From positions 1-64,000 of the forward strand of contig CAJXNI010000010.1 of assembly GCA_913057235.1 (NCBI GenBank): a stretch of DNA of 64,000 bases, given 5' to 3'. The position numbers and the translations under genes are program-made. Position 1 is the first letter of the stretch. Each line of letters begins with the position of its first letter. This document shows positions 1-64,000 of the stretch, in pieces. The notes below the pieces were generated by a model that saw nothing but the letters and a program-made list of their open reading frames with translations, ran no database searches and had not been told where the DNA came from. The DNA is from an uncultured Bacteroidota bacterium. GTDB taxonomy: Bacteria; Bacteroidota; Bacteroidia; Flavobacteriales; Schleiferiaceae.

Positions 1-705
1 GGACAGGATAAAATATATCAACGATTGCGACTGGAAGGCTACTCATGGAATAAAAAGCGTGTCAGGCGCATCTATTTAAAGTTGGGACTCAACCTTCGCA
101 GGAAGACCAAAAAGCGCATTCCTGCCCGTGTGAAGCAGCCATTAAAGCAAATGGAAGTACCTAATCAAACTTGGTCTATGGACTTCATGAGTGACGCATT
201 GGACAATGGTAGACGATTTAGAGTACTGAACATTATTGATGATTATAATCGCAAAGCGATAGCGATAGAGGCGGAGTTTACTTTTCCTGCAATGGGTGTA
301 ATACAAGCGCTTAGAAGGGCTTTTGAGCAGCACGGTAAGCCAAGAAAGATACGAGTTGACAATGGGCCAGAGTTCGTCTCTCTAGAGTTGAGTGAGTGGT
401 CTAGGTTACAGCAGGTGGAGCTACAGTATATTCAACCTGGTAAACCCATGCAGAATGGCTACATCGAACGTTTTAATAGAACCTTTAGGCAAGATGTACT
501 CGATGCACATTTGTTTTCAGGCATAGATCAAGTAAGAGTAATCGCTGAAAAGTGGATGGATGACTACAACTTTGCCAGACCTCATGAAGCGCTTGGCGGT
601 ATCACGCCATATCAAGCTGAAGCAAAATTTTCATCAAAGCAAGCTTGCTTTGATGAAAATCGAAAAGGATCTAAACAAAAGAAAGTATATTTAAAGCCAG
701 TCTGA
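1..705 (+). CDS. IS3-family transposase (OrfB), 5' end outside window
   Basis: DDE-type integrase-core transposase that catalyses cutting and joining of an insertion sequence. The reading frame is open from the first base of the window, so the N-terminus lies upstream; an internal TTG at 25 is not a convincing start. The catalytic triad is visible: Asp in WSMDFM, Asp in VDNGPEF and Glu in YIERFNRTFR, with 35 residues between the second Asp and the Glu (DD35E), as is typical of IS3-family OrfB. The C-terminal YNFARPHEALGGITP block is also characteristic of that family. A preceding OrfA, normally joined by -1 frameshifting, would lie outside the window. The frame has no internal stop here, so the element may be intact. 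Confidence 0.93.
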   Translation, partial: GQDKIYQRLRLEGYSWNKKRVRRIYLKLGLNLRRKTKKRIPARVKQPLKQMEVPNQTWSMDFMSDALDNGRRFRVLNIIDDYNRKAIAIEAEFTFPAMGVIQALRRAFEQHGKPRKIRVDNGPEFVSLELSEWSRLQQVELQYIQPGKPMQNGYIERFNRTFRQDVLDAHLFSGIDQVRVIAEKWMDDYNFARPHEALGGITPYQAEAKFSSKQACFDENRKGSKQKKVYLKPV

Positions 706-722
706 TTATAGGGGAGGTTACA
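1..722 (+). mobile_element. Right end of an IS3-family insertion sequence
   Basis: The transposase frame ends at 705, and 17 bases later the DNA reads GGGGAGGTTACA (711-722). IS3-family elements typically end in a TG...CA terminal inverted repeat close behind the OrfB stop, so 722 is proposed as the right boundary. The left repeat is outside the window, so the boundary and any target duplication cannot be confirmed. The element borders the AT-rich lipoprotein block that follows. Confidence 0.6.
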
Positions 723-826
723 GTATTGTTTTACTACCTAAAAATGAGAGTTAAAAATCTAGTTTACCTAAAAGTTAAATTTTCAATTTCATATTGCGGT
801 TTCGTTTTTTTTTTTACTCTTACTGT

Positions 827-896
827 GCAATTCAATTTTTAGGCCTAAACAATTAATTGTCGCGTAAACCCGAAAGCGCCATTTTGGAGAGAGGGT
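827..896 (+). repeat. Leader repeat copy A, with twin palindromes
   Basis: Seventy bases identical to 3760-3829, ending 13 bases before the lipoprotein ATG at 910. It contains the 12-base palindrome TTTAGGCCTAAA (838-849) directly abutting the 10-base palindrome CAATTAATTG (850-859). Similarity continues upstream through a T-run (about 796-826) with scattered differences. Position before a start codon and internal dyad symmetry suggest a shared promoter/operator or 5' leader, but this is inference. Confidence 0.8.
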
Positions 897-909
897 TATA
901 ATAAATCCA

Positions 910-1095
910 ATGAAAATTAAATATCTTACCAACCTGTCATTACTGGCAGTTTTTATGGCATTTGGCATGGCCTCTTGCTCAAAAGAAGAAAGTCTTATTT
1001 CAAATAAGAAGACAACCGAATGGGACGGCACAGTTACCTCAGAAGATTATGAATGCGAATATGTGTTGGAACCTGCACCAACTTCGTTATTGTAA
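910..1095 (+). CDS. Lipoprotein N-terminal fragment, cut by an in-frame stop
   Basis: Sixty-one codons: a basic and hydrophobic signal peptide with the lipobox GMASC (Cys23), then an acidic stretch. The frame stops at TAA 1093-1095, and the very next codon, ATG at 1096, opens a 384-codon frame in the same phase that has no export signal of its own. The simplest reading is one lipoprotein gene of about 446 codons broken by a nonsense mutation or a sequencing error. It sits just behind leader repeat copy A. The function is not recognised. As drawn, only a short acylated peptide would be made. Confidence 0.6.
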   Translation: MKIKYLTNLSLLAVFMAFGMASCSKEESLISNKKTTEWDGTVTSEDYECEYVLEPAPTSLL

Positions 1096-2250
1096 ATGAT
1101 TGCTAATAACCCTACTGATCCAAAGGAGGAAGAGCTTGACACTTACATGTATTACATTGCTAGAGCTATTTCAAAGTATTCTTGTATATCAGAAGATTTT
1201 GAGAATGATTTCTACTCTAATGTTTTTACGAGATATGATGGTAGCCCAGGTGAAGGCCCTGCGGAATTAGAAGTAGAGATCCAAGATTTAGTTACTGATT
1301 TCCCAGATTTTGCTACTATACTAAACAATGAGCTATCGGCAGTGAATCATACATGGCTAACCGTTAAACCTGAGTTTACATGGGAAGGGATGGCCTACAC
1401 ACCTACAGTTTGGCTTGAAAATCCATCTGTAGCAGATTGGTCTTTTAGTCCTTTAATAGGAGTTGGTACTGATTTGGAATACAGTAAGGAAGTAATAGGG
1501 GATTTTATACCTGCACTTTATAATGAGTGTGAGCCTGATCACTACGAGCCTATCGAAATGGTATTAGGAAAAGTAAATCCTATGACCGGACCCGATACAA
1601 CTGTTTCTTTCAGTTCGCAGTGCGTGGAAAACCCAATTCTAATAGTGCAACTTAGCTGGGAGAAAGGTATGGATGAACAAGATTTAAGCAGCACTGGAAC
1701 TTTAAAAACAGGTTGGATTGGTGAAGTATATGATACTGTTATACCTGGTACTCCACCCCCTGGTCCAGGCTGTACTATGGCAGATAATTTTACATTATTT
1801 CAAATGAATATGGGTTGTAAGAAATTTGAAAGAGGCAGATATTGTGAGCTTTATGTTGGTCACTTTGCCATGCCCTCAAGTTTAGGAACAAGCTACTATC
1901 CGTATAAATCAGAAAATAATGATCTAAGAAGAGTCAATAGGAACAAAAAATGTCAAAATTTGGACGTCCACTTTAAATATTATGACCTTCAAACCAAAAA
2001 CCCAGATTTATTAGGGCAAGGTAGTTATAACCTTTACTCAATTACGTATGAATATGACTGGTATGCTAGTTGGCGAGGTTGGACCTTTCCATTTGACCAA
2101 GTAAAGAAGCCACGAATAGGAATGAAAAGGAAGGCCGCTCATCAGCACTACCAAATATCGGTTATTAAGCCAACCGATTGGTGTTTCAATACCATAAAGG
2201 AATATACATCTCCAAGGGGCAATGCCAAGATTATTGGAAGGAAATTATAG
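1096..2250 (+). CDS. Hypothetical protein, body of the interrupted lipoprotein
   Basis: 384 codons in the same frame as 910-1095, separated only by the TAA at 1093-1095. The protein is rich in Asp, Tyr and Trp, with several cysteines (for example CTMADN, GCKKF, RYCELY) and a proline-rich linker GTPPPGPG near residue 220. These features fit an extracytoplasmic domain, although there is no signal peptide if translation starts at 1096. That argues the true start is the lipoprotein signal at 910 and that the gene is now broken. The end overlaps the longest possible frame of the next gene, but the preferred start of that gene (2258) lies 7 bases downstream, so the two are probably co-transcribed. 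No family is recognised. Confidence 0.6.
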   Translation: MIANNPTDPKEEELDTYMYYIARAISKYSCISEDFENDFYSNVFTRYDGSPGEGPAELEVEIQDLVTDFPDFATILNNELSAVNHTWLTVKPEFTWEGMAYTPTVWLENPSVADWSFSPLIGVGTDLEYSKEVIGDFIPALYNECEPDHYEPIEMVLGKVNPMTGPDTTVSFSSQCVENPILIVQLSWEKGMDEQDLSSTGTLKTGWIGEVYDTVIPGTPPPGPGCTMADNFTLFQMNMGCKKFERGRYCELYVGHFAMPSSLGTSYYPYKSENNDLRRVNRNKKCQNLDVHFKYYDLQTKNPDLLGQGSYNLYSITYEYDWYASWRGWTFPFDQVKKPRIGMKRKAAHQHYQISVIKPTDWCFNTIKEYTSPRGNAKIIGRKL

Positions 2251-2257
2251 CGATAGA

Positions 2258-3406
2258 ATGGTAATAAAACCTTCAAAGCAATTGGCCCTTTTAGGGCTGA
2301 TTGCTTTCTTGTCATTTTTTAGGATCAATAATGGCCTATTTGCGCAAAGCAAGCCGCTCAATTTTAGCTACACGCTGGGCCTAACCCAGTATAGTTATCT
2401 TAATGATGGAGCACTAGGCTCAAGTATTCCCAATAGTTATCCTAAATCAATAATTACGGCCCCAACATTTGGGCTAGATCTTTACCACACGAATTCTAAA
2501 TTTGGTGTGGAAACTGCTTTCTATACGGCTTTTACACCTTCCACAGACAATCTTGAGGTATTTCCCTACGTCAAAAATTTTTGGTTAGCAGGTACTTATT
2601 ACCGCTTCTATAACTTTAGAGTATCGGCTTTTTATGCCATTTCAGATAATCGAAACAGGTTGTTCTTTAATTCTTCCCAAAGACCTTATAATACTTTTAC
2701 AAGAGGTTTAGGCCTTGCCGTAAGTTACTCGATTGGCAATGCAGATTTTTCAATTCGAAAAGAATTCGCCTATCTTTTTAGTGAACGGTTTAACTCCCCA
2801 GCTGGCCTTTATGAACATTTTGTGTTGAATATACAAAAACGTTTTTCTTTCCAAAATCGCAAGGAATTGGAGGTTAGTAAACTTGAAAGTCCTTTAACTT
2901 TTGCTGTAGGTTTAGGTGTAAGTGGTAATGAACTAAGAGGGGTGGCTCTTTCCATGCCGCGTTATAAGTTTTTCCCTACCGTAGGTTTAGAATTCTTAGT
3001 GAAATCAATTAATACCTCTCTTTATGCCCGGAGGGCGGTATGGTTCTTCCCTGAAAATCTGAGTGGCTTAAACTTGAATTTAACAAGTCAGCTTAACTAT
3101 GTAGGTCTGGCTTATCATCATGATTTTCCGGAAAAATGGGGAACCATAAAAATGGGAATGCATGTGTTTTGGAATGCTACCAGAGGGCAACAGTTTTGGG
3201 ATAATATTCAAAATGACACCATTACTGATGAGAACTTATGGTTTAATTACCAGAATCACGGTCTGGGGCTAGATTTAAGATACAGCCCTTATCAATCCAA
3301 CTTTGATTTCGTGTTCAATATGGATGTGTATCTCAAAGCGCAGCGTAGAGTAGGCACAGGGTTAAACCGCGAAAGCTTTAGATTTAGCATCCTATACAAT
3401 TTTTAG
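2258..3406 (+). CDS. Predicted outer-membrane beta-barrel protein
   Basis: 382 residues of unknown function, probably an outer-membrane barrel. An upstream in-frame ATG at 2222 is possible, but starting at 2258 places a proper signal peptide at the N-terminus: MVIKPSK, a hydrophobic core, then a likely cleavage after LFAQ. The mature part has many alternating hydrophobic/aromatic strands separated by Gly/Asn turns, and the chain ends in SILYNF, a terminal aromatic residue typical of barrels. It follows the interrupted lipoprotein by 7 bases, and the same lipoprotein-then-barrel order recurs at 3849/4674, which suggests the pair acts together. Specific substrate and role are unknown. Confidence 0.72.
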   Translation: MVIKPSKQLALLGLIAFLSFFRINNGLFAQSKPLNFSYTLGLTQYSYLNDGALGSSIPNSYPKSIITAPTFGLDLYHTNSKFGVETAFYTAFTPSTDNLEVFPYVKNFWLAGTYYRFYNFRVSAFYAISDNRNRLFFNSSQRPYNTFTRGLGLAVSYSIGNADFSIRKEFAYLFSERFNSPAGLYEHFVLNIQKRFSFQNRKELEVSKLESPLTFAVGLGVSGNELRGVALSMPRYKFFPTVGLEFLVKSINTSLYARRAVWFFPENLSGLNLNLTSQLNYVGLAYHHDFPEKWGTIKMGMHVFWNATRGQQFWDNIQNDTITDENLWFNYQNHGLGLDLRYSPYQSNFDFVFNMDVYLKAQRRVGTGLNRESFRFSILYNF

Positions 3407-3444
3407 GATTTAGGCCACGTGCGAAACGGTACTATCAGATACCA

Positions 3445-3510
3445 GCGCCTGCACCTTATCATTGGTTTTTTCTAGCGCCAGAAAGAGTTGGGTGATGCCT
3501 TACATATTCT
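3445..3510. repeat. Intergenic repeat III, copy 1
   Basis: An imperfect repeat of about 60 bases matched at 6187-6250. Both copies carry GCCTGCACCTT, then TTGGTTTT, then TCTAGCGCCA, then an AAAG..TTGGGT block. Neither copy lies in a convincing gene. This copy is in the 442-bp gap at 3407-3848, which holds no protein gene but three repeat modules in order: repeat III, the hairpin repeat and leader repeat B. Confidence 0.6.
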
Positions 3511-3545
3511 AATAACTGGTTTTAAAGGATTTTGTTCAAAAAGTT

Positions 3546-3592
3546 AAACCTTGCCGGTCTATTTACTTTGTGGTAATAAGCCTGCAAGGTTT
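3546..3592. repeat. Hairpin repeat copy 1
   Basis: Inverted repeat with arms AAACCTTGCCGG (3546-3557) and CCTGCAAGGTTT (3581-3592), one mismatch, loop of 23 bases. A second copy with similar arm and loop sequence (TTTGTGGTAA in the loop) lies at 5410-5457. Each copy lies between an outer-membrane gene and the next leader repeat. The 3' arm ends in only TTTT, so it is at best a weak intrinsic terminator. Confidence 0.7.
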
Positions 3593-3759
3593 TGGGCCGT
3601 ACTTCATGCTAACTCAATCAAAACCAGTTTAATCTTAACCGCGCGCCAAAACCAATGAGCTAAGGCCTGCCAGCTTTTAATAAGTTCTTTCTCACATAGG
3701 AAAACTCAAAAAAGTAGGAATAATATTGCGCAATTCGTTTTTTTTTTTTGCTTTACAGA

Positions 3760-3829
3760 GCAATTCAATTTTTAGGCCTAAACAATTAATTGTCGCGTAA
3801 ACCCGAAAGCGCCATTTTGGAGAGAGGGT
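3760..3829 (+). repeat. Leader repeat copy B, with twin palindromes
   Basis: Identical over 70 bases to 827-896. The palindromes TTTAGGCCTAAA (3771-3782) and CAATTAATTG (3783-3792) are both perfect. It ends 19 bases before the lipoprotein start at 3849. Conservation outside coding sequence while the flanking T-run has drifted suggests recent copying or selection on a regulatory function. Confidence 0.8.
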
Positions 3830-3848
3830 ATTCTAAATTTAAATTATC

Positions 3849-4649
3849 ATGAATAAGAAATTATATTTTTCAGGATTAGTCCTTGTTTTTCTGTGCTTTT
3901 TAAGTGCTTGTGAAAAAAATAGTTTTAATCAAAATAATAAAAACCAGTATAAGAATGTTTTAGAGAGCCCCTACGAGGATTATGGAGCTAATCACAATTT
4001 AATCTTGAATCAATTTTCACCTGACCCTTCAGATTTACCCACCCTTAGTGAAGTGGTAACAGAACTTTACGACCCATCTTTCGGAATGTCGGAGGCTCAA
4101 ATGATAAGTATGATTGAAGATAACATTAACCAACATGAAATGACTGGATATGATCTAGGCGTTTTGCTTCCAAATCTCGATTTAACATCTGAATCCGAAC
4201 AATATTTGCAAGCACTTAATGACATACTCAAGAATGAGGAGTACATTGTTGACTCTTATTTAACTTTGCTAGGTTCTTTAGAAGATAGTCATAATAGAAT
4301 TGTTAACTTGGAGCAAGAAATACTTAACGACAGTAACTTTTCTTCAAATGCAGATTATGCTCCAACTCTAATAACCATATCCGTTGCGAAACATTCCCTT
4401 GCCTTTTGGACCAATGCATATTCGGATAGTTCACATAGTTATCACTCAATACTTTCAGCAACCATTGAAAATACAACTAATAAAAAAATAAATTGGAAAG
4501 GATTTCGTGATGCAATTTTAATAGTAGCTGGTGCAGACTTGACTGCTGCACTCGTAATGGCAGAGGGTGGTGTGGTTGAACCAGATGTTTTTGTAGGCGT
4601 AACCGCTATTACTTCTGCTATTGCGGCCGGGGCTGTTTTATTATTATGA
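3849..4649 (+). CDS. Lipoprotein with hydrophobic Gly/Ala-rich C-terminus
   Basis: 266 residues, no family recognised. Signal peptide with lipobox LSAC (Cys21). The middle (residues about 60-170) is acidic and helical-looking, with DLPTLSEVV and EDNINQHEMTGYDLG segments. The last 45 residues form a hydrophobic Gly/Ala/Val-rich tail, including AILIVAGADLTAALV and a second run ending GAVLLL, that could insert in a membrane. It is led by leader repeat B and followed 24 bases later by a predicted barrel gene, repeating the lipoprotein/barrel layout seen upstream. The tail recalls membrane-active or glycine-zipper peptides, but that is only a resemblance. Confidence 0.75.
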   Translation: MNKKLYFSGLVLVFLCFLSACEKNSFNQNNKNQYKNVLESPYEDYGANHNLILNQFSPDPSDLPTLSEVVTELYDPSFGMSEAQMISMIEDNINQHEMTGYDLGVLLPNLDLTSESEQYLQALNDILKNEEYIVDSYLTLLGSLEDSHNRIVNLEQEILNDSNFSSNADYAPTLITISVAKHSLAFWTNAYSDSSHSYHSILSATIENTTNKKINWKGFRDAILIVAGADLTAALVMAEGGVVEPDVFVGVTAITSAIAAGAVLLL

Positions 4650-4673
4650 ACTTTTTAATACAGTCTAAATCTT

Positions 4674-5357
4674 ATGAAAGTGAACTTATTTGTCTTGTTG
4701 CCATTTTATCTGGTGTTTATTGATGCAAAAAGTCAGGACACTACTCAATCTGCTCAATGGGAGTTGGAAGCCGGTGTGGCAATATTATTTGAAGATAAGC
4801 GGCCTTTAGCTTCTGTTTACAGTATGAAAGATGACCTAGTTGGCGATGCTTTTGGAAATACTTTTTTTATAAGTTATGAGCATAACAGTCGCTTTTTTCT
4901 CAGAGCAGGCTCAGTTTTAGGGCGAGCTATTAATAGCACAGTAACAGAAGAGTTTCGCCAATCTTCTAGGCTTGCTCAAATACAGTTAGGTTATTCCCTG
5001 TATTTGCCTAAATATTTAGATCGTCTTCGTTTTGCTTTCGGTTATCAATTCCGAATTTCAGACTACACATTGGTTTACACAAGCAAACCAGGGGGGGTAG
5101 CCATGCCCAATGCTCTTTTTAGTGAATACACAGACTCCTATTTGCTGGCATCTCTAAAATATGATGCTGCTGTTCCGGTAGGTGAGAAGTATAAGAATGT
5201 GTTTTTTCTGCCTGCCAGAGTGGGTATTTCGTTAGATTTTGCTCGGAGCATAGATAATCCACAATGGAGTGGTTTAAGCCGCTTATCCTTACCATCAGGC
5301 CTAAGCCTTACCGATTACCAATTAATCTTAGGCTTCGGGATAATTTGGAGTTTATAA
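4674..5357 (+). CDS. Predicted outer-membrane protein
   Basis: 227 residues with an N-terminal signal peptide (MKVNLFVLLPFYLVFIDAKSQ). The rest alternates polar and hydrophobic/aromatic residues as in a small barrel, and the chain ends in GFGIIWSL. Family not recognised. It lies 24 bases behind the lipoprotein at 3849 with no terminator between, so the two probably form one transcript. The hairpin repeat follows 52 bases after the stop. Confidence 0.7.
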   Translation: MKVNLFVLLPFYLVFIDAKSQDTTQSAQWELEAGVAILFEDKRPLASVYSMKDDLVGDAFGNTFFISYEHNSRFFLRAGSVLGRAINSTVTEEFRQSSRLAQIQLGYSLYLPKYLDRLRFAFGYQFRISDYTLVYTSKPGGVAMPNALFSEYTDSYLLASLKYDAAVPVGEKYKNVFFLPARVGISLDFARSIDNPQWSGLSRLSLPSGLSLTDYQLILGFGIIWSL

Positions 5358-5409
5358 GATTAGACGCGCCACCATAGCTTTGGCTTATGAGCGCAAGTCA
5401 TCTTTTGCT

Positions 5410-5457
5410 AAACCTTGCAGGTCTACTTTTCTTTGTGGTAAAAGACCGGCAAGGTTT
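5410..5457. repeat. Hairpin repeat copy 2
   Basis: Long inverted repeat with arms AAACCTTGCAGGTCT (5410-5424) and AGACCGGCAAGGTTT (5443-5457): 15-base arms with a single mismatch and an 18-base loop. The loop shares TTTGTGGTAA with copy 1 at 3546-3592. Compensating differences between the two copies (for example CGG/CCT against AGGTCT/AGACC) suggest the folded structure itself is maintained. Confidence 0.72.
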
Positions 5458-5500
5458 TAGAAGGCAATTACAAAATGTAGTATGAAATTTGGAGGTTTCA

Positions 5501-5550
5501 TTTATTTTGCTTTCCAGAGTAATTCAATTTTAGGGCTAAATAATTAATTG
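5501..5550 (+). repeat. Leader repeat copy C, diverged
   Basis: About 50 bases matching leader repeats A and B: TTTGCTTTCCAGAG, AATTCAATTTT, then degenerate forms of the two palindromes, TTTAGGGCTAAA (5529-5540) and TAATTAATTG (5541-5550). The downstream third of the 70-bp unit is not conserved here. It precedes the barrel gene at 5594 and confirms that this module is tied to gene starts in this block. Confidence 0.65.
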
Positions 5551-5593
5551 GCTAATTTGCCTGCGAAGCAGATAAAAACCTAATTTTACGAAA

Positions 5594-6091
5594 ATGAACA
5601 AGTTTTTACCAAAAGATTTTCAATGTTTAAAATTCCTAATAGGGATTTCAACTTTAGCGCTTTGTCTGTGTATTCCCATTAAAGGTGTTGCTCAGTCGGG
5701 CGTAGCTCTAAATCTTACCCCACAAACTCTTAGAGTAGACTACCACAATTTTATTGCCGATAGTCGCCATGGAATAGAATTAGGATTCGGTTTAAGGTAT
5801 GTCGGTTCGCAGCCGGGAGAGGCGCAATGGCCCCAAGGGTACTTTATGGACATTGCTTATAATTATCAGCTTGTTCGTTTTAAGAATTCTACCTTAGGCT
5901 TAGGGCTTGGTTATCGTTTACCGAGTGTGCATAACGAAGGCTATTATTCTTACGGAGGTATTTGGCTTCCAATAAGCTACACACATTATTTCTGGGATGA
6001 TTCTGCGGCCCTAAGGCTTCGGCTGAGCCCCTATGCCGGCACTGATCCGGAAGTGGTTATCCCGTCTTTGGGTTTTGTGTATTTGTTTTAA
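5594..6091 (+). CDS. Small predicted outer-membrane protein
   Basis: 165 residues. Long signal peptide (about residues 1-34, hydrophobic core around GISTLALCLCIPI, cleavage near GVAQ). The mature part is rich in Gly, Tyr and alternating strands and ends in GFVYLF with a terminal Phe, as expected for a small barrel. It is preceded by leader repeat C, so it belongs to the same cassette block, but here no lipoprotein partner precedes it. Family not recognised. The gap that follows (6092-6414, 323 bp) contains repeat III copy 2 and no convincing gene. Confidence 0.7.
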   Translation: MNKFLPKDFQCLKFLIGISTLALCLCIPIKGVAQSGVALNLTPQTLRVDYHNFIADSRHGIELGFGLRYVGSQPGEAQWPQGYFMDIAYNYQLVRFKNSTLGLGLGYRLPSVHNEGYYSYGGIWLPISYTHYFWDDSAALRLRLSPYAGTDPEVVIPSLGFVYLF

Positions 6092-6186
6092 TGTTAGTTC
6101 GGTTAATCCGACTTTCTCATGCCTTAAAACGCAATTTATTGATGGGGGACTTTAGCTTCTGGCGGTACTTCAGAAAAAAATTAACC

Positions 6187-6250
6187 AAGCCTGCACCTTG
6201 GCCTTGGTTTTCTCTAGCGCCAAAAAGTTTGGGTAAAGCTTTGCATGGTG
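6187..6250. repeat. Intergenic repeat III, copy 2
   Basis: Second copy of the element at 3445-3510, sharing GCCTGCACCTT, TTGGTTTT and TCTAGCGCCA. It lies in the gap between the small barrel gene and the OmpA-like gene, inside a spurious short frame (6091-6324) that I do not call. Confidence 0.6.
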
Positions 6251-6414
6251 CCAATAGGAGGCAATTATGCCTTCTATTTTCTAACCCCATTTTTCGGCAT
6301 AATGGTAACAAGGCTTTCAACTAAAATTTAACCGTCCTGACACTGTTCTTAGAGTGATTTGGCAATAAAACACGCAATGGCTTAGTTATTAAAAGGTAAC
6401 CCAATCTTATTGCC

Positions 6415-8157
6415 ATGCTTAAAACTTTCTGTTCGCTCTTGTGCACCGTCTTGTTCTTTTCGGCCCAGGCCTTAGAGCAGCACCAGGTATTTTTACAGTT
6501 TGCCACCGCCCGGCATCAACTCAGCCCGCAGGCTCAAGCCGATTTACAAAAGCTGCTTAACCAACTGCCGCAGGCTTTTGACTTTGAAATCTCCATTGCC
6601 GGCCATACCGATGACCGCGGCACCGATTTTTACAACAAGGGCTTGGCGCAGCGCAGAGCCCTGGCGGTTAAAGACTTTTTGGTAGGGGCGGGCGTTTCTG
6701 AAGAGGCCATTGCCGTAGCAAGTTATGGAGAGTGGCGTCCGCTCCAGAAGAATACATCCGCGGAAGCGCGCCAGAAAAACCGCAGGGTAGAGGTACGGCT
6801 CACCATTTACAAATTTGAAAACGTAGAAGAGCTGGAAGCGGTCTTGGCCGAAAAAGACCGCACCCGCCAAATTATTGATGCCAATAGCCGCACTACGGTA
6901 GAAGGCAAGCACGGTATGACCTTGCACCTGCCCGCGGGCGCCTTTGTAGATGAGACTGGTGCGCCCTACACTGGCCCCGTATTGCTGGAGTTGCAGGAAG
7001 CGCTGGAGATTGGCCAGTTTATTACCAATCAGTTGTACACCCAAAGTGAAGATCAAGTTTTAATCAGTGGCGGCATGTTTAAGATCTCGGCCACTACAGA
7101 AGAGGGAGTGCCTTTGCAGCTAGACAGCGGCCAGTCTATTTACGCTACCGTGCCTACCCCAGCGGTGGACCCGCAAATGCAGCAGTTCACCTCCAGCACC
7201 GGGGCGGTTTGGCAAGCATCAGACCAACCGGTCAATGGTTTTTTAAACATTGAGATGCCGCCCCGGCCTACCTTGCAATACAATCCCAGCATTTTGCCCC
7301 AATACGAGGGCTATAAAAAACCCAAGCCGGTTGAACCGGAAATTTGGGTAGAACCACGCAGGCCTGAGGCTCCTGACCCCGTAGACTTTGAGCCTGAAAT
7401 TGCCTTTTACCAAAAACCTTTAGCCGCTCGCATCAAGCGCAAGGCGGCCCAGCGCTTACAGCAAGCCCAACGCGAATACGAGGAAAAACTGAATCTATAC
7501 CAGCGCAAAAAAGATTTGTACGATGACCACGAAAAAAATTACGCCTTGGCTTGTGAAAAATACCAACAGGCTTTGGTAGACTGGCAAGCGGCCCGTGAAG
7601 AAGATAGTTTGGCCTTTTTGCAAAGTGAGGATTACCTTTTGCGCAAAGCTTCCAATAAGGTGAAATACCTACTGGCGCTGGAAATATACCGCAAGAAGGT
7701 AGACCGTTGGGAAGATTTACGCGCCACTAAAATGGATTCGGCTTTGGCTGAGTTGGACGAAAAGGGCATTGCCAATGAGCAAATGATGAACAGCTACATT
7801 ACCTCGGTTTCTAAACTGAAGTGGATTAACATTGATCGCTTTTGGAAAATGCGGGATAGCCAAAGGCAAATGGTGGTTTTAAATGATGCCGATGAAGCAC
7901 AGGAGCGGGTTTTCATAGTTTTTAAAAACCTGCAATGTGTGCTACCCATGAAGAGCGTGCAGGAAGGGCGGAAGACCTTCTACCAAATGGACGGTATTCC
8001 CAAAGACGAGCGCTTTGCCTTTATGGCCTACCGCGTAGAAAATGGCAAGCCGCAGGTGTACCTGGAAAATTTTGATCCGCGGAAGACGCAAACCATCCAA
8101 TACCGTGAGGTAAGTTTTAAAGAGTTTAGAGCCCTTCTGGAGGAAGTGCAGGCTTAA
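6415..8157 (+). CDS. OmpA-domain envelope protein with long coiled C-terminal region
   Basis: 580 residues with a signal peptide (cleavage near AQA, residue 19). An OmpA C-terminal-like peptidoglycan-binding domain occupies about residues 25-130: AGHTDDRGTDFYN, LAQRRALAVKDFL and RQKNRRVEVRL are the usual motifs. Around residues 155-260 there is a beta domain with LHLPAGAFVD, resembling ZU5-like modules of Bacteroidota surface proteins. Residues about 340-470 are charged and helical and probably form a coiled coil. OmpA modules usually sit at the C-terminus, so the N-terminal placement is unusual. Likely tethers an envelope structure to the wall; partner unknown. Transcribed alone and followed by a strong bidirectional terminator. 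Confidence 0.82.
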   Translation: MLKTFCSLLCTVLFFSAQALEQHQVFLQFATARHQLSPQAQADLQKLLNQLPQAFDFEISIAGHTDDRGTDFYNKGLAQRRALAVKDFLVGAGVSEEAIAVASYGEWRPLQKNTSAEARQKNRRVEVRLTIYKFENVEELEAVLAEKDRTRQIIDANSRTTVEGKHGMTLHLPAGAFVDETGAPYTGPVLLELQEALEIGQFITNQLYTQSEDQVLISGGMFKISATTEEGVPLQLDSGQSIYATVPTPAVDPQMQQFTSSTGAVWQASDQPVNGFLNIEMPPRPTLQYNPSILPQYEGYKKPKPVEPEIWVEPRRPEAPDPVDFEPEIAFYQKPLAARIKRKAAQRLQQAQREYEEKLNLYQRKKDLYDDHEKNYALACEKYQQALVDWQAAREEDSLAFLQSEDYLLRKASNKVKYLLALEIYRKKVDRWEDLRATKMDSALAELDEKGIANEQMMNSYITSVSKLKWINIDRFWKMRDSQRQMVVLNDADEAQERVFIVFKNLQCVLPMKSVQEGRKTFYQMDGIPKDERFAFMAYRVENGKPQVYLENFDPRKTQTIQYREVSFKEFRALLEEVQA

Positions 8158-8187
8158 GCCGAAAATCTTCAGAGGGTGTTTCAATTA

Positions 8188-8225
8188 AAAAGCCCCGGGC
8201 CTTCTGAGCCTGGGGCTTTTGTCTT
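8188..8225. terminator. Bidirectional intrinsic terminator
   Basis: Arms AAAAGCCCCGGGC (8188-8200) and GCCTGGGGCTTTT (8208-8220), loop of 7 bases, one wobble pair, with A- and T-rich flanks. It lies between two convergent genes (ends at 8157 and 8245), so it can serve both. Confidence 0.85.
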
Positions 8226-8244
8226 TTTAAGAAATGACATTGCT

Positions 8245-9024
8245 TTAAGGTTCCAGCAAGAGCGGCTGCGTGCCCCCTCCAATAATCACCTTGGCATTAG
8301 GCGATTGCGAGAGTTCTTTGTACACCTCTAAAGACTGGTACTGAATAATAGCGGGGGTAAGCCCTTCGCTAATAATTTGGTTGGCGTCTCGCACACCGGC
8401 TGCCTCAATTTTTTTTCGTTCCGCTTCTTGTCGCTCTTTTTGCAGCACAAACTCCATGCGTTGGGCTTCCTGCTCGGCTTCCAGCTTTTCTTCAATGGCC
8501 TGGTAGAGGCCGGCTGGTAGAGTTACACTTTTAAGCAACACCGCCTCAATTACAAAGCCCCGTTCACCAATTAAGTCCATCATTTTTTTACGGATGGCAT
8601 TTTCAATATCCATACGGTTACCCGTGTGCATGTCTTTGGCCATAAACTTGGCGGTAACATCGGCAGCAGCCGCTCTAAAAACGGGTAAAATTACCGTGCT
8701 TAAATAATCTTCACCAATGCTACCAATGATATCAGTGGCTTTATCTTCCCGCACGTGGTAGAGAATGGAAATTTCGGTTTGCACGTTGAGCCCTTCTTTA
8801 GAGGGTAGCGGTAAATTGACCTCCAGGTTTTGGGTGTTTACCGGCACAATTATGATTTTGGAAACAAAGGGATTGTACCAACGGGGGCCAGCCGGATAGT
8901 TGGTTTCATGAATTTTACCAATGGTTCTTTTTACGCCTACGTTGCCTTGGCGCACGGTCACGCAGCTCGTGAGTAGAAAGGAAGCGGCCAAAATAGCGGG
9001 GAGAAAACGAATAATTTTTTGCAT
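8245..9024 (-). CDS. SPFH/prohibitin-family lipoprotein
   Basis: 259 residues. The N-terminus is a lipoprotein signal with lipobox LLTSC (Cys21). An SPFH (band 7/prohibitin) domain follows, roughly residues 25-190, with GNVGVKRTIGKI, PVNTQNLEVNLPLPSKEGL and ERGFVIEAVLLKSVTLP, then a Glu/Lys/Arg/Gln-rich helix (EEKLEAEQEAQRMEFVLQKE) typical of prohibitin oligomerisation. Most prohibitin homologues are anchored by a transmembrane helix; here lipid anchoring would place the ring in the periplasm or at the outer membrane. Single gene, convergent with the OmpA-like gene. Probable membrane-organising scaffold; partner protease not seen nearby. Confidence 0.85.
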   Translation of the reverse strand: MQKIIRFLPAILAASFLLTSCVTVRQGNVGVKRTIGKIHETNYPAGPRWYNPFVSKIIIVPVNTQNLEVNLPLPSKEGLNVQTEISILYHVREDKATDIIGSIGEDYLSTVILPVFRAAAADVTAKFMAKDMHTGNRMDIENAIRKKMMDLIGERGFVIEAVLLKSVTLPAGLYQAIEEKLEAEQEAQRMEFVLQKERQEAERKKIEAAGVRDANQIISEGLTPAIIQYQSLEVYKELSQSPNAKVIIGGGTQPLLLEP

Positions 9025-9247
9025 GTTTACCGGGTTTGTGATTCATTTTGAGGATTAGCAAAAACATTGCCAAATCTAGTGTTAAGCTTCTGAGAGTGAA
9101 AAGTGTAGAGCCTAGTGAATGCCTGCATCGCATGGTGGCATCACAGCCTCGCGGGCGGTTGCACCGGATGTAGGTGCATTGCCTTCTTCTGCGCCATTCG
9201 CTTTGGGTGCATTAAGCACTACCCCACCCCAAAAGCTTTCGGGGCAA

Positions 9248-9387
9248 CCCTTCTGACAGAAGGGGAATTTGGCCGGTGTCATTTTGCCAAGAGTTTTTTA
9301 CCCACAATCCTTTCCATTCCTGTGAAAGGGGTGTCACCTGCGCAGCAGGTAGAGCTGAAAGCACAATACAAACGCGCTGCAAGCGCG
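9248..9387. other. Gene-free gap with three small perfect hairpins
   Basis: The 393-bp gap 9025-9417 holds no convincing gene. It contains three perfect short hairpins with 3-base loops: CCCTTCT/AGAAGGG (9248-9264), ACCTGC/GCAGGT (9336-9350) and CGCGCT/AGCGCG (9373-9387). The last two share the loop GCA. None is followed by a T-run in either direction, so they are not clear terminators for the purF-like gene ending at 9418. Confidence 0.4.
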
Positions 9388-9417
9388 CTCGAGGTAAGCT
9401 AGGGTGATACTAATTCA

Positions 9418-11316
9418 CTAATAACTCCGCACGTTTTTACCCTCATACCAGTTCATGAAGGCCCGGTTTACCACGCGCATTCCCCCTGGGGTGGGGAAGT
9501 TCCCCGTAAAATACCAGTCGCCCTGATGGTTGGGGCATGCTGCGTGCAGGTCTTCAATGGTTTGGTAAATGATTTTGACCTCCGCTTGCACCTCTTCAGG
9601 TTTGAGTTGCTCGGCAATTTTATCGGAGATTTCCTGAGCGCTAAAGGGCGCGTAAATTTCTTTGACAAAATTTTGAATTTCCGCATCGGGCAGGTGGCTT
9701 TGCTTTTGGCACTTTTGGTACACGGCATCAATTAGGCCTTGCTGATTACTTTCCTGCAAAAGAGCAATGGCGGCTCTAAAGGCGGCAAATTCGCCCATTT
9801 TACTCATGTTTATGCCGTAGCAATCGGGGTAGCGAATTTGCGGGGCGCTGCTCACCACAATAATTTTCTTGGGGTTTAGGCGGTCTAAAATCCGCAGGAT
9901 GCTTTGCCGCAGGGTAGTGCCGCGCACAATGCTATCGTCAATTACCACCAGATTGTCATCGGGTTTCACCGTTTCATAGGTGATGTCGTAAACGTGACTT
10001 ACTAACTCATCGCGGCTACTGTCTTCACTAATGAAGGTGCGCATTTTCACGTCCTTCCACAGTGATTTTTCCATGCGGGGTCTAATGCTCAACAGCTGAT
10101 CCAGCTTATCGGCATCCAGCTTGCCCTCGTACTTGAGCACCTTGTCGCGCTTCACTTTGTTCAGGTATTCTTCCATGCCCTTCATCATGCCGTAAAAGGA
10201 AATTTCGGCCGTGTTGGGGATGAAGGAAAACACGGTGTGTTTTAAATCACGGTCTACTTCCTTTAAAATGTTGGGGCAAATACCACGGCCCAGGGCAATG
10301 CGCTCGCGGTAAATTTCCGCATCATTACCGCGCGAAAAATAGATGCGCTCAAAGGAGCAGGCCTTGCGCTCCAGCGGCTTGCGCACCTCTACCATTTTGG
10401 TGTCTCCGTTTTTACGGATGATCAAAGCATGCCCCGGATCCACCTCCTTAATTTCGGCAAAAGGCACGTTAAAGGCGGTTTGGATTACCGGCCGCTCACT
10501 GGCGGTTACGGTTACCTCCTCATCCTCATAATAGTAGGCGGGTCTAATGCCCGATGGGTCACGTAGCACAAAAGCATCCCCATGCCCAAACAGCCCCGCC
10601 ATGGCATAGCCACCGTCCCAGTATTTGGCGCTTTTGCGTAAGATTTTTTTAATGTTTATTTCGCTGGCTATGCGCGGACTGATTTCAATTTTGGGCAGGC
10701 CTTCCCTTTTATACTTGCGGTATAGCTTTTCGTTTTCTTCGTCTAAGAAGTGGCCAATCTTTTCCAGGATAGTTACCGTATCGGCTTTTTCTTTGGGGTG
10801 TTGGCCCAGGTCTACCAGCTGATTAAAAAGCTCGTCTACGTTGGTCATGTTAAAATTACCCGCTAAAATGAGATTACGGGTAGTCCAGTTGTTTTGCCTT
10901 AAAAAAGGGTGGCACTGTTCAATGGAATTTCCACCGTAAGTGCCATAGCGCAAATGGCCCAGGTACAGCTCGCCAATAAAAGGCAGGTTTTGCTTCATCC
11001 ACTCTGGGTTGTTTAGCAGAGTGTTATCGCCCTTGAGGCCATCATTAATGCGGGTGGTTACGCGCTGAAAAAGATCTTGGATGGGCGTTTTGTCATTGGA
11101 GCGGTACCGGCTGATGTAGCGCGTGCCAGGGGGCATGTCCAGTTTAATGTTGGCCAGGCCGGCTCCGTCTTGTCCGCGGTTGTGCTGCTTTTCCATTAAC
11201 AAATACATTTTGTTAATGCCGTACAGGGCGGTGCCGTATTTTTGGTGGTAGTAACTAAGAGGTTTTTTAAGCCGAACCAGCGCAATGCCGCATTCGTGTT
11301 TTATGGCGTCACTCAT
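9418..11316 (-). CDS. purF: PurF-like amidophosphoribosyltransferase, long form
   Basis: 632 residues. PurF makes 5-phosphoribosylamine from PRPP and glutamine, the first step of purine synthesis. The N-terminal class-II glutamine amidotransferase domain begins after an 8-residue propeptide at Cys9 (HECGIALV), with RGQDGAG and LGHLRYGTYG motifs. The C-terminal phosphoribosyltransferase domain has the PRPP-binding loop VVIDDSIVRGTTLR. It is over 100 residues longer than standard PurF (about 500), with inserts in the first half (IEISPRIASEINIKKILRKS) and an extended C-terminus. Bacteroidota often carry such a long paralogue besides a standard PurF, so its exact role is less certain. Downstream of the ACMSD-like gene by 32 bases, probably co-transcribed. 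Confidence 0.85.
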   Translation of the reverse strand: MSDAIKHECGIALVRLKKPLSYYHQKYGTALYGINKMYLLMEKQHNRGQDGAGLANIKLDMPPGTRYISRYRSNDKTPIQDLFQRVTTRINDGLKGDNTLLNNPEWMKQNLPFIGELYLGHLRYGTYGGNSIEQCHPFLRQNNWTTRNLILAGNFNMTNVDELFNQLVDLGQHPKEKADTVTILEKIGHFLDEENEKLYRKYKREGLPKIEISPRIASEINIKKILRKSAKYWDGGYAMAGLFGHGDAFVLRDPSGIRPAYYYEDEEVTVTASERPVIQTAFNVPFAEIKEVDPGHALIIRKNGDTKMVEVRKPLERKACSFERIYFSRGNDAEIYRERIALGRGICPNILKEVDRDLKHTVFSFIPNTAEISFYGMMKGMEEYLNKVKRDKVLKYEGKLDADKLDQLLSIRPRMEKSLWKDVKMRTFISEDSSRDELVSHVYDITYETVKPDDNLVVIDDSIVRGTTLRQSILRILDRLNPKKIIVVSSAPQIRYPDCYGINMSKMGEFAAFRAAIALLQESNQQGLIDAVYQKCQKQSHLPDAEIQNFVKEIYAPFSAQEISDKIAEQLKPEEVQAEVKIIYQTIEDLHAACPNHQGDWYFTGNFPTPGGMRVVNRAFMNWYEGKNVRSY

Positions 11317-11348
11317 GGTGAAATTCCTTCTCTAAATGAGCGGCAAAA

Positions 11349-12401
11349 TTACTTTTTTTCTACCACCTCGGTAGCCTTGGTATTGCTGCCCCCAATCTCA
11401 AATCGGCTTTTGTCTATATTGAGCCATTCCAGTGTGCTGTTGCAGAAAATATCTTCCACCGTTTCCTGCGGTAAATCCATTTCTTCTATAAAGGCGCCAA
11501 TCTCTAAATCGCCCAACGGAAATGGATAATCGCTGCCCAGGGTCACGCGTTTTGAACCCTGAAGATCTAAAATGTATTGCAAGGCTTTGGGATCATGGGT
11601 AATGCAGTCTACCCAGAAATCACCCACGTACTGCCTGGGGTTTACATTGTTATGAATGGCCACCAAATCGGGGCGGCAGTTAAAGCCGTGCTCAATGCGG
11701 CCCAGGGTGGGTAAGAAGGAGCCTCCCGCGTGCGAAAAGCAGACCCTTAGTTGCGGTAGCTTTTCAAACACCCCTCCAAAAATCATAGAGCAGGCTGCGC
11801 GCGAAGTTTCGGCTGGCATGCCTACCAGCCAGGGCAACCAGTATTTGCTCATGTTTTCCATCCCCATCATATTCCAGGGGTGCACCATTATGGCCATGTC
11901 CAATTCCTGCGCGGCTTCAAAAATGGGAAAGAACTCAGGCTCGCTCAGGTTTTTATCATTGATGTTAGAGCCAATTTGAATGCCTAACAAACCAATCTCT
12001 TTGCAGCGCTCCAACTCTTTAATGGCCTCATCGGCATCTTGCATGGGTAAGGTCCCCAGGCCCAGGTAATTTTGGGGGTAGCGTTCGCACAGCTCCGCGA
12101 TGTCATCGTTCAGAAACTCAGCCAAAGCCCGCGTGTCTTTAGCATTGGCCCAGTAGCTAAACATCACCGGAATAGTGCAAACCACCTGCACCTGGGTGTT
12201 AAACCTTTCATAATCGGCAATGCGGGTTTCCGCATCCCAGCAATTGGGTTGAATGCGCCTGAAAAACTTTTCGCCCTTCATCATATTGGCGCTGCCATCG
12301 GCATTATGGATGAGGTGAATAAAATCGCCATACCCAAATTTCTGCGCAAAATTAGGCAGCTTCTCGGGCAGGATGTGGGTGTGCATGTCAATTTTAAGCA
12401 T
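11349..12401 (-). CDS. ACMSD-type amidohydrolase (aminocarboxymuconate-semialdehyde decarboxylase)
   Basis: 350 residues. The metal-dependent decarboxylase ACMSD converts 2-amino-3-carboxymuconate semialdehyde, an intermediate of 3-hydroxyanthranilate/kynurenine breakdown, to aminomuconate semialdehyde. The sequence follows the animal/bacterial ACMSD closely: metal ligands HTH (His7, His9), the NCWD block, VPVMFSYWA-like segment (IPVMFSYWA), HPW, KYWLPWLVGMPAET, FSHAGG and GSDYPFPLG. Length matches the family. Other kynurenine-pathway genes are not in the window. A TAACTTTG element on the minus strand (12406-12413) lies just upstream and could be a -7 box giving a very short leader. Confidence 0.88.
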   Translation of the reverse strand: MLKIDMHTHILPEKLPNFAQKFGYGDFIHLIHNADGSANMMKGEKFFRRIQPNCWDAETRIADYERFNTQVQVVCTIPVMFSYWANAKDTRALAEFLNDDIAELCERYPQNYLGLGTLPMQDADEAIKELERCKEIGLLGIQIGSNINDKNLSEPEFFPIFEAAQELDMAIMVHPWNMMGMENMSKYWLPWLVGMPAETSRAACSMIFGGVFEKLPQLRVCFSHAGGSFLPTLGRIEHGFNCRPDLVAIHNNVNPRQYVGDFWVDCITHDPKALQYILDLQGSKRVTLGSDYPFPLGDLEIGAFIEEMDLPQETVEDIFCNSTLEWLNIDKSRFEIGGSNTKATEVVEKK

Positions 12402-12526
12402 GCCTCAAAGTTATATTTTTTGGAAAGAATAATGTTGGGTGTTGGATGCTGGATGTCGGTTGACCGTGGCCTGCGGACTGCTAAATAATATCTCATAATC
12501 AGATTTTGGCTGCTATTTCCCGGACA

Positions 12527-12641
12527 GTCAGCCTGAGTGACCCGCAGGTTTTCGGGTTGTTTTGAAGGCGGTTTGCCGGCACCCGAAAATTAGTGGGCTT
12601 CACTACGATTTTTTCGTTCCTCAAAAATCACTCAGCCTGAC
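12527..12641. repeat. Nested palindromic REP-like element
   Basis: Outer arms GTCAGCCTGAGTGA (12527-12540) and TCACTCAGCCTGAC (12628-12641) are inverted with one mismatch. Inside them TTTTCGGGT (12549-12557) and ACCCGAAAA (12581-12589) form a perfect 9-base inverted repeat, with GGC/GCC inside again. It lies in the gene-free gap 12402-12800. The outer arm resembles the CTCAGGCTGACA-type intergenic palindromes known to be common in Bacteroidota genomes. The rest of the gap includes CTTTGCG-rich runs (about 12727-12810) of the kind often seen in intergenic DNA of this phylum. Confidence 0.6.
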
Positions 12642-12800
12642 AGCTATGCTGATGATGAATGTTAGATGTATTCTGGAAGGTAATGGCTTTTAAAGCATCA
12701 GTACAAAGACATCAGTGCAAGTCTGGGCTTCGCGCCTTTGCGTCTTTGCGAGCAACAGAAGTGATGGGCTCAAAATAAGATCACTCTGCGGCTTTGCGCC

Positions 12801-13433
12801 TTATTGCCGCGTAGCAACAAACCGCTTTAACATGGCTAGCCCTGGCTGCACTACCCGGGGGCGCTTTAGGTCTGCAAACAATTCATTTTCAAAATGCGTG
12901 CAAGCCAGAATAACGGTGGCATATCCTTGGGCGTAAAAATCGCGGAGGTATTGCCGGGTGGTTTTTACCTGCTCTTCCGGGCTTAGCCTTTCCAGCTCTT
13001 GCACCCAGTCTAGCCGGGCTTCTACCTGTAACTTGCCCTCAGGCTTAAGCCGATGGGCCAGGGCTTCTAATTTATTTTTCAGCTGCACTTCGGCCGTAAG
13101 CGCCAAAGCCGGTTGCGCATCTAAGCGGGGTATAATTTGCTGGTAGGCACTTTTTAGCTCCCAAACTTTACCGGGGTAACGCTGCGACCAACTTCCCGCA
13201 AAGGAGAGCGAGTTGCAGTAAATAATGAGATGCTGATAGTTTTGAGGCTGAACCTTTTCTTCAAAGCGTTGAGCCAGCTTACGCGGATGGTGATACAGGG
13301 CGGCTGTTTCAGGCGGAGAGGAGCTAATGCCAATGGCCGTGCTCTCAATTTGACGTTCTTCTAAAAAGGCCTTTCCCAATTGCGCGTCAAAGGGCGTACC
13401 GCCAATTACTGCTATGCGGCCCGGGGTCTTAAT
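12801..13433 (-). CDS. Asp/Glu racemase-like protein, non-canonical start
   Basis: The frame is similar to the aspartate/glutamate racemase superfamily, with the two Cys-containing motifs IIYCNSLS and VILACTHFE that supply the catalytic pair. The only canonical start is TTG at 13379, but the frame stays open upstream and encodes RIAVIGGTPFDAQLG, the strand-turn motif expected at the N-terminus of this family. No ATG, GTG or TTG lies in that extension, so translation may begin at ATT (13433-13431), which overlaps the TAA stop of the upstream gene by one base; this would give 210 residues. Substrate unknown. Alternatives are the TTG start with a truncated fold, or a frame error. Confidence 0.6.
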   Translation of the reverse strand: MKTPGRIAVIGGTPFDAQLGKAFLEERQIESTAIGISSSPPETAALYHHPRKLAQRFEEKVQPQNYQHLIIYCNSLSFAGSWSQRYPGKVWELKSAYQQIIPRLDAQPALALTAEVQLKNKLEALAHRLKPEGKLQVEARLDWVQELERLSPEEQVKTTRQYLRDFYAQGYATVILACTHFENELFADLKRPRVVQPGLAMLKRFVATRQ

Positions 13434-13821
13434 TATGGTAGGTTTGAAAAATACGAAGCATCACCGGAGCGGGAATTTGGCCACGCTCATACTGGGGGAG
13501 TTCCTGAAAAACCCGGTCCAGCGCTTCGGGGCGCAAACCCAGTTTAAGGCCAAAGCGCTTGAGCTCAATCACCTCCGCTTCGTTTAATTCCTCATCGGCA
13601 AAAGCCACCAAAAGCAAACGGTGAAACTGCGTGATGCGCTCAAACTCGTTTTTAGGGGCAATAAATTCTATGTTTTCATCAAAAAGCTGGTCAAAGGTGC
13701 TTTTGTCAATTTTAAGCAGCTGCGCCATGCCCAGCATGAGACGGTATTCCTCCTCACGCACTTCTTTATCGGCCAAAGCCATTTGAATGAGGGAGGTGAG
13801 AACGCTGAGCTTTTCTTTCAT
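13429..13821 (-). CDS. TerB-like protein
   Basis: 130 residues from ATG at 13821; a 9-codon extension to 13848 (containing CYYCKK) is possible but lacks the family pattern. The protein is all-helical and acidic, with two repeats of the TerB type: LIQMALADKEVREEEYRLM and LLVAFADEELNEAEVIELK. TerB domains are cytoplasmic metal-binding or scaffolding modules named from tellurite resistance, but in isolation their role is usually unknown. Its stop overlaps the possible ATT start of the racemase-like gene, suggesting coupling. Confidence 0.72.
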   Translation of the reverse strand: MKEKLSVLTSLIQMALADKEVREEEYRLMLGMAQLLKIDKSTFDQLFDENIEFIAPKNEFERITQFHRLLLVAFADEELNEAEVIELKRFGLKLGLRPEALDRVFQELPQYERGQIPAPVMLRIFQTYHN

Positions 13822-13983
13822 GCCAGATTTTTTACAATAATAGCACATATTGCCCTTTTTTCGGGTACGGTTTAGTGTGCGAAGAAATTGGGGCTTAAAG
13901 CAGGGCGGTTTTTTACTTTTGCAGGCTCAGCCACAGCGCTTTAATAAAATTTATACCGCTTCCATTTTTGCCGATAATTTAAT

Positions 13984-13991
13984 TACATTTG
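13984..13991 (+). promoter_or_regulatory. -7 promoter element of prs-rplY-pth
   Basis: TACATTTG followed by C matches the Bacteroidota -7 consensus TAnnTTTG exactly. It lies 52 bases before the prs start. A TTTG occurs upstream at 13967-13970, but its 13-base spacing is shorter than the usual 19 or so, so the -33 element is uncertain. Confidence 0.45.
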
Positions 13992-14043
13992 CAGCCCTTT
14001 TTTAGAGGGGCGTAAAAACATCAATACCAAAGAATTAGAGAAT

Positions 14044-14976
14044 TTGACTCCACAAGCTAAAATTTTTGCTTGCCGCGGTTCGCGTAAAATCGCTGAAAAC
14101 ATTGCTGAAGCCTACGGTTTACCCTTGGGTGAGGTAGTGATTCAGGAATTTAGCGATGGCGAATTTCAGCCTTCTTTTGAAGAAACGGTGCGCGGGGGCC
14201 GGGTGTTTTTAATTGGCTCTACTATGCAGCCTACCGAAAACCTCATGGAGTTGTTATTGATGATTGATGCAGCCCATCGGGCTTCGGCCAAGCACATTAC
14301 GGCTGTAATTCCCTATTTTGGGTGGGCTCGTCAAGACCGCAAAGACAAACCGCGCGTGCCCATTGGGGCTAAAATGGTAGCCAACTTGCTTACCGCTGCG
14401 GGCGCTACCCGCATTATGACTATGGACTTACATGCTGATCAAATTCAGGGCTTTTTTGAAGTGCCGGTTGATCACGTGTTTGCTTCCAGCATTTTTGTAC
14501 CCCACATACGCAATCAAAAACTGGATAATCTCACCATTGCATCGCCAGATATGGGCGGTTCTAAGCGCGCCAACAACTACGCCAAGTGGTTGGAAAGCGA
14601 GGTGGTAATTTGCTACAAGCAGCGCAAGAAGGCCAACGTGATTGATAAGATGACGGTAATCGGTAACGTAGAAGGCCGCAACGTGGTTTTAATTGACGAC
14701 ATGATTGATACGGCCGGAACCTTGACTACCGCAGCCGATATGTTGTATGACCAAGGGGCTTTAAGCGTACAGGCCTATTGTACTCACGGAGTGCTATCCG
14801 GTAAGGCCATTAAGCGCATAGAAAAATCAAAATTAGACCGTTTGGTGGTGACCGATACCATACCCCAAACCCATGATACCCAAAAAATTGAAGTGCTTTC
14901 CATCGCGGGTCTGTTTTCAGACGTGATGCAAAAGGTGCACAAGCACGAATCAATAAGTTCGCATTTTTTAGAATAA
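14044..14976 (+). CDS. prs: Ribose-phosphate pyrophosphokinase (PRPP synthase)
   Basis: 310 residues, normal length. Makes PRPP from ribose 5-phosphate and ATP for purine, pyrimidine, NAD, His and Trp synthesis; cytoplasmic. Visible motifs: FACRGSRKIAENIA and EFSDGEFQPSFEE near the N-terminus, PYFGWARQDRKDKPR for ATP binding, MTMDLHADQIQGFFE, and the PRPP-binding loop VVLIDDMIDTAGTL. The start is TTG at 14044; no ATG in frame fits. It heads a probable operon with rplY (18 bases downstream) and pth. PRPP feeds the PurF-like enzyme encoded at 9418-11316. Confidence 0.97.
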   Translation: MTPQAKIFACRGSRKIAENIAEAYGLPLGEVVIQEFSDGEFQPSFEETVRGGRVFLIGSTMQPTENLMELLLMIDAAHRASAKHITAVIPYFGWARQDRKDKPRVPIGAKMVANLLTAAGATRIMTMDLHADQIQGFFEVPVDHVFASSIFVPHIRNQKLDNLTIASPDMGGSKRANNYAKWLESEVVICYKQRKKANVIDKMTVIGNVEGRNVVLIDDMIDTAGTLTTAADMLYDQGALSVQAYCTHGVLSGKAIKRIEKSKLDRLVVTDTIPQTHDTQKIEVLSIAGLFSDVMQKVHKHESISSHFLE

Positions 14977-14994
14977 TTAAATAGTAAACACACC

Positions 14995-15627
14995 ATGAGA
15001 TCAGTTGCCATTGAGGGTAAAAAAAGAGAAGACCTTGGGAGCAAAAGTGCCAAAGCGCTGCGCAAAGAGGGATACGTACCCTGTGTAATTTACGGTACAG
15101 GTGAAAACATTCACTTTTTTACAGAAGAAATTGCTTTTAAAGATATCATTCACACCGCTGAGGCTTTGTTGATTTTGATTACCATTGACGGTACAGAATA
15201 CAAAACCGTGGTGCGCGACTGGCAGTTCCACCCCGTAACCGATGAGTTGTTGCATTGCGATTTCTATCAGTTCATGGAAGGCAAAGAAATCACTGTTGAT
15301 GTGCCTATCAAACTAGTGGGTAATCCCAAAGGGGTGCGCAACGGTGGTCGCCTAAAGGTGAACCTGAGAAAGTTACCGGTAAAAGCTACCCTAGAAAATA
15401 TGCCCGGTGCTTTAGAACTGTTCATTGAAGATCTTAAAATTGGTGACGCCTACCGTATTCAGGATATAGATTCTGAAGGTTTTGAAATTATGCGTGAACC
15501 TTCACGTACCATTCTTACCATCCAAACTTCTAGAAACGTTGTAGAAGACGTAGAAGATGAAGAAGGCGAAGATGAAGAGGGTGGTGAAGAAGCAGAGGCG
15601 GCTACTGAAGAGTCAGCTGAAGCTTAA
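14995..15627 (+). CDS. rplY: 50S ribosomal protein L25 (general stress protein Ctc type)
   Basis: 210 residues, the long Ctc-type L25 with an N-terminal 5S-rRNA-binding domain (about residues 1-90) and a C-terminal beta domain (about 95-185), followed by a highly acidic tail rich in Glu and Asp. Motifs include EDLGSKSAKALRKEGYVPC and VRDWQFHPVTDELLHCDFYQ. Binds 5S rRNA in the large subunit. The prs-rplY-pth order is widespread in bacteria, which supports the assignment. Confidence 0.96.
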   Translation: MRSVAIEGKKREDLGSKSAKALRKEGYVPCVIYGTGENIHFFTEEIAFKDIIHTAEALLILITIDGTEYKTVVRDWQFHPVTDELLHCDFYQFMEGKEITVDVPIKLVGNPKGVRNGGRLKVNLRKLPVKATLENMPGALELFIEDLKIGDAYRIQDIDSEGFEIMREPSRTILTIQTSRNVVEDVEDEEGEDEEGGEEAEAATEESAEA

Positions 15628-15638
15628 AAAGCCTCATT

Positions 15639-16205
15639 TTGAATAAATACTTAATTACCGGATTAGGCAACGTAGGTATTAAGTACACGAATACCCGCCA
15701 TAACATTGGCTTTGAAGTGCTGGATTCTTTAGCTAAAGAATCTGGCATTTCTTTTTCTAGCGCCCGCTATGCCGAGGTAGCGGAACTCAAAGTCAAGAAC
15801 AAATTACTGGTCTTAATTAAGCCCACTACCTTTATGAACCTTAGCGGGAAGGCGGTGAATTATTGGCTGCAGCAAGAGAAAATACCTTTGGAAAACAGTT
15901 TGGTGGTGGTAGATGACGTAGCATTGGATTTAGGCGCCATTCGCCTGAAAGGCAAAGGAAGTGATGGCGGCCACAATGGTTTAAAGCACATTAACCAAAC
16001 CCTGGGGCGGCAAGATTACGCCCGCCTGCGTTTTGGCATTGGCAATGACTACCCCAAAGGCCAACAAGTCAATTTTGTACTAGGGGAGTGGACTACTGCG
16101 GAAAGAACTCTTTTAAACCCTCGCATAAAAGAGGCTGCCCAGGCGGTAAAAACCTTTTGCCTGGCTGGCCTAAACACGGCCATGAACCAGCATAATGGGG
16201 TTTAG
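15639..16205 (+). CDS. pth: Peptidyl-tRNA hydrolase
   Basis: 188 residues. Releases peptides from peptidyl-tRNAs that drop off the ribosome. Conserved residues are visible: Asn11 in GLGNVG, catalytic His21 in TRHNIGF, FMNLSGKAV, and Asp near residue 94 in VVVDDVALDLG, with KGKGSDGGHNGLKHI. The start is TTG at 15639, 11 bases after the rplY stop, and gives the standard N-terminus. Third gene of the prs-rplY-pth operon. Confidence 0.96.
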   Translation: MNKYLITGLGNVGIKYTNTRHNIGFEVLDSLAKESGISFSSARYAEVAELKVKNKLLVLIKPTTFMNLSGKAVNYWLQQEKIPLENSLVVVDDVALDLGAIRLKGKGSDGGHNGLKHINQTLGRQDYARLRFGIGNDYPKGQQVNFVLGEWTTAERTLLNPRIKEAAQAVKTFCLAGLNTAMNQHNGV

Positions 16206-16278
16206 TTCCTTTTGAGTAGTGACAGTTTACAAGCTAAAGTTTTCAGATCAAGCAAGCCTAATGGCAGCTGTAGAAAAG

Positions 16279-16935
16279 CTACTTAACTTCCACTAGTGTG
16301 TGTAAACGCTTTGTCTCAAAATCTACATTGGTGTTTATAGCAATGATTCCAGCACTGGCGTTATAGAGCGTGAAACCATTAGTAGTGTCATTGGGGTTGG
16401 TACCGCTTAAATAAAAAACATCCGTGTAAAGGGAGTCATTAAGCCGCAGAGTATCAGAAAAAGAAAAGAAGTTAGCAGGGATGCTTTCATCCTTGGTGTA
16501 AGACCATGGGAAGGTTAATTTTGAACTGGTATCCGAGAGCGTTGGTATTTGCACATTAAAAATATTTCTGCTAGAAGTTAAAATCAGCATGTTCAGCTCA
16601 AAGGAAGTAATTAAATTAGGGGCAAGGTTGGTGTCTGCGTTGGTGCTCAATAGAAAACTACGTTCTGCTTCAAAAAGCTTCGAACATTCTGTACCGTTCC
16701 CATATTGAATTTGCTTGACTATTTCTCGGTAAGGCTCTAATGCTTCAATAATTATAGTATCTCCTTGGGTACTTACTAAGGTCCATCTACTGTTTTCTAT
16801 AACCCCCGCTAGTTTATTCTGCAAGTTGGGGGTTAGCGTTTCAGGCACCTCATTGCTAAAGGTTTTACACTCATCTGAACAACTGGTGAGGCTGCCAAGG
16901 AAAAGCAGAAAGTAAAAGGCTATATACTTTTTCAT
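16279..16935 (-). CDS. Lipoprotein of a tandem paralogous family, member A
   Basis: 218 residues; signal peptide and lipobox SLTSC (Cys19). Shares with its upstream neighbours a pattern around residues 28-70: P-x-x-L-x-P-x-L, a W in NSRWTLV, then QGDTIIIEA. The cytoplasm-to-surface path is clear, but the function is unknown. Last gene of the minus-strand array; separated from member B by 11 bases, so probably co-transcribed. Sequence identity with the other members is low except for the shared pattern, so duplication is old. Confidence 0.75.
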   Translation of the reverse strand: MKKYIAFYFLLFLGSLTSCSDECKTFSNEVPETLTPNLQNKLAGVIENSRWTLVSTQGDTIIIEALEPYREIVKQIQYGNGTECSKLFEAERSFLLSTNADTNLAPNLITSFELNMLILTSSRNIFNVQIPTLSDTSSKLTFPWSYTKDESIPANFFSFSDTLRLNDSLYTDVFYLSGTNPNDTTNGFTLYNASAGIIAINTNVDFETKRLHTLVEVK

Positions 16936-16946
16936 AATTAGATAAT

Positions 16947-17558
16947 TTAATAGGCCGTATCCAGGGTTGTGGCTTGAGAAGGGAAAAAAGCGTTGGTGGC
17001 TATAAAGCCAAAAGACTTATTAAAAGCGTAATAAAAGTTCACGCTATCAATGGGGTACATTTCTTCATAAATAAAGACATCGTAAAACGTTTGCCCTTCA
17101 ATTTGGATTGAATCCAGCAAAACGCTACCGGCATTGGCTAAACGCGATTGCGTGGAGGCATCGTAGGTGAAAAAGGGATCGACAAGAAATCTGGATCTAG
17201 AACCGGAGTTTATTTCCAGAGAAATGAACTTTTGAGAAGATCCAAAGGTAGAGTCTCCGCTGCTTTTTGTTTTGTACTCAAACTGTCTAGTACCCTCATA
17301 AAAGGCATTGCATTTTGAGCTACCACCAAATTCTTCTTTAAAGACACCCTCACTGTAAAGTTCCTTAGCAGTGAAAATAATTGTATCACCTTGATCGTTG
17401 CTCAAAATCCAGGTATTATAATTTAGGAAACCAAAAAGCTCTTGTTCTAGCTCGGGGGGTATGGTTTCAGGTGGGTTATTAGTAATTTCAGAACAATCAC
17501 CGCTACAGGAAGAGCCTAGCACAACTAGCACAAGATAAATTAGGACTTTATAGTTCAT
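16947..17558 (-). CDS. Lipoprotein of a tandem paralogous family, member B
   Basis: 203 residues; lipobox GSSC (Cys18). Carries the family pattern PETIPPELEQELFGFLN, then NTWILSNDQGDTIIFTA. Its ATG (17558-17556) overlaps the TGA of the chimeric gene upstream (17560-17558) as ATGA, a translational-coupling arrangement. Function unknown. Confidence 0.75.
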   Translation of the reverse strand: MNYKVLIYLVLVVLGSSCSGDCSEITNNPPETIPPELEQELFGFLNYNTWILSNDQGDTIIFTAKELYSEGVFKEEFGGSSKCNAFYEGTRQFEYKTKSSGDSTFGSSQKFISLEINSGSRSRFLVDPFFTYDASTQSRLANAGSVLLDSIQIEGQTFYDVFIYEEMYPIDSVNFYYAFNKSFGFIATNAFFPSQATTLDTAY

Positions 17559-17822
17559 CAGTAATAAGCTTTAAGCGTTAAAGTGTCGTGGTTTTCATTT
17601 AAACGCACGCCCCGGTGGTCTACATAGGCAATGGGGCCAATGCTGGGGGTGTGGTACCAAATATAACCGCGGTCAAAGTTTATTTTCCCCAAGGGGTCAC
17701 GGTAAAACACGGCCGGGTAGCTTTGGCCACCCAAGGTAGTTTGCCCCTTAAAACGCCATATTTCCGGTATTTCATCGGAGTCGGTGATTTCGTCTTTTTC
17801 AATGTCCCACCACATATCATCA
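17554..17822. repeat. 269-bp direct repeat, copy 1 (recipient)
   Basis: Matches 18700-18968 at a constant offset of 1146 bases, with only three differences (17810-17812). It covers the 3' end of the chimeric gene and the overlapping start codon of the next gene. The identity is far higher than between the family members generally, so it reflects a recent duplication or gene conversion. Confidence 0.93.
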
Positions 17823-18112
17823 AAATAGCAGTACCTGGCCAAAACTAATAATTGCTTCTTTTGGCCGTATGCGTTTGTTAGGTTTACTAGCGTGGCACTG
17901 CATAACCCATTTGGAGGGCCATCTTTTTTCATGAGAATCACCTTAACGGATGCTGACTTTACCTGTATGTATTGTGCAGAGTATACTCTCTCATTCGCAT
18001 TGATATGACAGCCATGCAATTCATGGGGATTAAACTCTTGGGAAAATAGAACTACTGTAGATAACGCGAAGGTTACGGAGGTAGTGAAAAGTTCTTTAAT
18101 TAGCCTATTCAT
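17558..18112 (-). CDS. Chimeric secreted protein: protease-like N-terminus joined to lipoprotein E C-terminus
   Basis: 184 residues from ATG at 18112 (an ATG at 18148 is inside the upstream gene and less likely). The N-terminal part has a Sec signal (hydrophobic core about residues 9-24) and a fragment resembling S1 lysyl-endopeptidase-type proteases: GLCSATLVNLTN, then LLVLARYC where the family has an A-x-H-C motif, so the catalytic His is replaced by Tyr. After YFDDM the remaining about 85 residues are identical to the C-terminus of lipoprotein E. The join is in frame. It is coupled to both neighbours by overlapping stop/start codons. Probably a recombination product with no protease activity. 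Confidence 0.7.
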   Translation of the reverse strand: MNRLIKELFTTSVTFALSTVVLFSQEFNPHELHGCHINANERVYSAQYIQVKSASVKVILMKKDGPPNGLCSATLVNLTNAYGQKKQLLVLARYCYFDDMWWDIEKDEITDSDEIPEIWRFKGQTTLGGQSYPAVFYRDPLGKINFDRGYIWYHTPSIGPIAYVDHRGVRLNENHDTLTLKAYY

Positions 18113-18704
18113 AATGTGATAGAGTTGCAACCAGCTTACCTTGGTCAAGAATTCCTAAAATTCCGATTTCGGGTTCAAACAAGAAACCAGATTCGGTTTG
18201 ATGAAAGGCATTGTAATAATACTGCCCGCCTACGATAATAGAGTCAGGAAAAATGATTTGAGCATCGGCTCGGTTATTCCAATCATCTTTAATTAAACTC
18301 CACTTAAAACTTAACGAAAAATTTGAACGCACATTCATTATACGATTGTTATAAGCAGAGATCTCTAAAAAACTATTAGCATTATTGGGAAGATCATTGC
18401 GGATGGGCAAATCATCACGGTAGAAAAACCTCTCTGCCTTATATTCCTCATAACAATCTGCGCGGTTTCCGCCATTATATGTATATGATACCTCTTCTTC
18501 CAACGGCCCACGGGTAGATATTGTAATGGTGTCTCGTGAATCTGTAACAAGCACCCAACGTGAGTTATTCAATAGGCCAAAAAATTGTTTTTCAAAATTA
18601 GAGGGAAGTTCTTTTATGGCCGGCCTCACTATAGTTTCGCAGTCTTCTCTACATCCTGAAAATATTAAGGTAAATAGCAATAGAATATATAAAGGTTTTT
18701 TCAT
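18105..18704 (-). CDS. Lipoprotein of a tandem paralogous family, member D
   Basis: 199 residues; lipobox FSGC (Cys18). Family pattern: KELPSNFEKQFFGLLN, NSRWVLVTDSRDTITIS. Its ATG (18704-18702) overlaps the TGA of lipoprotein E as ATGA, and its TAG (18107-18105) lies just inside the start of the chimeric gene, so the three are translationally coupled. Function unknown. Confidence 0.75.
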   Translation of the reverse strand: MKKPLYILLLFTLIFSGCREDCETIVRPAIKELPSNFEKQFFGLLNNSRWVLVTDSRDTITISTRGPLEEEVSYTYNGGNRADCYEEYKAERFFYRDDLPIRNDLPNNANSFLEISAYNNRIMNVRSNFSLSFKWSLIKDDWNNRADAQIIFPDSIIVGGQYYYNAFHQTESGFLFEPEIGILGILDQGKLVATLSHYE

Positions 18705-18968
18705 CAGTAATAAGCTTTAAGCGTTAAAGTGTCGTGGTTTTCATTTAAACGCACGCCCCGGTGGTCTACATAGGCAATGGGGCCAATGCTGGGGGTGTGG
18801 TACCAAATATAACCGCGGTCAAAGTTTATTTTCCCCAAGGGGTCACGGTAAAACACGGCCGGGTAGCTTTGGCCACCCAAGGTAGTTTGCCCCTTAAAAC
18901 GCCATATTTCCGGTATTTCATCGGAGTCGGTGATTTCGTCTTTTTCAATGTCCCAAAGCATATCATCA
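18700..18968. repeat. 269-bp direct repeat, copy 2 (probable donor)
   Basis: Second copy of 17554-17822. It is the probable donor because here the sequence continues a full-length lipoprotein of the local family, whereas copy 1 is attached to an unrelated protease-like N-terminus. Confidence 0.93.
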
Positions 18969-19435
18969 GAGGCCATCAGTTTAATTTCAGCCGGGCTTTC
19001 TGCATCGTTCATAGTTATGGTCATATCAAAGGGGGTAGGCCAGCGCGGTGGAAACATGCCGGTATCGATTGGTTTGTATTCCACTAAAAAATTGGTCTTG
19101 CGTAGCTCAAACATATCTGGGCAGTTTTCACAACCCGCGCACTCAGGGTTGGGTATCTTGCTAATGGTGTAGTTGCTATCTGCGGTAATGACAACGCTGT
19201 CTCCCTGCGGGTTGGTAAAAAGCCAGTAATGGTGCTCTAAAAAACCAGCCATTAAGCGCTTAAGGTTGGTAGGTATTTCCTCAGGAGGCGCTTCTAAGGC
19301 ACTTTGGCAGGGGCTGTAGGGGTTATCTTCCACCTCAGGGCCGCAGGCGGTTACGGCTATTAAAAGGATAAAAAACAAGTAAAGAAATTTCTTCACTAAT
19401 TGAGTTTTGGTATCAGATATTATTCTAATATACAT
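18704..19435 (-). CDS. Lipoprotein of a tandem paralogous family, member E
   Basis: 243 residues from ATG; a GTG at 19396 would give a shorter, more typical signal peptide. Lipobox AVTAC. Family pattern: PEEIPTNLKRLMAGFLEHHYW, with NPQGDSVVITA. A Cys-rich ECAGCENC segment around residue 110 is unique to this member. The last about 85 residues are duplicated in the chimeric gene at 17558. First gene of the array; the intergenic region upstream also holds the glmS terminator. Function unknown. Confidence 0.75.
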   Translation of the reverse strand: MYIRIISDTKTQLVKKFLYLFFILLIAVTACGPEVEDNPYSPCQSALEAPPEEIPTNLKRLMAGFLEHHYWLFTNPQGDSVVITADSNYTISKIPNPECAGCENCPDMFELRKTNFLVEYKPIDTGMFPPRWPTPFDMTITMNDAESPAEIKLMASDDMLWDIEKDEITDSDEIPEIWRFKGQTTLGGQSYPAVFYRDPLGKINFDRGYIWYHTPSIGPIAYVDHRGVRLNENHDTLTLKAYY

Positions 19436-19490
19436 TTTTTTGTCAGAAATATCAGCATTAGATTGAGGCTTTTTGGAAGCTTATCCTAAA

Positions 19491-19525
19491 GAAAAAAACC
19501 GCCATCGGGCTTGACCCAATGGCGG
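19491..19525 (-). terminator. Intrinsic terminator of the glmS operon
   Basis: On the minus strand, CCGCCAT (paired with ATGGCGG; plus-strand arms 19499-19505 and 19519-19525) is followed by a run of seven T. It lies 27 bases after the glmS stop, in the correct orientation. Confidence 0.88.
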
Positions 19526-19551
19526 CTGTGCTTGTAAAAGAGTAAGTTGGG

Positions 19552-21393
19552 TTATTCTACCGTAACCGATTTGGCCAGGTTGCGCGGTTGGTCTACGTTA
19601 GCGCCCCGCATTACGGCAATGTGGTAAGAGAGCAGTTGCAGCGGAATGGTGGTAAGCAGGGGCGAGAATTCCTCCAGCGTATCTTCCACCTCAATTACGT
19701 GGTCGGCTGTTTTGGCAATTTCACTATCGCCTTCACTCACAATGGCTATAACCTTACCATTACGCGCTTTAACCTCCTGAATATTACTCACCACTTTTTC
19801 GTATTGGCCGCCTTTGGGCGCAATCACCACCACCGGCATATCTTCATCAATGAGGGCAATAGGGCCGTGCTTCATTTCTGCGGCCGGGTAACCCTCGGCA
19901 TGAATGTAGCTGATTTCTTTCAGCTTAAGCGCCCCCTCTAAAGCCACCGGGAAGTTGTAGCCGCGCCCCAGATACAAAAAGTTGCGGGCGTCTTTAAACA
20001 AGCCCGAGATGTATTTGCTTTGCGCATCGCTCTCCAGCATGCGCTCAATTTTGTTGGGTATATCGTCTAACTCGGCTAAAAGCTGATGGTAATAGCTTTC
20101 TTTTAAAACGCCTTTTTTATGGGCAATTTTTAAGGCAATTAAGGCCAGAACGGCTACCTGAGCGGTAAAAGCCTTGGTAGAAGCCACGCCAATCTCAGGG
20201 CCAGCGTGGGTGTAGGCCCCGGCATGGGTTTCACGCGCTATGGAAGAACCCACCACGTTGCACACGCCAAAAATGGTGGCGCCTTTTTCTTTGGCCAACT
20301 TAATGGCCGCCAGCGTATCGGCCGTTTCGCCACTTTGGCTTACGGCAATCACTACGTCTTTTTCGGTTATAACCGGATTGCGGTACCGGAACTCGGAGGC
20401 GTACTCTACCTCCACCGGAATGCGGGCTAAATCTTCAAATAAATATTCGGCTACCAAGCCAGCATGCCAGCTGGTGCCGCAGCCAATAATGATAATGCGT
20501 TGGGCGGTCACAAATTTCTCTTGAAACTGGTAGACACCATCCATTTTAACGAGGCCTTCGTTGGGCAAAAGTCTTCCCCGCAAGGTGTCTCTGATGGACT
20601 TAGGTTGCTCATAAATTTCTTTGAGCATAAAGTGATCGTAGCCGCCCTTTTCAATAGACTCCAGGTCCATTTCCAATTGGTGCACGTAAGGGTCAATGGT
20701 ACGGTTGTCTTTTATGCTTAAAACCTCCAAATCTTCCCCGCGGTTAATCACCGCCATTTCATCGTCTTCCAGGTACACAGCACTTTTGGTAAACTCTAAA
20801 AAGGGCGTGGCATCACTGGCAATAAAATACTCGCCTTCACCAATACCCACCACCAGTGGGCTGCCTTTTTTAGCCACCACAATTTGGTTGGGATTATTGC
20901 TACTGATAACGGCAATGGCGTAGGCACCAATTACCTGGTTTAAGGCTATTTGTAAGGCCTTGGCCAAGGTGGTGTTCTCTGATTTTTGCACGTCCTCAAT
21001 CAGGTTCACCAACACTTCAGTGTCGGTTTCACTATCAAAGCGGTAGCCGCGCTTTATTAAAGCCTCTTTAATGGAGTCGTAATTTTCAATAATGCCGTTG
21101 TGAATCAGGGTAAGGTCACCGCTGTTGGAAGTATGCGGGTGGGCGTTTACGTCATTGGGTTTACCGTGGGTGGCCCAGCGGGTATGGCCTATGCCGATGG
21201 TGGCTTCGTGTAAATCTTTATCGGTCAGTTTTTTTAGATCAGCTACTTTGCCTTTGCACTTGGCTACTTGCAAACCACCGTTTAACACGGCAATACCGGC
21301 ACTGTCATAGCCACGGTATTCCAATCTTTTAAGGCCCTTTAAAATTACCGGAACTGCGTTTTTGTTACCCAGGTACCCAACAATGCCACACAT
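19552..21393 (-). CDS. glmS: Glutamine-fructose-6-phosphate aminotransferase (isomerizing)
   Basis: 613 residues, standard length. Makes glucosamine 6-phosphate for peptidoglycan and lipopolysaccharide. The N-terminus MCGIVGYLGN exposes the catalytic Cys after Met removal; the glutaminase domain has GYDSAGIAV and GHTRWATHGKP. Two SIS sugar-isomerase domains follow (GCGTSWHAGL, SQSGETADT; LGRGYNFPVALEGALKLKE), and the C-terminus LAKSVTVE is typical. Third gene after the glycogen-synthase-like and DUF4270 genes, 11 bases behind the latter. No glmS ribozyme is visible upstream, as expected outside Firmicutes. Confidence 0.98.
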   Translation of the reverse strand: MCGIVGYLGNKNAVPVILKGLKRLEYRGYDSAGIAVLNGGLQVAKCKGKVADLKKLTDKDLHEATIGIGHTRWATHGKPNDVNAHPHTSNSGDLTLIHNGIIENYDSIKEALIKRGYRFDSETDTEVLVNLIEDVQKSENTTLAKALQIALNQVIGAYAIAVISSNNPNQIVVAKKGSPLVVGIGEGEYFIASDATPFLEFTKSAVYLEDDEMAVINRGEDLEVLSIKDNRTIDPYVHQLEMDLESIEKGGYDHFMLKEIYEQPKSIRDTLRGRLLPNEGLVKMDGVYQFQEKFVTAQRIIIIGCGTSWHAGLVAEYLFEDLARIPVEVEYASEFRYRNPVITEKDVVIAVSQSGETADTLAAIKLAKEKGATIFGVCNVVGSSIARETHAGAYTHAGPEIGVASTKAFTAQVAVLALIALKIAHKKGVLKESYYHQLLAELDDIPNKIERMLESDAQSKYISGLFKDARNFLYLGRGYNFPVALEGALKLKEISYIHAEGYPAAEMKHGPIALIDEDMPVVVIAPKGGQYEKVVSNIQEVKARNGKVIAIVSEGDSEIAKTADHVIEVEDTLEEFSPLLTTIPLQLLSYHIAVMRGANVDQPRNLAKSVTVE

Positions 21394-21404
21394 AAGAATA
21401 AATT

Positions 21405-22754
21405 TTAAGGTTGTGTGTAGTACACAATTAGTTTTGCTTGTTCCCCTGTGCCCCGGCTGCCTTGCAAAATAGTGCGGTTGGCAGCGGTGGTTCGGCTTAC
21501 GGGAACAATGGCTAAAGTATTGTTTTCAGCGCGGTTAAGGGTGTTAAATAATTCTCTGGTTAAGTCAAAGTTATAGGTATTATTGCGCAGCACGCCCAGG
21601 CGTAATTCCCCATCGCCACTATTGTCTTGAAAGTCCAAGCTACGCGCTCCCAGGCCATTGCCTAAAAACTCTCGTATTTCCATGCGGGGACTGGGTGCTA
21701 CGGATTCGCCCGTACCCACCGCTGTTTTCACTTCCAGCAGTGCCCGGTTAATCACCAAACCTTCCTGCTCCAGAGAGTCCATGCGGCTGGGGTCAAACTT
21801 TAGCGCGGTAGCTACTCCGCCCATGGCTTGCACATAGGTAAGCTCTTCGCCTCTCACGGTATCTTGGTTGCTTAAATCCAAAAGGCCTTGGTTGTAGTCG
21901 TGTTCAAAAGTGCTAAAGGTAATGGGCACCAAGCTGCGGCCGGGATTAAAGTCTAGCTCCACTACCGAAGTATCCGAATCATTGTGGTAATGGATGCGTA
22001 GATTGGAGAAGTTACTGGCCAAGTTTAACGACAGTACTGTGGCGCCTTCTGAAGCTGTTACATAAAGCCCTTTGAAATATTCCAGAAAATTGGGAAAGGT
22101 GCTGAGTGGTTCAAACTCTCCGTCACCCACATCGGCAAATTGGCTTTGAAAATAATTGTTGTCTAAAGGGATTTTTACCAAAGGGAACTCGGTACTACCT
22201 TCATAACTTGAGGCGGTGTTGGGCGTAGGGTAGTAGTTCTCCAAAATGCCTAATTGCTGCCCCAGGGCTGGTTTAAAATTGGAGAAGAAAATGGAATCCT
22301 TCGAGAGGTTTTCTGCTAATTCGTGCACCTCTAAAGTCATGGCTTGGGTGGTATCTCCATAAGCGCCTGTAATCCGTAAAAAGAGATTTACAGAATCAAT
22401 CACCGCGTTGGTGCCAAAGTCAGGGTTTACTTGCAAGGGTAGAATTTCAGAAATCATGTGTGCTGAAGAAAGCCCCGTATAGAAACTAAAGTTTCGGCCC
22501 ATGAGCCGGGTAGAGGAGTAGCCACCTAGGCTGCGCTGATTATCATAGGCTAAAGCCACTAAAATGCTATCAATTTGGCGTGTGTAGCTTATTACCGGTA
22601 TGTGCAGGGTGTCTCCTTTAATGGTGCCGCCAATCACCTGATTAAAACCCAGGTTATCGGTTGGTTTTTCACAAGATGCTAGAAAAACAAAAGGAGCCAT
22701 TACTAGAATGGCTCGCTTTGCAAGTTTTAGTAGGGTATGAGGCATAAAATGCAT
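21405..22754 (-). CDS. DUF4270-family lipoprotein
   Basis: 449 residues; signal with lipobox FLASC (about Cys28). The start of the mature protein, EKPTDNLGFNQVIGGTIKGDTLH, and the repeated statements of SV-type strands (NPDFGTNAVIDSVNLFLRI) match the DUF4270 family of Bacteroidota. Its ATG follows the stop of the upstream gene with no gap; a second ATG at codon 4 is possible. The family is found next to glycogen-synthase-like and glmS genes in this phylum; the function is not established, perhaps cell-surface. Confidence 0.85.
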   Translation of the reverse strand: MHFMPHTLLKLAKRAILVMAPFVFLASCEKPTDNLGFNQVIGGTIKGDTLHIPVISYTRQIDSILVALAYDNQRSLGGYSSTRLMGRNFSFYTGLSSAHMISEILPLQVNPDFGTNAVIDSVNLFLRITGAYGDTTQAMTLEVHELAENLSKDSIFFSNFKPALGQQLGILENYYPTPNTASSYEGSTEFPLVKIPLDNNYFQSQFADVGDGEFEPLSTFPNFLEYFKGLYVTASEGATVLSLNLASNFSNLRIHYHNDSDTSVVELDFNPGRSLVPITFSTFEHDYNQGLLDLSNQDTVRGEELTYVQAMGGVATALKFDPSRMDSLEQEGLVINRALLEVKTAVGTGESVAPSPRMEIREFLGNGLGARSLDFQDNSGDGELRLGVLRNNTYNFDLTRELFNTLNRAENNTLAIVPVSRTTAANRTILQGSRGTGEQAKLIVYYTQP

Positions 22755-23576
22755 TTAGGCCACTGACTCTTCTTCAATGGTAATTTGTTCGTACAGGTTG
22801 TAAACGTCATTGGCTATGTTTTCGCTTGCTGAAGCGTCTACAAAATTTCCTGCGTTGTCTTTGGCATAATCTACCAACTCTTGGTCAACCTTGCTGCTGG
22901 CATTAACCACGCCATCTACATAATGCACACCTGCTTTGTAAATACTTTGCAGATCGGTGTTTTTGTAGCGAGCCAAATCTTCTTCTGAAAAACCGTCAAA
23001 CTCCAGATTGCTGGCCAAAGAATCGCCTAATTTCTCATCAGGAGTACTGTAAAGGGAAAGCACAGTTTTACTGTTTGCAAACAGAGGGTCGTCTGCATAG
23101 TAGCGCTTAAGGTAGGCCGGTAAAAAGCTGGCCATCCAACCGTGGCAATGAATAATATCAGGACCCCAGCCTAATTTCTTCACAGTTTCTACTACCCCGC
23201 GGCAAAAGAAAATAGCGCGCTGGTCATTGTCGGCTAAGAAATTATCGTCTTCATCGTAAAAAATAGCCTTGCGCTTAAAATATTCTTCATTGTCTATGAA
23301 ATACACCTGCATGCGTGCCTGCGGTACAGAGGCCACCTTTATAATTAAAGGCTGGTCCATATCATTTACAATAATGTTAATACCGCTCAGGCGGATTACT
23401 TCGTGCAGTTGATGGCGTCTCTCATTAATGAGGCCATAACGTGGCATGAATACCCGTACCTGATGGCCCTTTTCATTCATTTTTTTGGGAAGCTCCAAAG
23501 AAGGTTTAGAAATTTCATTCTCCGGTAAGTAAGGGTGAATCTCCTGACTTACGTACAATATTTTTTTCGTATCCAT
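22755..23576 (-). CDS. Glycogen/starch synthase-like protein, N-terminal half only
   Basis: 273 residues matching the N-terminal (GT5, starch-synthase catalytic) half of glycogen synthase: ILYVSQEIHPY, an acceptor-binding EISKPSLELPKKM segment in place of the usual GGLGDV motif, and PDIIHCHGWMASFLP. A full glycogen synthase has about 470 residues or more with a C-terminal GT1 domain that binds ADP-glucose; that half is absent here. The C-terminal tail (ENIANDVYNLYEQI) is different. It is therefore doubtful that it makes glycogen. First gene of an operon with the DUF4270 gene and glmS; divergent from panC. Confidence 0.82.
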   Translation of the reverse strand: MDTKKILYVSQEIHPYLPENEISKPSLELPKKMNEKGHQVRVFMPRYGLINERRHQLHEVIRLSGINIIVNDMDQPLIIKVASVPQARMQVYFIDNEEYFKRKAIFYDEDDNFLADNDQRAIFFCRGVVETVKKLGWGPDIIHCHGWMASFLPAYLKRYYADDPLFANSKTVLSLYSTPDEKLGDSLASNLEFDGFSEEDLARYKNTDLQSIYKAGVHYVDGVVNASSKVDQELVDYAKDNAGNFVDASASENIANDVYNLYEQITIEEESVA

Positions 23577-23637
23577 GAAAAGGTATTAATTCTAAAGGCT
23601 AAATTTTTCAGAAAATTGGTGGCAAAATTAGTGATTA

Positions 23638-23670
23638 TTTGCCAATTACTCAATTATAGTAATAGCTTTG
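23638..23670 (+). promoter_or_regulatory. Putative panC promoter
   Basis: TTTG (23638-23641), 21 bases, then TAGCTTTG (23663-23670), matching the Bacteroidota -33 TTTG and -7 TAnnTTTG elements with spacing slightly longer than usual. It lies 23 bases before the panC ATG. Confidence 0.45.
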
Positions 23671-23692
23671 GCGGTTTTATAAATGCCAATCT

Positions 23693-24535
23693 ATGCGCAT
23701 ACTAAATACGGTGGAGGAGCTTCATTCCTTTCGCCATGAGTTGGCCGAAAGCGATAGTAGTCTTGGGTTTGTGCCTACCATGGGTGCCTTGCATGAGGCC
23801 CATTTGGCTTTGGCCGAAACCAGCATGCAGCAAAACAAGGCTACCCTGGTAAGCATTTTTGTGAACCCTACCCAGTTTAATAATCCTGAGGATTTGGAAA
23901 AATACCCCAGAAGGGTAGAAGACGATTGCAAGTGGCTGGCGGAAAAGGGCGTAGACGCTGTTTTTATTCCAGCTGTAGAAGCTATTTATGGCACTTCGGT
24001 TCGTGCAGATGCTATAGATCTTAATGGCTTGGATCAAGGCATGGAAGGCACGTACCGCCCAGGGCACTTTCCAGGGGTGGCCACCGTAATCAAAAGATTT
24101 TTTGAGTTGATGCACCCTACCCGCGCTTATTTTGGTGAGAAAGACTACCAGCAATTGCGCGTGATTGAGTACATGACCGAAAGCCTTGGTTTGGGCGTGG
24201 AGATAATTGGTTGCCCCACTGAGCGCACCCCGCAAGGTTTGGCTATGAGCAGCCGAAATTATCGGCTTAGCGAAAAGGGTTTGGAGCAGGCTTTAATCAT
24301 CAACCAGAATTTAAGGTGGGCCGCCAACAACCATCGGGCCTTGAGCCCAAAAGAATTAAAGAAACAAATTAGGGCCAACTTTGCGCAAAGCCCTCTGGAA
24401 TTAGAGTACGTTGAAATTGCAGACCCTAAAACCATGAAACCCTTGCATGAATGGGGTGCCGAAGAGCATGCCCGCATTTTTATGGCCGCCTTTTGTGAAG
24501 GGGTGCGTTTGATCGATAATTACCGCCTTTTTTGA
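23693..24535 (+). CDS. panC: Pantoate-beta-alanine ligase (pantothenate synthetase)
   Basis: 280 residues, standard length. Joins pantoate and beta-alanine with ATP to make pantothenate, the precursor of coenzyme A. Motifs: PTMGALHEAHLAL (the HxGH-type ATP site), FVNPTQFNNPEDLEKYPR, RPGHFPGVATVI, FGEKDYQQL and the KMSKS-like MSSRNYRL. Followed 13 bases later by panD, which supplies beta-alanine, so the two form a pathway operon. Confidence 0.97.
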   Translation: MRILNTVEELHSFRHELAESDSSLGFVPTMGALHEAHLALAETSMQQNKATLVSIFVNPTQFNNPEDLEKYPRRVEDDCKWLAEKGVDAVFIPAVEAIYGTSVRADAIDLNGLDQGMEGTYRPGHFPGVATVIKRFFELMHPTRAYFGEKDYQQLRVIEYMTESLGLGVEIIGCPTERTPQGLAMSSRNYRLSEKGLEQALIINQNLRWAANNHRALSPKELKKQIRANFAQSPLELEYVEIADPKTMKPLHEWGAEEHARIFMAAFCEGVRLIDNYRLF

Positions 24536-24548
24536 ATAATTTTGCGCC

Positions 24549-24899
24549 ATGCTAATAGAGGTTGTTAAATCAAAAATTCACCGGGTTTCGGTAACCGGAG
24601 CTGACCTGAATTACATGGGCAGCATTACTATAGATGAAGAGTTGTTGCGGGCCAGCAATATTATAGAAGGGGAAAAGGTAAGTATTGTAAATGTGAACAA
24701 TGGGGAGCGTTTAGATACTTATGTGATAAAAGGAGCAGCCGGTTCAGGTGAAATTACCTTAAACGGCCCCGCTGCGCGCAAAGTGCAAAAAGGCGATGTG
24801 ATTATCATCATTGCCTACGCCCAAATGAGCCCTCAAGATGCGCAAGCTTTTAAGCCTGCCATTGTATTCCCCAATGAAGAAACCAATCGCCTAAACTAA
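24549..24899 (+). CDS. panD: Aspartate 1-decarboxylase
   Basis: 116 residues. Makes beta-alanine from aspartate for PanC. Self-processing occurs between Gly24 and Ser25 (NYMGSITID), forming the pyruvoyl cofactor on Ser25; both residues are present, as are the N-terminal KSKIHRV and the C-terminal [20 protein letters not shown] blocks. Directly downstream of panC and immediately abutting the next gene. Confidence 0.97.
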
Positions 24900-25910
24900 T
24901 TGGCTTTGACACAAACCCTAAAAAAAGTATTAAGGTATTTACTCTTTTCCGCTATTGGTGCGGTATTTCTATACTTGGCCCTGCGTAACACTGATTTTAA
25001 GAAACTGGCCTATGATTTTGCCAATGCTGATTATGGCTACGTGATAGCCTCCATGGTCATGGGCTATTTGGCTTTCATAAGCCGGGGCATCCGCTGGAAT
25101 TTGCTACTGGCCCCCCTGGGTAAAAAGGCCAATACCTGGAATGCCATTCACGCCATTTCAATAGGTTACCTGGCCAATGTGGCCGTGCCCCGGGCAGGCG
25201 AGGTAGCCCGTTGCACCTCTTTAAAGTCTACCGATGATATTCCGGTGAACCGATTAATTGGTACGGTTGTGCTGGAGCGCGCCATTGACGGCCTCTTGCT
25301 TTTAAGCCTCATGCTCTTGACCGTAATTTTAGAATTGGAGAATTTCCTTTCATTTTTTGACGAGGCCTTTGCTCGCAACCAGGGGGATAGCGGTAACAGC
25401 TGGATTTGGAAAGCCGCGCTTGCTCTGGTGTTTTTGGGTGGAATTTTGGTGCTGTACCTGATGCGGGAACGGTTTCAGGCCCTGCCTATTTACGCTAAAG
25501 TGCGCGAGTTCTGGAGCGGCTTTAAAGAAGGTTTTAAATCACTGAGTCAGGTAGAAAATAAAGTAGCCTTTTTTGGTCACACGCTTTTTATTTGGGCCAT
25601 GTATTACCTCATGATTTACGTGGTGGTTTTTGCCCTGCCGGCTACTGAAAATATTGACCCCAGTAGCGGCCTGTTCATCATGATTGTGGGGGGCTTAGGC
25701 ATGGTGGTGCCATCGCCAGGAGGCATAGGCTCTTACCACTATTTGGTCATGCTGGGTTTAGGTGTGCTGGGCGTGGCTAATGCAGATGGGGTTAGTTTTG
25801 CTACCTTGGTGCACGGAGGTCAATTTGTAATGACATTAATAGCTGGGTTTATCGCAGTGTTTTTTGTGTATCGGGCCCGCAAGAAAAATAAAATTAGCAA
25901 TGAAGCTTAG
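24900..25910 (+). CDS. YbhN/UPF0104-type integral membrane protein (flippase-like)
   Basis: 336 residues with about eight hydrophobic helices. Family motifs: FISRGIRWNLLL, SIGYLANVAVPRAGEVARC near residue 90 and the C-terminal VPSPGGIGSYHYLV segment, as in the lysylphosphatidylglycerol synthase membrane region/UPF0104 family, which includes lipid flippase-like proteins. The start is TTG at 24900, immediately after the panD stop. The short reading frame that follows starts inside its 3' end. The transported lipid is unknown. Confidence 0.85.
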   Translation: MALTQTLKKVLRYLLFSAIGAVFLYLALRNTDFKKLAYDFANADYGYVIASMVMGYLAFISRGIRWNLLLAPLGKKANTWNAIHAISIGYLANVAVPRAGEVARCTSLKSTDDIPVNRLIGTVVLERAIDGLLLLSLMLLTVILELENFLSFFDEAFARNQGDSGNSWIWKAALALVFLGGILVLYLMRERFQALPIYAKVREFWSGFKEGFKSLSQVENKVAFFGHTLFIWAMYYLMIYVVVFALPATENIDPSSGLFIMIVGGLGMVVPSPGGIGSYHYLVMLGLGVLGVANADGVSFATLVHGGQFVMTLIAGFIAVFFVYRARKKNKISNEA

Positions 25911-26271
25911 AGAATCACTTTTGGCTAAAATCAAAGAGCCCAAAGAACTGGGCTATCAAATAAACATATGGGGCATTTACGGAGAATCTACTCTCTTGCT
26001 CTTTTACCAAGACTTTACCATTAACACCTCAGTACTGGATAAACTTTTGGACTACCGCGCCTTAGCCGATAAATTGGTGATAGCCCTGCCTAAAGGCACG
26101 CCACAGGCTCTGCTGTTTGAAAGTGCCAACCTGCAGGTGGTAGATGCCATTGTGTTGTTTGAAGATGCCACCGCCTTAGCCCAACAAATAGATCAAGCCC
26201 AGTTGGCTTTTGAAGAAGTGCCGCAAGCTGGCCTTTCGGCCGAGGACCAAAAGCGTGTTATTACTCTGTAA
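25900..26271 (+). CDS. Degenerate RfaE-type cytidylyltransferase-like protein
   Basis: 123 residues from ATG at 25900, overlapping the end of the upstream membrane protein gene by 11 bases. Residues about 50-110 (DKLVIALPKGTPQ, VVDAIVLFEDATALAQQI) resemble the central part of HldE/RfaE-type cytidylyltransferases (GDRLVV..., CVDWVVPFEEDTP). The nucleotide-binding HxGH motif normally near the N-terminus is absent; the same region here reads INIWGIYGESTLLLFYQ. It may be a non-catalytic relative. It ends with its stop directly before radA. I am unsure of the family. Confidence 0.5.
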   Translation: MKLRESLLAKIKEPKELGYQINIWGIYGESTLLLFYQDFTINTSVLDKLLDYRALADKLVIALPKGTPQALLFESANLQVVDAIVLFEDATALAQQIDQAQLAFEEVPQAGLSAEDQKRVITL

Positions 26272-27633
26272 ATGGCCAAAGCCAAAACTACTTACTACTG
26301 CCAAAATTGTGGCGCTCAGCACAGCAAATGGATGGGGCAGTGCTCGCGTTGTGGCGAGTGGAACACGGTGGTGGAAGAGGTGGTTAGCGCCCCGTCAAAA
26401 TCTGGATGGAAAGCCCATACCTCCAGCAAGCCCGGCAGTTCAAAAGTTACCGCAGTAACCGATTTCAAACCAGAGCAAACCCAACGCACCAGCACCGCAG
26501 ACGATGAACTAAACCGCGTATTAGGCGGTGGCTTGGTAGCCGGTAGCGTGGTGCTAATTGGCGGTGAGCCGGGTATAGGAAAAAGTACCCTCATGCTGCA
26601 AACGGCTCTGCGCTTTAAGCAGCGTTGCTTGTACGTTTCCGGAGAAGAAAGCGAGCAACAGGTGCAGCTACGCGCCCAGCGCATAGGCATAGAAAATGAA
26701 GACTGCTATCTTTTAACCGCCACGCATACTCAGGAAATTTTCAAGCAAATTGAATTGAATGAGCCCCAGGTTTTGGTGGTAGATTCCATTCAAACTTTAC
26801 ACTCGCAACTGCTGGATTCAGCCCCTGGTTCGGTATCGCAAATACGGCAGTGTGCGGCCGAGCTTATTCAGTTTGCCAAAGAAACGCAGACCCCGATTTT
26901 TCTTATTGGGCACATCACGAAAGACGGACAATTGGCGGGGCCTAAAATTTTGGAGCACATGGTAGACACGGTACTGCAGTTTGAAGGCGATCGGCACCAC
27001 GTGTACCGCCTGTTACGGGCCCATAAAAACCGTTTTGGCTCTACCCATGAAATTGGCATTTACGAAATGTTTGGAGAGGGCTTGCGCAGTGTCACCAATC
27101 CTTCTGAGATCTTAATCTCTAAACGCGACTCTGAGCTCAGTGGCAATGCCGTGGCTGCTACCCTGGAGGGCATTCGCCCTATGCTTTTGGAAGTGCAGGC
27201 TTTGTGCAGTACCGCTGTGTACGGCACTCCCCAACGCAGCACCACCGGGTATGACGTACGCAGGCTCAATATGCTTTTAGCTGTTTTGGAAAAGCGTTGC
27301 GGCTTTCGCTTGGGTCAGAAAGATGTGTTCCTCAACATCACGGGAGGTATCCGCGTAGACGACCCCGCTATTGACTTGGCGGTAGTAGCGGCCATCCTTT
27401 CCAGTAATGAAGATATTGCCCTCTCGCCCAAAATTTGCTTTGCAGCCGAAGTGGGCCTTAGCGGGGAGCTCCGTCCGGTATCACGGGCAGAACAACGCAT
27501 CAGCGAAGCGGAAAAACTGGGCTTTGATGAAATTGTGATCAGCAGCCATACCAAAACGGCCACCGGTAAATTTGGCCTGAAGGTAATCCGCTGCGGCAAA
27601 ATTGAGGAGGTTTTCCAGCATCTTTTTGGCTAA
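26272..27633 (+). CDS. radA: DNA repair protein RadA (RadA/Sms)
   Basis: 453 residues. ATP-dependent branch-migration factor in recombination. N-terminal zinc finger with Cys10, Cys13, Cys24 and Cys27 (CQNCGAQ...CSRCGEW), Walker A GGEPGIGKST near residue 100, Walker B VLVVDSIQTL, the RadA-specific KNRFG motif (AHKNRFGSTHEIG) and a C-terminal Lon-like domain (VRVDDPAIDLAVVAAILSS). Starts directly after the preceding stop, so it is co-transcribed with panCD and the membrane protein. Confidence 0.97.
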   Translation: MAKAKTTYYCQNCGAQHSKWMGQCSRCGEWNTVVEEVVSAPSKSGWKAHTSSKPGSSKVTAVTDFKPEQTQRTSTADDELNRVLGGGLVAGSVVLIGGEPGIGKSTLMLQTALRFKQRCLYVSGEESEQQVQLRAQRIGIENEDCYLLTATHTQEIFKQIELNEPQVLVVDSIQTLHSQLLDSAPGSVSQIRQCAAELIQFAKETQTPIFLIGHITKDGQLAGPKILEHMVDTVLQFEGDRHHVYRLLRAHKNRFGSTHEIGIYEMFGEGLRSVTNPSEILISKRDSELSGNAVAATLEGIRPMLLEVQALCSTAVYGTPQRSTTGYDVRRLNMLLAVLEKRCGFRLGQKDVFLNITGGIRVDDPAIDLAVVAAILSSNEDIALSPKICFAAEVGLSGELRPVSRAEQRISEAEKLGFDEIVISSHTKTATGKFGLKVIRCGKIEEVFQHLFG

Positions 27634-27675
27634 GGCCTGCTGCAAACTTTGCCCCGCCTAAGCCGTTCCCTTGGC

Positions 27676-29052
27676 ATGGCGGAAAAGAAAACGTTGGTAA
27701 TTGCCGGGGCTACCGGATTCATAGGGCGATGGTTCATCAAAGAATACAAGCAACACTACCACATTATTGCCCTAAGCCGTAAAAAGGTGCGGGAAAATTA
27801 TGATCCTGAGGTCGAGTGGCGTCAAGTAGAGCTTTATTCTATCACCAGCACCGAAAAAGCTTTGGCTGGGGCCGATTTAGCCCTTTACCTGGTGCACAGC
27901 ATGACTCCTTCTACTCGCTTAAATCAAGGTAGTTTTGATGACACCGATTTGCTTTTGGCCGATAATTTTGCCCGGGCCGCTGAGAAGCACCAACTGGAGC
28001 AGATTGTATTTGTGGGGGGCATTTTGCCCAAAGAGTCTGATCACTTTTCGCGGCACCTGAGAAGCCGTTACGAGGTAGAGAAAACTTTAGGCGGCCGTTC
28101 CGTTCCGCTGACCACTTTGCGGGCCGGTATCATTATTGGCCCGGGCGGCTCCTCCTTCACCATTGTGCAAAAACTGGTGGAGAATTTGCCGGTAATGGCC
28201 TGTCCTAAATGGTGCGAGTCTCTTTCCCAACCGGTAGCGGTTGATGATGTACTGCATATTTTACACCATGCTTTTGGCAACCCAGCCTGGTACCATCAGG
28301 CGGTTGAGGTGGGTGGCCCCGATGTGGTGAGTTATATGCAATTGCTGCGTTTAACCGCTGATATCATGGGCAAAAAACGCCTGATTTTTTCCATTCCGGT
28401 GTACACGGTGGGCTTTTCCAAACTTTGGGTGGCCCGGTTTACACAGAGCAGCACCACCCTGGTTTCACCTTTGGTAGAAAGCCTGCGGCACACCGTTACG
28501 GTGGAGCCCAATCCGCTTTTAGAGGACTTAGACTATCCCCGCAAGGGTATTGAAGAAATGGTGCAAAACGCCTTGGCCAAAGAACCGGAAATTTACCAGC
28601 TCCCCGATTTCTACCCGCGTGAAAACAAGGAGCGGAATACCGTACGTAGTTATCAGCGGTTGGGAAATCCACGAAAAATTCCGGCCCACCGGGTAGCTAC
28701 CCTTTACCAGCGTTGGTTGCCCAATCGCTTGAAGTATATCATCAGCGCTAAGCTCAAGGGTCCGGACGTAAGTTTTTATTTATTTTTTCTAAAAAGGCCC
28801 ATTTTAACGCTCACCTTGGTGAAAGACCGAAGCACGCCCCAAAGACAACTTTTTTACATTACCGCGGGGGCCTTGGTTAAGCGTAAAGATTATGGCTGGC
28901 TGGAGTTTAGGCAGGTTTTGAATGGCCGCTACATTATTGCGGCTATTCATGAGTTTGTGCCTACTCTGCCTTGGTACCTTTATGTAAACACGCAGGCCCG
29001 CATCCACCTTTGGGTGATGAAGCGCTTTGGCAAATACCTGCAAAACTTGTAG
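27676..29052 (+). CDS. NAD(P)-binding epimerase-like protein with DUF2867-type C-terminal part
   Basis: 458 residues from ATG at 27676; an upstream TTG at 27649 adds only nine unlikely residues. An N-terminal Rossmann domain (VIAGATGFIGRWF, about residues 5-17) of the extended short-chain dehydrogenase/NmrA type is followed by YLVHSM and a YEVEKTL segment. The C-terminal part (from about residue 330: RNTVRSYQRL..., WLEFRQVLNGRYIIAAIHEFVP) resembles DUF2867-type domains. Substrate unknown; the location suggests transcription with or just after radA. Confidence 0.75.
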   Translation: MAEKKTLVIAGATGFIGRWFIKEYKQHYHIIALSRKKVRENYDPEVEWRQVELYSITSTEKALAGADLALYLVHSMTPSTRLNQGSFDDTDLLLADNFARAAEKHQLEQIVFVGGILPKESDHFSRHLRSRYEVEKTLGGRSVPLTTLRAGIIIGPGGSSFTIVQKLVENLPVMACPKWCESLSQPVAVDDVLHILHHAFGNPAWYHQAVEVGGPDVVSYMQLLRLTADIMGKKRLIFSIPVYTVGFSKLWVARFTQSSTTLVSPLVESLRHTVTVEPNPLLEDLDYPRKGIEEMVQNALAKEPEIYQLPDFYPRENKERNTVRSYQRLGNPRKIPAHRVATLYQRWLPNRLKYIISAKLKGPDVSFYLFFLKRPILTLTLVKDRSTPQRQLFYITAGALVKRKDYGWLEFRQVLNGRYIIAAIHEFVPTLPWYLYVNTQARIHLWVMKRFGKYLQNL

Positions 29053-29058
29053 GTCTAG

Positions 29059-30039
29059 CTATTTGGTTTCTTCCAACAGGGCAGAGAGTTCGCTCAAATC
29101 TGGTGTAATGATGATTTCTGTTCTGCGGTTTTTGGCCTTGCCTTCTGGGCTGTCATTGCTGGCAATGGGCACGTATTCACTGCGACCCGCTGCGGTAATA
29201 TTGGCCTTGTTTACCCCCGGATTATTGGTTAGAATTTTTACAATGCTGGTGGCGCGCATCACGCTAAGGTCCCAGTTGTCTTTAACAGCGGTACGTCCGT
29301 TAAAAGCATCACTGTCGGTGTGGCCTTCTACCATTACGTTGAGTTCTGGGTTTTCGGCCAGTACTTTGGCTAGTTCTTGCAAGGCCTTTTTACCTTCGGG
29401 CTCTACCGTCCAGCTGGCACTGGGGAATAGCAAACGGTTTTCTAATGAAACGTACACTTTACCGCCTCGGTTTTCAACCGAAAGGCCTTTCCCTTCAAAG
29501 TTGAGGAGCGCATCTTTCAAGCGGTTCATCACAGAGGCTACGGTGCTGTCTTTACGGGCAATCAGCGATTCCAACTCGTACACGCGCGCTTCACGTTCCT
29601 GAAGTTGCTGGCTTAGATATTCCAGGCGGTTTTGCTCAGTGCGTAAGGAGTCTTCTTTGCTACCTAATTCCCGTTGCAGATTGTTTAGTTTTTCTACCAG
29701 TTGCTTATTTTCCTTTAGGTTACTGGCCAATAGCGCATTGTTGTTTTCCAGCAAATACTCGTAACTGCGGTTGAGGTCTTGGTATTTTTTGTTTAAGGCC
29801 GCCAATTCTTCTTCGGTGCCGGTATGTTCTTTTTGCAGTTCTGTCAGCTCCTTGCGCAGGCGTTCTAACTGACTTTGGGCCTGAGTGAGGTCTGCGCTTA
29901 AGGTTTCCTTGTCTTTGCGTAATTGCGTGTTTTCGTCCTGCAAATCGGCATACTTAGCCTGTAAGTCTTTGTGAATTTTACTGCTTACGCAGGAAGAAAG
30001 CCCAAGGGCCAACACTAAAAAAAGCGCCAGTTTTTTCAT
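29059..30039 (-). CDS. OmpA-family lipoprotein with coiled coil
   Basis: 326 residues. Lipobox LSSC (Cys17). Residues about 25-165 form a long heptad-rich coiled coil (EELAALNKKYQDLNRSYEYL, LQQLQEREARVYELESL-type). The C-terminal OmpA/MotB domain (about residues 190-315) binds peptidoglycan: LFPSASWTVEPEGKKAL, MVEGHTDSDAF, RATSIVKIL, AGRSEYVP and KNRRTEIII. The coiled coil would span the periplasm between the lipid anchor and the wall. Convergent with the gene ending at 29052; no partner visible. Confidence 0.9.
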   Translation of the reverse strand: MKKLALFLVLALGLSSCVSSKIHKDLQAKYADLQDENTQLRKDKETLSADLTQAQSQLERLRKELTELQKEHTGTEEELAALNKKYQDLNRSYEYLLENNNALLASNLKENKQLVEKLNNLQRELGSKEDSLRTEQNRLEYLSQQLQEREARVYELESLIARKDSTVASVMNRLKDALLNFEGKGLSVENRGGKVYVSLENRLLFPSASWTVEPEGKKALQELAKVLAENPELNVMVEGHTDSDAFNGRTAVKDNWDLSVMRATSIVKILTNNPGVNKANITAAGRSEYVPIASNDSPEGKAKNRRTEIIITPDLSELSALLEETK

Positions 30040-30217
30040 ACCAAATTTATTTGGGGCAAAGCTACATTTTGCCCCTGCGGTAAAAACAAAAAAGGTAAAG
30101 AGTAATTAACCGCAGGCTGTAAATAGCGGCCCGGGCTATGAAACCTCTTTCGCCTATTGGCTTTAGGCCTCTGGCTCAGCCTATGTTAGCCCATTTTTAG
30201 GGTAGTAGAGTGTAACA

Positions 30218-30691
30218 CTACTTTTGATTATTCAAGCGTTTCAATTCCTGAATATCTAATAAGTCTTTTGCACGGGCCGCCTTTGCTTTGCTGCTTATGA
30301 GCTCGTCAAAACCTAAAACTTGGTAGTTTAAAGTTTGGCCCTTATAGGTAATTTCTGAAGTACGGCTATTTTGATAGCATTCCTCAAAACTTTTGCCAGG
30401 GTTAAAGCGAGTAATAAGTTCTAGTTCTTGTTCAGGAGAAATGTTGATGGAAATATTCTGCTCGCTTTTAAGCACAGGCAAGGGTAATTCATTAATCTCG
30501 TAGTCGCAGTCCTGCAATACTTTTAAAAGGCACTCAAAGTTCTCTGGCAAAGGATTGATCCAAAAGTCCACATCAGCAGAGTGTCTACGGTAACCGTGAA
30601 AATTTACGGCACCACCGCCCACCATTAGCATTGCCAGGCCACGTTTTTGGGCAGCCTGTATAAATCGATATACATCTTCTTCAAACTGCAT
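30218..30691 (-). CDS. MNT/AbiEii-type nucleotidyltransferase
   Basis: 157 residues. Matches the minimal nucleotidyltransferase fold used by toxin-like and DUF6036-type proteins: VGGGAVNFHGYRR supplies the GG and the basic residues, and SADVDFWI the metal-binding Asp pair. It starts 11 bases inside the small gene upstream, a layout typical of coupled pairs such as toxin-antitoxin modules. Whether it modifies RNA, protein or small molecules cannot be told from sequence. Confidence 0.75.
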   Translation of the reverse strand: MQFEEDVYRFIQAAQKRGLAMLMVGGGAVNFHGYRRHSADVDFWINPLPENFECLLKVLQDCDYEINELPLPVLKSEQNISINISPEQELELITRFNPGKSFEECYQNSRTSEITYKGQTLNYQVLGFDELISSKAKAARAKDLLDIQELKRLNNQK

Positions 30692-30869
30692 TTTTCTTCT
30701 TTATTACAAAGTTGCCTTGGTTCTTTTTGGGCGCCCCACTTTTAAAGAGGCCGTTACTGCCCACCATGCGTATAAAAACCTGCACCCGCTCGCTGGGCGA
30801 CAGAGCCAGAAACTCCTTTTCTCTGCGTTGGTTGGCTTCTTCTTTGGTTTCAAAATGTAGGCGGCCCAT
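30681..30869 (-). CDS. Small basic protein, partner of nucleotidyltransferase
   Basis: 62 residues from ATG at 30869; GTG at 30875, directly after the xth stop, is an alternative start. The N-terminus GRLHFETKEEANQRREKEFLALSPSERV is helical and charged, and the tail is Lys-rich. It overlaps the nucleotidyltransferase gene by 11 bases and follows xth without a gap. A short upstream protein is a recurrent neighbour of this nucleotidyltransferase type, and an antitoxin-like role is possible but unproven. Confidence 0.6.
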   Translation of the reverse strand: MGRLHFETKEEANQRREKEFLALSPSERVQVFIRMVGSNGLFKSGAPKKNQGNFVIKKKNAV

Positions 30870-30875
30870 AATCAC

Positions 30876-31643
30876 TTAGCTTTTTAGTTCTAGTAAAACG
30901 GGGCAATGATCACTGTGCATGGCTTTGCTTAGAATTTGGGCCCCGGTAATTTGTGGAGCCAGTGCTTCGCTTACCATGTGGTAGTCTATACGCCAGCCCT
31001 TGTTGTTGGCGCGGGCGTTGGCGCGGTAGCTCCACCAACTGTACTGGTGGGGCTCAGGGCCGTGCACATGCCTGAAGGAATCGATAAATCCCGTATTTAA
31101 AAACCCGCTCATCCAGTCGCGTTCTTCGGGTAAAAACCCACTGGTGTCTTTATTTTGTTTGGGGTTGTGGATATCAATTTCGGTGTGGCAAATATTGTAA
31201 TCGCCCCCAATAATTAAGCCGGGTAGCTCTTTTTTAAGTTGGTTCACATAGGCTTCAAAGTCGGCCAAAAATTGCATCTTCACTTCCTGACGGTGGTCAC
31301 CGCTGCTGCCGCTGGGAAAGTACGCACTGATAAAAGAGAAGTTTTCAAAGTCGGCACGAATCACGCGGCCTTCCACATCTATGTAGTCGATTCCCGTTCC
31401 GTACTCCACGTGTAGAGGTTTGTGCTTGCTTAAAATGCCCACCCCACTGTAGCCTTTTTTTTGGGCGCTGTGCCAGTAGCTCTGGTAGCCGAGCTTTTCA
31501 AAGGCCTCGGTTTCAATCTGCTCTGGTTGTGCCTTGGTTTCCTGCAGGCCCAAAACATCAGGTTGAGCAGCGGCCAGCCATTCATCAAAACCTTTGCGCT
31601 TGGCCGCCCGTATGCCGTTTACATTGTAGGATATGAGTTTCAC
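30876..31643 (-). CDS. xth: Exodeoxyribonuclease III
   Basis: 255 residues from GTG at 31643 (VKLISYNVNGIRAA is the exact family N-terminus); an ATG 36 codons upstream gives an unlikely extension. AP-endonuclease/3'-5' exonuclease in base-excision repair. Motifs: VNGIRAA, LGLQETKAQ (Glu metal ligand), YFPSG, GGDYNICHTEIDIHNP and SDHCPV. Length is normal. Downstream in the same direction come the small protein and nucleotidyltransferase. Confidence 0.93.
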   Translation of the reverse strand: MKLISYNVNGIRAAKRKGFDEWLAAAQPDVLGLQETKAQPEQIETEAFEKLGYQSYWHSAQKKGYSGVGILSKHKPLHVEYGTGIDYIDVEGRVIRADFENFSFISAYFPSGSSGDHRQEVKMQFLADFEAYVNQLKKELPGLIIGGDYNICHTEIDIHNPKQNKDTSGFLPEERDWMSGFLNTGFIDSFRHVHGPEPHQYSWWSYRANARANNKGWRIDYHMVSEALAPQITGAQILSKAMHSDHCPVLLELKS

Positions 31644-31659
31644 AAGTTTGCTTTTGCTA

Positions 31660-31667
31660 CAAATGTA
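31660..31667 (-). promoter_or_regulatory. Putative -7 promoter element of xth
   Basis: Minus-strand TACATTTG, an exact match to TAnnTTTG, 16 bases before the xth GTG. No well-placed -33 element was found, so this is a weak call. Confidence 0.35.
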
Positions 31668-31759
31668 AGGGATTGCAGCGTTTACCATCGGCCTTGAGCC
31701 GTACACAAAAGCGCAGTATTTCCCGTTATTTGTGCCTGGCTTTAAAGGCAAATACCGGG

Positions 31760-34700
31760 TTGAAGTATGCGTTGAAAATAGTGGGGTGGTTGGTGCTGGC
31801 TTTTTGCCTGGGCCGGCAAGCGCAAGCCCAAGCCGACAGCACGGGCTTTAGCCAAAAAATTATTCCGGCTGGTACCGATACATTTGCTTTGGATAGCGCC
31901 TTGGTGATTCCCGGTAGTTTGGTTTTTGAAAGCCTTTCGGGCGAAAGCCAAATGCCTACCTACCGGTTTAAAGGCACCCGCCCGGCTCTGCTTATTTTTG
32001 AGCCCTCTTTGCGCGATACCTTGCGGGTGCGCTATCAAAAAATTGAACTGAACCTTTTTAACCCCTACCGGCATAAGGATACCAGCCTGATTTTACCCCA
32101 AACCAATTTTGATGCCCGTAGATTGGAACAACAAACCTACAGCCGGGCTAAGGCCGAAAATTTTAAACCCTTTAAGGGATTGCAGTCGCAAGGTAGTATA
32201 AGCCGCGGCCTTTCTGTGGGCAACAACCAGGATGCGGTGCTCAGTTCGGATTTAAATTTGCAATTGGCCGGCAACCTGGGCGACAACACCACCCTTAGCG
32301 CCAGTATTAATGACAACGCCCTGCCCGTGCAGGCCAACGGCTACACTCAACAATTACGGGAGTTTGACCGGGTGTATCTGGAATTGGAAAATCCCAGTTT
32401 TGGGCGTTTACGGGCGGGCGACTACAACATGGAATCGCAGAACAATTATTGGCTTAATTTTCAGAAGCGCATTAGCGGGGCAGGCCTTTTTACTTCCGTA
32501 AAAGTGGGCGATGGCCAATTACCCATTCAGGCCCAGGGCGGTATTGCGCGGGGTAAGTTTGCCCGCAACCGCTTTCAGGGCCAGGAGGGCAATCAAGGGC
32601 CTTATCGCTTGCGCGGAGCCAATAATGAAAATTTTATAGTGATCATATCAGGCTCAGAGCGGGTGTACATTGATGGCATTTTACAAAAGCGTGGGCAGCA
32701 GTACGATTACGTGATTGATTACAACGCGGGCGAGATTACCTTCACTGCTTTGCAGCCCATCACCAAAGACAAGCGGATAGTGGTGGAGTTTCAATACACC
32801 GAGCAAAATTACCTGCGCTCGGTAGCCTATGCCCAAACTGGCTATGAAACCGAGAAATGGCAAACCCGCGTGCAATTTTACAGTGAGCAAGACAGCAAGA
32901 ATCAGCAGCTGACTACGGAATACACCGATGCGGAAAAACGCACACTGGCACAAGTGGGCGATCAGTTAGACCAGGCCGTGGTACCCAGCATAGAACCAGC
33001 TTCCTTTTCAGATGCGGAGGTGCTCTACCGCCTCACCGATTCACTGGGATTTGATACCGTTTTGGTTTTTAGCACTGACTCAACCCGGCAGTTGTACCGG
33101 GCCAGTTTTTCGTTTGTGGGCGAAAACCAAGGGAATTACCGCCTAAGCCGCAGCACCGCCAACGGCCGCGTGTTTACCTGGGTGGCTCCCGAAAATGGGG
33201 TGCCGCAGGGCAGCTATGAGCCGCTAAGGAGTTTGGTGGCCCCTAACCAGCTGCAAGTACTTACCCTCAGTACCACCGGCCAAATTTCTGAGAATCAAAA
33301 GCTACAGGTAGACCTGGCCACCAGTAACAATGACATCAACCTTTTTTCAAATGCCCAAAAAAGCAATGATGTGGGCACGGCCGGGCGCTTGCGGTATCAG
33401 GCTAACTTTCCACTTAAAAAGGGCCAGCTTTTAAGCCGGGTGGGTTTGGAGTTTAATGAAGACCGTTATGTAACTCTAGAGCGTGTGCGTCCGGTAGAGT
33501 TTGCCCGCGACTGGAACTTGCCCCTGAATTACAATGGCCAGGTGCAGCTCGGTCAGGCCGGATTGGGCTACCAGCAAGACTCGAGTCAGGTATTCTACAA
33601 TTTTCAATTTTTAAATGCCCAAGGCACCCAAGGGCAAAAACACGCGCTTAACCTGAAGCATCGCGGGAAGCGGCAGGTAGGGCAGTGGGCGCTTTCTTGG
33701 CTCAACAGTGAAGATACCCTGCGCAGTACCCAGTTTCTGCGCGAGCAAGGCCGCTACAGGTTTTTTATTGACAGCGCCTGGTGGGTGGGTGTAGAAAGTG
33801 TGGGGGAGTGGAATCTCCAAAGCCTACGCAACCGTAGCGATAGCCTCACCGATTTCAGCTACAGCTTTTTTGAATACCAGGCTTTTACCGGCTTTGGCGA
33901 TACGGCCGCCAATTTTATGGAGTTTGGCTTTTTACAACGCTTGGATGATACCGCCCGGCAAGGCAGCCTGCAGCGATTCTCAGTAGCCAACACCTATTTT
34001 GCCCGCGGCCAGCTCAAAACCAATTTTAATAGCCGCTTAAAACTGAGCGCCAATGTGCGCAACCTTAAAATTTTGCAACCTAGTGAAAGCCCTCTGGAAA
34101 GAACCATCACCAGCCGCGTAAGCTATTTGCAGAAACTGTTTAAAAATGCGGTGGTGAGCAACACCTTTTATGAAACCGGTGCCGGTAGCGAACCACGCAG
34201 AAGCTTTAGCTACATTGAAGTACCAGCTGGCACCGGAACCTACACCCACACCGATTACAACAACAACGGCATTAAAGAACTGGACGAGTTTGAAATTGCG
34301 CCTACGCCAGACCTGGCTACTTTTATAAGGGTGTTTACGCCCAACAATGAATTTGTGCGCACTAACCTGATTAAGTTGGGGCAAACCTTAAATCTCAACG
34401 CGCCCTTTAGCTGGCAACAGGCCGAAGGCCTTAAGAAAACCTTAAGCAAGTTTTCGGTACTCTTTAATTATCAGGTAGACCGAAAAACGCTGCTTACCGG
34501 CAACACCAACCGCCTGAACCCTTTTAGTGTGGTGGAGAGTGACACCCAAATAGTGGCGCTGAACAACACCTTTAGAAATACCCTGTTTTTCAACCGGGCC
34601 CAAACCAGCTTTGGTGCTGATGCCACTTTCCGCCAAAGCGATAACCGTGCCCTGCTAAGTTTTGGGGTAGAGCAGCGTAAAGTACAGGAAGGGGTTTTAA

Positions 34701-35203
34701 ACGTGCGCATTGGTCTAGGGGAGGCCTTTATTTTTAGAGTACGCGGCTCGGTGGCCGATAAGCAGAACCGCAGCGGCAATTTTGAATCGCGCAATTTTGG
34801 GATTATTGGCTACACCAATCGTTATGCCTTGAGTTACCAGCCGGGCAACACTTTTACGCTAACCGGAAGCTATCAAGTGAGCAGTGAGCAGAGTAGCGGA
34901 GAGGTATCTAATCTTCTGGTGAGCCAGAATACGGGTCTAGAGCTCAATTACAACCTGGCCCAAACTGTGGCGCTCTTGCTGGAAACCAATTACATTTTCA
35001 ATGGGTTTGAGGGGCAGGAAAATTCACCCGCTGGTTTTGAAATGCTGCAGGCCTTACGCCCGGGGAATAATGCCACCGTAAACTTGAGCTTACAGCGCAC
35101 CTTTCTGAAAAACATCGTCTTAAGTCTAACCTATGGGGGCCGTTTCAGCAATAGCGTAAATGCCATCCACACAGGAAATGTATCGGTGAAAGCCTTTTTT
35201 TAG
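31760..35203 (+). CDS. Very large outer-membrane protein with predicted barrel
   Basis: 1147 residues from TTG at 31760, which places a clean signal peptide first (LKYALKIVGWLVLAFCLG, cleavage near AQA); an earlier TTG at 31673 adds an improbable basic extension. Much of the chain is alternating strands with many Asn/Gly turns, ending in VSVKAFF. The stretch GSISRGLSVGNNQDAVLSSD is reminiscent of N-terminal blocks of SprA-type translocons of the type IX secretion system, but the protein is about half the length of SprA, so I do not call it that. Divergent from xth. Role uncertain; possibly a surface or translocation barrel. Confidence 0.65.
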   Translation: MKYALKIVGWLVLAFCLGRQAQAQADSTGFSQKIIPAGTDTFALDSALVIPGSLVFESLSGESQMPTYRFKGTRPALLIFEPSLRDTLRVRYQKIELNLFNPYRHKDTSLILPQTNFDARRLEQQTYSRAKAENFKPFKGLQSQGSISRGLSVGNNQDAVLSSDLNLQLAGNLGDNTTLSASINDNALPVQANGYTQQLREFDRVYLELENPSFGRLRAGDYNMESQNNYWLNFQKRISGAGLFTSVKVGDGQLPIQAQGGIARGKFARNRFQGQEGNQGPYRLRGANNENFIVIISGSERVYIDGILQKRGQQYDYVIDYNAGEITFTALQPITKDKRIVVEFQYTEQNYLRSVAYAQTGYETEKWQTRVQFYSEQDSKNQQLTTEYTDAEKRTLAQVGDQLDQAVVPSIEPASFSDAEVLYRLTDSLGFDTVLVFSTDSTRQLYRASFSFVGENQGNYRLSRSTANGRVFTWVAPENGVPQGSYEPLRSLVAPNQLQVLTLSTTGQISENQKLQVDLATSNNDINLFSNAQKSNDVGTAGRLRYQANFPLKKGQLLSRVGLEFNEDRYVTLERVRPVEFARDWNLPLNYNGQVQLGQAGLGYQQDSSQVFYNFQFLNAQGTQGQKHALNLKHRGKRQVGQWALSWLNSEDTLRSTQFLREQGRYRFFIDSAWWVGVESVGEWNLQSLRNRSDSLTDFSYSFFEYQAFTGFGDTAANFMEFGFLQRLDDTARQGSLQRFSVANTYFARGQLKTNFNSRLKLSANVRNLKILQPSESPLERTITSRVSYLQKLFKNAVVSNTFYETGAGSEPRRSFSYIEVPAGTGTYTHTDYNNNGIKELDEFEIAPTPDLATFIRVFTPNNEFVRTNLIKLGQTLNLNAPFSWQQAEGLKKTLSKFSVLFNYQVDRKTLLTGNTNRLNPFSVVESDTQIVALNNTFRNTLFFNRAQTSFGADATFRQSDNRALLSFGVEQRKVQEGVLNVRIGLGEAFIFRVRGSVADKQNRSGNFESRNFGIIGYTNRYALSYQPGNTFTLTGSYQVSSEQSSGEVSNLLVSQNTGLELNYNLAQTVALLLETNYIFNGFEGQENSPAGFEMLQALRPGNNATVNLSLQRTFLKNIVLSLTYGGRFSNSVNAIHTGNVSVKAFF

Positions 35204-35255
35204 AAAAAGCAATGCGCGGTTTTTTTGTAGTTTAGAAAGACTAAACCGCATTTTC

Positions 35256-35948
35256 GTGAAAAACTATCTGCACGCATTTTCCAATTTGTGCTACCCCAGC
35301 AGTTGCCTGGGCTGCCAGCAACCTTTGGCCGCCCAAGAAGAACTGGTTTGTTTGAATTGTTTGCTAGACCTGCCCTTAACCCATTTTCACAAGCGACTTT
35401 CCAATCCCGTAACAGGAGCTTTTACCGGCCGGGTACCCATTCTGCGGGGTACAGCGTATCTATTTTTTCAACAAGGTGGGGTGGTGCAACAGCTTTTGCA
35501 TCTTTTAAAATACAAGAACCGGCCAGAGGTAGGTGTTTTTTTAGGCGGCTATGCGGCCAGCACCTTAAAAGCAGGGTCTTTCTTTAGAACGGTAGATGCG
35601 GTAGTGCCGGTTCCCTTACATCCTGCCAAAGAAGCGCAAAGGGGTTACAATCAGGCCTTAAAAATAGCTCAAGGCCTAGCCGATGAATTGGGCCTACCCG
35701 TGGCACCGCTTTTGCTAAGGGAAAGTGCCAGCGAAAGCCAAACCCGCAAAGGGCGCTATGACCGGTATTTAAATGTAAACACCATTTTCAGTCTACTGGA
35801 AAATGAGGCGGCAGAATGGGAGGGCAAGCATTTAGTGGTGGTAGATGATGTGCTAACAACCGGGGCTACTCTCGAAGGTTGTTTACTAGCACTACAAGGC
35901 ATACCGGAGGTAAAACTTTCAGTGTTTACGCTGGCTTATGCGCCTTAG
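35256..35948 (+). CDS. ComF family protein
   Basis: 230 residues from GTG at 35256. N-terminal zinc-binding pairs (CYPSSCLGC, then CLNC), followed by a phosphoribosyltransferase fold with VVPVPLHPAKEAQRGYNQA and the loop VVVDDVLTTGATL. ComF-type proteins are linked to DNA uptake and processing; in Bacteroidota the exact role is not established. Alone on its transcript, 52 bases after the barrel gene. Confidence 0.88.
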   Translation: MKNYLHAFSNLCYPSSCLGCQQPLAAQEELVCLNCLLDLPLTHFHKRLSNPVTGAFTGRVPILRGTAYLFFQQGGVVQQLLHLLKYKNRPEVGVFLGGYAASTLKAGSFFRTVDAVVPVPLHPAKEAQRGYNQALKIAQGLADELGLPVAPLLLRESASESQTRKGRYDRYLNVNTIFSLLENEAAEWEGKHLVVVDDVLTTGATLEGCLLALQGIPEVKLSVFTLAYAP

Positions 35949-36038
35949 GTAAAAGAAGCGAGTACTTAGAGGGCCTACCTTTAAATACTACTATTTTTGC
36001 CCTCTCAGCATAAATGAAAATCCATGCGAAGTGTAATT

Positions 36039-37649
36039 ATGAGGTTTCGACTTTTTTTAACGGTGGCCCTGCTGTTTGTTTTAGTCGTGGTCAGCAGTTA
36101 TGTGTTTACCGGTTGCGCCAGCCGTTCGGCCCCCAGCGGAGGGGAGAAAGATACCCTCGCGGCCGGTCTGGACACCAGCTTTCCGCCTAATCAGAGTATT
36201 TATTTTACTGCCAAGGAAATTACCTTAATCTTTGACGAGTACATCAACCTTAAAAGTGCCCAGCGGCAAATTTTAATCTCCCCACCCTTGGCAGAGCCGC
36301 TGGAAATTGAAGCCCGCGCCCGGGAAGTGATCATTACGCTTAATGATTCTTTAAGAGCCAACACCACCTACATTATTTCTTTTGGGGAGGCCGTTACCGA
36401 TTACACCGAAGGCAACGTGACAAAAAACCTGAAGTATGTTTTTAGCACCGGTAGCTACATAGACAGTTTAAGTTTATCTGGCACCGTAAAGCAGGCCTTT
36501 AGTGGCACGGCTGATGAAGACTTACTAGTGGCGCTTTACAACGTAAATCAAATTGAGAAACCCGATTCTTTTTTATACCAACAGCTGCCCAACTACTACG
36601 CCAATCTTACCGAAGAGGGCACCTTTACCATGACCAACCTTAAAGCAGGTCAGTACCGTTTGGTGGCTTTTGCCGATAGAGGAGGAGATTTCAAGCTCAA
36701 TACAGGTAAAGAGCGCTTCGCCTTTTGGCCAGAGGTAATAAACTTGCAGCCCGATAGCACCTACCAATACAACCTACGCAGTTACGAGCCAGCGCCTGAA
36801 TTTAGGTTTTACAACGCTCGGCATAAAGCCAAAGGTAAAATAGTCTTTGCTTTTTCGGCTCCGGCCGATAGCTTCTCCATTGACCCACTAAATATTCCTG
36901 CCGACAGCAGCTTTTTTGAAAGTAACGCCAAAAATGACACCCTCACTTTTTGGTTCAATTGTGCCAGAGATTCGGCCAAGTTTCGCTTGAACGGAGCAGG
37001 TTTCACCGACTCGGTAATCACCGTTTTCTTGCGTAAATACCAAGAGCCCAACTTAGAATTAAAGGCCCAAAAAACAGATCTGCGAAGTTTTGACACCCTG
37101 GTGCTAGAGAGCAATTTGCCTCTGCTGAATTTTACCAAAGACAGCATCTTTTACTACGGCAAAGACACGCTTAATCAGGCGATAGTTCTAGATTCGGCCA
37201 GAGGGTTTAAAGGCTACGTGTACCCACCGTTTCGGCAAGACTTTTCTTTGAAACTGATGGGTGGGGCCGTGCAATCTTGGATAAACGCTCAGTTTGACAG
37301 TGCCGACTTTACTTTTAAGGTGCTAAAGAAAGACGACCTGGGCACCTTAAATTTTACCGTAAAGGCCGATACCGGATTTGCCTATGAATTAAAGATGCAA
37401 ACCGAAGGTGGTAAATTACTGCTCACCCAGCACTTTGAAGACAGCCTAACCGTGCAGCTAAAGAATTACCTCCCTGGTAAGCTCAAAGCCTTTTTGGTGC
37501 AAGATCTCAATAGAGATAAAAGCTATACCCCTGGTGATTTTGAAACCGGTCGCTTGCCTGAGCCCCGCATTATTTACAAAGAAGAGATTGAAATAAGGGC
37601 CAACTGGGAGTTGGATTTACTTTGGCAGGTAAAATCACTACGTGATTAA
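36039..37649 (+). CDS. Ig-like domain lipoprotein
   Basis: 536 residues from ATG at 36039 (ATG at 36024 is possible). Lipobox FTGC (Cys26). The start of the mature protein matches the bacterial Ig-like (Big_5/SbsA-type) family of Bacteroidota: PSGGEKDT...FPPNQSIYFTAKEITLIFDEYINL, followed by YIISFGEAVTDYTEGN. The rest is beta-rich. The family is widespread in the phylum and of unknown function. Its end overlaps the convergent nitrilase gene by 12 bases. Confidence 0.85.
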   Translation: MRFRLFLTVALLFVLVVVSSYVFTGCASRSAPSGGEKDTLAAGLDTSFPPNQSIYFTAKEITLIFDEYINLKSAQRQILISPPLAEPLEIEARAREVIITLNDSLRANTTYIISFGEAVTDYTEGNVTKNLKYVFSTGSYIDSLSLSGTVKQAFSGTADEDLLVALYNVNQIEKPDSFLYQQLPNYYANLTEEGTFTMTNLKAGQYRLVAFADRGGDFKLNTGKERFAFWPEVINLQPDSTYQYNLRSYEPAPEFRFYNARHKAKGKIVFAFSAPADSFSIDPLNIPADSSFFESNAKNDTLTFWFNCARDSAKFRLNGAGFTDSVITVFLRKYQEPNLELKAQKTDLRSFDTLVLESNLPLLNFTKDSIFYYGKDTLNQAIVLDSARGFKGYVYPPFRQDFSLKLMGGAVQSWINAQFDSADFTFKVLKKDDLGTLNFTVKADTGFAYELKMQTEGGKLLLTQHFEDSLTVQLKNYLPGKLKAFLVQDLNRDKSYTPGDFETGRLPEPRIIYKEEIEIRANWELDLLWQVKSLRD

Positions 37650-38426
37650 AAAGCGGTCTTGATCATTTAAAAAAGCGAAGCGCTTACGCGTTCCTTGCAG
37701 GTGCTGGTAATTCAATTTAGTGATGTGTACAATTGCTTCACCGGCTGGCGCTTTCCAAACCAACTCGCCTAAGGGATCCAGCACCCGGGAGTCTCCGGAA
37801 TGATCCACGTTATTCCCATCTGGGCCCACCCGGTTTAGGCCGGCTACGTAGCATTGGTTTTCTATGGCGCGGGCGGTTAGTAAACTTTTCCAGGCAAAAC
37901 TTCTACGAGCCGGCCAATTGGCTACAAAATACTGCAAGTCAAAATGCTCTTGGTTTCGGCACCAAGCCGGAAAACGCAGGTCATAACAAATTTGCGGATT
38001 GATACGCCAGCCTTTGTATTCCAACACTAGTTTTTCTGTGCCCGGTTGGTACGCCTTTTCTTCTCCCGCTAAGGTGAACAGATGGCGTTTGCGGTAAATA
38101 TGATAATGTCCATTGGGCTCCACAAAATAAAGCTGATTGTAAAATTTACTGGACTCTTTAATAATAACGCTTCCGCTGAGTGCCGTGCTGAATTTTTCAG
38201 CCATTTCCTGTAGCCATGCTAAAGTAGTTCCATTGGTATGTTCAGAGAGCTTTTGCGGATTCATGCTAAAGCCCGTGGGAAACATTTCGGGTAGCAAGGT
38301 GAGATCTGCTCCTTGAACTTGAGGCAGAAGATTTTCAAAATGCGCCAAGTTCGCTTTTTGGTCTTCCCAGTGCAGGGCAGACTGAATGAGGGCTAACTGA
38401 AAATTTTGAGGTTCTGGTGCGGGCAT
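37638..38426 (-). CDS. Carbon-nitrogen hydrolase (nitrilase superfamily, omega-amidase-like)
   Basis: 262 residues, normal length. Catalytic triad visible: Glu in LLPEMFPTGFS, Lys in YRKRHLF and Cys in PQICYDLRFP. The closest named relatives by these motifs are YafV/NIT2-type omega-amidases, which hydrolyse 2-oxoglutaramate; the substrate here is inferred. Overlaps the convergent lipoprotein gene by 12 bases. The 335-base gap upstream of it (38427-38761) carries the small-RNA candidates. Confidence 0.9.
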   Translation of the reverse strand: MPAPEPQNFQLALIQSALHWEDQKANLAHFENLLPQVQGADLTLLPEMFPTGFSMNPQKLSEHTNGTTLAWLQEMAEKFSTALSGSVIIKESSKFYNQLYFVEPNGHYHIYRKRHLFTLAGEEKAYQPGTEKLVLEYKGWRINPQICYDLRFPAWCRNQEHFDLQYFVANWPARRSFAWKSLLTARAIENQCYVAGLNRVGPDGNNVDHSGDSRVLDPLGELVWKAPAGEAIVHITKLNYQHLQGTRKRFAFLNDQDRFLIT

Positions 38427-38476
38427 AACCTATTATTTTTGGATTTTCAAGGACCTCATTTTAACCAAATTTTGGC

Positions 38477-38563
38477 TATCTTTGGGCAAAAGCTCCAAAA
38501 AGTTTTTTCATTTTTATGTTTTAGTTTTCGTTTAAGCCCTCTGTAGTACAGGGGGCTTTTTTT
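38477..38563 (+). ncRNA. Candidate small RNA 1 with own terminator
   Basis: A -7-like box TATCTTTG (38477-38484) is followed about 50 bases later by a strong hairpin: AAGCCCTCTGT (38534-38544), loop AGT, ACAGGGGGCTT, then T-rich DNA to 38563. The terminator orientation is plus, but no plus-strand gene precedes it, since the flanking genes are on the minus strand. A transcript of roughly 75 nt starting near 38489 would explain it. No good -33 box was found, which weakens the call. Confidence 0.4.
38534..38563 (+). terminator. Plus-strand terminator hairpin
   Basis: Eleven-base stem with one G-U wobble, three-base loop and T-run on the plus strand. Its minus-strand complement has no T-run, so it must serve a plus-strand transcript arising within the gap. 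Confidence 0.75.
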
Positions 38564-38606
38564 AGGTGGTATAAAAGTGAGGGCGCCAAGGATTTTTTCA
38601 CATTTA

Positions 38607-38637
38607 TTTGGTGGTTAAAAAATTTATAGTACTTTAG
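38607..38637 (+). promoter_or_regulatory. Promoter-like pair before small RNA 2
   Basis: TTTG (38607-38610), exactly 19 bases, then TACTTTAG (38630-38637), one mismatch from TAnnTTTG. The spacing is the standard Bacteroidota distance. The predicted start is near 38642. Confidence 0.5.
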
Positions 38638-38640
38638 AAG

Positions 38641-38752
38641 GACTTAACAGGGTTCTTCATTTTTATAGGGAAATAGGGTTAGTAATCTACAGATTCCAAA
38701 TAACACTGTTAAGATGTGAAAGCGGGAGTTGCAGAGTCTCCCGCTTTTTTTT
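38641..38752 (+). ncRNA. Candidate structured small RNA 2 (possible 6S-like)
   Basis: About 110 nt. CTTAACAG (38643-38650) and CTGTTAAG (38706-38713) are perfect 8-base complements that would close a large internal loop of about 55 nt; the transcript ends in the hairpin AGCGGGAG/CTCCCGCT (38721-38745) with a run of T. A long terminal stem closing an internal bubble with length near 110 nt is reminiscent of the 6S-Flavo RNA family, but I could not test the family model. The RNA lies between minus-strand genes, so it would be independently expressed from the promoter-like pair just upstream. Confidence 0.42.
38719..38752 (+). terminator. Plus-strand terminator of small RNA 2
   Basis: AGCGGGAG (38721-38728) and CTCCCGCT (38738-38745), followed by seven T. 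Only three T follow the hairpin on the minus strand, so termination of the viaA-like gene ending at 38762 would be weaker. Confidence 0.75.
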
Positions 38753-38761
38753 GCCTTAATC

Positions 38762-40396
38762 TTAAATCTGGCGCGTGTTGATTTCTTTAAGATTTTGATG
38801 CAGTGTTTTCACCAAATCTTTTTTCTCAGGGTGGTAAGCCCATACATTATCAAATTGACCAATTACTTCCTCATTGGCTTGGTCTGTAATGATGAGGCTA
38901 TGAAATTGCGTGCCATGGTTGTGTTGCTGTTTTTCCATGCGTTCCAGCAAGTCATCACTAATTTTATACATGATAAAATCAGAGATTACCAATACGTCAG
39001 CATCGCGGTAACGGTGGTTTTCCAACTGAGTGAGCGCTTCATTCAAAGCCAGGCTAATATCTGTACCCCCGTGAAAGGATTTTTTCAAGAAGGCGGCTAC
39101 CTCATCAATGCTGTCTACCAAATTGTACAAATCAACGGTGTGTATGCCGCTGCTAAAATTGATTAAAAAGGCCTGCCGGTCTTCTTCGGCCGCCATTTTT
39201 AAAATGCCAAAACACAATACTTTTGCAATGCGCTCCGGCTCACCTTCCATGCTTCCGCTGGTGTCAACACACACAATAAACGGCCCTTTTTCTTTCTTTT
39301 TTATACGTTGAAAGCTTTCGCTGAAAACTTTGTTGCTGCTTACCAGCTTGCGGTCTTGGTAGCGATTTACGTTCAATTGATCGTCTGCAAAGCGCTTTAA
39401 AAACTGCCATTCTGTAGTGTCACCAAAGAGGGCCACCTCCGTGGGAAGAAGGTTGTTGAGGTCATCACCGGAGCGTACGCCCACAATTTCACTTTTAAGG
39501 TTGGGATCTTTCACCCATTCTTTACGGATTACAATTTTCTCGTAGGTTTCCTCTTCGGTTTCAATTTCAGCCTTACGCAAGCGGCCTAAAAGCTGAGCTA
39601 GTTTTTTGAGTTCCTCTTCATTTTCCAATAGTTGGTCGTAGCGCTCTACCAAATCTAAGGTTTGGTCTTCCCAAAGGGCCCGGCTCATATCCCAGTAGCG
39701 CGAAATATGCTCGGTAAAAGGCTTCACCAGGCTGGTCAATTTTTTATACTCCTGCACTTTAGCTTCAAGCTTTTCCTTGTAGTCCTCTTTTTTATCGCGC
39801 AGCTTAGTCATCTGGTAGGTGAGAATTTTACTTTGCAGGCGCGCGTCCCATTGCCCCAAAAGATCGGTGTAAACACGTTCTATGGCCGATCGATCATCTT
39901 CGGTGAGTTCTTCGTAGTCTTTATCACCAATCAGCTCTTTCAGCTTGCTTTTATGAAAACTAGGATCCAATTCTTCTTTAGGATAAAAGCTGCTTACTTT
40001 TTGAATGAGAAAAGTCCAGCTGCGGGTAAATTGCCGCAGGTGCCTAATGCCCCAGCTTTCCAGTTCACGCTGCTCATCTTCATAAGGGTGTTTTTGAGCT
40101 ACTTCTTTATAGGCTTTTCTGAACCAGGCCAGTGTGTCGGCCACCACTTGTTGGTTGAGCAACTGATTTTGCTGCGCCAACTCTTTTAAATCCGGGTCAT
40201 CAAAAAGATCGTCTAGCGCCTCTTTGAAGTAATTAAAGTAGTCGCTTTTGAGTTCTGCTAAATCTGCGGGCTCACCGGTAAGTAATTCTTTTAGGTAAGC
40301 CACAAAATATTTTCGGGTGGGGCGGTCCAGCACTTGCCCAAATTCAATAAAGCGCTGGTATTCTTCTTCTATTTTGTCAATTTTTGCTGTAGCCAT
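38762..40396 (-). CDS. VWA-domain protein, ViaA-like partner of a MoxR ATPase
   Basis: 544 residues. The C-terminal von Willebrand factor A domain (about residues 365-540) has the metal-binding motif DTSGSM and HGGTDI, as in ViaA/CoxE-type proteins; the N-terminal 350 residues are helical and highly charged. Its ATG shares one base with the stop of the upstream RavA-like gene (TAATG), so the pair is translationally coupled. RavA-ViaA systems are linked to respiratory-complex assembly and metal insertion in enterobacteria; the role here is inferred. Confidence 0.82.
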   Translation of the reverse strand: MATAKIDKIEEEYQRFIEFGQVLDRPTRKYFVAYLKELLTGEPADLAELKSDYFNYFKEALDDLFDDPDLKELAQQNQLLNQQVVADTLAWFRKAYKEVAQKHPYEDEQRELESWGIRHLRQFTRSWTFLIQKVSSFYPKEELDPSFHKSKLKELIGDKDYEELTEDDRSAIERVYTDLLGQWDARLQSKILTYQMTKLRDKKEDYKEKLEAKVQEYKKLTSLVKPFTEHISRYWDMSRALWEDQTLDLVERYDQLLENEEELKKLAQLLGRLRKAEIETEEETYEKIVIRKEWVKDPNLKSEIVGVRSGDDLNNLLPTEVALFGDTTEWQFLKRFADDQLNVNRYQDRKLVSSNKVFSESFQRIKKKEKGPFIVCVDTSGSMEGEPERIAKVLCFGILKMAAEEDRQAFLINFSSGIHTVDLYNLVDSIDEVAAFLKKSFHGGTDISLALNEALTQLENHRYRDADVLVISDFIMYKISDDLLERMEKQQHNHGTQFHSLIITDQANEEVIGQFDNVWAYHPEKKDLVKTLHQNLKEINTRQI

Positions 40397-41946
40397 TAGG
40401 CTTGTACATTTTCATACAGGTGCCGCAATTTTTCCAGCTTCAGCTGAAGTTCTTCCAGGCCTTCCAACACTTCTCGGTGGTTGGCCTCTACTACGGGCAG
40501 TAGTTTCTCATCAATAAAAATGTTGCCGCGACCCTGGTCTAACTCTTGGGGTTTTTCGTCTTGCACGCGCTTTTTCTGTTTTTTGAGGAAGGCCTCAATT
40601 TTTTCGTAGCGCTCATCCCAAAACTCCTTTACCAGCTTATGGGGCTTTTTAAAGAGGTACTCGTTTTTTTCTTTTTGGTAGGTAACCAAGGGTAGGCGGT
40701 GGGTTTGCGCATTGTGCTTAATGCGCACGGTAAACTGCTCGTTGGCTTTTTCGGCTCCCAGCCGGTTTACCAATTTAAAATCCTGATCGTAAATATTAAT
40801 AACCTCAAGGTTGTCTACCTGCAGCCGGTTGTAGTCCTTAACTTGAATGTACCTTCCGGCAAAGTCTTCGCCATTTTTTTGCAAGGCGTAGTATTGCTCG
40901 TCTACCGGGCGAAGCACCTCTTCCGTAACGGTGTTTTTAATTTTCACCTCTTCCTCTACCTCCTGTCTAAACTCTTCAACTTCGCGTTTAAGCATACTTA
41001 AACCAATACTTACGCTGTAACCGTGCTTGCGAATAGTTTCACTAACCATGTCTTGCACGGCTTCAATTTGACGAGGCTCGTTCCAGAGGCAATGCACCAT
41101 AATAAAGCAGTCCATCAGGTCTACTTTCTTACGTTCATTCAAAAAAGCGGAGGTCCGTAGCAGACGAATGATTTTTTTCCAGCGTCTGTCATACACTTGA
41201 ATATGGTGCAGCGGGTCTTGCTGTTTTTGGTTGTATTCTTCTATTTTTTTCCGAATAATCTGAATAACGCTGAGCACTTCATCCTCAACCTTAATTTTAT
41301 CAATGGCTTGATGCCAGCTTTCCAGCTCCTGCGTACTCAGTTTAAAGTCGCTTTGCACCGTGTCATCGTACACGGGCTCTGTACCGGTAATCATTTTTAA
41401 GAAACGCTTACCTTGGCTAATACCCTCTAAATTGTAACGTACCAACAGGCGGTCGTACAAGGGGCCAAAGTTTTCCCCTTCCGGGGGAAGTTCATTGCTG
41501 GCTGTAATGAGGCTTTTAAGATCTACCTGAATTTCCTGCTCGCCATTACGGTAGACTTTCTCATTAATAATGGTCAGTAGGGCGTTTTGTATGGAGGAAG
41601 AGGCTTTCCAAATTTCATCTAAGAACACAATATTGGCACCGGGCATATACTGCTCGGTTTTACGCTCGTACTTATCTTCCTCTTTTAGCTTTTGAATAGA
41701 CACGGGCCCAAAAACTTCTTCAGGAGTAGAAAAACGCGTCATGAGATACTCAAAACTCTGGGCATCCTTAAAGGCGTATTTCAGTCTGCGCGCTATTAAA
41801 CTTTTGCCTACTCCGGGTGGGCCCAGAAGAAAAATACTTTCTCCCGCCACCGCAGAAAGGAGCGCTAACTTAATTACTTCGTCACGTTCATAGAGGCCTC
41901 TGCTTAAATTCTCAAGCAGGCCAGTAATCTTTTCTCTTCGGGTCAT
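40396..41946 (-). CDS. MoxR-family AAA+ ATPase, RavA-like
   Basis: 516 residues. AAA+ core in the N-terminal part (GPPGVGKS Walker A near residue 42; VFLDEIWKAS Walker B near 110; LLTIINEKVYRNGEQ; TASNELPPEGE sensor) with a long C-terminal helical region. The fold and the following VWA gene match the RavA-ViaA chaperone pair. It would act on protein complexes using ATP hydrolysis. Start chosen at the ATG that begins MTRREKITGLLENL. Confidence 0.85.
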   Translation of the reverse strand: MTRREKITGLLENLSRGLYERDEVIKLALLSAVAGESIFLLGPPGVGKSLIARRLKYAFKDAQSFEYLMTRFSTPEEVFGPVSIQKLKEEDKYERKTEQYMPGANIVFLDEIWKASSSIQNALLTIINEKVYRNGEQEIQVDLKSLITASNELPPEGENFGPLYDRLLVRYNLEGISQGKRFLKMITGTEPVYDDTVQSDFKLSTQELESWHQAIDKIKVEDEVLSVIQIIRKKIEEYNQKQQDPLHHIQVYDRRWKKIIRLLRTSAFLNERKKVDLMDCFIMVHCLWNEPRQIEAVQDMVSETIRKHGYSVSIGLSMLKREVEEFRQEVEEEVKIKNTVTEEVLRPVDEQYYALQKNGEDFAGRYIQVKDYNRLQVDNLEVINIYDQDFKLVNRLGAEKANEQFTVRIKHNAQTHRLPLVTYQKEKNEYLFKKPHKLVKEFWDERYEKIEAFLKKQKKRVQDEKPQELDQGRGNIFIDEKLLPVVEANHREVLEGLEELQLKLEKLRHLYENVQA

Positions 41947-42128
41947 ACAGGGCTAAAACGCTTTCGCGCGACAGCGGTTCAAGCAAGCCTTCCTTTTTTC
42001 TCAAAGCGCCTGAAATTCCTGCCAAAGGTTATGCCAAGCCTATGGAATGAGATTAAGGCAAATGCCGTATTGTAGGGTTAAGCTGATGAACTTAGCTTAG
42101 CTCTCAATAACTGATTAAACAAATTACC

Positions 42129-42758
42129 ATGAAAAAATTGGCATGCCTATTAATGGTTGGCGCAGCATTAAGCCTAGGCGCTTGCGAAGAAGAGAGCAAT
42201 GACGACAACTCCAATACTAACAATAATGGCGGGGGCGGAGGTGGCTCCGTTTCTGTGGAGAATAACACCGTAGTGGCTGGTTCGGATAAGGGAACGGTTA
42301 CTAAGTATGCGGCCTCCATAGGTCAGGATGTGAATACAGGCGGGGCAGAATTTATTGAAATCTACTGTTATGACTCCAATGCTTTGAGCTCAACCTCTGG
42401 CTTTCGCATGAATTTACATGAAATACCAGCGGCTAGTACTACTTTAAAATGGCAATCTTCTGGAAATGCCCCTGGGGCTATTGGGCCTGGCGAATTCATT
42501 GTTCAGATTAAAGTGGATGATCAATGGTGGTACGCGCCATTTACCAGTGATGGTTACGATATTACCGGTGGTGAAATGCAAGTAACGGTGAACGGAGATA
42601 AAATAACTTTTGCCTTTGAGGACACGGAGCTTGCAGATAACTTGATTATGCCAAATGTTACCGAACGCAGAGCCTGCGGAGGTAAGGTAACCATGCTTCT
42701 TAGTGAATTACAAGATTTACAGAATCGCCCTGTAGAAAATGACTTGGTAGATGAATAG
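42129..42758 (+). CDS. Small lipoprotein with Asn/Gly-rich linker
   Basis: 209 residues; lipobox LGAC (Cys19), followed by an acidic-to-Asn/Gly low-complexity linker (residues about 20-40) and a beta-rich body. Not recognised. A linker directly after the anchor suggests display at the cell surface. A strong terminator follows. Confidence 0.78.
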   Translation: MKKLACLLMVGAALSLGACEEESNDDNSNTNNNGGGGGGSVSVENNTVVAGSDKGTVTKYAASIGQDVNTGGAEFIEIYCYDSNALSSTSGFRMNLHEIPAASTTLKWQSSGNAPGAIGPGEFIVQIKVDDQWWYAPFTSDGYDITGGEMQVTVNGDKITFAFEDTELADNLIMPNVTERRACGGKVTMLLSELQDLQNRPVENDLVDE

Positions 42759-42776
42759 TTAATGGTTATTCAAGAG

Positions 42777-42808
42777 AAAGGCCCCTGAAAAACTTCAGGG
42801 GCCTTTTT
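42777..42808. terminator. Intrinsic terminator between convergent genes
   Basis: Thirteen-base arms AAAGGCCCCTGAA (42777-42789) and TTCAGGGGCCTTT (42794-42806), loop AAAC, T-run on the plus strand and a shorter one on the minus strand. It serves the lipoprotein gene and perhaps sdhB. Confidence 0.88.
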
Positions 42809-42829
42809 ATTTAGAAGTGAATAGCGAAA

Positions 42830-43579
42830 TTAATCTGCGCTAATGCTCGCTTTAAGGTAGTCTCGTTTCATGCGGGCAATATTCTCCAATGAAATTTCTT
42901 TAGGACATTCCTCAGAGCAGGCCCCTACGTTTGAGCAGTTGCCAAAACCTTCAATGTCCATCTGATTCACCATATTCATAACCCGTTCGCTCGCTTCTAC
43001 TTGCCCTTGAGGCAATAGCGAAAGCTGTGAAACCTTTGCCGATACAAAAAGCATGGCTGAAGCATTGGGACAGGCAGCCACACAGGCGCCACAGCCAATG
43101 CAGGTGGCCGCATTAAAAGCCTTGTCTGCATTTTCTTTTTTCACAGCAATGGCGTTGGCATCCAGCGTGTTACCAGAAGTATTGGTACTTACGTATCCAC
43201 CGGCTTGAATAATGCGATCAAAAGCACCACGGTCTACCATAAGATCTTTAACTACGGGGAAACCTTTAGCGCGCCAAGGCTCAATGGTAATGGTGTCACC
43301 GTCCTTAAACTTACGCATGTGCAACTGACAGGTTGTGGTGGCCTTTTCTGGGCCATGCGGCTCTCCATTAATATACATGCTGCACATTCCGCAAATACCC
43401 TCACGGCAGTCGTGGTCAAAAACAACCGGATCTATATTTTTTTCAATAAGCTCCTCATTAAGGCCATCTATCATTTCCAGAAAAGAGCTGTCTGGGCTCA
43501 CGTCTTTCACTTGATAGGTTTCAAAAGAACCTTTGGCTTTTTCATTGGCCTGACGCCAAACTTTTAAAGTTAAATTCAT
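42830..43579 (-). CDS. sdhB: Succinate dehydrogenase/fumarate reductase iron-sulfur subunit
   Basis: 249 residues. Carries the three clusters of complex II: [2Fe-2S] (CREGICGMC, with a later Cys in TTTCQ), [4Fe-4S] ([12 protein letters not shown]) and [3Fe-4S] ([12 protein letters not shown]). Last gene of the sdhC-sdhA-sdhB operon, typical of the Bacteroidota type with a single cytochrome b subunit. Membrane-associated, passes electrons from SdhA to menaquinone. Confidence 0.96.
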
Positions 43580-43599
43580 AACACCAATAATTTTAAAGC

Positions 43600-45603
43600 T
43601 TATTTGTAGCTACGGGTTTTAAGTTCAACGTTTTCAAAAATGAGTTCTTCTTTGTGTAATTGGGCATCCTTTGGTTCACCTTTAAATTCCCAAGCCGAGA
43701 CAAAGGCAAACTCCTCATCTCTTCGTAGCGCTTCACCCTCTTCGGTTTGGTATTCTTCACGGAAGTGACCTCCAGCCGACTCTTCCCTTTCCAAGGCATC
43801 TTTGCACATCAACTCACCTAATTCCATAAAGTCTGCCACCCGCAGCGCCTTATCCAACTCTGGGTTCATTTCATTTTTAGAACCAGGTACTTTCACATTG
43901 GCCCAAAATTCTTCGCGTAAAGCGCTAATCTCCTTCATGGCCTCCTTAAGACCTTGCGCGTTGCGGGCCATTCCGCATTTATCCCACATGATTTTTCCCA
44001 ATCTTTTGTGGAAATAATCTACGCTGTGGATCTTATTTTCATTGTTGAGCAAGCGCTCTATTTTGGCATTTACTTCTTTTTCGGCTTCCTCAAATTCGGG
44101 CGTGTTGGTATCTATGGCACCGGTTCTAATGTCGTCTGCCAGATAGTCCCCTACCGTGTAAGGAGCTACAAAATACCCATCGGCTAAACCTTGCATTAAA
44201 GCCGAAGCCCCCAAGCGGTTAGCGCCATGGTCTGAGAAGTTGGCCTCGCCCAAGGCGTACAAGCCGGGAACGGAAGTCATTAAGTTGTAGTCTACCCACA
44301 AGCCCCCCATGGTGTAGTGCACCGCGGGGAAAATCATCATGGGCGTTTGGTATGGGTTATCGTCTGTGATTTTCTCATACATCTCAAAGAGGTTACCGTA
44401 TTTAGCGGCTACCACCTGAGTGCCCAACTCTTTAATCTCCGCAGCACTGGGGTTTTCAATACCCTTTACGTTTGCTTCGGTTTTACCATAACGCTCAATG
44501 GCCGCAGCAAAATCTAAATACACGGCCTGGCCTGTTTTATTTACGCCAAAGCCTTCATCACAGCGTTCTTTGGCCGCGCGTGAAGCTACATCGCGGGGCA
44601 CCAGGTTACCAAAACTGGGGTATCTGCGTTCCAGGTAATAGTCTCTTTTTTCTTCGGGTAAATCAGTAGGTTTTAATTTTCCTTCCCGGATGGCTTCTGC
44701 ATCCTTACGGTCTTTAGGCACCCAAATACGGCCGTCATTCCGCAATGATTCACTCATCAGCGTAAGCTTACTTTGGTGCTCACCTGAAACGGGAATGCAG
44801 GTAGGGTGAATTTGCGTAAAGCAAGGATTGGCCATTAAAGCTCCCTTGCGGTGGGCGCGCCAGGCCGCAGAGCCGTTAGAACCCATGGCATTGGTGCTGA
44901 GGAAAAACACGTTTCCGTAACCTCCAGAGCATAAAAGGACAGCATGCGCTCCATGCCGTTCTACTTCACCCGTCACTAAGTTTTTAGCAATAATTCCGCG
45001 GGCCTTACCGTCCACCTTTACAATATCCATCATTTCATGGCGGTTGTAAAGCTTTACTTTGCCCTTACTTATTTGGCGGCTCAAGGCCGAATAGGCGCCC
45101 AGTAACAACTGTTGACCGGTTTGACCTTTGGCATAAAACGTACGGCTCACTTGTACTCCGCCAAAAGAGCGGTTGTCTAATTGGCCGCCATAATCGCGGG
45201 CAAAAGGCACCCCTTGTGCTACGGCCTGGTCAATAATATTAGCCGATACTTCCGCTAAGCGGTAAACGTTGGCTTCGCGCGAACGGTAATCACCTCCTTT
45301 AATGGTATCGTAAAAAAGACGGTACACTGAGTCACCATCATTCTGATAATTTTTGGCAGCGTTAATACCACCCTGTGCGGCAATGGAGTGCGCTCTGCGC
45401 GGAGAATCCTGAAAGCAGAAGGCTTTAACGTTGTAGCCCATTTCGGCTAAAGAAGCCGCTGCTGAGCTTCCGGCTAGACCGGTACCTACAACTATCACAT
45501 CAATATTTCGCTTGTTGGCAGGGTTTACCAACTTAATGTTGCTTTTGTGGTTTTGCCACTTTTTTTCTAGAGGTCCTTCAGGTATTTTAGAATCAAGCTT
45601 CAT
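43600..45603 (-). CDS. sdhA: Succinate dehydrogenase/fumarate reductase flavoprotein subunit
   Basis: 667 residues. FAD-binding [19 protein letters not shown], the flavinylation-region motif [16 protein letters not shown] (covalent FAD His) and the active-site [11 protein letters not shown] and [20 protein letters not shown] blocks are visible. Length is normal. Oxidises succinate to fumarate or the reverse. Sandwiched between sdhC and sdhB with short gaps. Confidence 0.97.
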
Positions 45604-45614
45604 AAATCGTTCTA

Positions 45615-46289
45615 TTATAAGTGGTTAATATAGTGGTACAGAGCAATGAAAATAAAACCGCCCGGTACAGCAATGGAATAAATTTTACCCAGTTTTTCAA
45701 CTATGGGTGTGTACTTGCTGTGGCGCCAGCCCATGCTCTGAAAAGAGGACTGAAAGCCATGCAAAAGGTGCAATGCTAAAAAAACAAAGGCCAAAACGTA
45801 CACACCTACCCGCCACGGATTTTCAAACATGTGTAACAGCTCGGGGTAATATCTGTTCGGATCTTCAGGTTTGAATTCAATGTACTTGTACACCATCTCG
45901 GGCACCCAAAAGTCATTGAAGTGAAAACCCAAAAAGAAAAGGATAAACAGGCCGCTAAAAATCATGTTACGGCTGGTCCAGCTAGAATGGGCAGAGCCGT
46001 TGTACTGGGCATATTTAACGGGCCTGGCGCTGCGGTTACGGGCCGTAAGAATAAAGCCCATTACAAAGTGAAACACCACACCAAACATTAAAACCGGCTG
46101 CAGTAAAAACTGTACTACCGGGTTGGTGCCCATAAAATGAGAAAGCTCGTTGAAAACTTCGGCACTTATAACCGAAGAAAAGTTGATGGTTAGGTGTTGA
46201 ACCAAAAACACCATTAAAAATAGTGCGGAAAGGGCCATGGCCACTTTGCGCGCTATGGAGGTATTGATTAAACCGGATTTTTTTGCCAT
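45615..46289 (-). CDS. sdhC: Succinate dehydrogenase cytochrome b subunit
   Basis: 224 residues with five predicted membrane helices. Histidines suited to bind two haems occur in [15 protein letters not shown] and LALHLLHGF. Anchors the SdhA/SdhB pair to the cytoplasmic membrane and reduces menaquinone. First gene of the operon. Confidence 0.93.
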
Positions 46290-46443
46290 GAATAGTTTCT
46301 GTTTACGGATTTTACAAAATTACGTGGATGATAACGGAACCTCAAAAGTAGCAGCAATTTAGAACCATTAAACAAAAAGTTACTCCTATCCCGCTTGACG
46401 GTTGCTAATTTTTAAGTTTGTGCCTCAATATTAAAATTTTAAC

Positions 46444-47733
46444 ATGAGATACGAGCCCATTGATTCCAAACTTTTTGTAACCAATAGAAAGCGGTTCACC
46501 CAAGAATTGCCAAAGGGGGCCCTGGCGGTTTTTAACGCCAATGATATTTTACCTAGCAATGCCGATGGAACTTTAAAGTTTATTCAGAATAAGGACTTAT
46601 TTCACCTATCGGGTGTGGATCAGGAAGAAACAATTCTTGTGCTTTTTCCAGACGCTTACAAACCTGAGCACCGCGAGATTTTATTTGTGGCGGAAACCAA
46701 TGATCATATTGCCCGTTGGGAGGGAGCCAAACTAGACAAGCAGCAAGCTACGCAGGTTAGCGGAGTACAAAGTGTGTTTTGGCTAAAAGACTTTGAGCTC
46801 ATCTTTAAAGATTTAATGAGCCAGGCACAGCAGGTTTATTTAAACACCAATGAGCATTTACGGGCTAAAGCCGAAGTAGAAACGCGTGACGACCGCTTTA
46901 GAAAATGGTGTTTGGAAAAATATCCGCTCCACACCTACCAACGCAGTGCCCCCATAATGCATAAACTCAGAGCCATTAAAATGCCTGAAGAAGTAGAGCA
47001 GCTGCAAAAGGCTTGCGACCTAAACACCCAGGCTTTTAAAAGGGTGCTTAAGTTTATGAAACCGGGCGTTAAGGAGTATGAGCTAGAGGCAGAGTTTTTA
47101 CATGAGTACGTAAGCCATGGCTCACCGGGTTTTAGCTATGAGCCTATTGTGGCTTCGGGTGCTAACGCCTGTGTATTGCATTACGTAGAAAATAATGACG
47201 TTTGCAATGATGGTGATTTGGTACTTTTTGACTGCGGATGCTGGTACGCCAATTACGCCAGTGATGTAACCCGCTGCTTTCCGGTAAACGGCAAATTTAC
47301 CGAGCGCCAAAAGCAACTTTACAATGCCGTACTGCGGGTGCAAAAAGCCTCATTAGCTATGCTACGCCCGGGCAACCAGCTGCATGAATACCACAAAGAG
47401 GTGGGTAATCTAATGACCGATGAACTCTTACAGCTGGGCCTTTTGGATAAAACCGATGTGAAAAATCAGGACCCTAATTGGCCGGCCTATAAAAAATACT
47501 TCATGCACGGTACCTCACACTACATTGGTTTAGATGTGCACGATTCTGGCCTTTGGACCGAGAAAATGGAGGTGGGTAATGCCTTTACCTGTGAGCCTGG
47601 ATTGTACCTGCCTGAAGAAGGCATTGGTATTCGAATTGAGGATGACATAGTAATTGGCGAAAAGGAAAACCTAAACATGACCGCCAATATTCCCAAAGAA
47701 GTGGAAGAGATTGAAGATTTTATGAATAGCTAA
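46444..47733 (+). CDS. Xaa-Pro aminopeptidase (PepP type)
   Basis: 429 residues. Pita-bread metallopeptidase that removes N-terminal residues preceding proline. Metal ligands are visible: Asp in LVLFDCGC, Asp in ASDVTRCF, His in HGTSHYIGLDVHD, Glu in FTCEPGLYLPE and Glu in GIRIEDD. The N-terminal aminopeptidase-P domain (FHLSGVDQEETILVLFPD) supports PepP rather than methionine aminopeptidase. TAAGTTTG at 46413-46420 could be its -7 promoter box. A terminator follows the gene. Confidence 0.92.
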   Translation: MRYEPIDSKLFVTNRKRFTQELPKGALAVFNANDILPSNADGTLKFIQNKDLFHLSGVDQEETILVLFPDAYKPEHREILFVAETNDHIARWEGAKLDKQQATQVSGVQSVFWLKDFELIFKDLMSQAQQVYLNTNEHLRAKAEVETRDDRFRKWCLEKYPLHTYQRSAPIMHKLRAIKMPEEVEQLQKACDLNTQAFKRVLKFMKPGVKEYELEAEFLHEYVSHGSPGFSYEPIVASGANACVLHYVENNDVCNDGDLVLFDCGCWYANYASDVTRCFPVNGKFTERQKQLYNAVLRVQKASLAMLRPGNQLHEYHKEVGNLMTDELLQLGLLDKTDVKNQDPNWPAYKKYFMHGTSHYIGLDVHDSGLWTEKMEVGNAFTCEPGLYLPEEGIGIRIEDDIVIGEKENLNMTANIPKEVEEIEDFMNS

Positions 47734-47759
47734 GCGCACTCCTTACCAATAAAACACTG

Positions 47760-47789
47760 ACTCCCGGAGTTTTCACTTCGGGAGTTTTT
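47760..47789. terminator. Intrinsic terminator after pepP-type gene
   Basis: Arms ACTCCCG (47760-47766) and CGGGAGT (47779-47785), then T-rich DNA on the plus strand, 27 bases after the stop of the peptidase gene. Confidence 0.75.
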
Positions 47790-47820
47790 ATCGCTTTTTT
47801 GGCTTAGACAAACTACCAAC

Positions 47821-48612
47821 TTGCAGTCTTTAATTTTCACCCATAAAAATGCCCGTTTCTCAGCGGTAGATTCTGGAAAAGGCGTGGCCTTGATTTTTTT
47901 GCATGGCTTTTTAGAGTCTAAAAACATGTGGCTTCCGCTGATGGCGGAGCTGCCTAAAAAGTACCGCTGCCTGGCGCTGGATTTACCGGGCCACGGAGAA
48001 AGTGAGAATTTGGGCTATGTGCACACCATGGAAGAAATGGCCGAGGTGCTGCGCAGCCTCCTGCGCACTCAAAAATTACGGAAGGTGGTTTTAATTGGCC
48101 ACTCTATGGGCGGGTACGTGGCTTTGGCTTTTGCCGAAAAATATCCGGACCTGGTGAAAGGTCTGGTATTGCTCAATTCATCGGCCCGAGCGGACAGCGA
48201 GGAGCGTAAAGAAAACCGCGACAAAGCCATTGCTCTGGTAAAGCGTCAGCACAAGCGTTACATACGGCAAGCCATTCCTTTACTTTTTAGACCCAAAAAC
48301 CGCAGCAAACTGCGTGATGCGGTAAACGCAGCAAAAGAAGAGGCCTTGCAAACTTCTAAGCAAGGCATTGTGGCCGCGCTAGAGGGGATGAAGCAACGGC
48401 CAGACCGTGAAGTTCTTTTGCATTTTGGCGCCTTTCCCTGTTACCTTATTGCCGGAAAAAATGATCCGGTAATTCCCTTTGAGATCAGTAAAGAGCAAGT
48501 GAATTTTAGTCAGCTCCGCCATTTGTACTTAGAGAATGGCCACATGAGTCACTTAGAGGACTTTGAGCCTATGAAGCAAGGGTTGCTTCAATTTCTGGCT
48601 GAGGTAAGCTAG
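47821..48612 (+). CDS. Alpha/beta hydrolase
   Basis: 263 residues from TTG at 47821 (a standard N-terminus with SLIFTHKNARFSAVDSG). The nucleophile motif GHSMGG, the acid in GKNDPVIPFE and the His in NGHMSHLEDF form the usual triad; oxyanion-hole motif FLHGFLES precedes. Substrate unknown, probably an ester. Its end overlaps the first giant surface gene by 4 bases, convergent. Confidence 0.9.
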   Translation: MQSLIFTHKNARFSAVDSGKGVALIFLHGFLESKNMWLPLMAELPKKYRCLALDLPGHGESENLGYVHTMEEMAEVLRSLLRTQKLRKVVLIGHSMGGYVALAFAEKYPDLVKGLVLLNSSARADSEERKENRDKAIALVKRQHKRYIRQAIPLLFRPKNRSKLRDAVNAAKEEALQTSKQGIVAALEGMKQRPDREVLLHFGAFPCYLIAGKNDPVIPFEISKEQVNFSQLRHLYLENGHMSHLEDFEPMKQGLLQFLAEVS

Positions 48613-51600
48613 CGAATGAGCGTAAAAAACCCCTTTTCTTCCCGAAACTGCTCTACGCCATAGATGCGCCATTTGTACTGCATATGGTAGAGGTACACCC
48701 CGTTGGGCATTAGCTCCCCATTAGCCCGGCCATCCCAAGGTTTATCAGGGTTGTTACTTTGGTATACCTGTTGACCCCAACGGCTGTAAATCCGCCATTC
48801 AAAGTCTATAAAATCGCAGGAGTGCACTACTGGGTACACATCATTGAGGCCGTCATTATTAGGGCTAAAGGCTTTGGCCATAAAAACCGGGCACTCACAA
48901 TTAGAAATATCTACGGCATAAGTACGGGTACTTTCACCGCAAAGGTTATTGATGATCACGGGTATTTCTCCGCCTGTGGTAACAGGGTACATGGCTTCAG
49001 TGCTGCCATTAGGCCATTGGTATTGGTAGGGTTTGTCGCTTAGGTCAAGCCAGAGTGTGTCGCCATTGCAGAGTAGTTTATTCAGGGTTGTATCGCTCAG
49101 ACTCTCGTGCAAGTATACCGCCACACTATCGTAAAACACTCCGCAGCGGTTACGGCTGCGCGCCCAAAAAATACCGCTTCTGCGGATGGTGCGCAACTTA
49201 GTGGCCTGGCGATTTTCCCAGGTAACTGGGTGCGGAATTTGACGCAGATCCAGTACTAAAGGCACAAGCTCACAAATGCTGGTGTCTTCTGGCAGGTTAA
49301 ATTCAATGGGGTAATGCGGGAGCAACCTAAAGGTATCCGTATAGCTAAAACACTGATTGCTAACGGTAAGCCAATAGGTGCCGGGCGAATTAAACTGTGC
49401 AAAGGGAGTGCGGGCGCCATTGCTCCACAGATATTCCTTCATTTGGGGTGGCCCATTTAGGGTTAGCGAGTCGCCTTCAAAGCAAATGGCGGTATCCGGC
49501 AGGTTAAAGACCGGAGTGTCTTGGACTTCTACAAAAACGGTATCTCTAAAAGTGCCGCAGAGATTGGTGGCTCTAAAGCTGTAATAGCCCGTGGAGTTGA
49601 CTAAAAGGGTGGTGTCCTGGCTGCCCGTAGACCAGCGTATTTGGGCTCCCGGGGCATGTGGGTCTATTCTGTAATTCTGGCCGGCACAAATAATTGTATC
49701 GGCCGGAAGGCCAAAATCAAAGAAGGGATATTGCGGAATCACCTGCACGGTATCGGTTAAGGTACCGCAATCATTGGTAATGGTAACCCAATACTGGCCA
49801 GGCTGCGTAACCAAAACACTTTGGGTGGTATCTCCGGTATTCCACTGATATCGGCTACCTGGGTTTTGGGCATTCAGGTAAAAGAAATTGCTGGCGCAAT
49901 ACTCTACACTGGTGCCCAGTACTGCCTTGGGCGGCCCGGTTATGAGCACCACAATGGTATCTCTAACGGTGCCACAGGCATTAGTGAGGCGCACGGAGTA
50001 GGTACCCGAACTGCTTACTAAATACGTTTGGCTGCGTAAACCGTCTTGCCAGCGGTATTCTGCGGTGGGAAAGCTGCCAGCGTCCAGAAGCAGCGTTCCT
50101 TCGCAAAAAATAGTGTCGGCTCCTAAATCTATAGCGGGTAAGGGTTGATGTACTTCTACAAAAGCCGAGTCTCGGATGGTGCGGCACCTGGAAGTAATAT
50201 CTACAAAGTACCACCCGGTTTGGCTTACGGTGAGTGTAGCGGTGGTGTCTCCGGTGTTCCACTCATATTGGATGGCCTGCGGCTGAGAGGCATCCAGGGT
50301 AACGGAACCGCCAATGCAGAAAGCAGCATTGGATACTTTGGCTACAGGTGCCGTAAAGAACTGTACGTTTAAGGTATCTTCTTGAATGCCACAGTGGCTT
50401 TCGGTTCTAAAGATGTAACTACCTGGGCCGCTAATGAAGGCAAAGGGAAACGGTAGTTCCTGCCCATTTAAGTAATTGGTATAGCCTCGTTGTGAAGGCA
50501 GGGTGATGAGGAGGGAATCACCAAAACATAAAACCGTGTCTCGCGGGATGTTTTGCGCAACCGGATTAATTTCTTCTACCCGTAGAGTGTCATAGATGGT
50601 GTCACAGCGGTTGTAAATTTGAATCCAATACGTGCCGGTGTCGCGGGCTACCAGCGTGTCAGCTGTGGTGTTATCGCTCCAGAGGTAATTAACGTTTTGC
50701 TGGCTGTAGGCTCTAATCACCAAATCCAGGTTGCGGCATTTATAGAGCACACTGTCTGTAAATTCTTTGGGCACGTCATATACGGTAACATTTACGGTGT
50801 CGTAAACCGTGTCGCAGGTATTAAAAGCCGTTACCCAATATTGCCCGGTGGTGCGCGGTATTAGAGTATCGCCACCTGTACCTACATTCCAAATGGCAGA
50901 GTCAGTGCTGTTACTCCAGTTGGGAATTATTAAGTAAAGGGGAACACTGTCACAAAATGCGGTATCGCTAAAATTCAGATTTATGGGGCTATCGGGCCGT
51001 ACGTAAAAATCAAAGGTATCACTCCCACAGCTGTTGCTGATGTACACCCACTCCCAACCGGTGGTGTTGTAGGTGGTCACTTGCTGGGTGCTGTTATTAC
51101 TCCAGAGATACTGGCTGCTTGGGCCCCAATATCCAGCATCTACGGTGCCCGGTGTATTTTGGCAGTAGCCTACAGTATCCAACTCGGGCATGGGCGGATT
51201 TTTAATAGTAATGTACACGCTGTCTTGGCCATTGCTGCAAGGGGTGCTTACCTGCACGGAATACCATCCTGAAGCTTCAACCGTGATGCTTTGCGTGGTT
51301 TTCCCGTTGCTCCACTGGTAGGTACTCCCCGGATTACCGGCATTTAAGACAGCAAAAGAACACACCGTAGTATCAGGCCCCAGGTTTACGTTTACTGCGT
51401 TGCGGTGGGCTGCCACAAATGTCTTTTGCAAAGTGCCACAGGGGTGTGTAACCGTAACTGAGTAAGTGCCTGGCTGGCTGGTTGAAAACTGAGGTCCGCT
51501 ATTGGTGCTGTTACTCCACTGGTAAGTTCCCACCATCTGGCCTCGCAAATTCAGCGTGCTGCCTGGGCAAAAATAGGCTGTATCGGGTATACCCAAATCC

Positions 51601-52304
51601 AAATCTGAAACATGCTGTACGTAAACTGTGTCGTAAAATGTACCGCAGGGGTTGGTGACTTTTACCCAATAGTTGCCAGAGCTACTGACAATTATACTGC
51701 GGTTACGACTGTTATTGCTCCATAAAAAAATACCATTTACATTATTGGGTACACTCAGGGTAACGGGTCCACTTGAGCAGGGAAACAAATCGGGACCTAA
51801 ACTCACACCGTTAGCGCCTGTACCGGCCACCACCTGCACGGTGTCTGAAAAAGTACCACAGGCATTGGTCAATTGCACCCAATAAGTACCGGGGGTAGTC
51901 ACGTTTAAGTTGGGGGTAGTATCTGTGGTGTTCCAAAGGTACTGCGTACCGGGGGTGGCTGGGGCCGAAAGCGTTACAGCGCTGCCACAAAGAGTTCGGG
52001 TACTGGGCAGGTTCAGGTTTACCGGTTGGTGCGCATACACCTGCACCGTATCCAGAGTGTAGCCACAATTATTGGTCACTTTCACCCAGTAAGTTCCTGT
52101 GGTGGTTACGGTTAAGGTAGGCCCCGTTGAATTGTCACTCCACAGATAGGTGCTATTGGGATAGGTTGCGTTTAGTACTAAAGAGTTGCCCTGGCAAAAA
52201 GTAACTACATTTCCCAAATTCACTACTGGCTTACATTGACTGTAGCCTATTGAAACTAGGAATGCAAGCACCAAGGTGGCACCGTATTTTTTGCAGAGCA
52301 ACAT
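48609..52304 (-). CDS. Giant surface protein 1, T9SS type B sorting domain, 16 repeats
   Basis: 1231 residues with a signal peptide (cleavage near YSQ). The body can be parsed into 16 tandem repeats of about 70 residues, each with the pattern FC..., YLWS(N/D)..., a GTYWV strand and NxCGT..DTV; two Cys per repeat probably form a disulphide. The last about 90 residues, starting with CPVFMAKAFSPNNDGLND, are the gliding-motility-associated C-terminal domain that directs export and surface attachment by the type IX secretion system. Repeats 11 and 12 share residue-level signatures with the same positions in the other two giants, showing whole-gene duplication. Likely an adhesin or matrix protein. 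Confidence 0.9.
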   Translation of the reverse strand: MLLCKKYGATLVLAFLVSIGYSQCKPVVNLGNVVTFCQGNSLVLNATYPNSTYLWSDNSTGPTLTVTTTGTYWVKVTNNCGYTLDTVQVYAHQPVNLNLPSTRTLCGSAVTLSAPATPGTQYLWNTTDTTPNLNVTTPGTYWVQLTNACGTFSDTVQVVAGTGANGVSLGPDLFPCSSGPVTLSVPNNVNGIFLWSNNSRNRSIIVSSSGNYWVKVTNPCGTFYDTVYVQHVSDLDLGIPDTAYFCPGSTLNLRGQMVGTYQWSNSTNSGPQFSTSQPGTYSVTVTHPCGTLQKTFVAAHRNAVNVNLGPDTTVCSFAVLNAGNPGSTYQWSNGKTTQSITVEASGWYSVQVSTPCSNGQDSVYITIKNPPMPELDTVGYCQNTPGTVDAGYWGPSSQYLWSNNSTQQVTTYNTTGWEWVYISNSCGSDTFDFYVRPDSPINLNFSDTAFCDSVPLYLIIPNWSNSTDSAIWNVGTGGDTLIPRTTGQYWVTAFNTCDTVYDTVNVTVYDVPKEFTDSVLYKCRNLDLVIRAYSQQNVNYLWSDNTTADTLVARDTGTYWIQIYNRCDTIYDTLRVEEINPVAQNIPRDTVLCFGDSLLITLPSQRGYTNYLNGQELPFPFAFISGPGSYIFRTESHCGIQEDTLNVQFFTAPVAKVSNAAFCIGGSVTLDASQPQAIQYEWNTGDTTATLTVSQTGWYFVDITSRCRTIRDSAFVEVHQPLPAIDLGADTIFCEGTLLLDAGSFPTAEYRWQDGLRSQTYLVSSSGTYSVRLTNACGTVRDTIVVLITGPPKAVLGTSVEYCASNFFYLNAQNPGSRYQWNTGDTTQSVLVTQPGQYWVTITNDCGTLTDTVQVIPQYPFFDFGLPADTIICAGQNYRIDPHAPGAQIRWSTGSQDTTLLVNSTGYYSFRATNLCGTFRDTVFVEVQDTPVFNLPDTAICFEGDSLTLNGPPQMKEYLWSNGARTPFAQFNSPGTYWLTVSNQCFSYTDTFRLLPHYPIEFNLPEDTSICELVPLVLDLRQIPHPVTWENRQATKLRTIRRSGIFWARSRNRCGVFYDSVAVYLHESLSDTTLNKLLCNGDTLWLDLSDKPYQYQWPNGSTEAMYPVTTGGEIPVIINNLCGESTRTYAVDISNCECPVFMAKAFSPNNDGLNDVYPVVHSCDFIDFEWRIYSRWGQQVYQSNNPDKPWDGRANGELMPNGVYLYHMQYKWRIYGVEQFREEKGFFTLIR

Positions 52305-52349
52305 TCTATCAAAAGTACGAAAAGTTTTAACTGTTTGATTCAGTTACAC

Positions 52350-55300
52350 TTATCGCAGTAGATGTAAAGTGCCTTGTCTTTCGCTCCGGTGATTTTCATC
52401 CAGTTGATCCCATCCGTAATCTAAAAAATACGAGTATGTGCCACTGGGCGCTTCTTTGCCAAACTGAATGCCATTCCAATGCAGAGTAGGGTCTTTGCTT
52501 TCAAAAACCAGGTCTCCCCAACGATTAAATATGCGTAGGTGGTAGCGGGTATAATTACAGGTACTTTTTAATTCAAACAGATCGTTGCGCCCATCGCCAT
52601 TAGGCGTAAAAGCATTAGGGATATGCACCGGACAGTCACAGCTTTCGGTCTCAACCCAAAACTCTTGTTGGTACACATCACAATTGTTGGCAAAGTTGAG
52701 GGTATAGGTTTTTTCTTCAGTAAAACTCCGCAGGGGTAAAGCTGCTCCATCTTCCCAAAATGCATCATATTCAGACAAGTCAAAGCTTTGATTATGCAGC
52801 CAGGTTTCAAGATTAAAAAATAGCGAGTCATTGGCGCACATTACCAACCTCTCGGCTGTGAAATCAGGTGCTAGCTGGTACTCAACCGTAAGCGTGTCTG
52901 AAAAAGTACCGCAGGCATTTTGGGAAGAAGCAATGTAGGTGCCGCCTGTAGTTATTAATCTTTGGGTACCTTCAAAACCATCATTCCAGCGCACAGTAGT
53001 AGTGAGGCCCGTATTTAGCCAAAGCTGATCGCCAGGGCAGAGCAGAGTGTCCTGGCCAAGGTCAAAAAACAAGGGTTCATCTTCAACCACGTCTACAATA
53101 CCTATGCTGCTTGCTCCGCAGGGATTGGTCACCGTTAAGGTGTAACGACCAGACTGGTTAACGGTAATACTTTGGGTGGTATCCCCTGTATTCCACAGGT
53201 ATCGGTAGCCCGGCTCAGGGGCCGATAGCCTTACACTGTCATTGACACTGCAAATGTGCCGGGTAACTCCCAAATCAATGGGTCCGGGGTTTTGGTGGTG
53301 GTAGATTCTTATGGTATCATAAAAGCTGCCGCAGGAGTTATTTACCTCGGCCCAATACAAGCCTGGCTGACTCACCCACAAAGTTGGGCCCGGATCGCCA
53401 TTGCTCCAGTTGGTTAGTAAGTGAGGGTAATTGGTGTTTAAGAGAATGGAGTCTCCAGGGCAGATGGTGGTGTCATTGCCCAGCTCAAAGTTTTGGGGCG
53501 GTTGGTCTATTAGGGCCTGCACGCTATCTACGGCCACACCGCAGCTATTGGTTACTTGCACCCAATACAGGCCGGGCTGTCTTATGGTAATGGCTTGCGT
53601 AGTATCTCCCGTATTCCATAGGTAACTGCTACCCGGGTTTTGAGCGTTAAGTGTTAAGGTATTTGTTACACAATATCGTACAAAAGTGCCTAAAACGGCC
53701 GTTGGCGGTCCGGTAATGGTTACGGTAATAGAATCCGAAATTTGTCCGCAGCCATTGGTAACCGTAACATAGTAGGTGCCACTTTGGTTAACCGTAAAAT
53801 AGCGATTGGTAGAGCCGTCTTGCCAGCGTATTAAGGATTGGCTGTGGTTTCCGGCATCTAAGGTGAGGGTTCCGGAACAAAAAACGGTATCGGCTCCCAG
53901 GTTTACCGTACCCAGTGTGGTATCTACAGAAAGGTAGAAAGAGTCAGTAATGGTTATGCAGTGTCCGGATGTTTTCACCCAATACCAGCCGGCTTGGGTT
54001 AAACTTATCTGCGGCACTGTATCCCCTGTGCTCCAAAGGTAGCTTTGACCTTGGGCCTGCGTTGCGTCAATGAGCAGAGCATTTCCCTGGCAAAGGCTGG
54101 TGTCTCCTAAAAATGCTTGCGGATTATGTTGAATCTGAACCTGCACCGTATCTGAAAAAGTGCCACAGTGGGTGTAAATGTCTACCCAATAGGTGCCGCT
54201 AGAAGAGATGGTGCGCTGGGCGCTTTTTAGGCCGTCACTCCAGCGCAGGCTATCATGGGGGTATGGATTTAGGTTAAACCTTAGGCGGCTACCGTTACAA
54301 ATAGTTCGGTTGGGCCCTAGATTTATGCTCAGTGGCGAAGCCTGACGCACCACTACGGTGTCTAAGAGGGTATCGCAGCGGTTGCGTATTTCCAACCAGT
54401 AGGTGCCCGGGGTGTATACGCGAGTATGACTTAAAGTATCACCATTAAACCACAAGTAGCGGCTATCTTGTTTGTTGGGTACTGAAAGGCTAAGGCCATT
54501 GGTATTAGAGGTACAAAGGGTAAGTGTGTCAGAGTCAAAACCTTTAGCAGGCTTCAAAAGTTCTACTTCCAATGTATCATAATAGGAGCCGCATTGATTG
54601 TGCACCCTTACCCAATAGGTGCCGGTACTGGTGGCGGTAAAATTGTATCCTTGGGCGCCCGTACTCCAAACAATAGAATCGGTGCTGCGGGCTCCTTTGG
54701 CCTCCAGCATTATTACAGTGTCACAAAGTACCAGGGTGTCTGCACCTAAATCGATGCTGCGCATAGAGTCTGCTTTGAGATAAAAATGAAAGCGTCTGGA
54801 GTTACAGGCATTGGAAATTTCTACCCAATATGGGCCTTCGGTTGAAAGGTGATTAATTCTGGCAACAGATGAGTCACTCCAAAGGTATTGGGTACCCGGG
54901 CCGTAGAAACCGGGATTGGCGTTTCTGCCAGAGCCGGGGCAAAAAGTGAGAGTATCTTGAAAAACCCGGGAAGGGAATACGGTAGTCTGGACGTTTATAG
55001 AATCGGTGAAAACCCCACATGGCGTGGTCACTTGTACCCAATAGAGCCCAGGCTGGTTGACCAGAATGTTTTGGGCGGTAGAATTATTACTCCATAAATA
55101 ACTGGTAGCTGCAGGATACCCGCTTTGTAATAAAAGAGGACTGTTGGAACAAATGGTGGTGTCTGCTCCTAAATTTATAACGGGATCAGGTTTTAATTGT
55201 ACGATTACAGAATCAGTTATGATGCCACATGCGGTAGTGAGCTGTAGGTGATAAATGCCTGGCTGGGTCACGGTAATTGCGGAATCTGTTTGGGAGGTAC

Positions 55301-56093
55301 TCCATAAATAAGCTGTGCCAGTCACAAAGGGTTCTAGCGTTAAAGAACCATTAGAGCACAGTTCCAAAGTATCGGATTTAAATAATTGGTTTTGCTGTTG
55401 AAAACTTACGTTGATGGTATCGCTGAAAAGCCCACAAGCATTAATGGCTTTTACATGATAGGAACCACTTTGGGTTACCTTGAGCGTGCGGGTGGTGTCT
55501 CCGGTACTCCATAAAAGTTGTGCATGGGGCAGGTTAGGCTGCAGCGTAACTATGGTATCAGTGCATTCTATAATATCGTTCCCTAAGTTTGGTTGTAAAG
55601 GTGCATCTTGGGTGAGGGTCACCGTATCTGTGTACACACCGCAAGCATTGGTAGCGGTAACATAATAAGTTCCTGGAGAATTGACTACAATGCTATCTGT
55701 AAAGGCTCCAGTGCTCCATTGATAAACTGTGCCATCACTTGGGCTCATTCTAAGAACGGTGCTCTGATTGGCACATATAGCACGGTGAGGTCCTAATTGA
55801 GATACAATGGGTTGACTGGTAATGATTTGCACGGAGTCAGTTACGGAGCCGCAGCTATTGGTAACAGTTACCGAGTAAACCCCTGAAGAAGTAACTGTAA
55901 GGGTGGCGGTGGTATCACCAGTGCTCCAGAGGTAGGTGGCTCCGGGGTTCAAAGCACTTAGCTGCAGTGTGTTGCCTGAGCAAAATGAAATGGTGCTACC
56001 TAAGTTAACACTGGGAAGGCAGGGCTGTGCCCCAATTGTTGCAAACGAGCAAGTAAAAACTAATATGTGCCAAAATAGGCGCAATTCCCCCAA
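52350..56093 (-). CDS. Giant surface protein 2, T9SS type B sorting domain, 16 repeats
   Basis: 1247 residues; signal peptide ending near IGA. Sixteen repeats are recognisable with the same YLWSTGDTT..., GTYYV and NxCG..DSV pattern, and a C-terminal sorting domain starting CDCPVHIPNAFTPNGDGRND. Repeat 16 is longer than the others. It lies 45 bases upstream of giant 1 (same strand) without a clear terminator, so they may be transcribed together. Homologous repeat order with giants 1 and 3 supports an ancient triplication. Export and covalent or lipid-linked attachment by the type IX system is inferred from the domain. Confidence 0.9.
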   Translation of the reverse strand: MGELRLFWHILVFTCSFATIGAQPCLPSVNLGSTISFCSGNTLQLSALNPGATYLWSTGDTTATLTVTSSGVYSVTVTNSCGSVTDSVQIITSQPIVSQLGPHRAICANQSTVLRMSPSDGTVYQWSTGAFTDSIVVNSPGTYYVTATNACGVYTDTVTLTQDAPLQPNLGNDIIECTDTIVTLQPNLPHAQLLWSTGDTTRTLKVTQSGSYHVKAINACGLFSDTINVSFQQQNQLFKSDTLELCSNGSLTLEPFVTGTAYLWSTSQTDSAITVTQPGIYHLQLTTACGIITDSVIVQLKPDPVINLGADTTICSNSPLLLQSGYPAATSYLWSNNSTAQNILVNQPGLYWVQVTTPCGVFTDSINVQTTVFPSRVFQDTLTFCPGSGRNANPGFYGPGTQYLWSDSSVARINHLSTEGPYWVEISNACNSRRFHFYLKADSMRSIDLGADTLVLCDTVIMLEAKGARSTDSIVWSTGAQGYNFTATSTGTYWVRVHNQCGSYYDTLEVELLKPAKGFDSDTLTLCTSNTNGLSLSVPNKQDSRYLWFNGDTLSHTRVYTPGTYWLEIRNRCDTLLDTVVVRQASPLSINLGPNRTICNGSRLRFNLNPYPHDSLRWSDGLKSAQRTISSSGTYWVDIYTHCGTFSDTVQVQIQHNPQAFLGDTSLCQGNALLIDATQAQGQSYLWSTGDTVPQISLTQAGWYWVKTSGHCITITDSFYLSVDTTLGTVNLGADTVFCSGTLTLDAGNHSQSLIRWQDGSTNRYFTVNQSGTYYVTVTNGCGQISDSITVTITGPPTAVLGTFVRYCVTNTLTLNAQNPGSSYLWNTGDTTQAITIRQPGLYWVQVTNSCGVAVDSVQALIDQPPQNFELGNDTTICPGDSILLNTNYPHLLTNWSNGDPGPTLWVSQPGLYWAEVNNSCGSFYDTIRIYHHQNPGPIDLGVTRHICSVNDSVRLSAPEPGYRYLWNTGDTTQSITVNQSGRYTLTVTNPCGASSIGIVDVVEDEPLFFDLGQDTLLCPGDQLWLNTGLTTTVRWNDGFEGTQRLITTGGTYIASSQNACGTFSDTLTVEYQLAPDFTAERLVMCANDSLFFNLETWLHNQSFDLSEYDAFWEDGAALPLRSFTEEKTYTLNFANNCDVYQQEFWVETESCDCPVHIPNAFTPNGDGRNDLFELKSTCNYTRYHLRIFNRWGDLVFESKDPTLHWNGIQFGKEAPSGTYSYFLDYGWDQLDENHRSERQGTLHLLR

Positions 56094-56242
56094 CCTTTAG
56101 ATGCGCCCAAAATTAGCAAATAGACCAATATGAATCATAAAAACCTTGTTTATAGAATGTTAAGAAATGAAAATAACTATAATAAAATCTTCATGGGTGA
56201 AAAATTTGAATTGAAAATCAAATCTTAGTAAGGAGAAGATAC

Positions 56243-57292
56243 TTAGTAGTTTTTTTCATTAATGGAATTCCAGCCTTGCGCGTTCAGCGGAAGAAGCTTG
56301 TTGTCTCGGGTGATGAGCTTACATTCTCCCCCTTTTTCGGTTACGTGGCCGATGACAGTAAGGTTAGGATTACCCTTAATTTTGTCATAGTCTTTAGGGT
56401 CAATCGTAAATAGTAGTTCGTAATCCTCCCCCCCGTTAAGGGCTACGGTAGTGCTGGTAAGATTAAACTCTTCGCAAAGCTTGTAGATGGTGGGGTCTAT
56501 GGGAATCTTTTCTTCATAAAGCGCAAAGCCGTACCCTGAGCTTTGCGAAAGGTGGAGGGTTTCGGAGCTAAGGCCATCAGAAATGTCAATCATAGAACTG
56601 GGAATTACTTCTAATTTCTCCAGTAAATCCACAATGTCCGTGCGTGCTTCAGGTTTTAATTGTCTTCCAAGAGCGTATTCGTTGCCCTTAAGCTCAGGCT
56701 GGATGTCGGGGTTTTCTTGAAAAACACTTTTCTCCCGTTCTAAGATTTGCAGGCCCATGTAAGCGCCACCAAGATCACCGCTAACTACTACTAAATGGTT
56801 TTCTTGAGCACCGCTACGTTTGGTTATTTTTTGCGCATCGGCTTGACCAATGGCTGTTACGCTTAGATTTAAACCACTGTAGGATGACACTGTGTCGCCT
56901 CCAATTAAGTCTACATCGTATACATCACAGGCCGCTTTAATGCCGGCATAGATTTCTTTTAAAAATTCTAATCCAAAGCGATTGCTGATGCCGATGTTTA
57001 CCAATACTTGAGTAGGAAGGCCGTTCATTGCGCAAATATCTGAGAAGTTCACTACCATGGCTTTATAACCCAGGTGGCCAGGAGCAACATAAGTGAGATC
57101 AAAGTGGACGCCCTCCACTAAAGAATCTGCGGAGATAAGAGTTTGTCCGGTCAGTGGTTCTAGAATAGCCGCATCGTCACCAATTCCTAAAATAGAGGAG
57201 CCTTGGTTGAGGGTAAAGTTTGAGGTAAGCTCTTCTATAAGTTTGAACTCCCCAAGTTTGCTCAATGGGGTAAAATCTTCTTTTTTTGCCAT
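56243..57292 (-). CDS. thiL: Thiamine-monophosphate kinase
   Basis: 349 residues. Phosphorylates thiamine monophosphate to the active diphosphate. Family motifs: LGIGDDAAI near residue 37, SADSLVEGVHF, NFSDICAMNG, DLIGGDT, ISDGLSSE and GGEDYELLFTI. Standard length. It is a housekeeping gene lying between giant surface genes 2 and 3; it follows giant 3 by 20 bases, so it may be expressed from the same transcript. Confidence 0.96.
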   Translation of the reverse strand: MAKKEDFTPLSKLGEFKLIEELTSNFTLNQGSSILGIGDDAAILEPLTGQTLISADSLVEGVHFDLTYVAPGHLGYKAMVVNFSDICAMNGLPTQVLVNIGISNRFGLEFLKEIYAGIKAACDVYDVDLIGGDTVSSYSGLNLSVTAIGQADAQKITKRSGAQENHLVVVSGDLGGAYMGLQILEREKSVFQENPDIQPELKGNEYALGRQLKPEARTDIVDLLEKLEVIPSSMIDISDGLSSETLHLSQSSGYGFALYEEKIPIDPTIYKLCEEFNLTSTTVALNGGEDYELLFTIDPKDYDKIKGNPNLTVIGHVTEKGGECKLITRDNKLLPLNAQGWNSINEKNY

Positions 57293-57312
57293 AAGGCAAA
57301 AGTAGGTACTTA

Positions 57313-60300
57313 TTAACGCAGAAGCGTAATGGTGCCTACTCTTTCTTCTTCAAAGGTTTGCTCAAAAACCTCCCATTCATAGGTTAGTCTAAAAGTGTAA
57401 ATACCGCCAGGTGCTTGCTCATTGAAAACAGTGCCATCCCAGGGAGCTTTAAGAGTATGAGCTTCATATATTTTTTGGCCCCAACGGTTGAAAATAATCA
57501 GATTCACATTTTTCAAATCACAGGGAGTACTGATTTCAAACCGCTCATTTTTACCATCAGCATTAGGTGTGAAGGCATTTGGAATGTAAACCGGACATTC
57601 ACAGAGAGCCGATTCTACAGAGAAGGTTTTTGCATAATCATTACAGCGATTGCGTAATATTAATTCATAGAAGCCTTCCTCGGTAATAATCCGAACGCTA
57701 TCGGGAAAACCGTCTGCCCAGCTTATTTGGTAGCCATCCGTGCTACCTCCATCAAAAAGATCTTCATTGCTCAGATCTATAACCACTGTATCACCTTCGC
57801 ATAATTGGTAATGCGTGGGGTTTATTTCAATGTCTTCTATAATTTCAATTTGGATGCTGTCTTTATAAATGCCGCATTGATTGACCACCGTGGCAACGTA
57901 GGTGCCAGAGCCCGAAACAACACGGTTAGGGTTGCGAGATCCGTTTTCCCAGTACACATCATAATCTGTAATCCCTGTTTGCAATAGCAGCCCTTCCCCT
58001 TCGCAGAGAATGGTATCACGCCCCAGATCCAATTGCACAGGGTCATGGGTAGTTATCTGAATGGAGTCAGTGGTGGAGAGTCCGCAGAAATCTGTGATTG
58101 TAAGCCAATAGATTCCAGGTTGGCTTACATTGATGGTTGAATCGGGAGAGCCGTTGCTCCATAAATAAGTGTAATTGCCTGGCGGACCATGCAGATCAAT
58201 GCTTCCACCTACCGAGCAGAAAAGAGTATCTGGGCCTAAATCAAGATTTGGCGGATTTCGAAAAGAGACTCTTATGCTATCTGTTACGGTTTGGCAGCTA
58301 TTGGAGAGGGTGCAGTAGTAAGTCCCAGGGCTGGTAACGGTAAAATACGGTGCTGTGCTAGAGTCTTGCCAAAGTGTATTGTCATTGGGATAGCCCGTAA
58401 AAAGCTGAATACTATCTCCTGGGCAAATAGCCGTATCACTGCCCAAATCGTAATTAGCAAATGGGTATTCAATAATAACATCCACCGTATCCGTTATTGT
58501 GTCACAATTGTTCATAATGGTTACCCAATAGGTGCCAGGAGCTGGAATCGTTAGGGTTTGTGTCGTATCGCCCGTATTCCACAAATATTTACTGCCAAAA
58601 TTTTGCGCATTTAGGGTTAGTGTATTGTTGCTACAGTACTTTACTTGCGTGCCAAGTATTAGTCGCGGATTCCCTGTGATGACCACATTTATGGTATCTG
58701 AAACGGATCCGCAGCTATCAGTTACAGTTACGTAGTAGGTGCCTGTTACCCCTACGGCATAGGTGGGGTTAGTACTGTTATCTTGCCAAGTATAGCTTAG
58801 GTTTGCTCCGGTTAAACCAGGATCAAGAATGAGCACTCCTGAGCAAAAAACGGTATCTGGACCCAGATCAATCTGATCAAGGGCGCTCCTCAAATTCATA
58901 TAGGCGGTATCCAGTACCGTGTCGCATTTATTGCCCAGCATTACACTAAGAGGGCCACCAAACTTGGCATAGGTGCTGGCTGTAGTATCTCCATTACTCC
59001 AGGCATAAAAAGTAGCATTAGGGTGATAGGCATCAACAAATACAGAGTCTCCAAAACAGAAAGCGGTGTCTTCTAGATTTACATTTACCGGCCGCACTCT
59101 TGTGACGGAAATAGTGTCGTAAAAGATTCCGCATTTATTGTAGACCTCAACCCTGCCTGCATTACCCAAAGTGCGTGCAAAACGGGTATATGCCACGGTA
59201 TCTCCTGGTAAGGCTGTTAGGTTAAACCATTTCACGCTGTCTGCGGGAAAGGATCCAATATTTACAATAACGGAATCTCCTAGACAAGCGGCCGTATCAG
59301 CACCTAAAATATTCTGAAATAGGGCTTGATTTAGTTCTATAACATTAATGTCAAAAGTGAGTGTGTCACAAATATTAGAGGCTATCAGCGTGTATGTTCC
59401 ATTTTGGCTAGCGTAGATAAAGTTACTAGTATCGCCAGAGGCCGGCCAAAAATAAGAAACACCTGGTTGAGGATTGAGATGTCCAATTCGCACGGAGTCT
59501 CCCGGGCAATAATAGGCTTCTAGAGCTGGCTTCACAGGTGGCCGCTGATGCTCAAGGTAAATTGAGTCAACGTATACGCCACAATTATTGTAAATACTTA
59601 CACTGTACCAGCCGGTATCTGTAATTACAATAGAGTTGACATTGGTCATGCCATTAGACCAATAAATTGAGTCGGTATCAAAATAGCCACTGTCTAAGAA
59701 AATTAACTTGGCGGGCACACAGTTGAGGGTGTCTGAAGCTAATACTGGATTTCTGGGGGCATCTTCAATTACAGTAAATTGCTGTGAAACTATCCCGCAA
59801 CCTTCAATTCTTTGTACCCAATAGTCTCCGGGCTGGGAAAAGGTTTTGGTGTTGGAGGTGCCTCCTCCTTTCCACTGATAGCTTCGGTTGGCATTAGGGG
59901 GAGGTCCGGCATTGGCAGTAACACTATCGCCCTGGCAAAAGCGAAGGGTGTCAGGCACTCCAGGTCTGGGGGCTACTACCACCCCCACCTGAATAGTGTC
60001 AGAATAGGTGCCGCAGGTGTTGGTTACCTGCACCCAATACTGCCCAGGGTTAATAACATTAATAGTTCTGTTAGTAGAGTTATTACTCCATAAATAAGAA
60101 GTACCACTAACGCCAGGGTCGAGTGTTAGGGGCGCATTATCACAAAATGTGGTATCCGGGCCTAGATCTACATTGAGCGAGACATTGGCATTCACCACAA
60201 CTACGCTGTCATAAATTGTGTCGCAGGCATTGGTATACATCACCCAGTATGTACCTGCGCCTGTAACGGTAGTATTAGCGGTAGTGGCATTGTTGCTCCA

Positions 60301-61137
60301 AAGTAACGTACCATTGTTCAGGGCAGCTGAACTTAGGTTAGACTGCAATAGCACGGGAGAACCTGGGCAAGTGGCGATGGTGTCGCCTATGTCTAAGCTT
60401 TTGCCATCATTAAAAGTTACCGTTATTGAATCAGTAACGCTGCCGCAGGAGTTTGAGGCTGTGGCGTAATAAGTGCCACTTTGAGATACAACCAAAGAGT
60501 CATCTGTACTTGCGTTACTCCAGGTAATTGCTCCATTAAATGAATTAGGCTGAATTACAAAGGTAGAGTCATTACAAATGGCAGTATCGCCTGGAAGATT
60601 CATACTGGGCGGTGAATCATGGCCAATGGTAATAGTATCTGAAAAGGTCCCACAGCTATTGGTTACGTCTAAATAGTAAGTACCTGGCTGGCTTACGTTA
60701 ATGGTGCTAGTAGTATCAGTGGTATTCCATAAATAAGAATTACCGGGTATATAGGCTAAACCAAGATTTATACTACTACCAATGCATATGTTTTGGTCAA
60801 CGCCTAAAAATACTTGAGGCGGTTGATCTACAGTAATAGTAATTGAATCTGTAGCAGTATTGAGAACATTGGTTATGGTAACGTAGTAAGTACCAGAGGT
60901 AGTTATGGTAACCGAGGGGTTGGTGGTAATGGTGGGGGTTCCTGGGCCAGTATTCCACACATAAGTTGCTGCTGGGCACGCAGGGTCAAAGGCATTAATG
61001 GTGATTGAGTTTCCTGTGCAAAAAGTAATGTCAGATCCCAAATTAGCCGTAGGACCACATTGCCCATGACCCAGAAAAGACCAAAAACAAAAAATTAATA
61101 CTGTGAATATGAGTTCTCTGCTCCCTGTAAACTTCAT
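57313..61137 (-). CDS. Giant surface protein 3, T9SS type B sorting domain, 16 repeats
   Basis: 1274 residues; signal peptide with cleavage near GHG. Sixteen repeats can be counted, the first of them aberrant: it lacks the second Cys of the usual NxCG motif (reads ITNVLNTATDS) and has an extra Cys in DPACPAATY, so its disulphide pattern must differ. C-terminal type B sorting domain begins CECPVYIPNAFTPNADGKNE. The first of the three giants in transcription order; divergent from the suf operon. Repeats 11, 12 and 13 align with those of giants 1 and 2. Predicted surface adhesin or fibre. Confidence 0.9.
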   Translation of the reverse strand: MKFTGSRELIFTVLIFCFWSFLGHGQCGPTANLGSDITFCTGNSITINAFDPACPAATYVWNTGPGTPTITTNPSVTITTSGTYYVTITNVLNTATDSITITVDQPPQVFLGVDQNICIGSSINLGLAYIPGNSYLWNTTDTTSTINVSQPGTYYLDVTNSCGTFSDTITIGHDSPPSMNLPGDTAICNDSTFVIQPNSFNGAITWSNASTDDSLVVSQSGTYYATASNSCGSVTDSITVTFNDGKSLDIGDTIATCPGSPVLLQSNLSSAALNNGTLLWSNNATTANTTVTGAGTYWVMYTNACDTIYDSVVVVNANVSLNVDLGPDTTFCDNAPLTLDPGVSGTSYLWSNNSTNRTINVINPGQYWVQVTNTCGTYSDTIQVGVVVAPRPGVPDTLRFCQGDSVTANAGPPPNANRSYQWKGGGTSNTKTFSQPGDYWVQRIEGCGIVSQQFTVIEDAPRNPVLASDTLNCVPAKLIFLDSGYFDTDSIYWSNGMTNVNSIVITDTGWYSVSIYNNCGVYVDSIYLEHQRPPVKPALEAYYCPGDSVRIGHLNPQPGVSYFWPASGDTSNFIYASQNGTYTLIASNICDTLTFDINVIELNQALFQNILGADTAACLGDSVIVNIGSFPADSVKWFNLTALPGDTVAYTRFARTLGNAGRVEVYNKCGIFYDTISVTRVRPVNVNLEDTAFCFGDSVFVDAYHPNATFYAWSNGDTTASTYAKFGGPLSVMLGNKCDTVLDTAYMNLRSALDQIDLGPDTVFCSGVLILDPGLTGANLSYTWQDNSTNPTYAVGVTGTYYVTVTDSCGSVSDTINVVITGNPRLILGTQVKYCSNNTLTLNAQNFGSKYLWNTGDTTQTLTIPAPGTYWVTIMNNCDTITDTVDVIIEYPFANYDLGSDTAICPGDSIQLFTGYPNDNTLWQDSSTAPYFTVTSPGTYYCTLSNSCQTVTDSIRVSFRNPPNLDLGPDTLFCSVGGSIDLHGPPGNYTYLWSNGSPDSTINVSQPGIYWLTITDFCGLSTTDSIQITTHDPVQLDLGRDTILCEGEGLLLQTGITDYDVYWENGSRNPNRVVSGSGTYVATVVNQCGIYKDSIQIEIIEDIEINPTHYQLCEGDTVVIDLSNEDLFDGGSTDGYQISWADGFPDSVRIITEEGFYELILRNRCNDYAKTFSVESALCECPVYIPNAFTPNADGKNERFEISTPCDLKNVNLIIFNRWGQKIYEAHTLKAPWDGTVFNEQAPGGIYTFRLTYEWEVFEQTFEEERVGTITLLR

Positions 61138-61271
61138 GTAACCTCCCTATATTCAAGCAGGTAATTTTCAGGTTATTAACAAAAGTAAAAATTAAAGATG
61201 TAAATATTGAATTTCAGCGTTTTAAAAATGCGTAAATATTAACAATTATTTCTTAATAAGGTTATAGAACA

Positions 61272-61295
61272 TTCTCATGAGTTTTCTCTTGAGAA
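61272..61295. promoter_or_regulatory. Inverted repeat upstream of the suf operon (candidate operator)
   Basis: TTCTCATGAG (61272-61281) and CTCTTGAGAA (61286-61295) form a 10-base inverted repeat with one mismatch and a TTTT centre. It is located about 10 bases upstream of the -7-like box TATTTTTG (61306-61313), between divergent genes, so it is not a terminator and may bind a regulator of Fe-S biogenesis. Confidence 0.5.
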
Positions 61296-61305
61296 CCTTA
61301 TAATA

Positions 61306-61313
61306 TATTTTTG
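61306..61313 (+). promoter_or_regulatory. -7 element of the suf operon
   Basis: TATTTTTG matches TAnnTTTG exactly, followed by C, 27 bases before the first gene. No well-spaced -33 box; its place is taken by the inverted repeat. Confidence 0.45.
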
Positions 61314-61340
61314 CATTAAATTTGACTAAATCCAAATAAG

Positions 61341-61670
61341 ATGGTTAAAATTTCTGAAACTGCTCAAATACAGCTTAGTCAACTGATGCAGCAAGCTGGT
61401 TTTGATGCCCAAAACGCTTATGTGCGAGTAAGTGTGTCCAGTGGAGGCTGTAGCGGCCTGTCTTACAATTTAGACTTTGATACTACCTTAAAAGCTGAGG
61501 ATAAAGTTTTTGAGGATAAGGGTATTAAAATAGCAGTAGACAAAAAGAGTTTTTTTTACCTGATTGGTACTACCTTGGAATACAGTGGCGGGCTCAATGG
61601 AAAAGGCTTTTTATTTAACAACCCCAATGCTTCACGCACCTGTGGGTGTGGAGAAAGCTTCGCGGTATAA
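61341..61670 (+). CDS. sufA: HesB/IscA-type iron-sulfur cluster carrier
   Basis: 109 residues. A-type carrier with the three conserved Cys: Cys37 (SSGGCSGL) and Cys101/Cys103 (RTCGCGESF). Receives a cluster from the SufBCD scaffold and passes it to targets. First gene of the suf operon, 12 bases before sufB, which supports a SufA role; IscA/ErpA naming is equally possible. Confidence 0.93.
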   Translation: MVKISETAQIQLSQLMQQAGFDAQNAYVRVSVSSGGCSGLSYNLDFDTTLKAEDKVFEDKGIKIAVDKKSFFYLIGTTLEYSGGLNGKGFLFNNPNASRTCGCGESFAV

Positions 61671-61682
61671 AATATAACGACA

Positions 61683-63125
61683 ATGAGTGCAGAAGATCAA
61701 TTATTAGAAGAAGTTACCGGTTCAGAGTATAAATACGGATTTTACACCAATATAGAGTCAGATAAAGCTCCTCCTGGGTTAAGTGCTGAAATAGTGCGTT
61801 TTATTTCAGCTAAAAAAAATGAGCCAAAGTGGATGTTGGAATGGCGGCTAGATGCTCTCAAAACTTTCATGAGCATGAAGGAGCCTTCATGGGCCCACAT
61901 CTCTTATCCTGAGCCTGATTTGCAGGGTATTTCTTATTATTCTGCTCCAAAAAAGAAGAAAACTCTTGAAAGCTTGGATCAGGTAGATCCAGAGCTTTTG
62001 GAAACCTTTAAAAAACTAGGTATTTCGCTGGAAGAGCAGAAAAGACTCACAGGTGTAGCCATGGATGTGGTAGTGGATTCAGTGTCAGTGGCTACCACTT
62101 TTAAAGAAAAGTTGGCCGAACTTGGCGTTATTTTTTGCTCTATTTCGGAAGCTATTCAAGAGCATCCAGAATTGGTTAAAAAGCATTTGGGTACCGTAGT
62201 GCCTAAATCTGACAACTACTATGCAGCTCTAAATTCTGCGGTTTTCACCGATGGCTCTTTCTGCTACATACCCAAAGGCGTGCGCTGCCCCATGGAGTTA
62301 AGTACTTACTTCAGAATAAATGAAGCAGGTACGGGGCAGTTTGAGAGAACCTTACTTATAGCCGATGAGAATAGCTATGTGAGTTACCTGGAAGGCTGCA
62401 CTGCTCCTATGCGTGATGAGAATCAGTTACACGCAGCGGTGGTAGAATTAAAAGCTTTAAATGATGCGGAAATAAAATATTCTACCGTTCAAAACTGGTA
62501 CCCAGGTGATAAAAACGGCAAGGGTGGCGTTTACAACTTTGTGACCAAGCGTGGCCTCTGCGAGAAGAATAGTAAAATCAGTTGGACCCAGGTAGAGACC
62601 GGCTCAGCTGTAACATGGAAATATCCTTCTTGCATTCTTAAAGGAGAAAATTCGGTAGGAGAATTTTACTCGGTGGCGGTCACCAACAACTATCAGCAAG
62701 CAGATACTGGTACCAAAATGATTCATTTGGGCAAGAACACCAAGAGCACCATTATTAGTAAAGGTATTTGCGCAGGCAAGAGTAACGGTTCCTACCGTGG
62801 TTTGGTCAAAATTGGTCCCAGAGCCGAAAACGCCCGAAACTTTTCTCAATGCGACTCGCTATTGATGGGTAGTAGCTGCGGTTCCCACACCTTCCCTTAT
62901 ATAGAAACTCAAAATAAGAGTGCCAAGGTAGAGCACGAGGCCACTACCTCTAAAATTGGGGAGGATCAGATTTTTTATTGCAATCAGCGCGGCATAGGTG
63001 AGGAAGAAGCTATTGCCTTAATCGTAAACGGCTATTGCAAAGACGTGCTGAACCAGCTTCCCATGGAGTTTGCTGTTGAGGCTCAAAAGCTTTTGGCCAT
63101 ATCATTAGAAGGTTCAGTAGGTTAA
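61683..63125 (+). CDS. sufB: Fe-S cluster assembly protein SufB
   Basis: 480 residues, standard length. Part of the SufBC2D scaffold that builds iron-sulfur clusters. Typical blocks: [16 protein letters not shown] near the N-terminus, [43 protein letters not shown] and the C-terminal [20 protein letters not shown]. Followed 52 bases later by sufC. Confidence 0.97.
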
Positions 63126-63177
63126 ATAGCGTCTGATTCATCCAACGAAAGTTGACAACTATTTTAAAACACATTAC

Positions 63178-63930
63178 ATGCTTAAAATAAAAAACTTGCA
63201 CGCCCACATTGAGGGTAAGGAGATTTTACGAGGTATCAACCTAGAAGTGAAGCCGGGTGAGGTGCACGCTATAATGGGCCCCAATGGCTCGGGAAAAAGC
63301 ACCCTCTCTTCGGTTATTGCTGGTAGAGAAGATTATGGAGTAAGCCAGGGAGAAATTGACTTTGAGGGTGAGGATATTTTAGACTTGGAGGCCGATGAAC
63401 GTGCTCATAAAGGCGTTTTTCTCTCCTTTCAGTATCCAGTAGAAATTCCGGGGGTAACTGTAACCAATTTCTTGAAAACGTCTATTAATGAAATGCGCAA
63501 AGCACGAGGCTTGGAACCCCTGCCAGCCAACAAGCTACTTAAGAAAATGCGCGAGAAAATGAGTTTGCTGGAAATGGATAAAGGTTTTTTAAGCCGCTCA
63601 TTGAATGAAGGTTTTTCGGGTGGTGAGAAAAAACGCAACGAGATTTTTCAGATGGCTATGCTGGAACCCAAATTAGCCATTTTAGACGAAACTGATTCAG
63701 GTTTGGATATTGACGCGTTACGGGTTGTGGCCAATGGTGTGAATAAGTTGCGTACTAAAGACAATGCCGTGATTGTTATCACCCATTACCAAAGACTTTT
63801 AGATCATATTGTGCCTGATTACGTGCATGTTTTGCATCAGGGGAAAATTGTGAAAAGCGGTGATAAAAACCTGGCGCTTCAATTAGAAGAAAAGGGTTAT
63901 GACTGGCTTAAAGCCGAAACAGCAGTATAA
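63178..63930 (+). CDS. sufC: Fe-S cluster assembly ATPase SufC
   Basis: 250 residues. ABC-type ATPase of the SufBCD complex. Walker A GPNGSGKST, signature FSGGEKKRNEI, Walker B AILDETDSGLDIDAL and the H-loop ITHYQRLL are present. Cytoplasmic; drives conformational change of SufB-SufD. Followed after one base by sufD. Confidence 0.97.
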   Translation: MLKIKNLHAHIEGKEILRGINLEVKPGEVHAIMGPNGSGKSTLSSVIAGREDYGVSQGEIDFEGEDILDLEADERAHKGVFLSFQYPVEIPGVTVTNFLKTSINEMRKARGLEPLPANKLLKKMREKMSLLEMDKGFLSRSLNEGFSGGEKKRNEIFQMAMLEPKLAILDETDSGLDIDALRVVANGVNKLRTKDNAVIVITHYQRLLDHIVPDYVHVLHQGKIVKSGDKNLALQLEEKGYDWLKAETAV

Positions 63931-63931
63931 A

Positions 63932-64000
63932 ATGGAAGCACTTAAAGACACTTTAGAGTCTTCATTTATAGTATTTGAAAACGATCTGAACGGAGAGGCG
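63932..64000 (+). CDS. sufD: Fe-S cluster assembly protein SufD, 5' end only
   Basis: The frame opens at ATG 63932, two bases after the sufC stop, and runs off the window after 23 codons (MEALKDTLESSFIVFEND). Position directly after sufBC and a short helical N-terminus fit SufD, but too little is present to check motifs. Confidence 0.7.
   Translation, partial: MEALKDTLESSFIVFENDLNGEA

Follow-up and report, generated by a model that had tools for sequence, protein, structure and literature searches.

In the 64,000-nt window (the whole stretch of DNA analysed here), one gap between minus-strand genes very probably holds two small-RNA genes, namely RNA1, a trans-encoded RNA of the antisense type that would block translation initiation, and RNA2, an independent structured small RNA (Table 1). 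The original prediction placed two small RNAs in this gap and dwelt on the second, which it proposed to be 6S-like; RNA1, on which it said little, is the more interesting of the two. Every element that it described is present base for base, including two plus-strand terminators between minus-strand genes, whose T-runs lie on the plus-strand side alone, and perfectly complementary 8-mers 55 nt apart in RNA2. The promoter element TATCTTTG of RNA1 had been missed. The proposal of two small RNAs stood up, with promoter, body and terminator kept across genera; the 6S assignment of the second did not, as discussed below.

Table 1. Features of the two-RNA locus, numbered by position in the window
Feature	Position	Strand	Remarks
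Carbon-nitrogen hydrolase (PRK10438-like amidohydrolase) gene	37638..38426	-	Flanking gene; domain/family search
Gap with both RNAs	38427-38761		Minus-strand genes on either side
RNA1 -7 promoter element TATCTTTG	38477..38484	+	Perfect match to consensus TAnnTTTG
RNA1, candidate trans-acting small RNA, ~75 nt	38490..38563	+	Start inferred from promoter element
RNA1 pairing segment	38499..38532	+	Complement of the target mRNA leader plus start codon; nearly invariant
RNA1 intrinsic terminator	38534..38563	+	11-bp stem, T7, -16.7 kcal/mol
RNA2 promoter-like region TTTG-N19-TACTTTAG	38607..38637	+	TTTG at 38607, TACTTTAG at 38630-38637; TAnnTTAG-like elements at equivalent place in relatives
RNA2, structured small RNA, ~110 nt	38643..38752	+	Putative start
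RNA2 closing stem P1, 5' arm CTTAACAG	38643..38650	+	Covariation
RNA2 inner hairpin P2	38662..38693	+	100% paired, nearly invariant, 17 genomes
RNA2 P2 loop GAAATAGGGTTAGTAA, 16 nt	38670-38685	+	Hardly varies, 17 genomes
RNA2 closing stem P1, 3' arm CTGTTAAG	38706..38713	+	Covariation
RNA2 intrinsic terminator	38719..38752	+	10-bp perfect stem, 9-nt loop, T8, -17.3 kcal/mol
VWA protein gene, ViaA-like	38762..40396	-	Flanking gene; match below NCBIfam cut-off

A terminator scan over 1.2 kb returned 7 sites compared with 1.6 +/- 1.2 in shuffled sequences; its loop limit was 8 nt, and the second terminator of the gap, with a 9-nt loop, is therefore not among the sites listed. Folding by itself was modestly unusual (z -1.8 and -2.2). 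We regard the gap as non-random because both RNAs are conserved and score far above the next matches. A sequence model identified RNA1 in 24 genomes from 10 genera, all of one Flavobacteriales family (scores of at least 40 bits; next match 28.4 bits), and a structure model run on 396 genomes of the order identified RNA2 in 17 genomes from 6 genera (scores of at least 83 bits; next match 26.7 bits). The two RNAs occur together in 16 genomes, and RNA2 occurs without RNA1 in one (G030). The gap DNA has matches in further genera of this family (Owenweeksia/Cryomorphaceae-like), the exact RNA2 core is found in records of Owenweeksia, Cryomorphaceae and unclassified Flavobacteriales or Bacteroidetes, and the hydrolase gene adjoins the RNA locus in relatives at the loci examined. 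No Rfam family reached threshold in the 64-kb window or in 14 related loci.

RNA1 is present in one copy per genome and, as judged from its sequence, has an independent promoter as well as an intrinsic terminator. A TAnnTTTG-like element precedes it in most relatives; the terminator stem changes freely in sequence among them, with the hairpin and U-run kept. The GAAGAGC at its 5' end is conserved in relatives and altered in the genome of the window. On its own the RNA1 body folds into a largely unstructured form, and its U-rich pairing segment centres on GTTTTTTCATTTTT[A/G]TGTTTTAGTTTT.

In reverse complement the pairing segment reads ACGAAAACTAAAACATAAAAATG, a sequence that turns up again in trans at start codons; start regions of mRNAs from other loci thus show conserved complementarity to RNA1. 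In seven genomes (G000, which is that of the window, and G003, G012, G018, G021, G027 and G067) the RNA1-complementary gene is orthologous and encodes an exported protein of ~119 amino acids. Its start region has 22-27 nt of uninterrupted complementarity to the RNA1 of the same genome; computed duplex energies range from -28 to -36 kcal/mol, and their z-scores relative to shuffled RNA1 from -4 to -8; in the genome of the window the duplex has -34 kcal/mol, with a z of -6.5 against the 51 ORF starts of the window. Departures of the leaders from the consensus are A-to-G substitutions, so that a G.U pair still forms, except for extra A's before the ATG in G000 and G027. The target gave no significant Pfam or NCBIfam family, and its AlphaFold model (pLDDT 73) gave weak matches to TolA/TonB C-terminal domains (best E 0.077), which weakly suggests a TolA/TonB-domain-like fold.

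Upstream of the target gene, a sigma54-type element, GG-N10-GC at -46 to -49, is found together with TGTTC...GAACA palindromes in six of the seven target-bearing genomes; the target of the window's genome, with an extra A in its leader relative to the consensus, has neither the sigma54-type element nor the palindromes. In most relatives the target gene is divergent from an NtrC-type regulator: in G003 the Pfam domains of this response regulator are Response_reg, Sigma54_activat and HTH_8, and similar regulator starts could be seen by eye in the other divergent regions, with none in the genome of the window. At the target loci L100, L101, L109, L111, L112 and L113 the palindromes are in tandem and lie, with GG-N10-GC, beside the NtrC-type regulator. 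A -24 element at -46 implies an mRNA start at about -22. This putative start is where the complementarity begins, and RNA1 would therefore cover nearly the whole leader.

RNA1 appears to have coevolved with its main target, a change or loss on the RNA side having its counterpart on the target side, although these events are few. In genus g9 the RNA1 segment carries UGUG in place of UAUG, and the orthologous leaders (G008 and G033) carry CACA in place of CATA. The two g9 leaders pair with g9 RNA1 at -31.1 and -25.3 kcal/mol and more weakly with RNA1 of other genera, at -22.8 to -26.6 and -20.3 to -21.4 kcal/mol, respectively; the z-score of the G033 duplex is only -1.3. These g9 leaders (L135 and L136) also have a hairpin inserted between two RNA1 half-sites, and pairing would therefore form a three-way junction. 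In G030, RNA1 is gone from its syntenic place, with RNA2 and the hydrolase gene still there. The G030 ortholog of the target has kept the regulator start and the palindrome and has lost the RNA1 site, the longest remaining helix being 8 nt. Compensation in g9 and joint loss in G030 each amount to a single event, and neither depends on the other.

Initiation in Bacteroidota works without Shine-Dalgarno sites and is tuned by the bases immediately before the AUG (PMC6847099; PMC7366714), so that the leader and AUG form the natural region to cover for blocking initiation. We consider it most likely that RNA1 is a trans-acting small RNA of a new family that blocks translation initiation in a GibS/FopS-like mode. 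Its mostly unstructured, U-rich body would anneal to the short, A-rich leader and start codon, and the resulting duplex, under which nearly all of a ~22-nt sigma54-type leader would lie, would keep the ribosome from initiating. RNA1 thus appears to switch off exported-protein genes, with repression as the direction that we infer. One may go further and regard RNA1 and the NtrC-type regulator as parts of one dedicated circuit, the pairing segment having evolved into an almost complete antisense of the ~22-nt leader, and RNA2 as a new class of structured RNA whose invariant loop binds a protein or ligand and does not pair with mRNAs; we hold this combined reading to be rather unlikely. It is improbable that RNA1 activates its targets instead, for example by shielding the mRNA 5' end or by opening a leader structure. 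Pairing does begin at the putative 5' end of the leader, g9 leaders do contain a hairpin between the half-sites, and in Flavobacterium a target mRNA falls upon deletion of Rfp18 (PMC9723704), but the start codon itself lies within the duplex, which should block initiation, and in most genomes the leaders are too short for an inhibitory structure.

Beyond the main target, weak matches to the RNA1 model numbered 24 in the 24 RNA1-containing genomes as compared with 14 in the 372 others. In the former they sit at or near gene starts, mainly of exported or envelope proteins, such as a CarboxypepD_reg protein in g15, a DUF4252 protein and its look-alikes, a LiaF-TM protein and predicted lipoproteins, among others. 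A more specific test used the triplet in AAAANNNAAAAATGA. CAT accounted for 14 of the 68 trans sites of eight genomes with RNA1, as against 2 of 149 in eight genomes without it (Fisher p ~2e-6) and 0 of 74 in RNA1-lacking genomes of the same family (Fisher 1.5e-5), p-values that are optimistic since the genomes are related. Some of the 14 CAT sites are unconvincing as targets, e.g., one ahead of a dehydrogenase-like protein, and in the genome of the window the main target is the sole strong one found. Other exported or envelope proteins, varying by genus, are predicted as further targets.

These data also bear on whether the complementarity is a by-product of the A-rich leaders common in Bacteroidota, with RNA1 a real RNA of some other function. 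Such leaders are widespread in the phylum (PMC6847099), so weak complementarity to start codons is expected, and start-codon matches also arise in control genomes; as five of seven inspected control sites lie at start codons, this position alone does not discriminate. However, the triplet-specific enrichment is confined to RNA1-containing genomes, orthologs match over 22-27 nt, and RNA1 and its site changed together in g9 and were lost together in G030, all of which makes a by-product quite improbable. Hardly any credence is due to a minus-strand leader peptide or gene-start remnant (ATGAAAAAACTT, MKKL...) resembling gene starts through shared coding ancestry, as MKKL is readable on the reverse strand in most relatives, as in many target genes, but the frames diverge after it, with lengths of 4 to 64 amino acids and no ATG in G017, the plus strand is the one indicated by the promoter and terminators, and conservation is as strong in the pairing segment ahead of the ATG as in the rest.

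Among known systems, an initiation-blocking RNA1 most resembles FopS and GibS of Bacteroides thetaiotaomicron. In these RNAs, too, an extended seed at the 5' end is single-stranded and precedes the intrinsic terminator, and they bind mRNAs around the start codon, often those of outer-membrane proteins, again in a phylum that lacks Shine-Dalgarno sites (PMC11697453, PMC7366714). FopS-10 blocks initiation on susC mRNA in vitro in Bacteroides (PMC11697453), and the same start-region block has been proposed for GibS (PMC7366714). RNA1 appears to differ from both in sequence, and it differs in bacterial order, in its single copy per genome, in having a target beside an NtrC-type regulator and in being known from sequence alone. 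The Rfam scan at E <= 10 gave no FopS or GibS match to the gap, although FopS may lie outside that Rfam release. Rfp18 of Flavobacterium psychrophilum is likewise a conserved Flavobacteriales small RNA affecting exported proteins (PMC9723704); going by its description, it is set apart by its strong structure, by pairing via its third stem-loop and by the lowering of target mRNA upon its loss. RteR (RF04181) shows weak similarity to RNA1 through the terminator and a U-rich stretch (27.9 bits, E 0.025), far below its gathering score of 72, and RNA1 was not assigned to RteR.

For RNA2, the closing stem covaries, with both sides changed in three of eight pairs, a result matched by 0/500 and 1/500 shuffles. 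RNA2 is most likely a regulator that acts through its invariant loop. We lean slightly towards short-seed pairing of this loop with mRNAs over binding of a protein. The 16-nt apical loop is held in a covarying stem, and GGTTAGTAATCT recurs in a further small-RNA-like element of the locus (see below). On the other side, RNA2 has no extended mRNA complement, as a 28-nt complement was found only at RNA2 itself and 17-nt complements were not above control in 12 genomes (17 trans matches compared with 30 for the reversed control), and protein binding would explain the loop invariance equally well. Pairing between RNA1 and RNA2 was computed at -29 kcal/mol, a value without control that is spread over scattered short helices.

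Two further elements were observed. In several relatives a third small-RNA-like element is divergent from RNA1 (L092:~1650-1800 on the plus strand, L187, L188 and others), with promoter-like TATATTTAG/TATATTTG, then GGTGTTAGCGACA...TATTAGGTGTTATTTGGTTAGTAATCTTG, then a terminator; it is this element that has GGTTAGTAATCT in common with RNA2. The genome of the window also contains a diverged RNA2 copy (L032:253-327, minus strand; C26, ~24754-24828; 21.2 bits), which keeps the loop core AUAGGGAAAUAGGGUUA within different stems. The strand opposite this copy is terminator-like, with T8, and lies between carboxylesterase-like and peptidase-like genes.

That RNA2 is instead a 6S-like RNA, an open-promoter mimic bound by RNA polymerase, is extremely unlikely. 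It is comparable to 6S-Flavo (RF01685; PMC2864571) in its ~110-nt length and closing stem, and it has a large internal loop, but it is limited to 17 of the 396 genomes of the order and its conserved part is the apical loop. A permissive Rfam scan (E <= 10) found no 6S family in the gap, and RF01685 has one match elsewhere in the same genome, at C9:72227-72336 (L001:1501-1610), which is full length, although its 53.3 bits (E 1e-7) fall short of the 85 set as gathering score; on these two grounds we rejected 6S-Flavo membership for RNA2. The C9 match, which is followed by an RNase Y-like reading frame as read from the sequence, probably fills the 6S slot of this genome. Because a full-length match obtains 53.3 rather than 85 bits, the Rfam 6S-Flavo model seems to under-score the Flavobacteriales family of the window.

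To our knowledge, trans-acting small RNAs with defined targets have been described in very few Bacteroidota, most of them Bacteroides. For one Flavobacteriales family, the comparison of sequences now yields a small RNA together with its main target, the regulator of that target, a change that compensates for another and a case in which RNA and site were lost jointly. RNA1 would also illustrate how initiation may be blocked where Shine-Dalgarno sites are not used, with a very short leader being covered together with the start codon.
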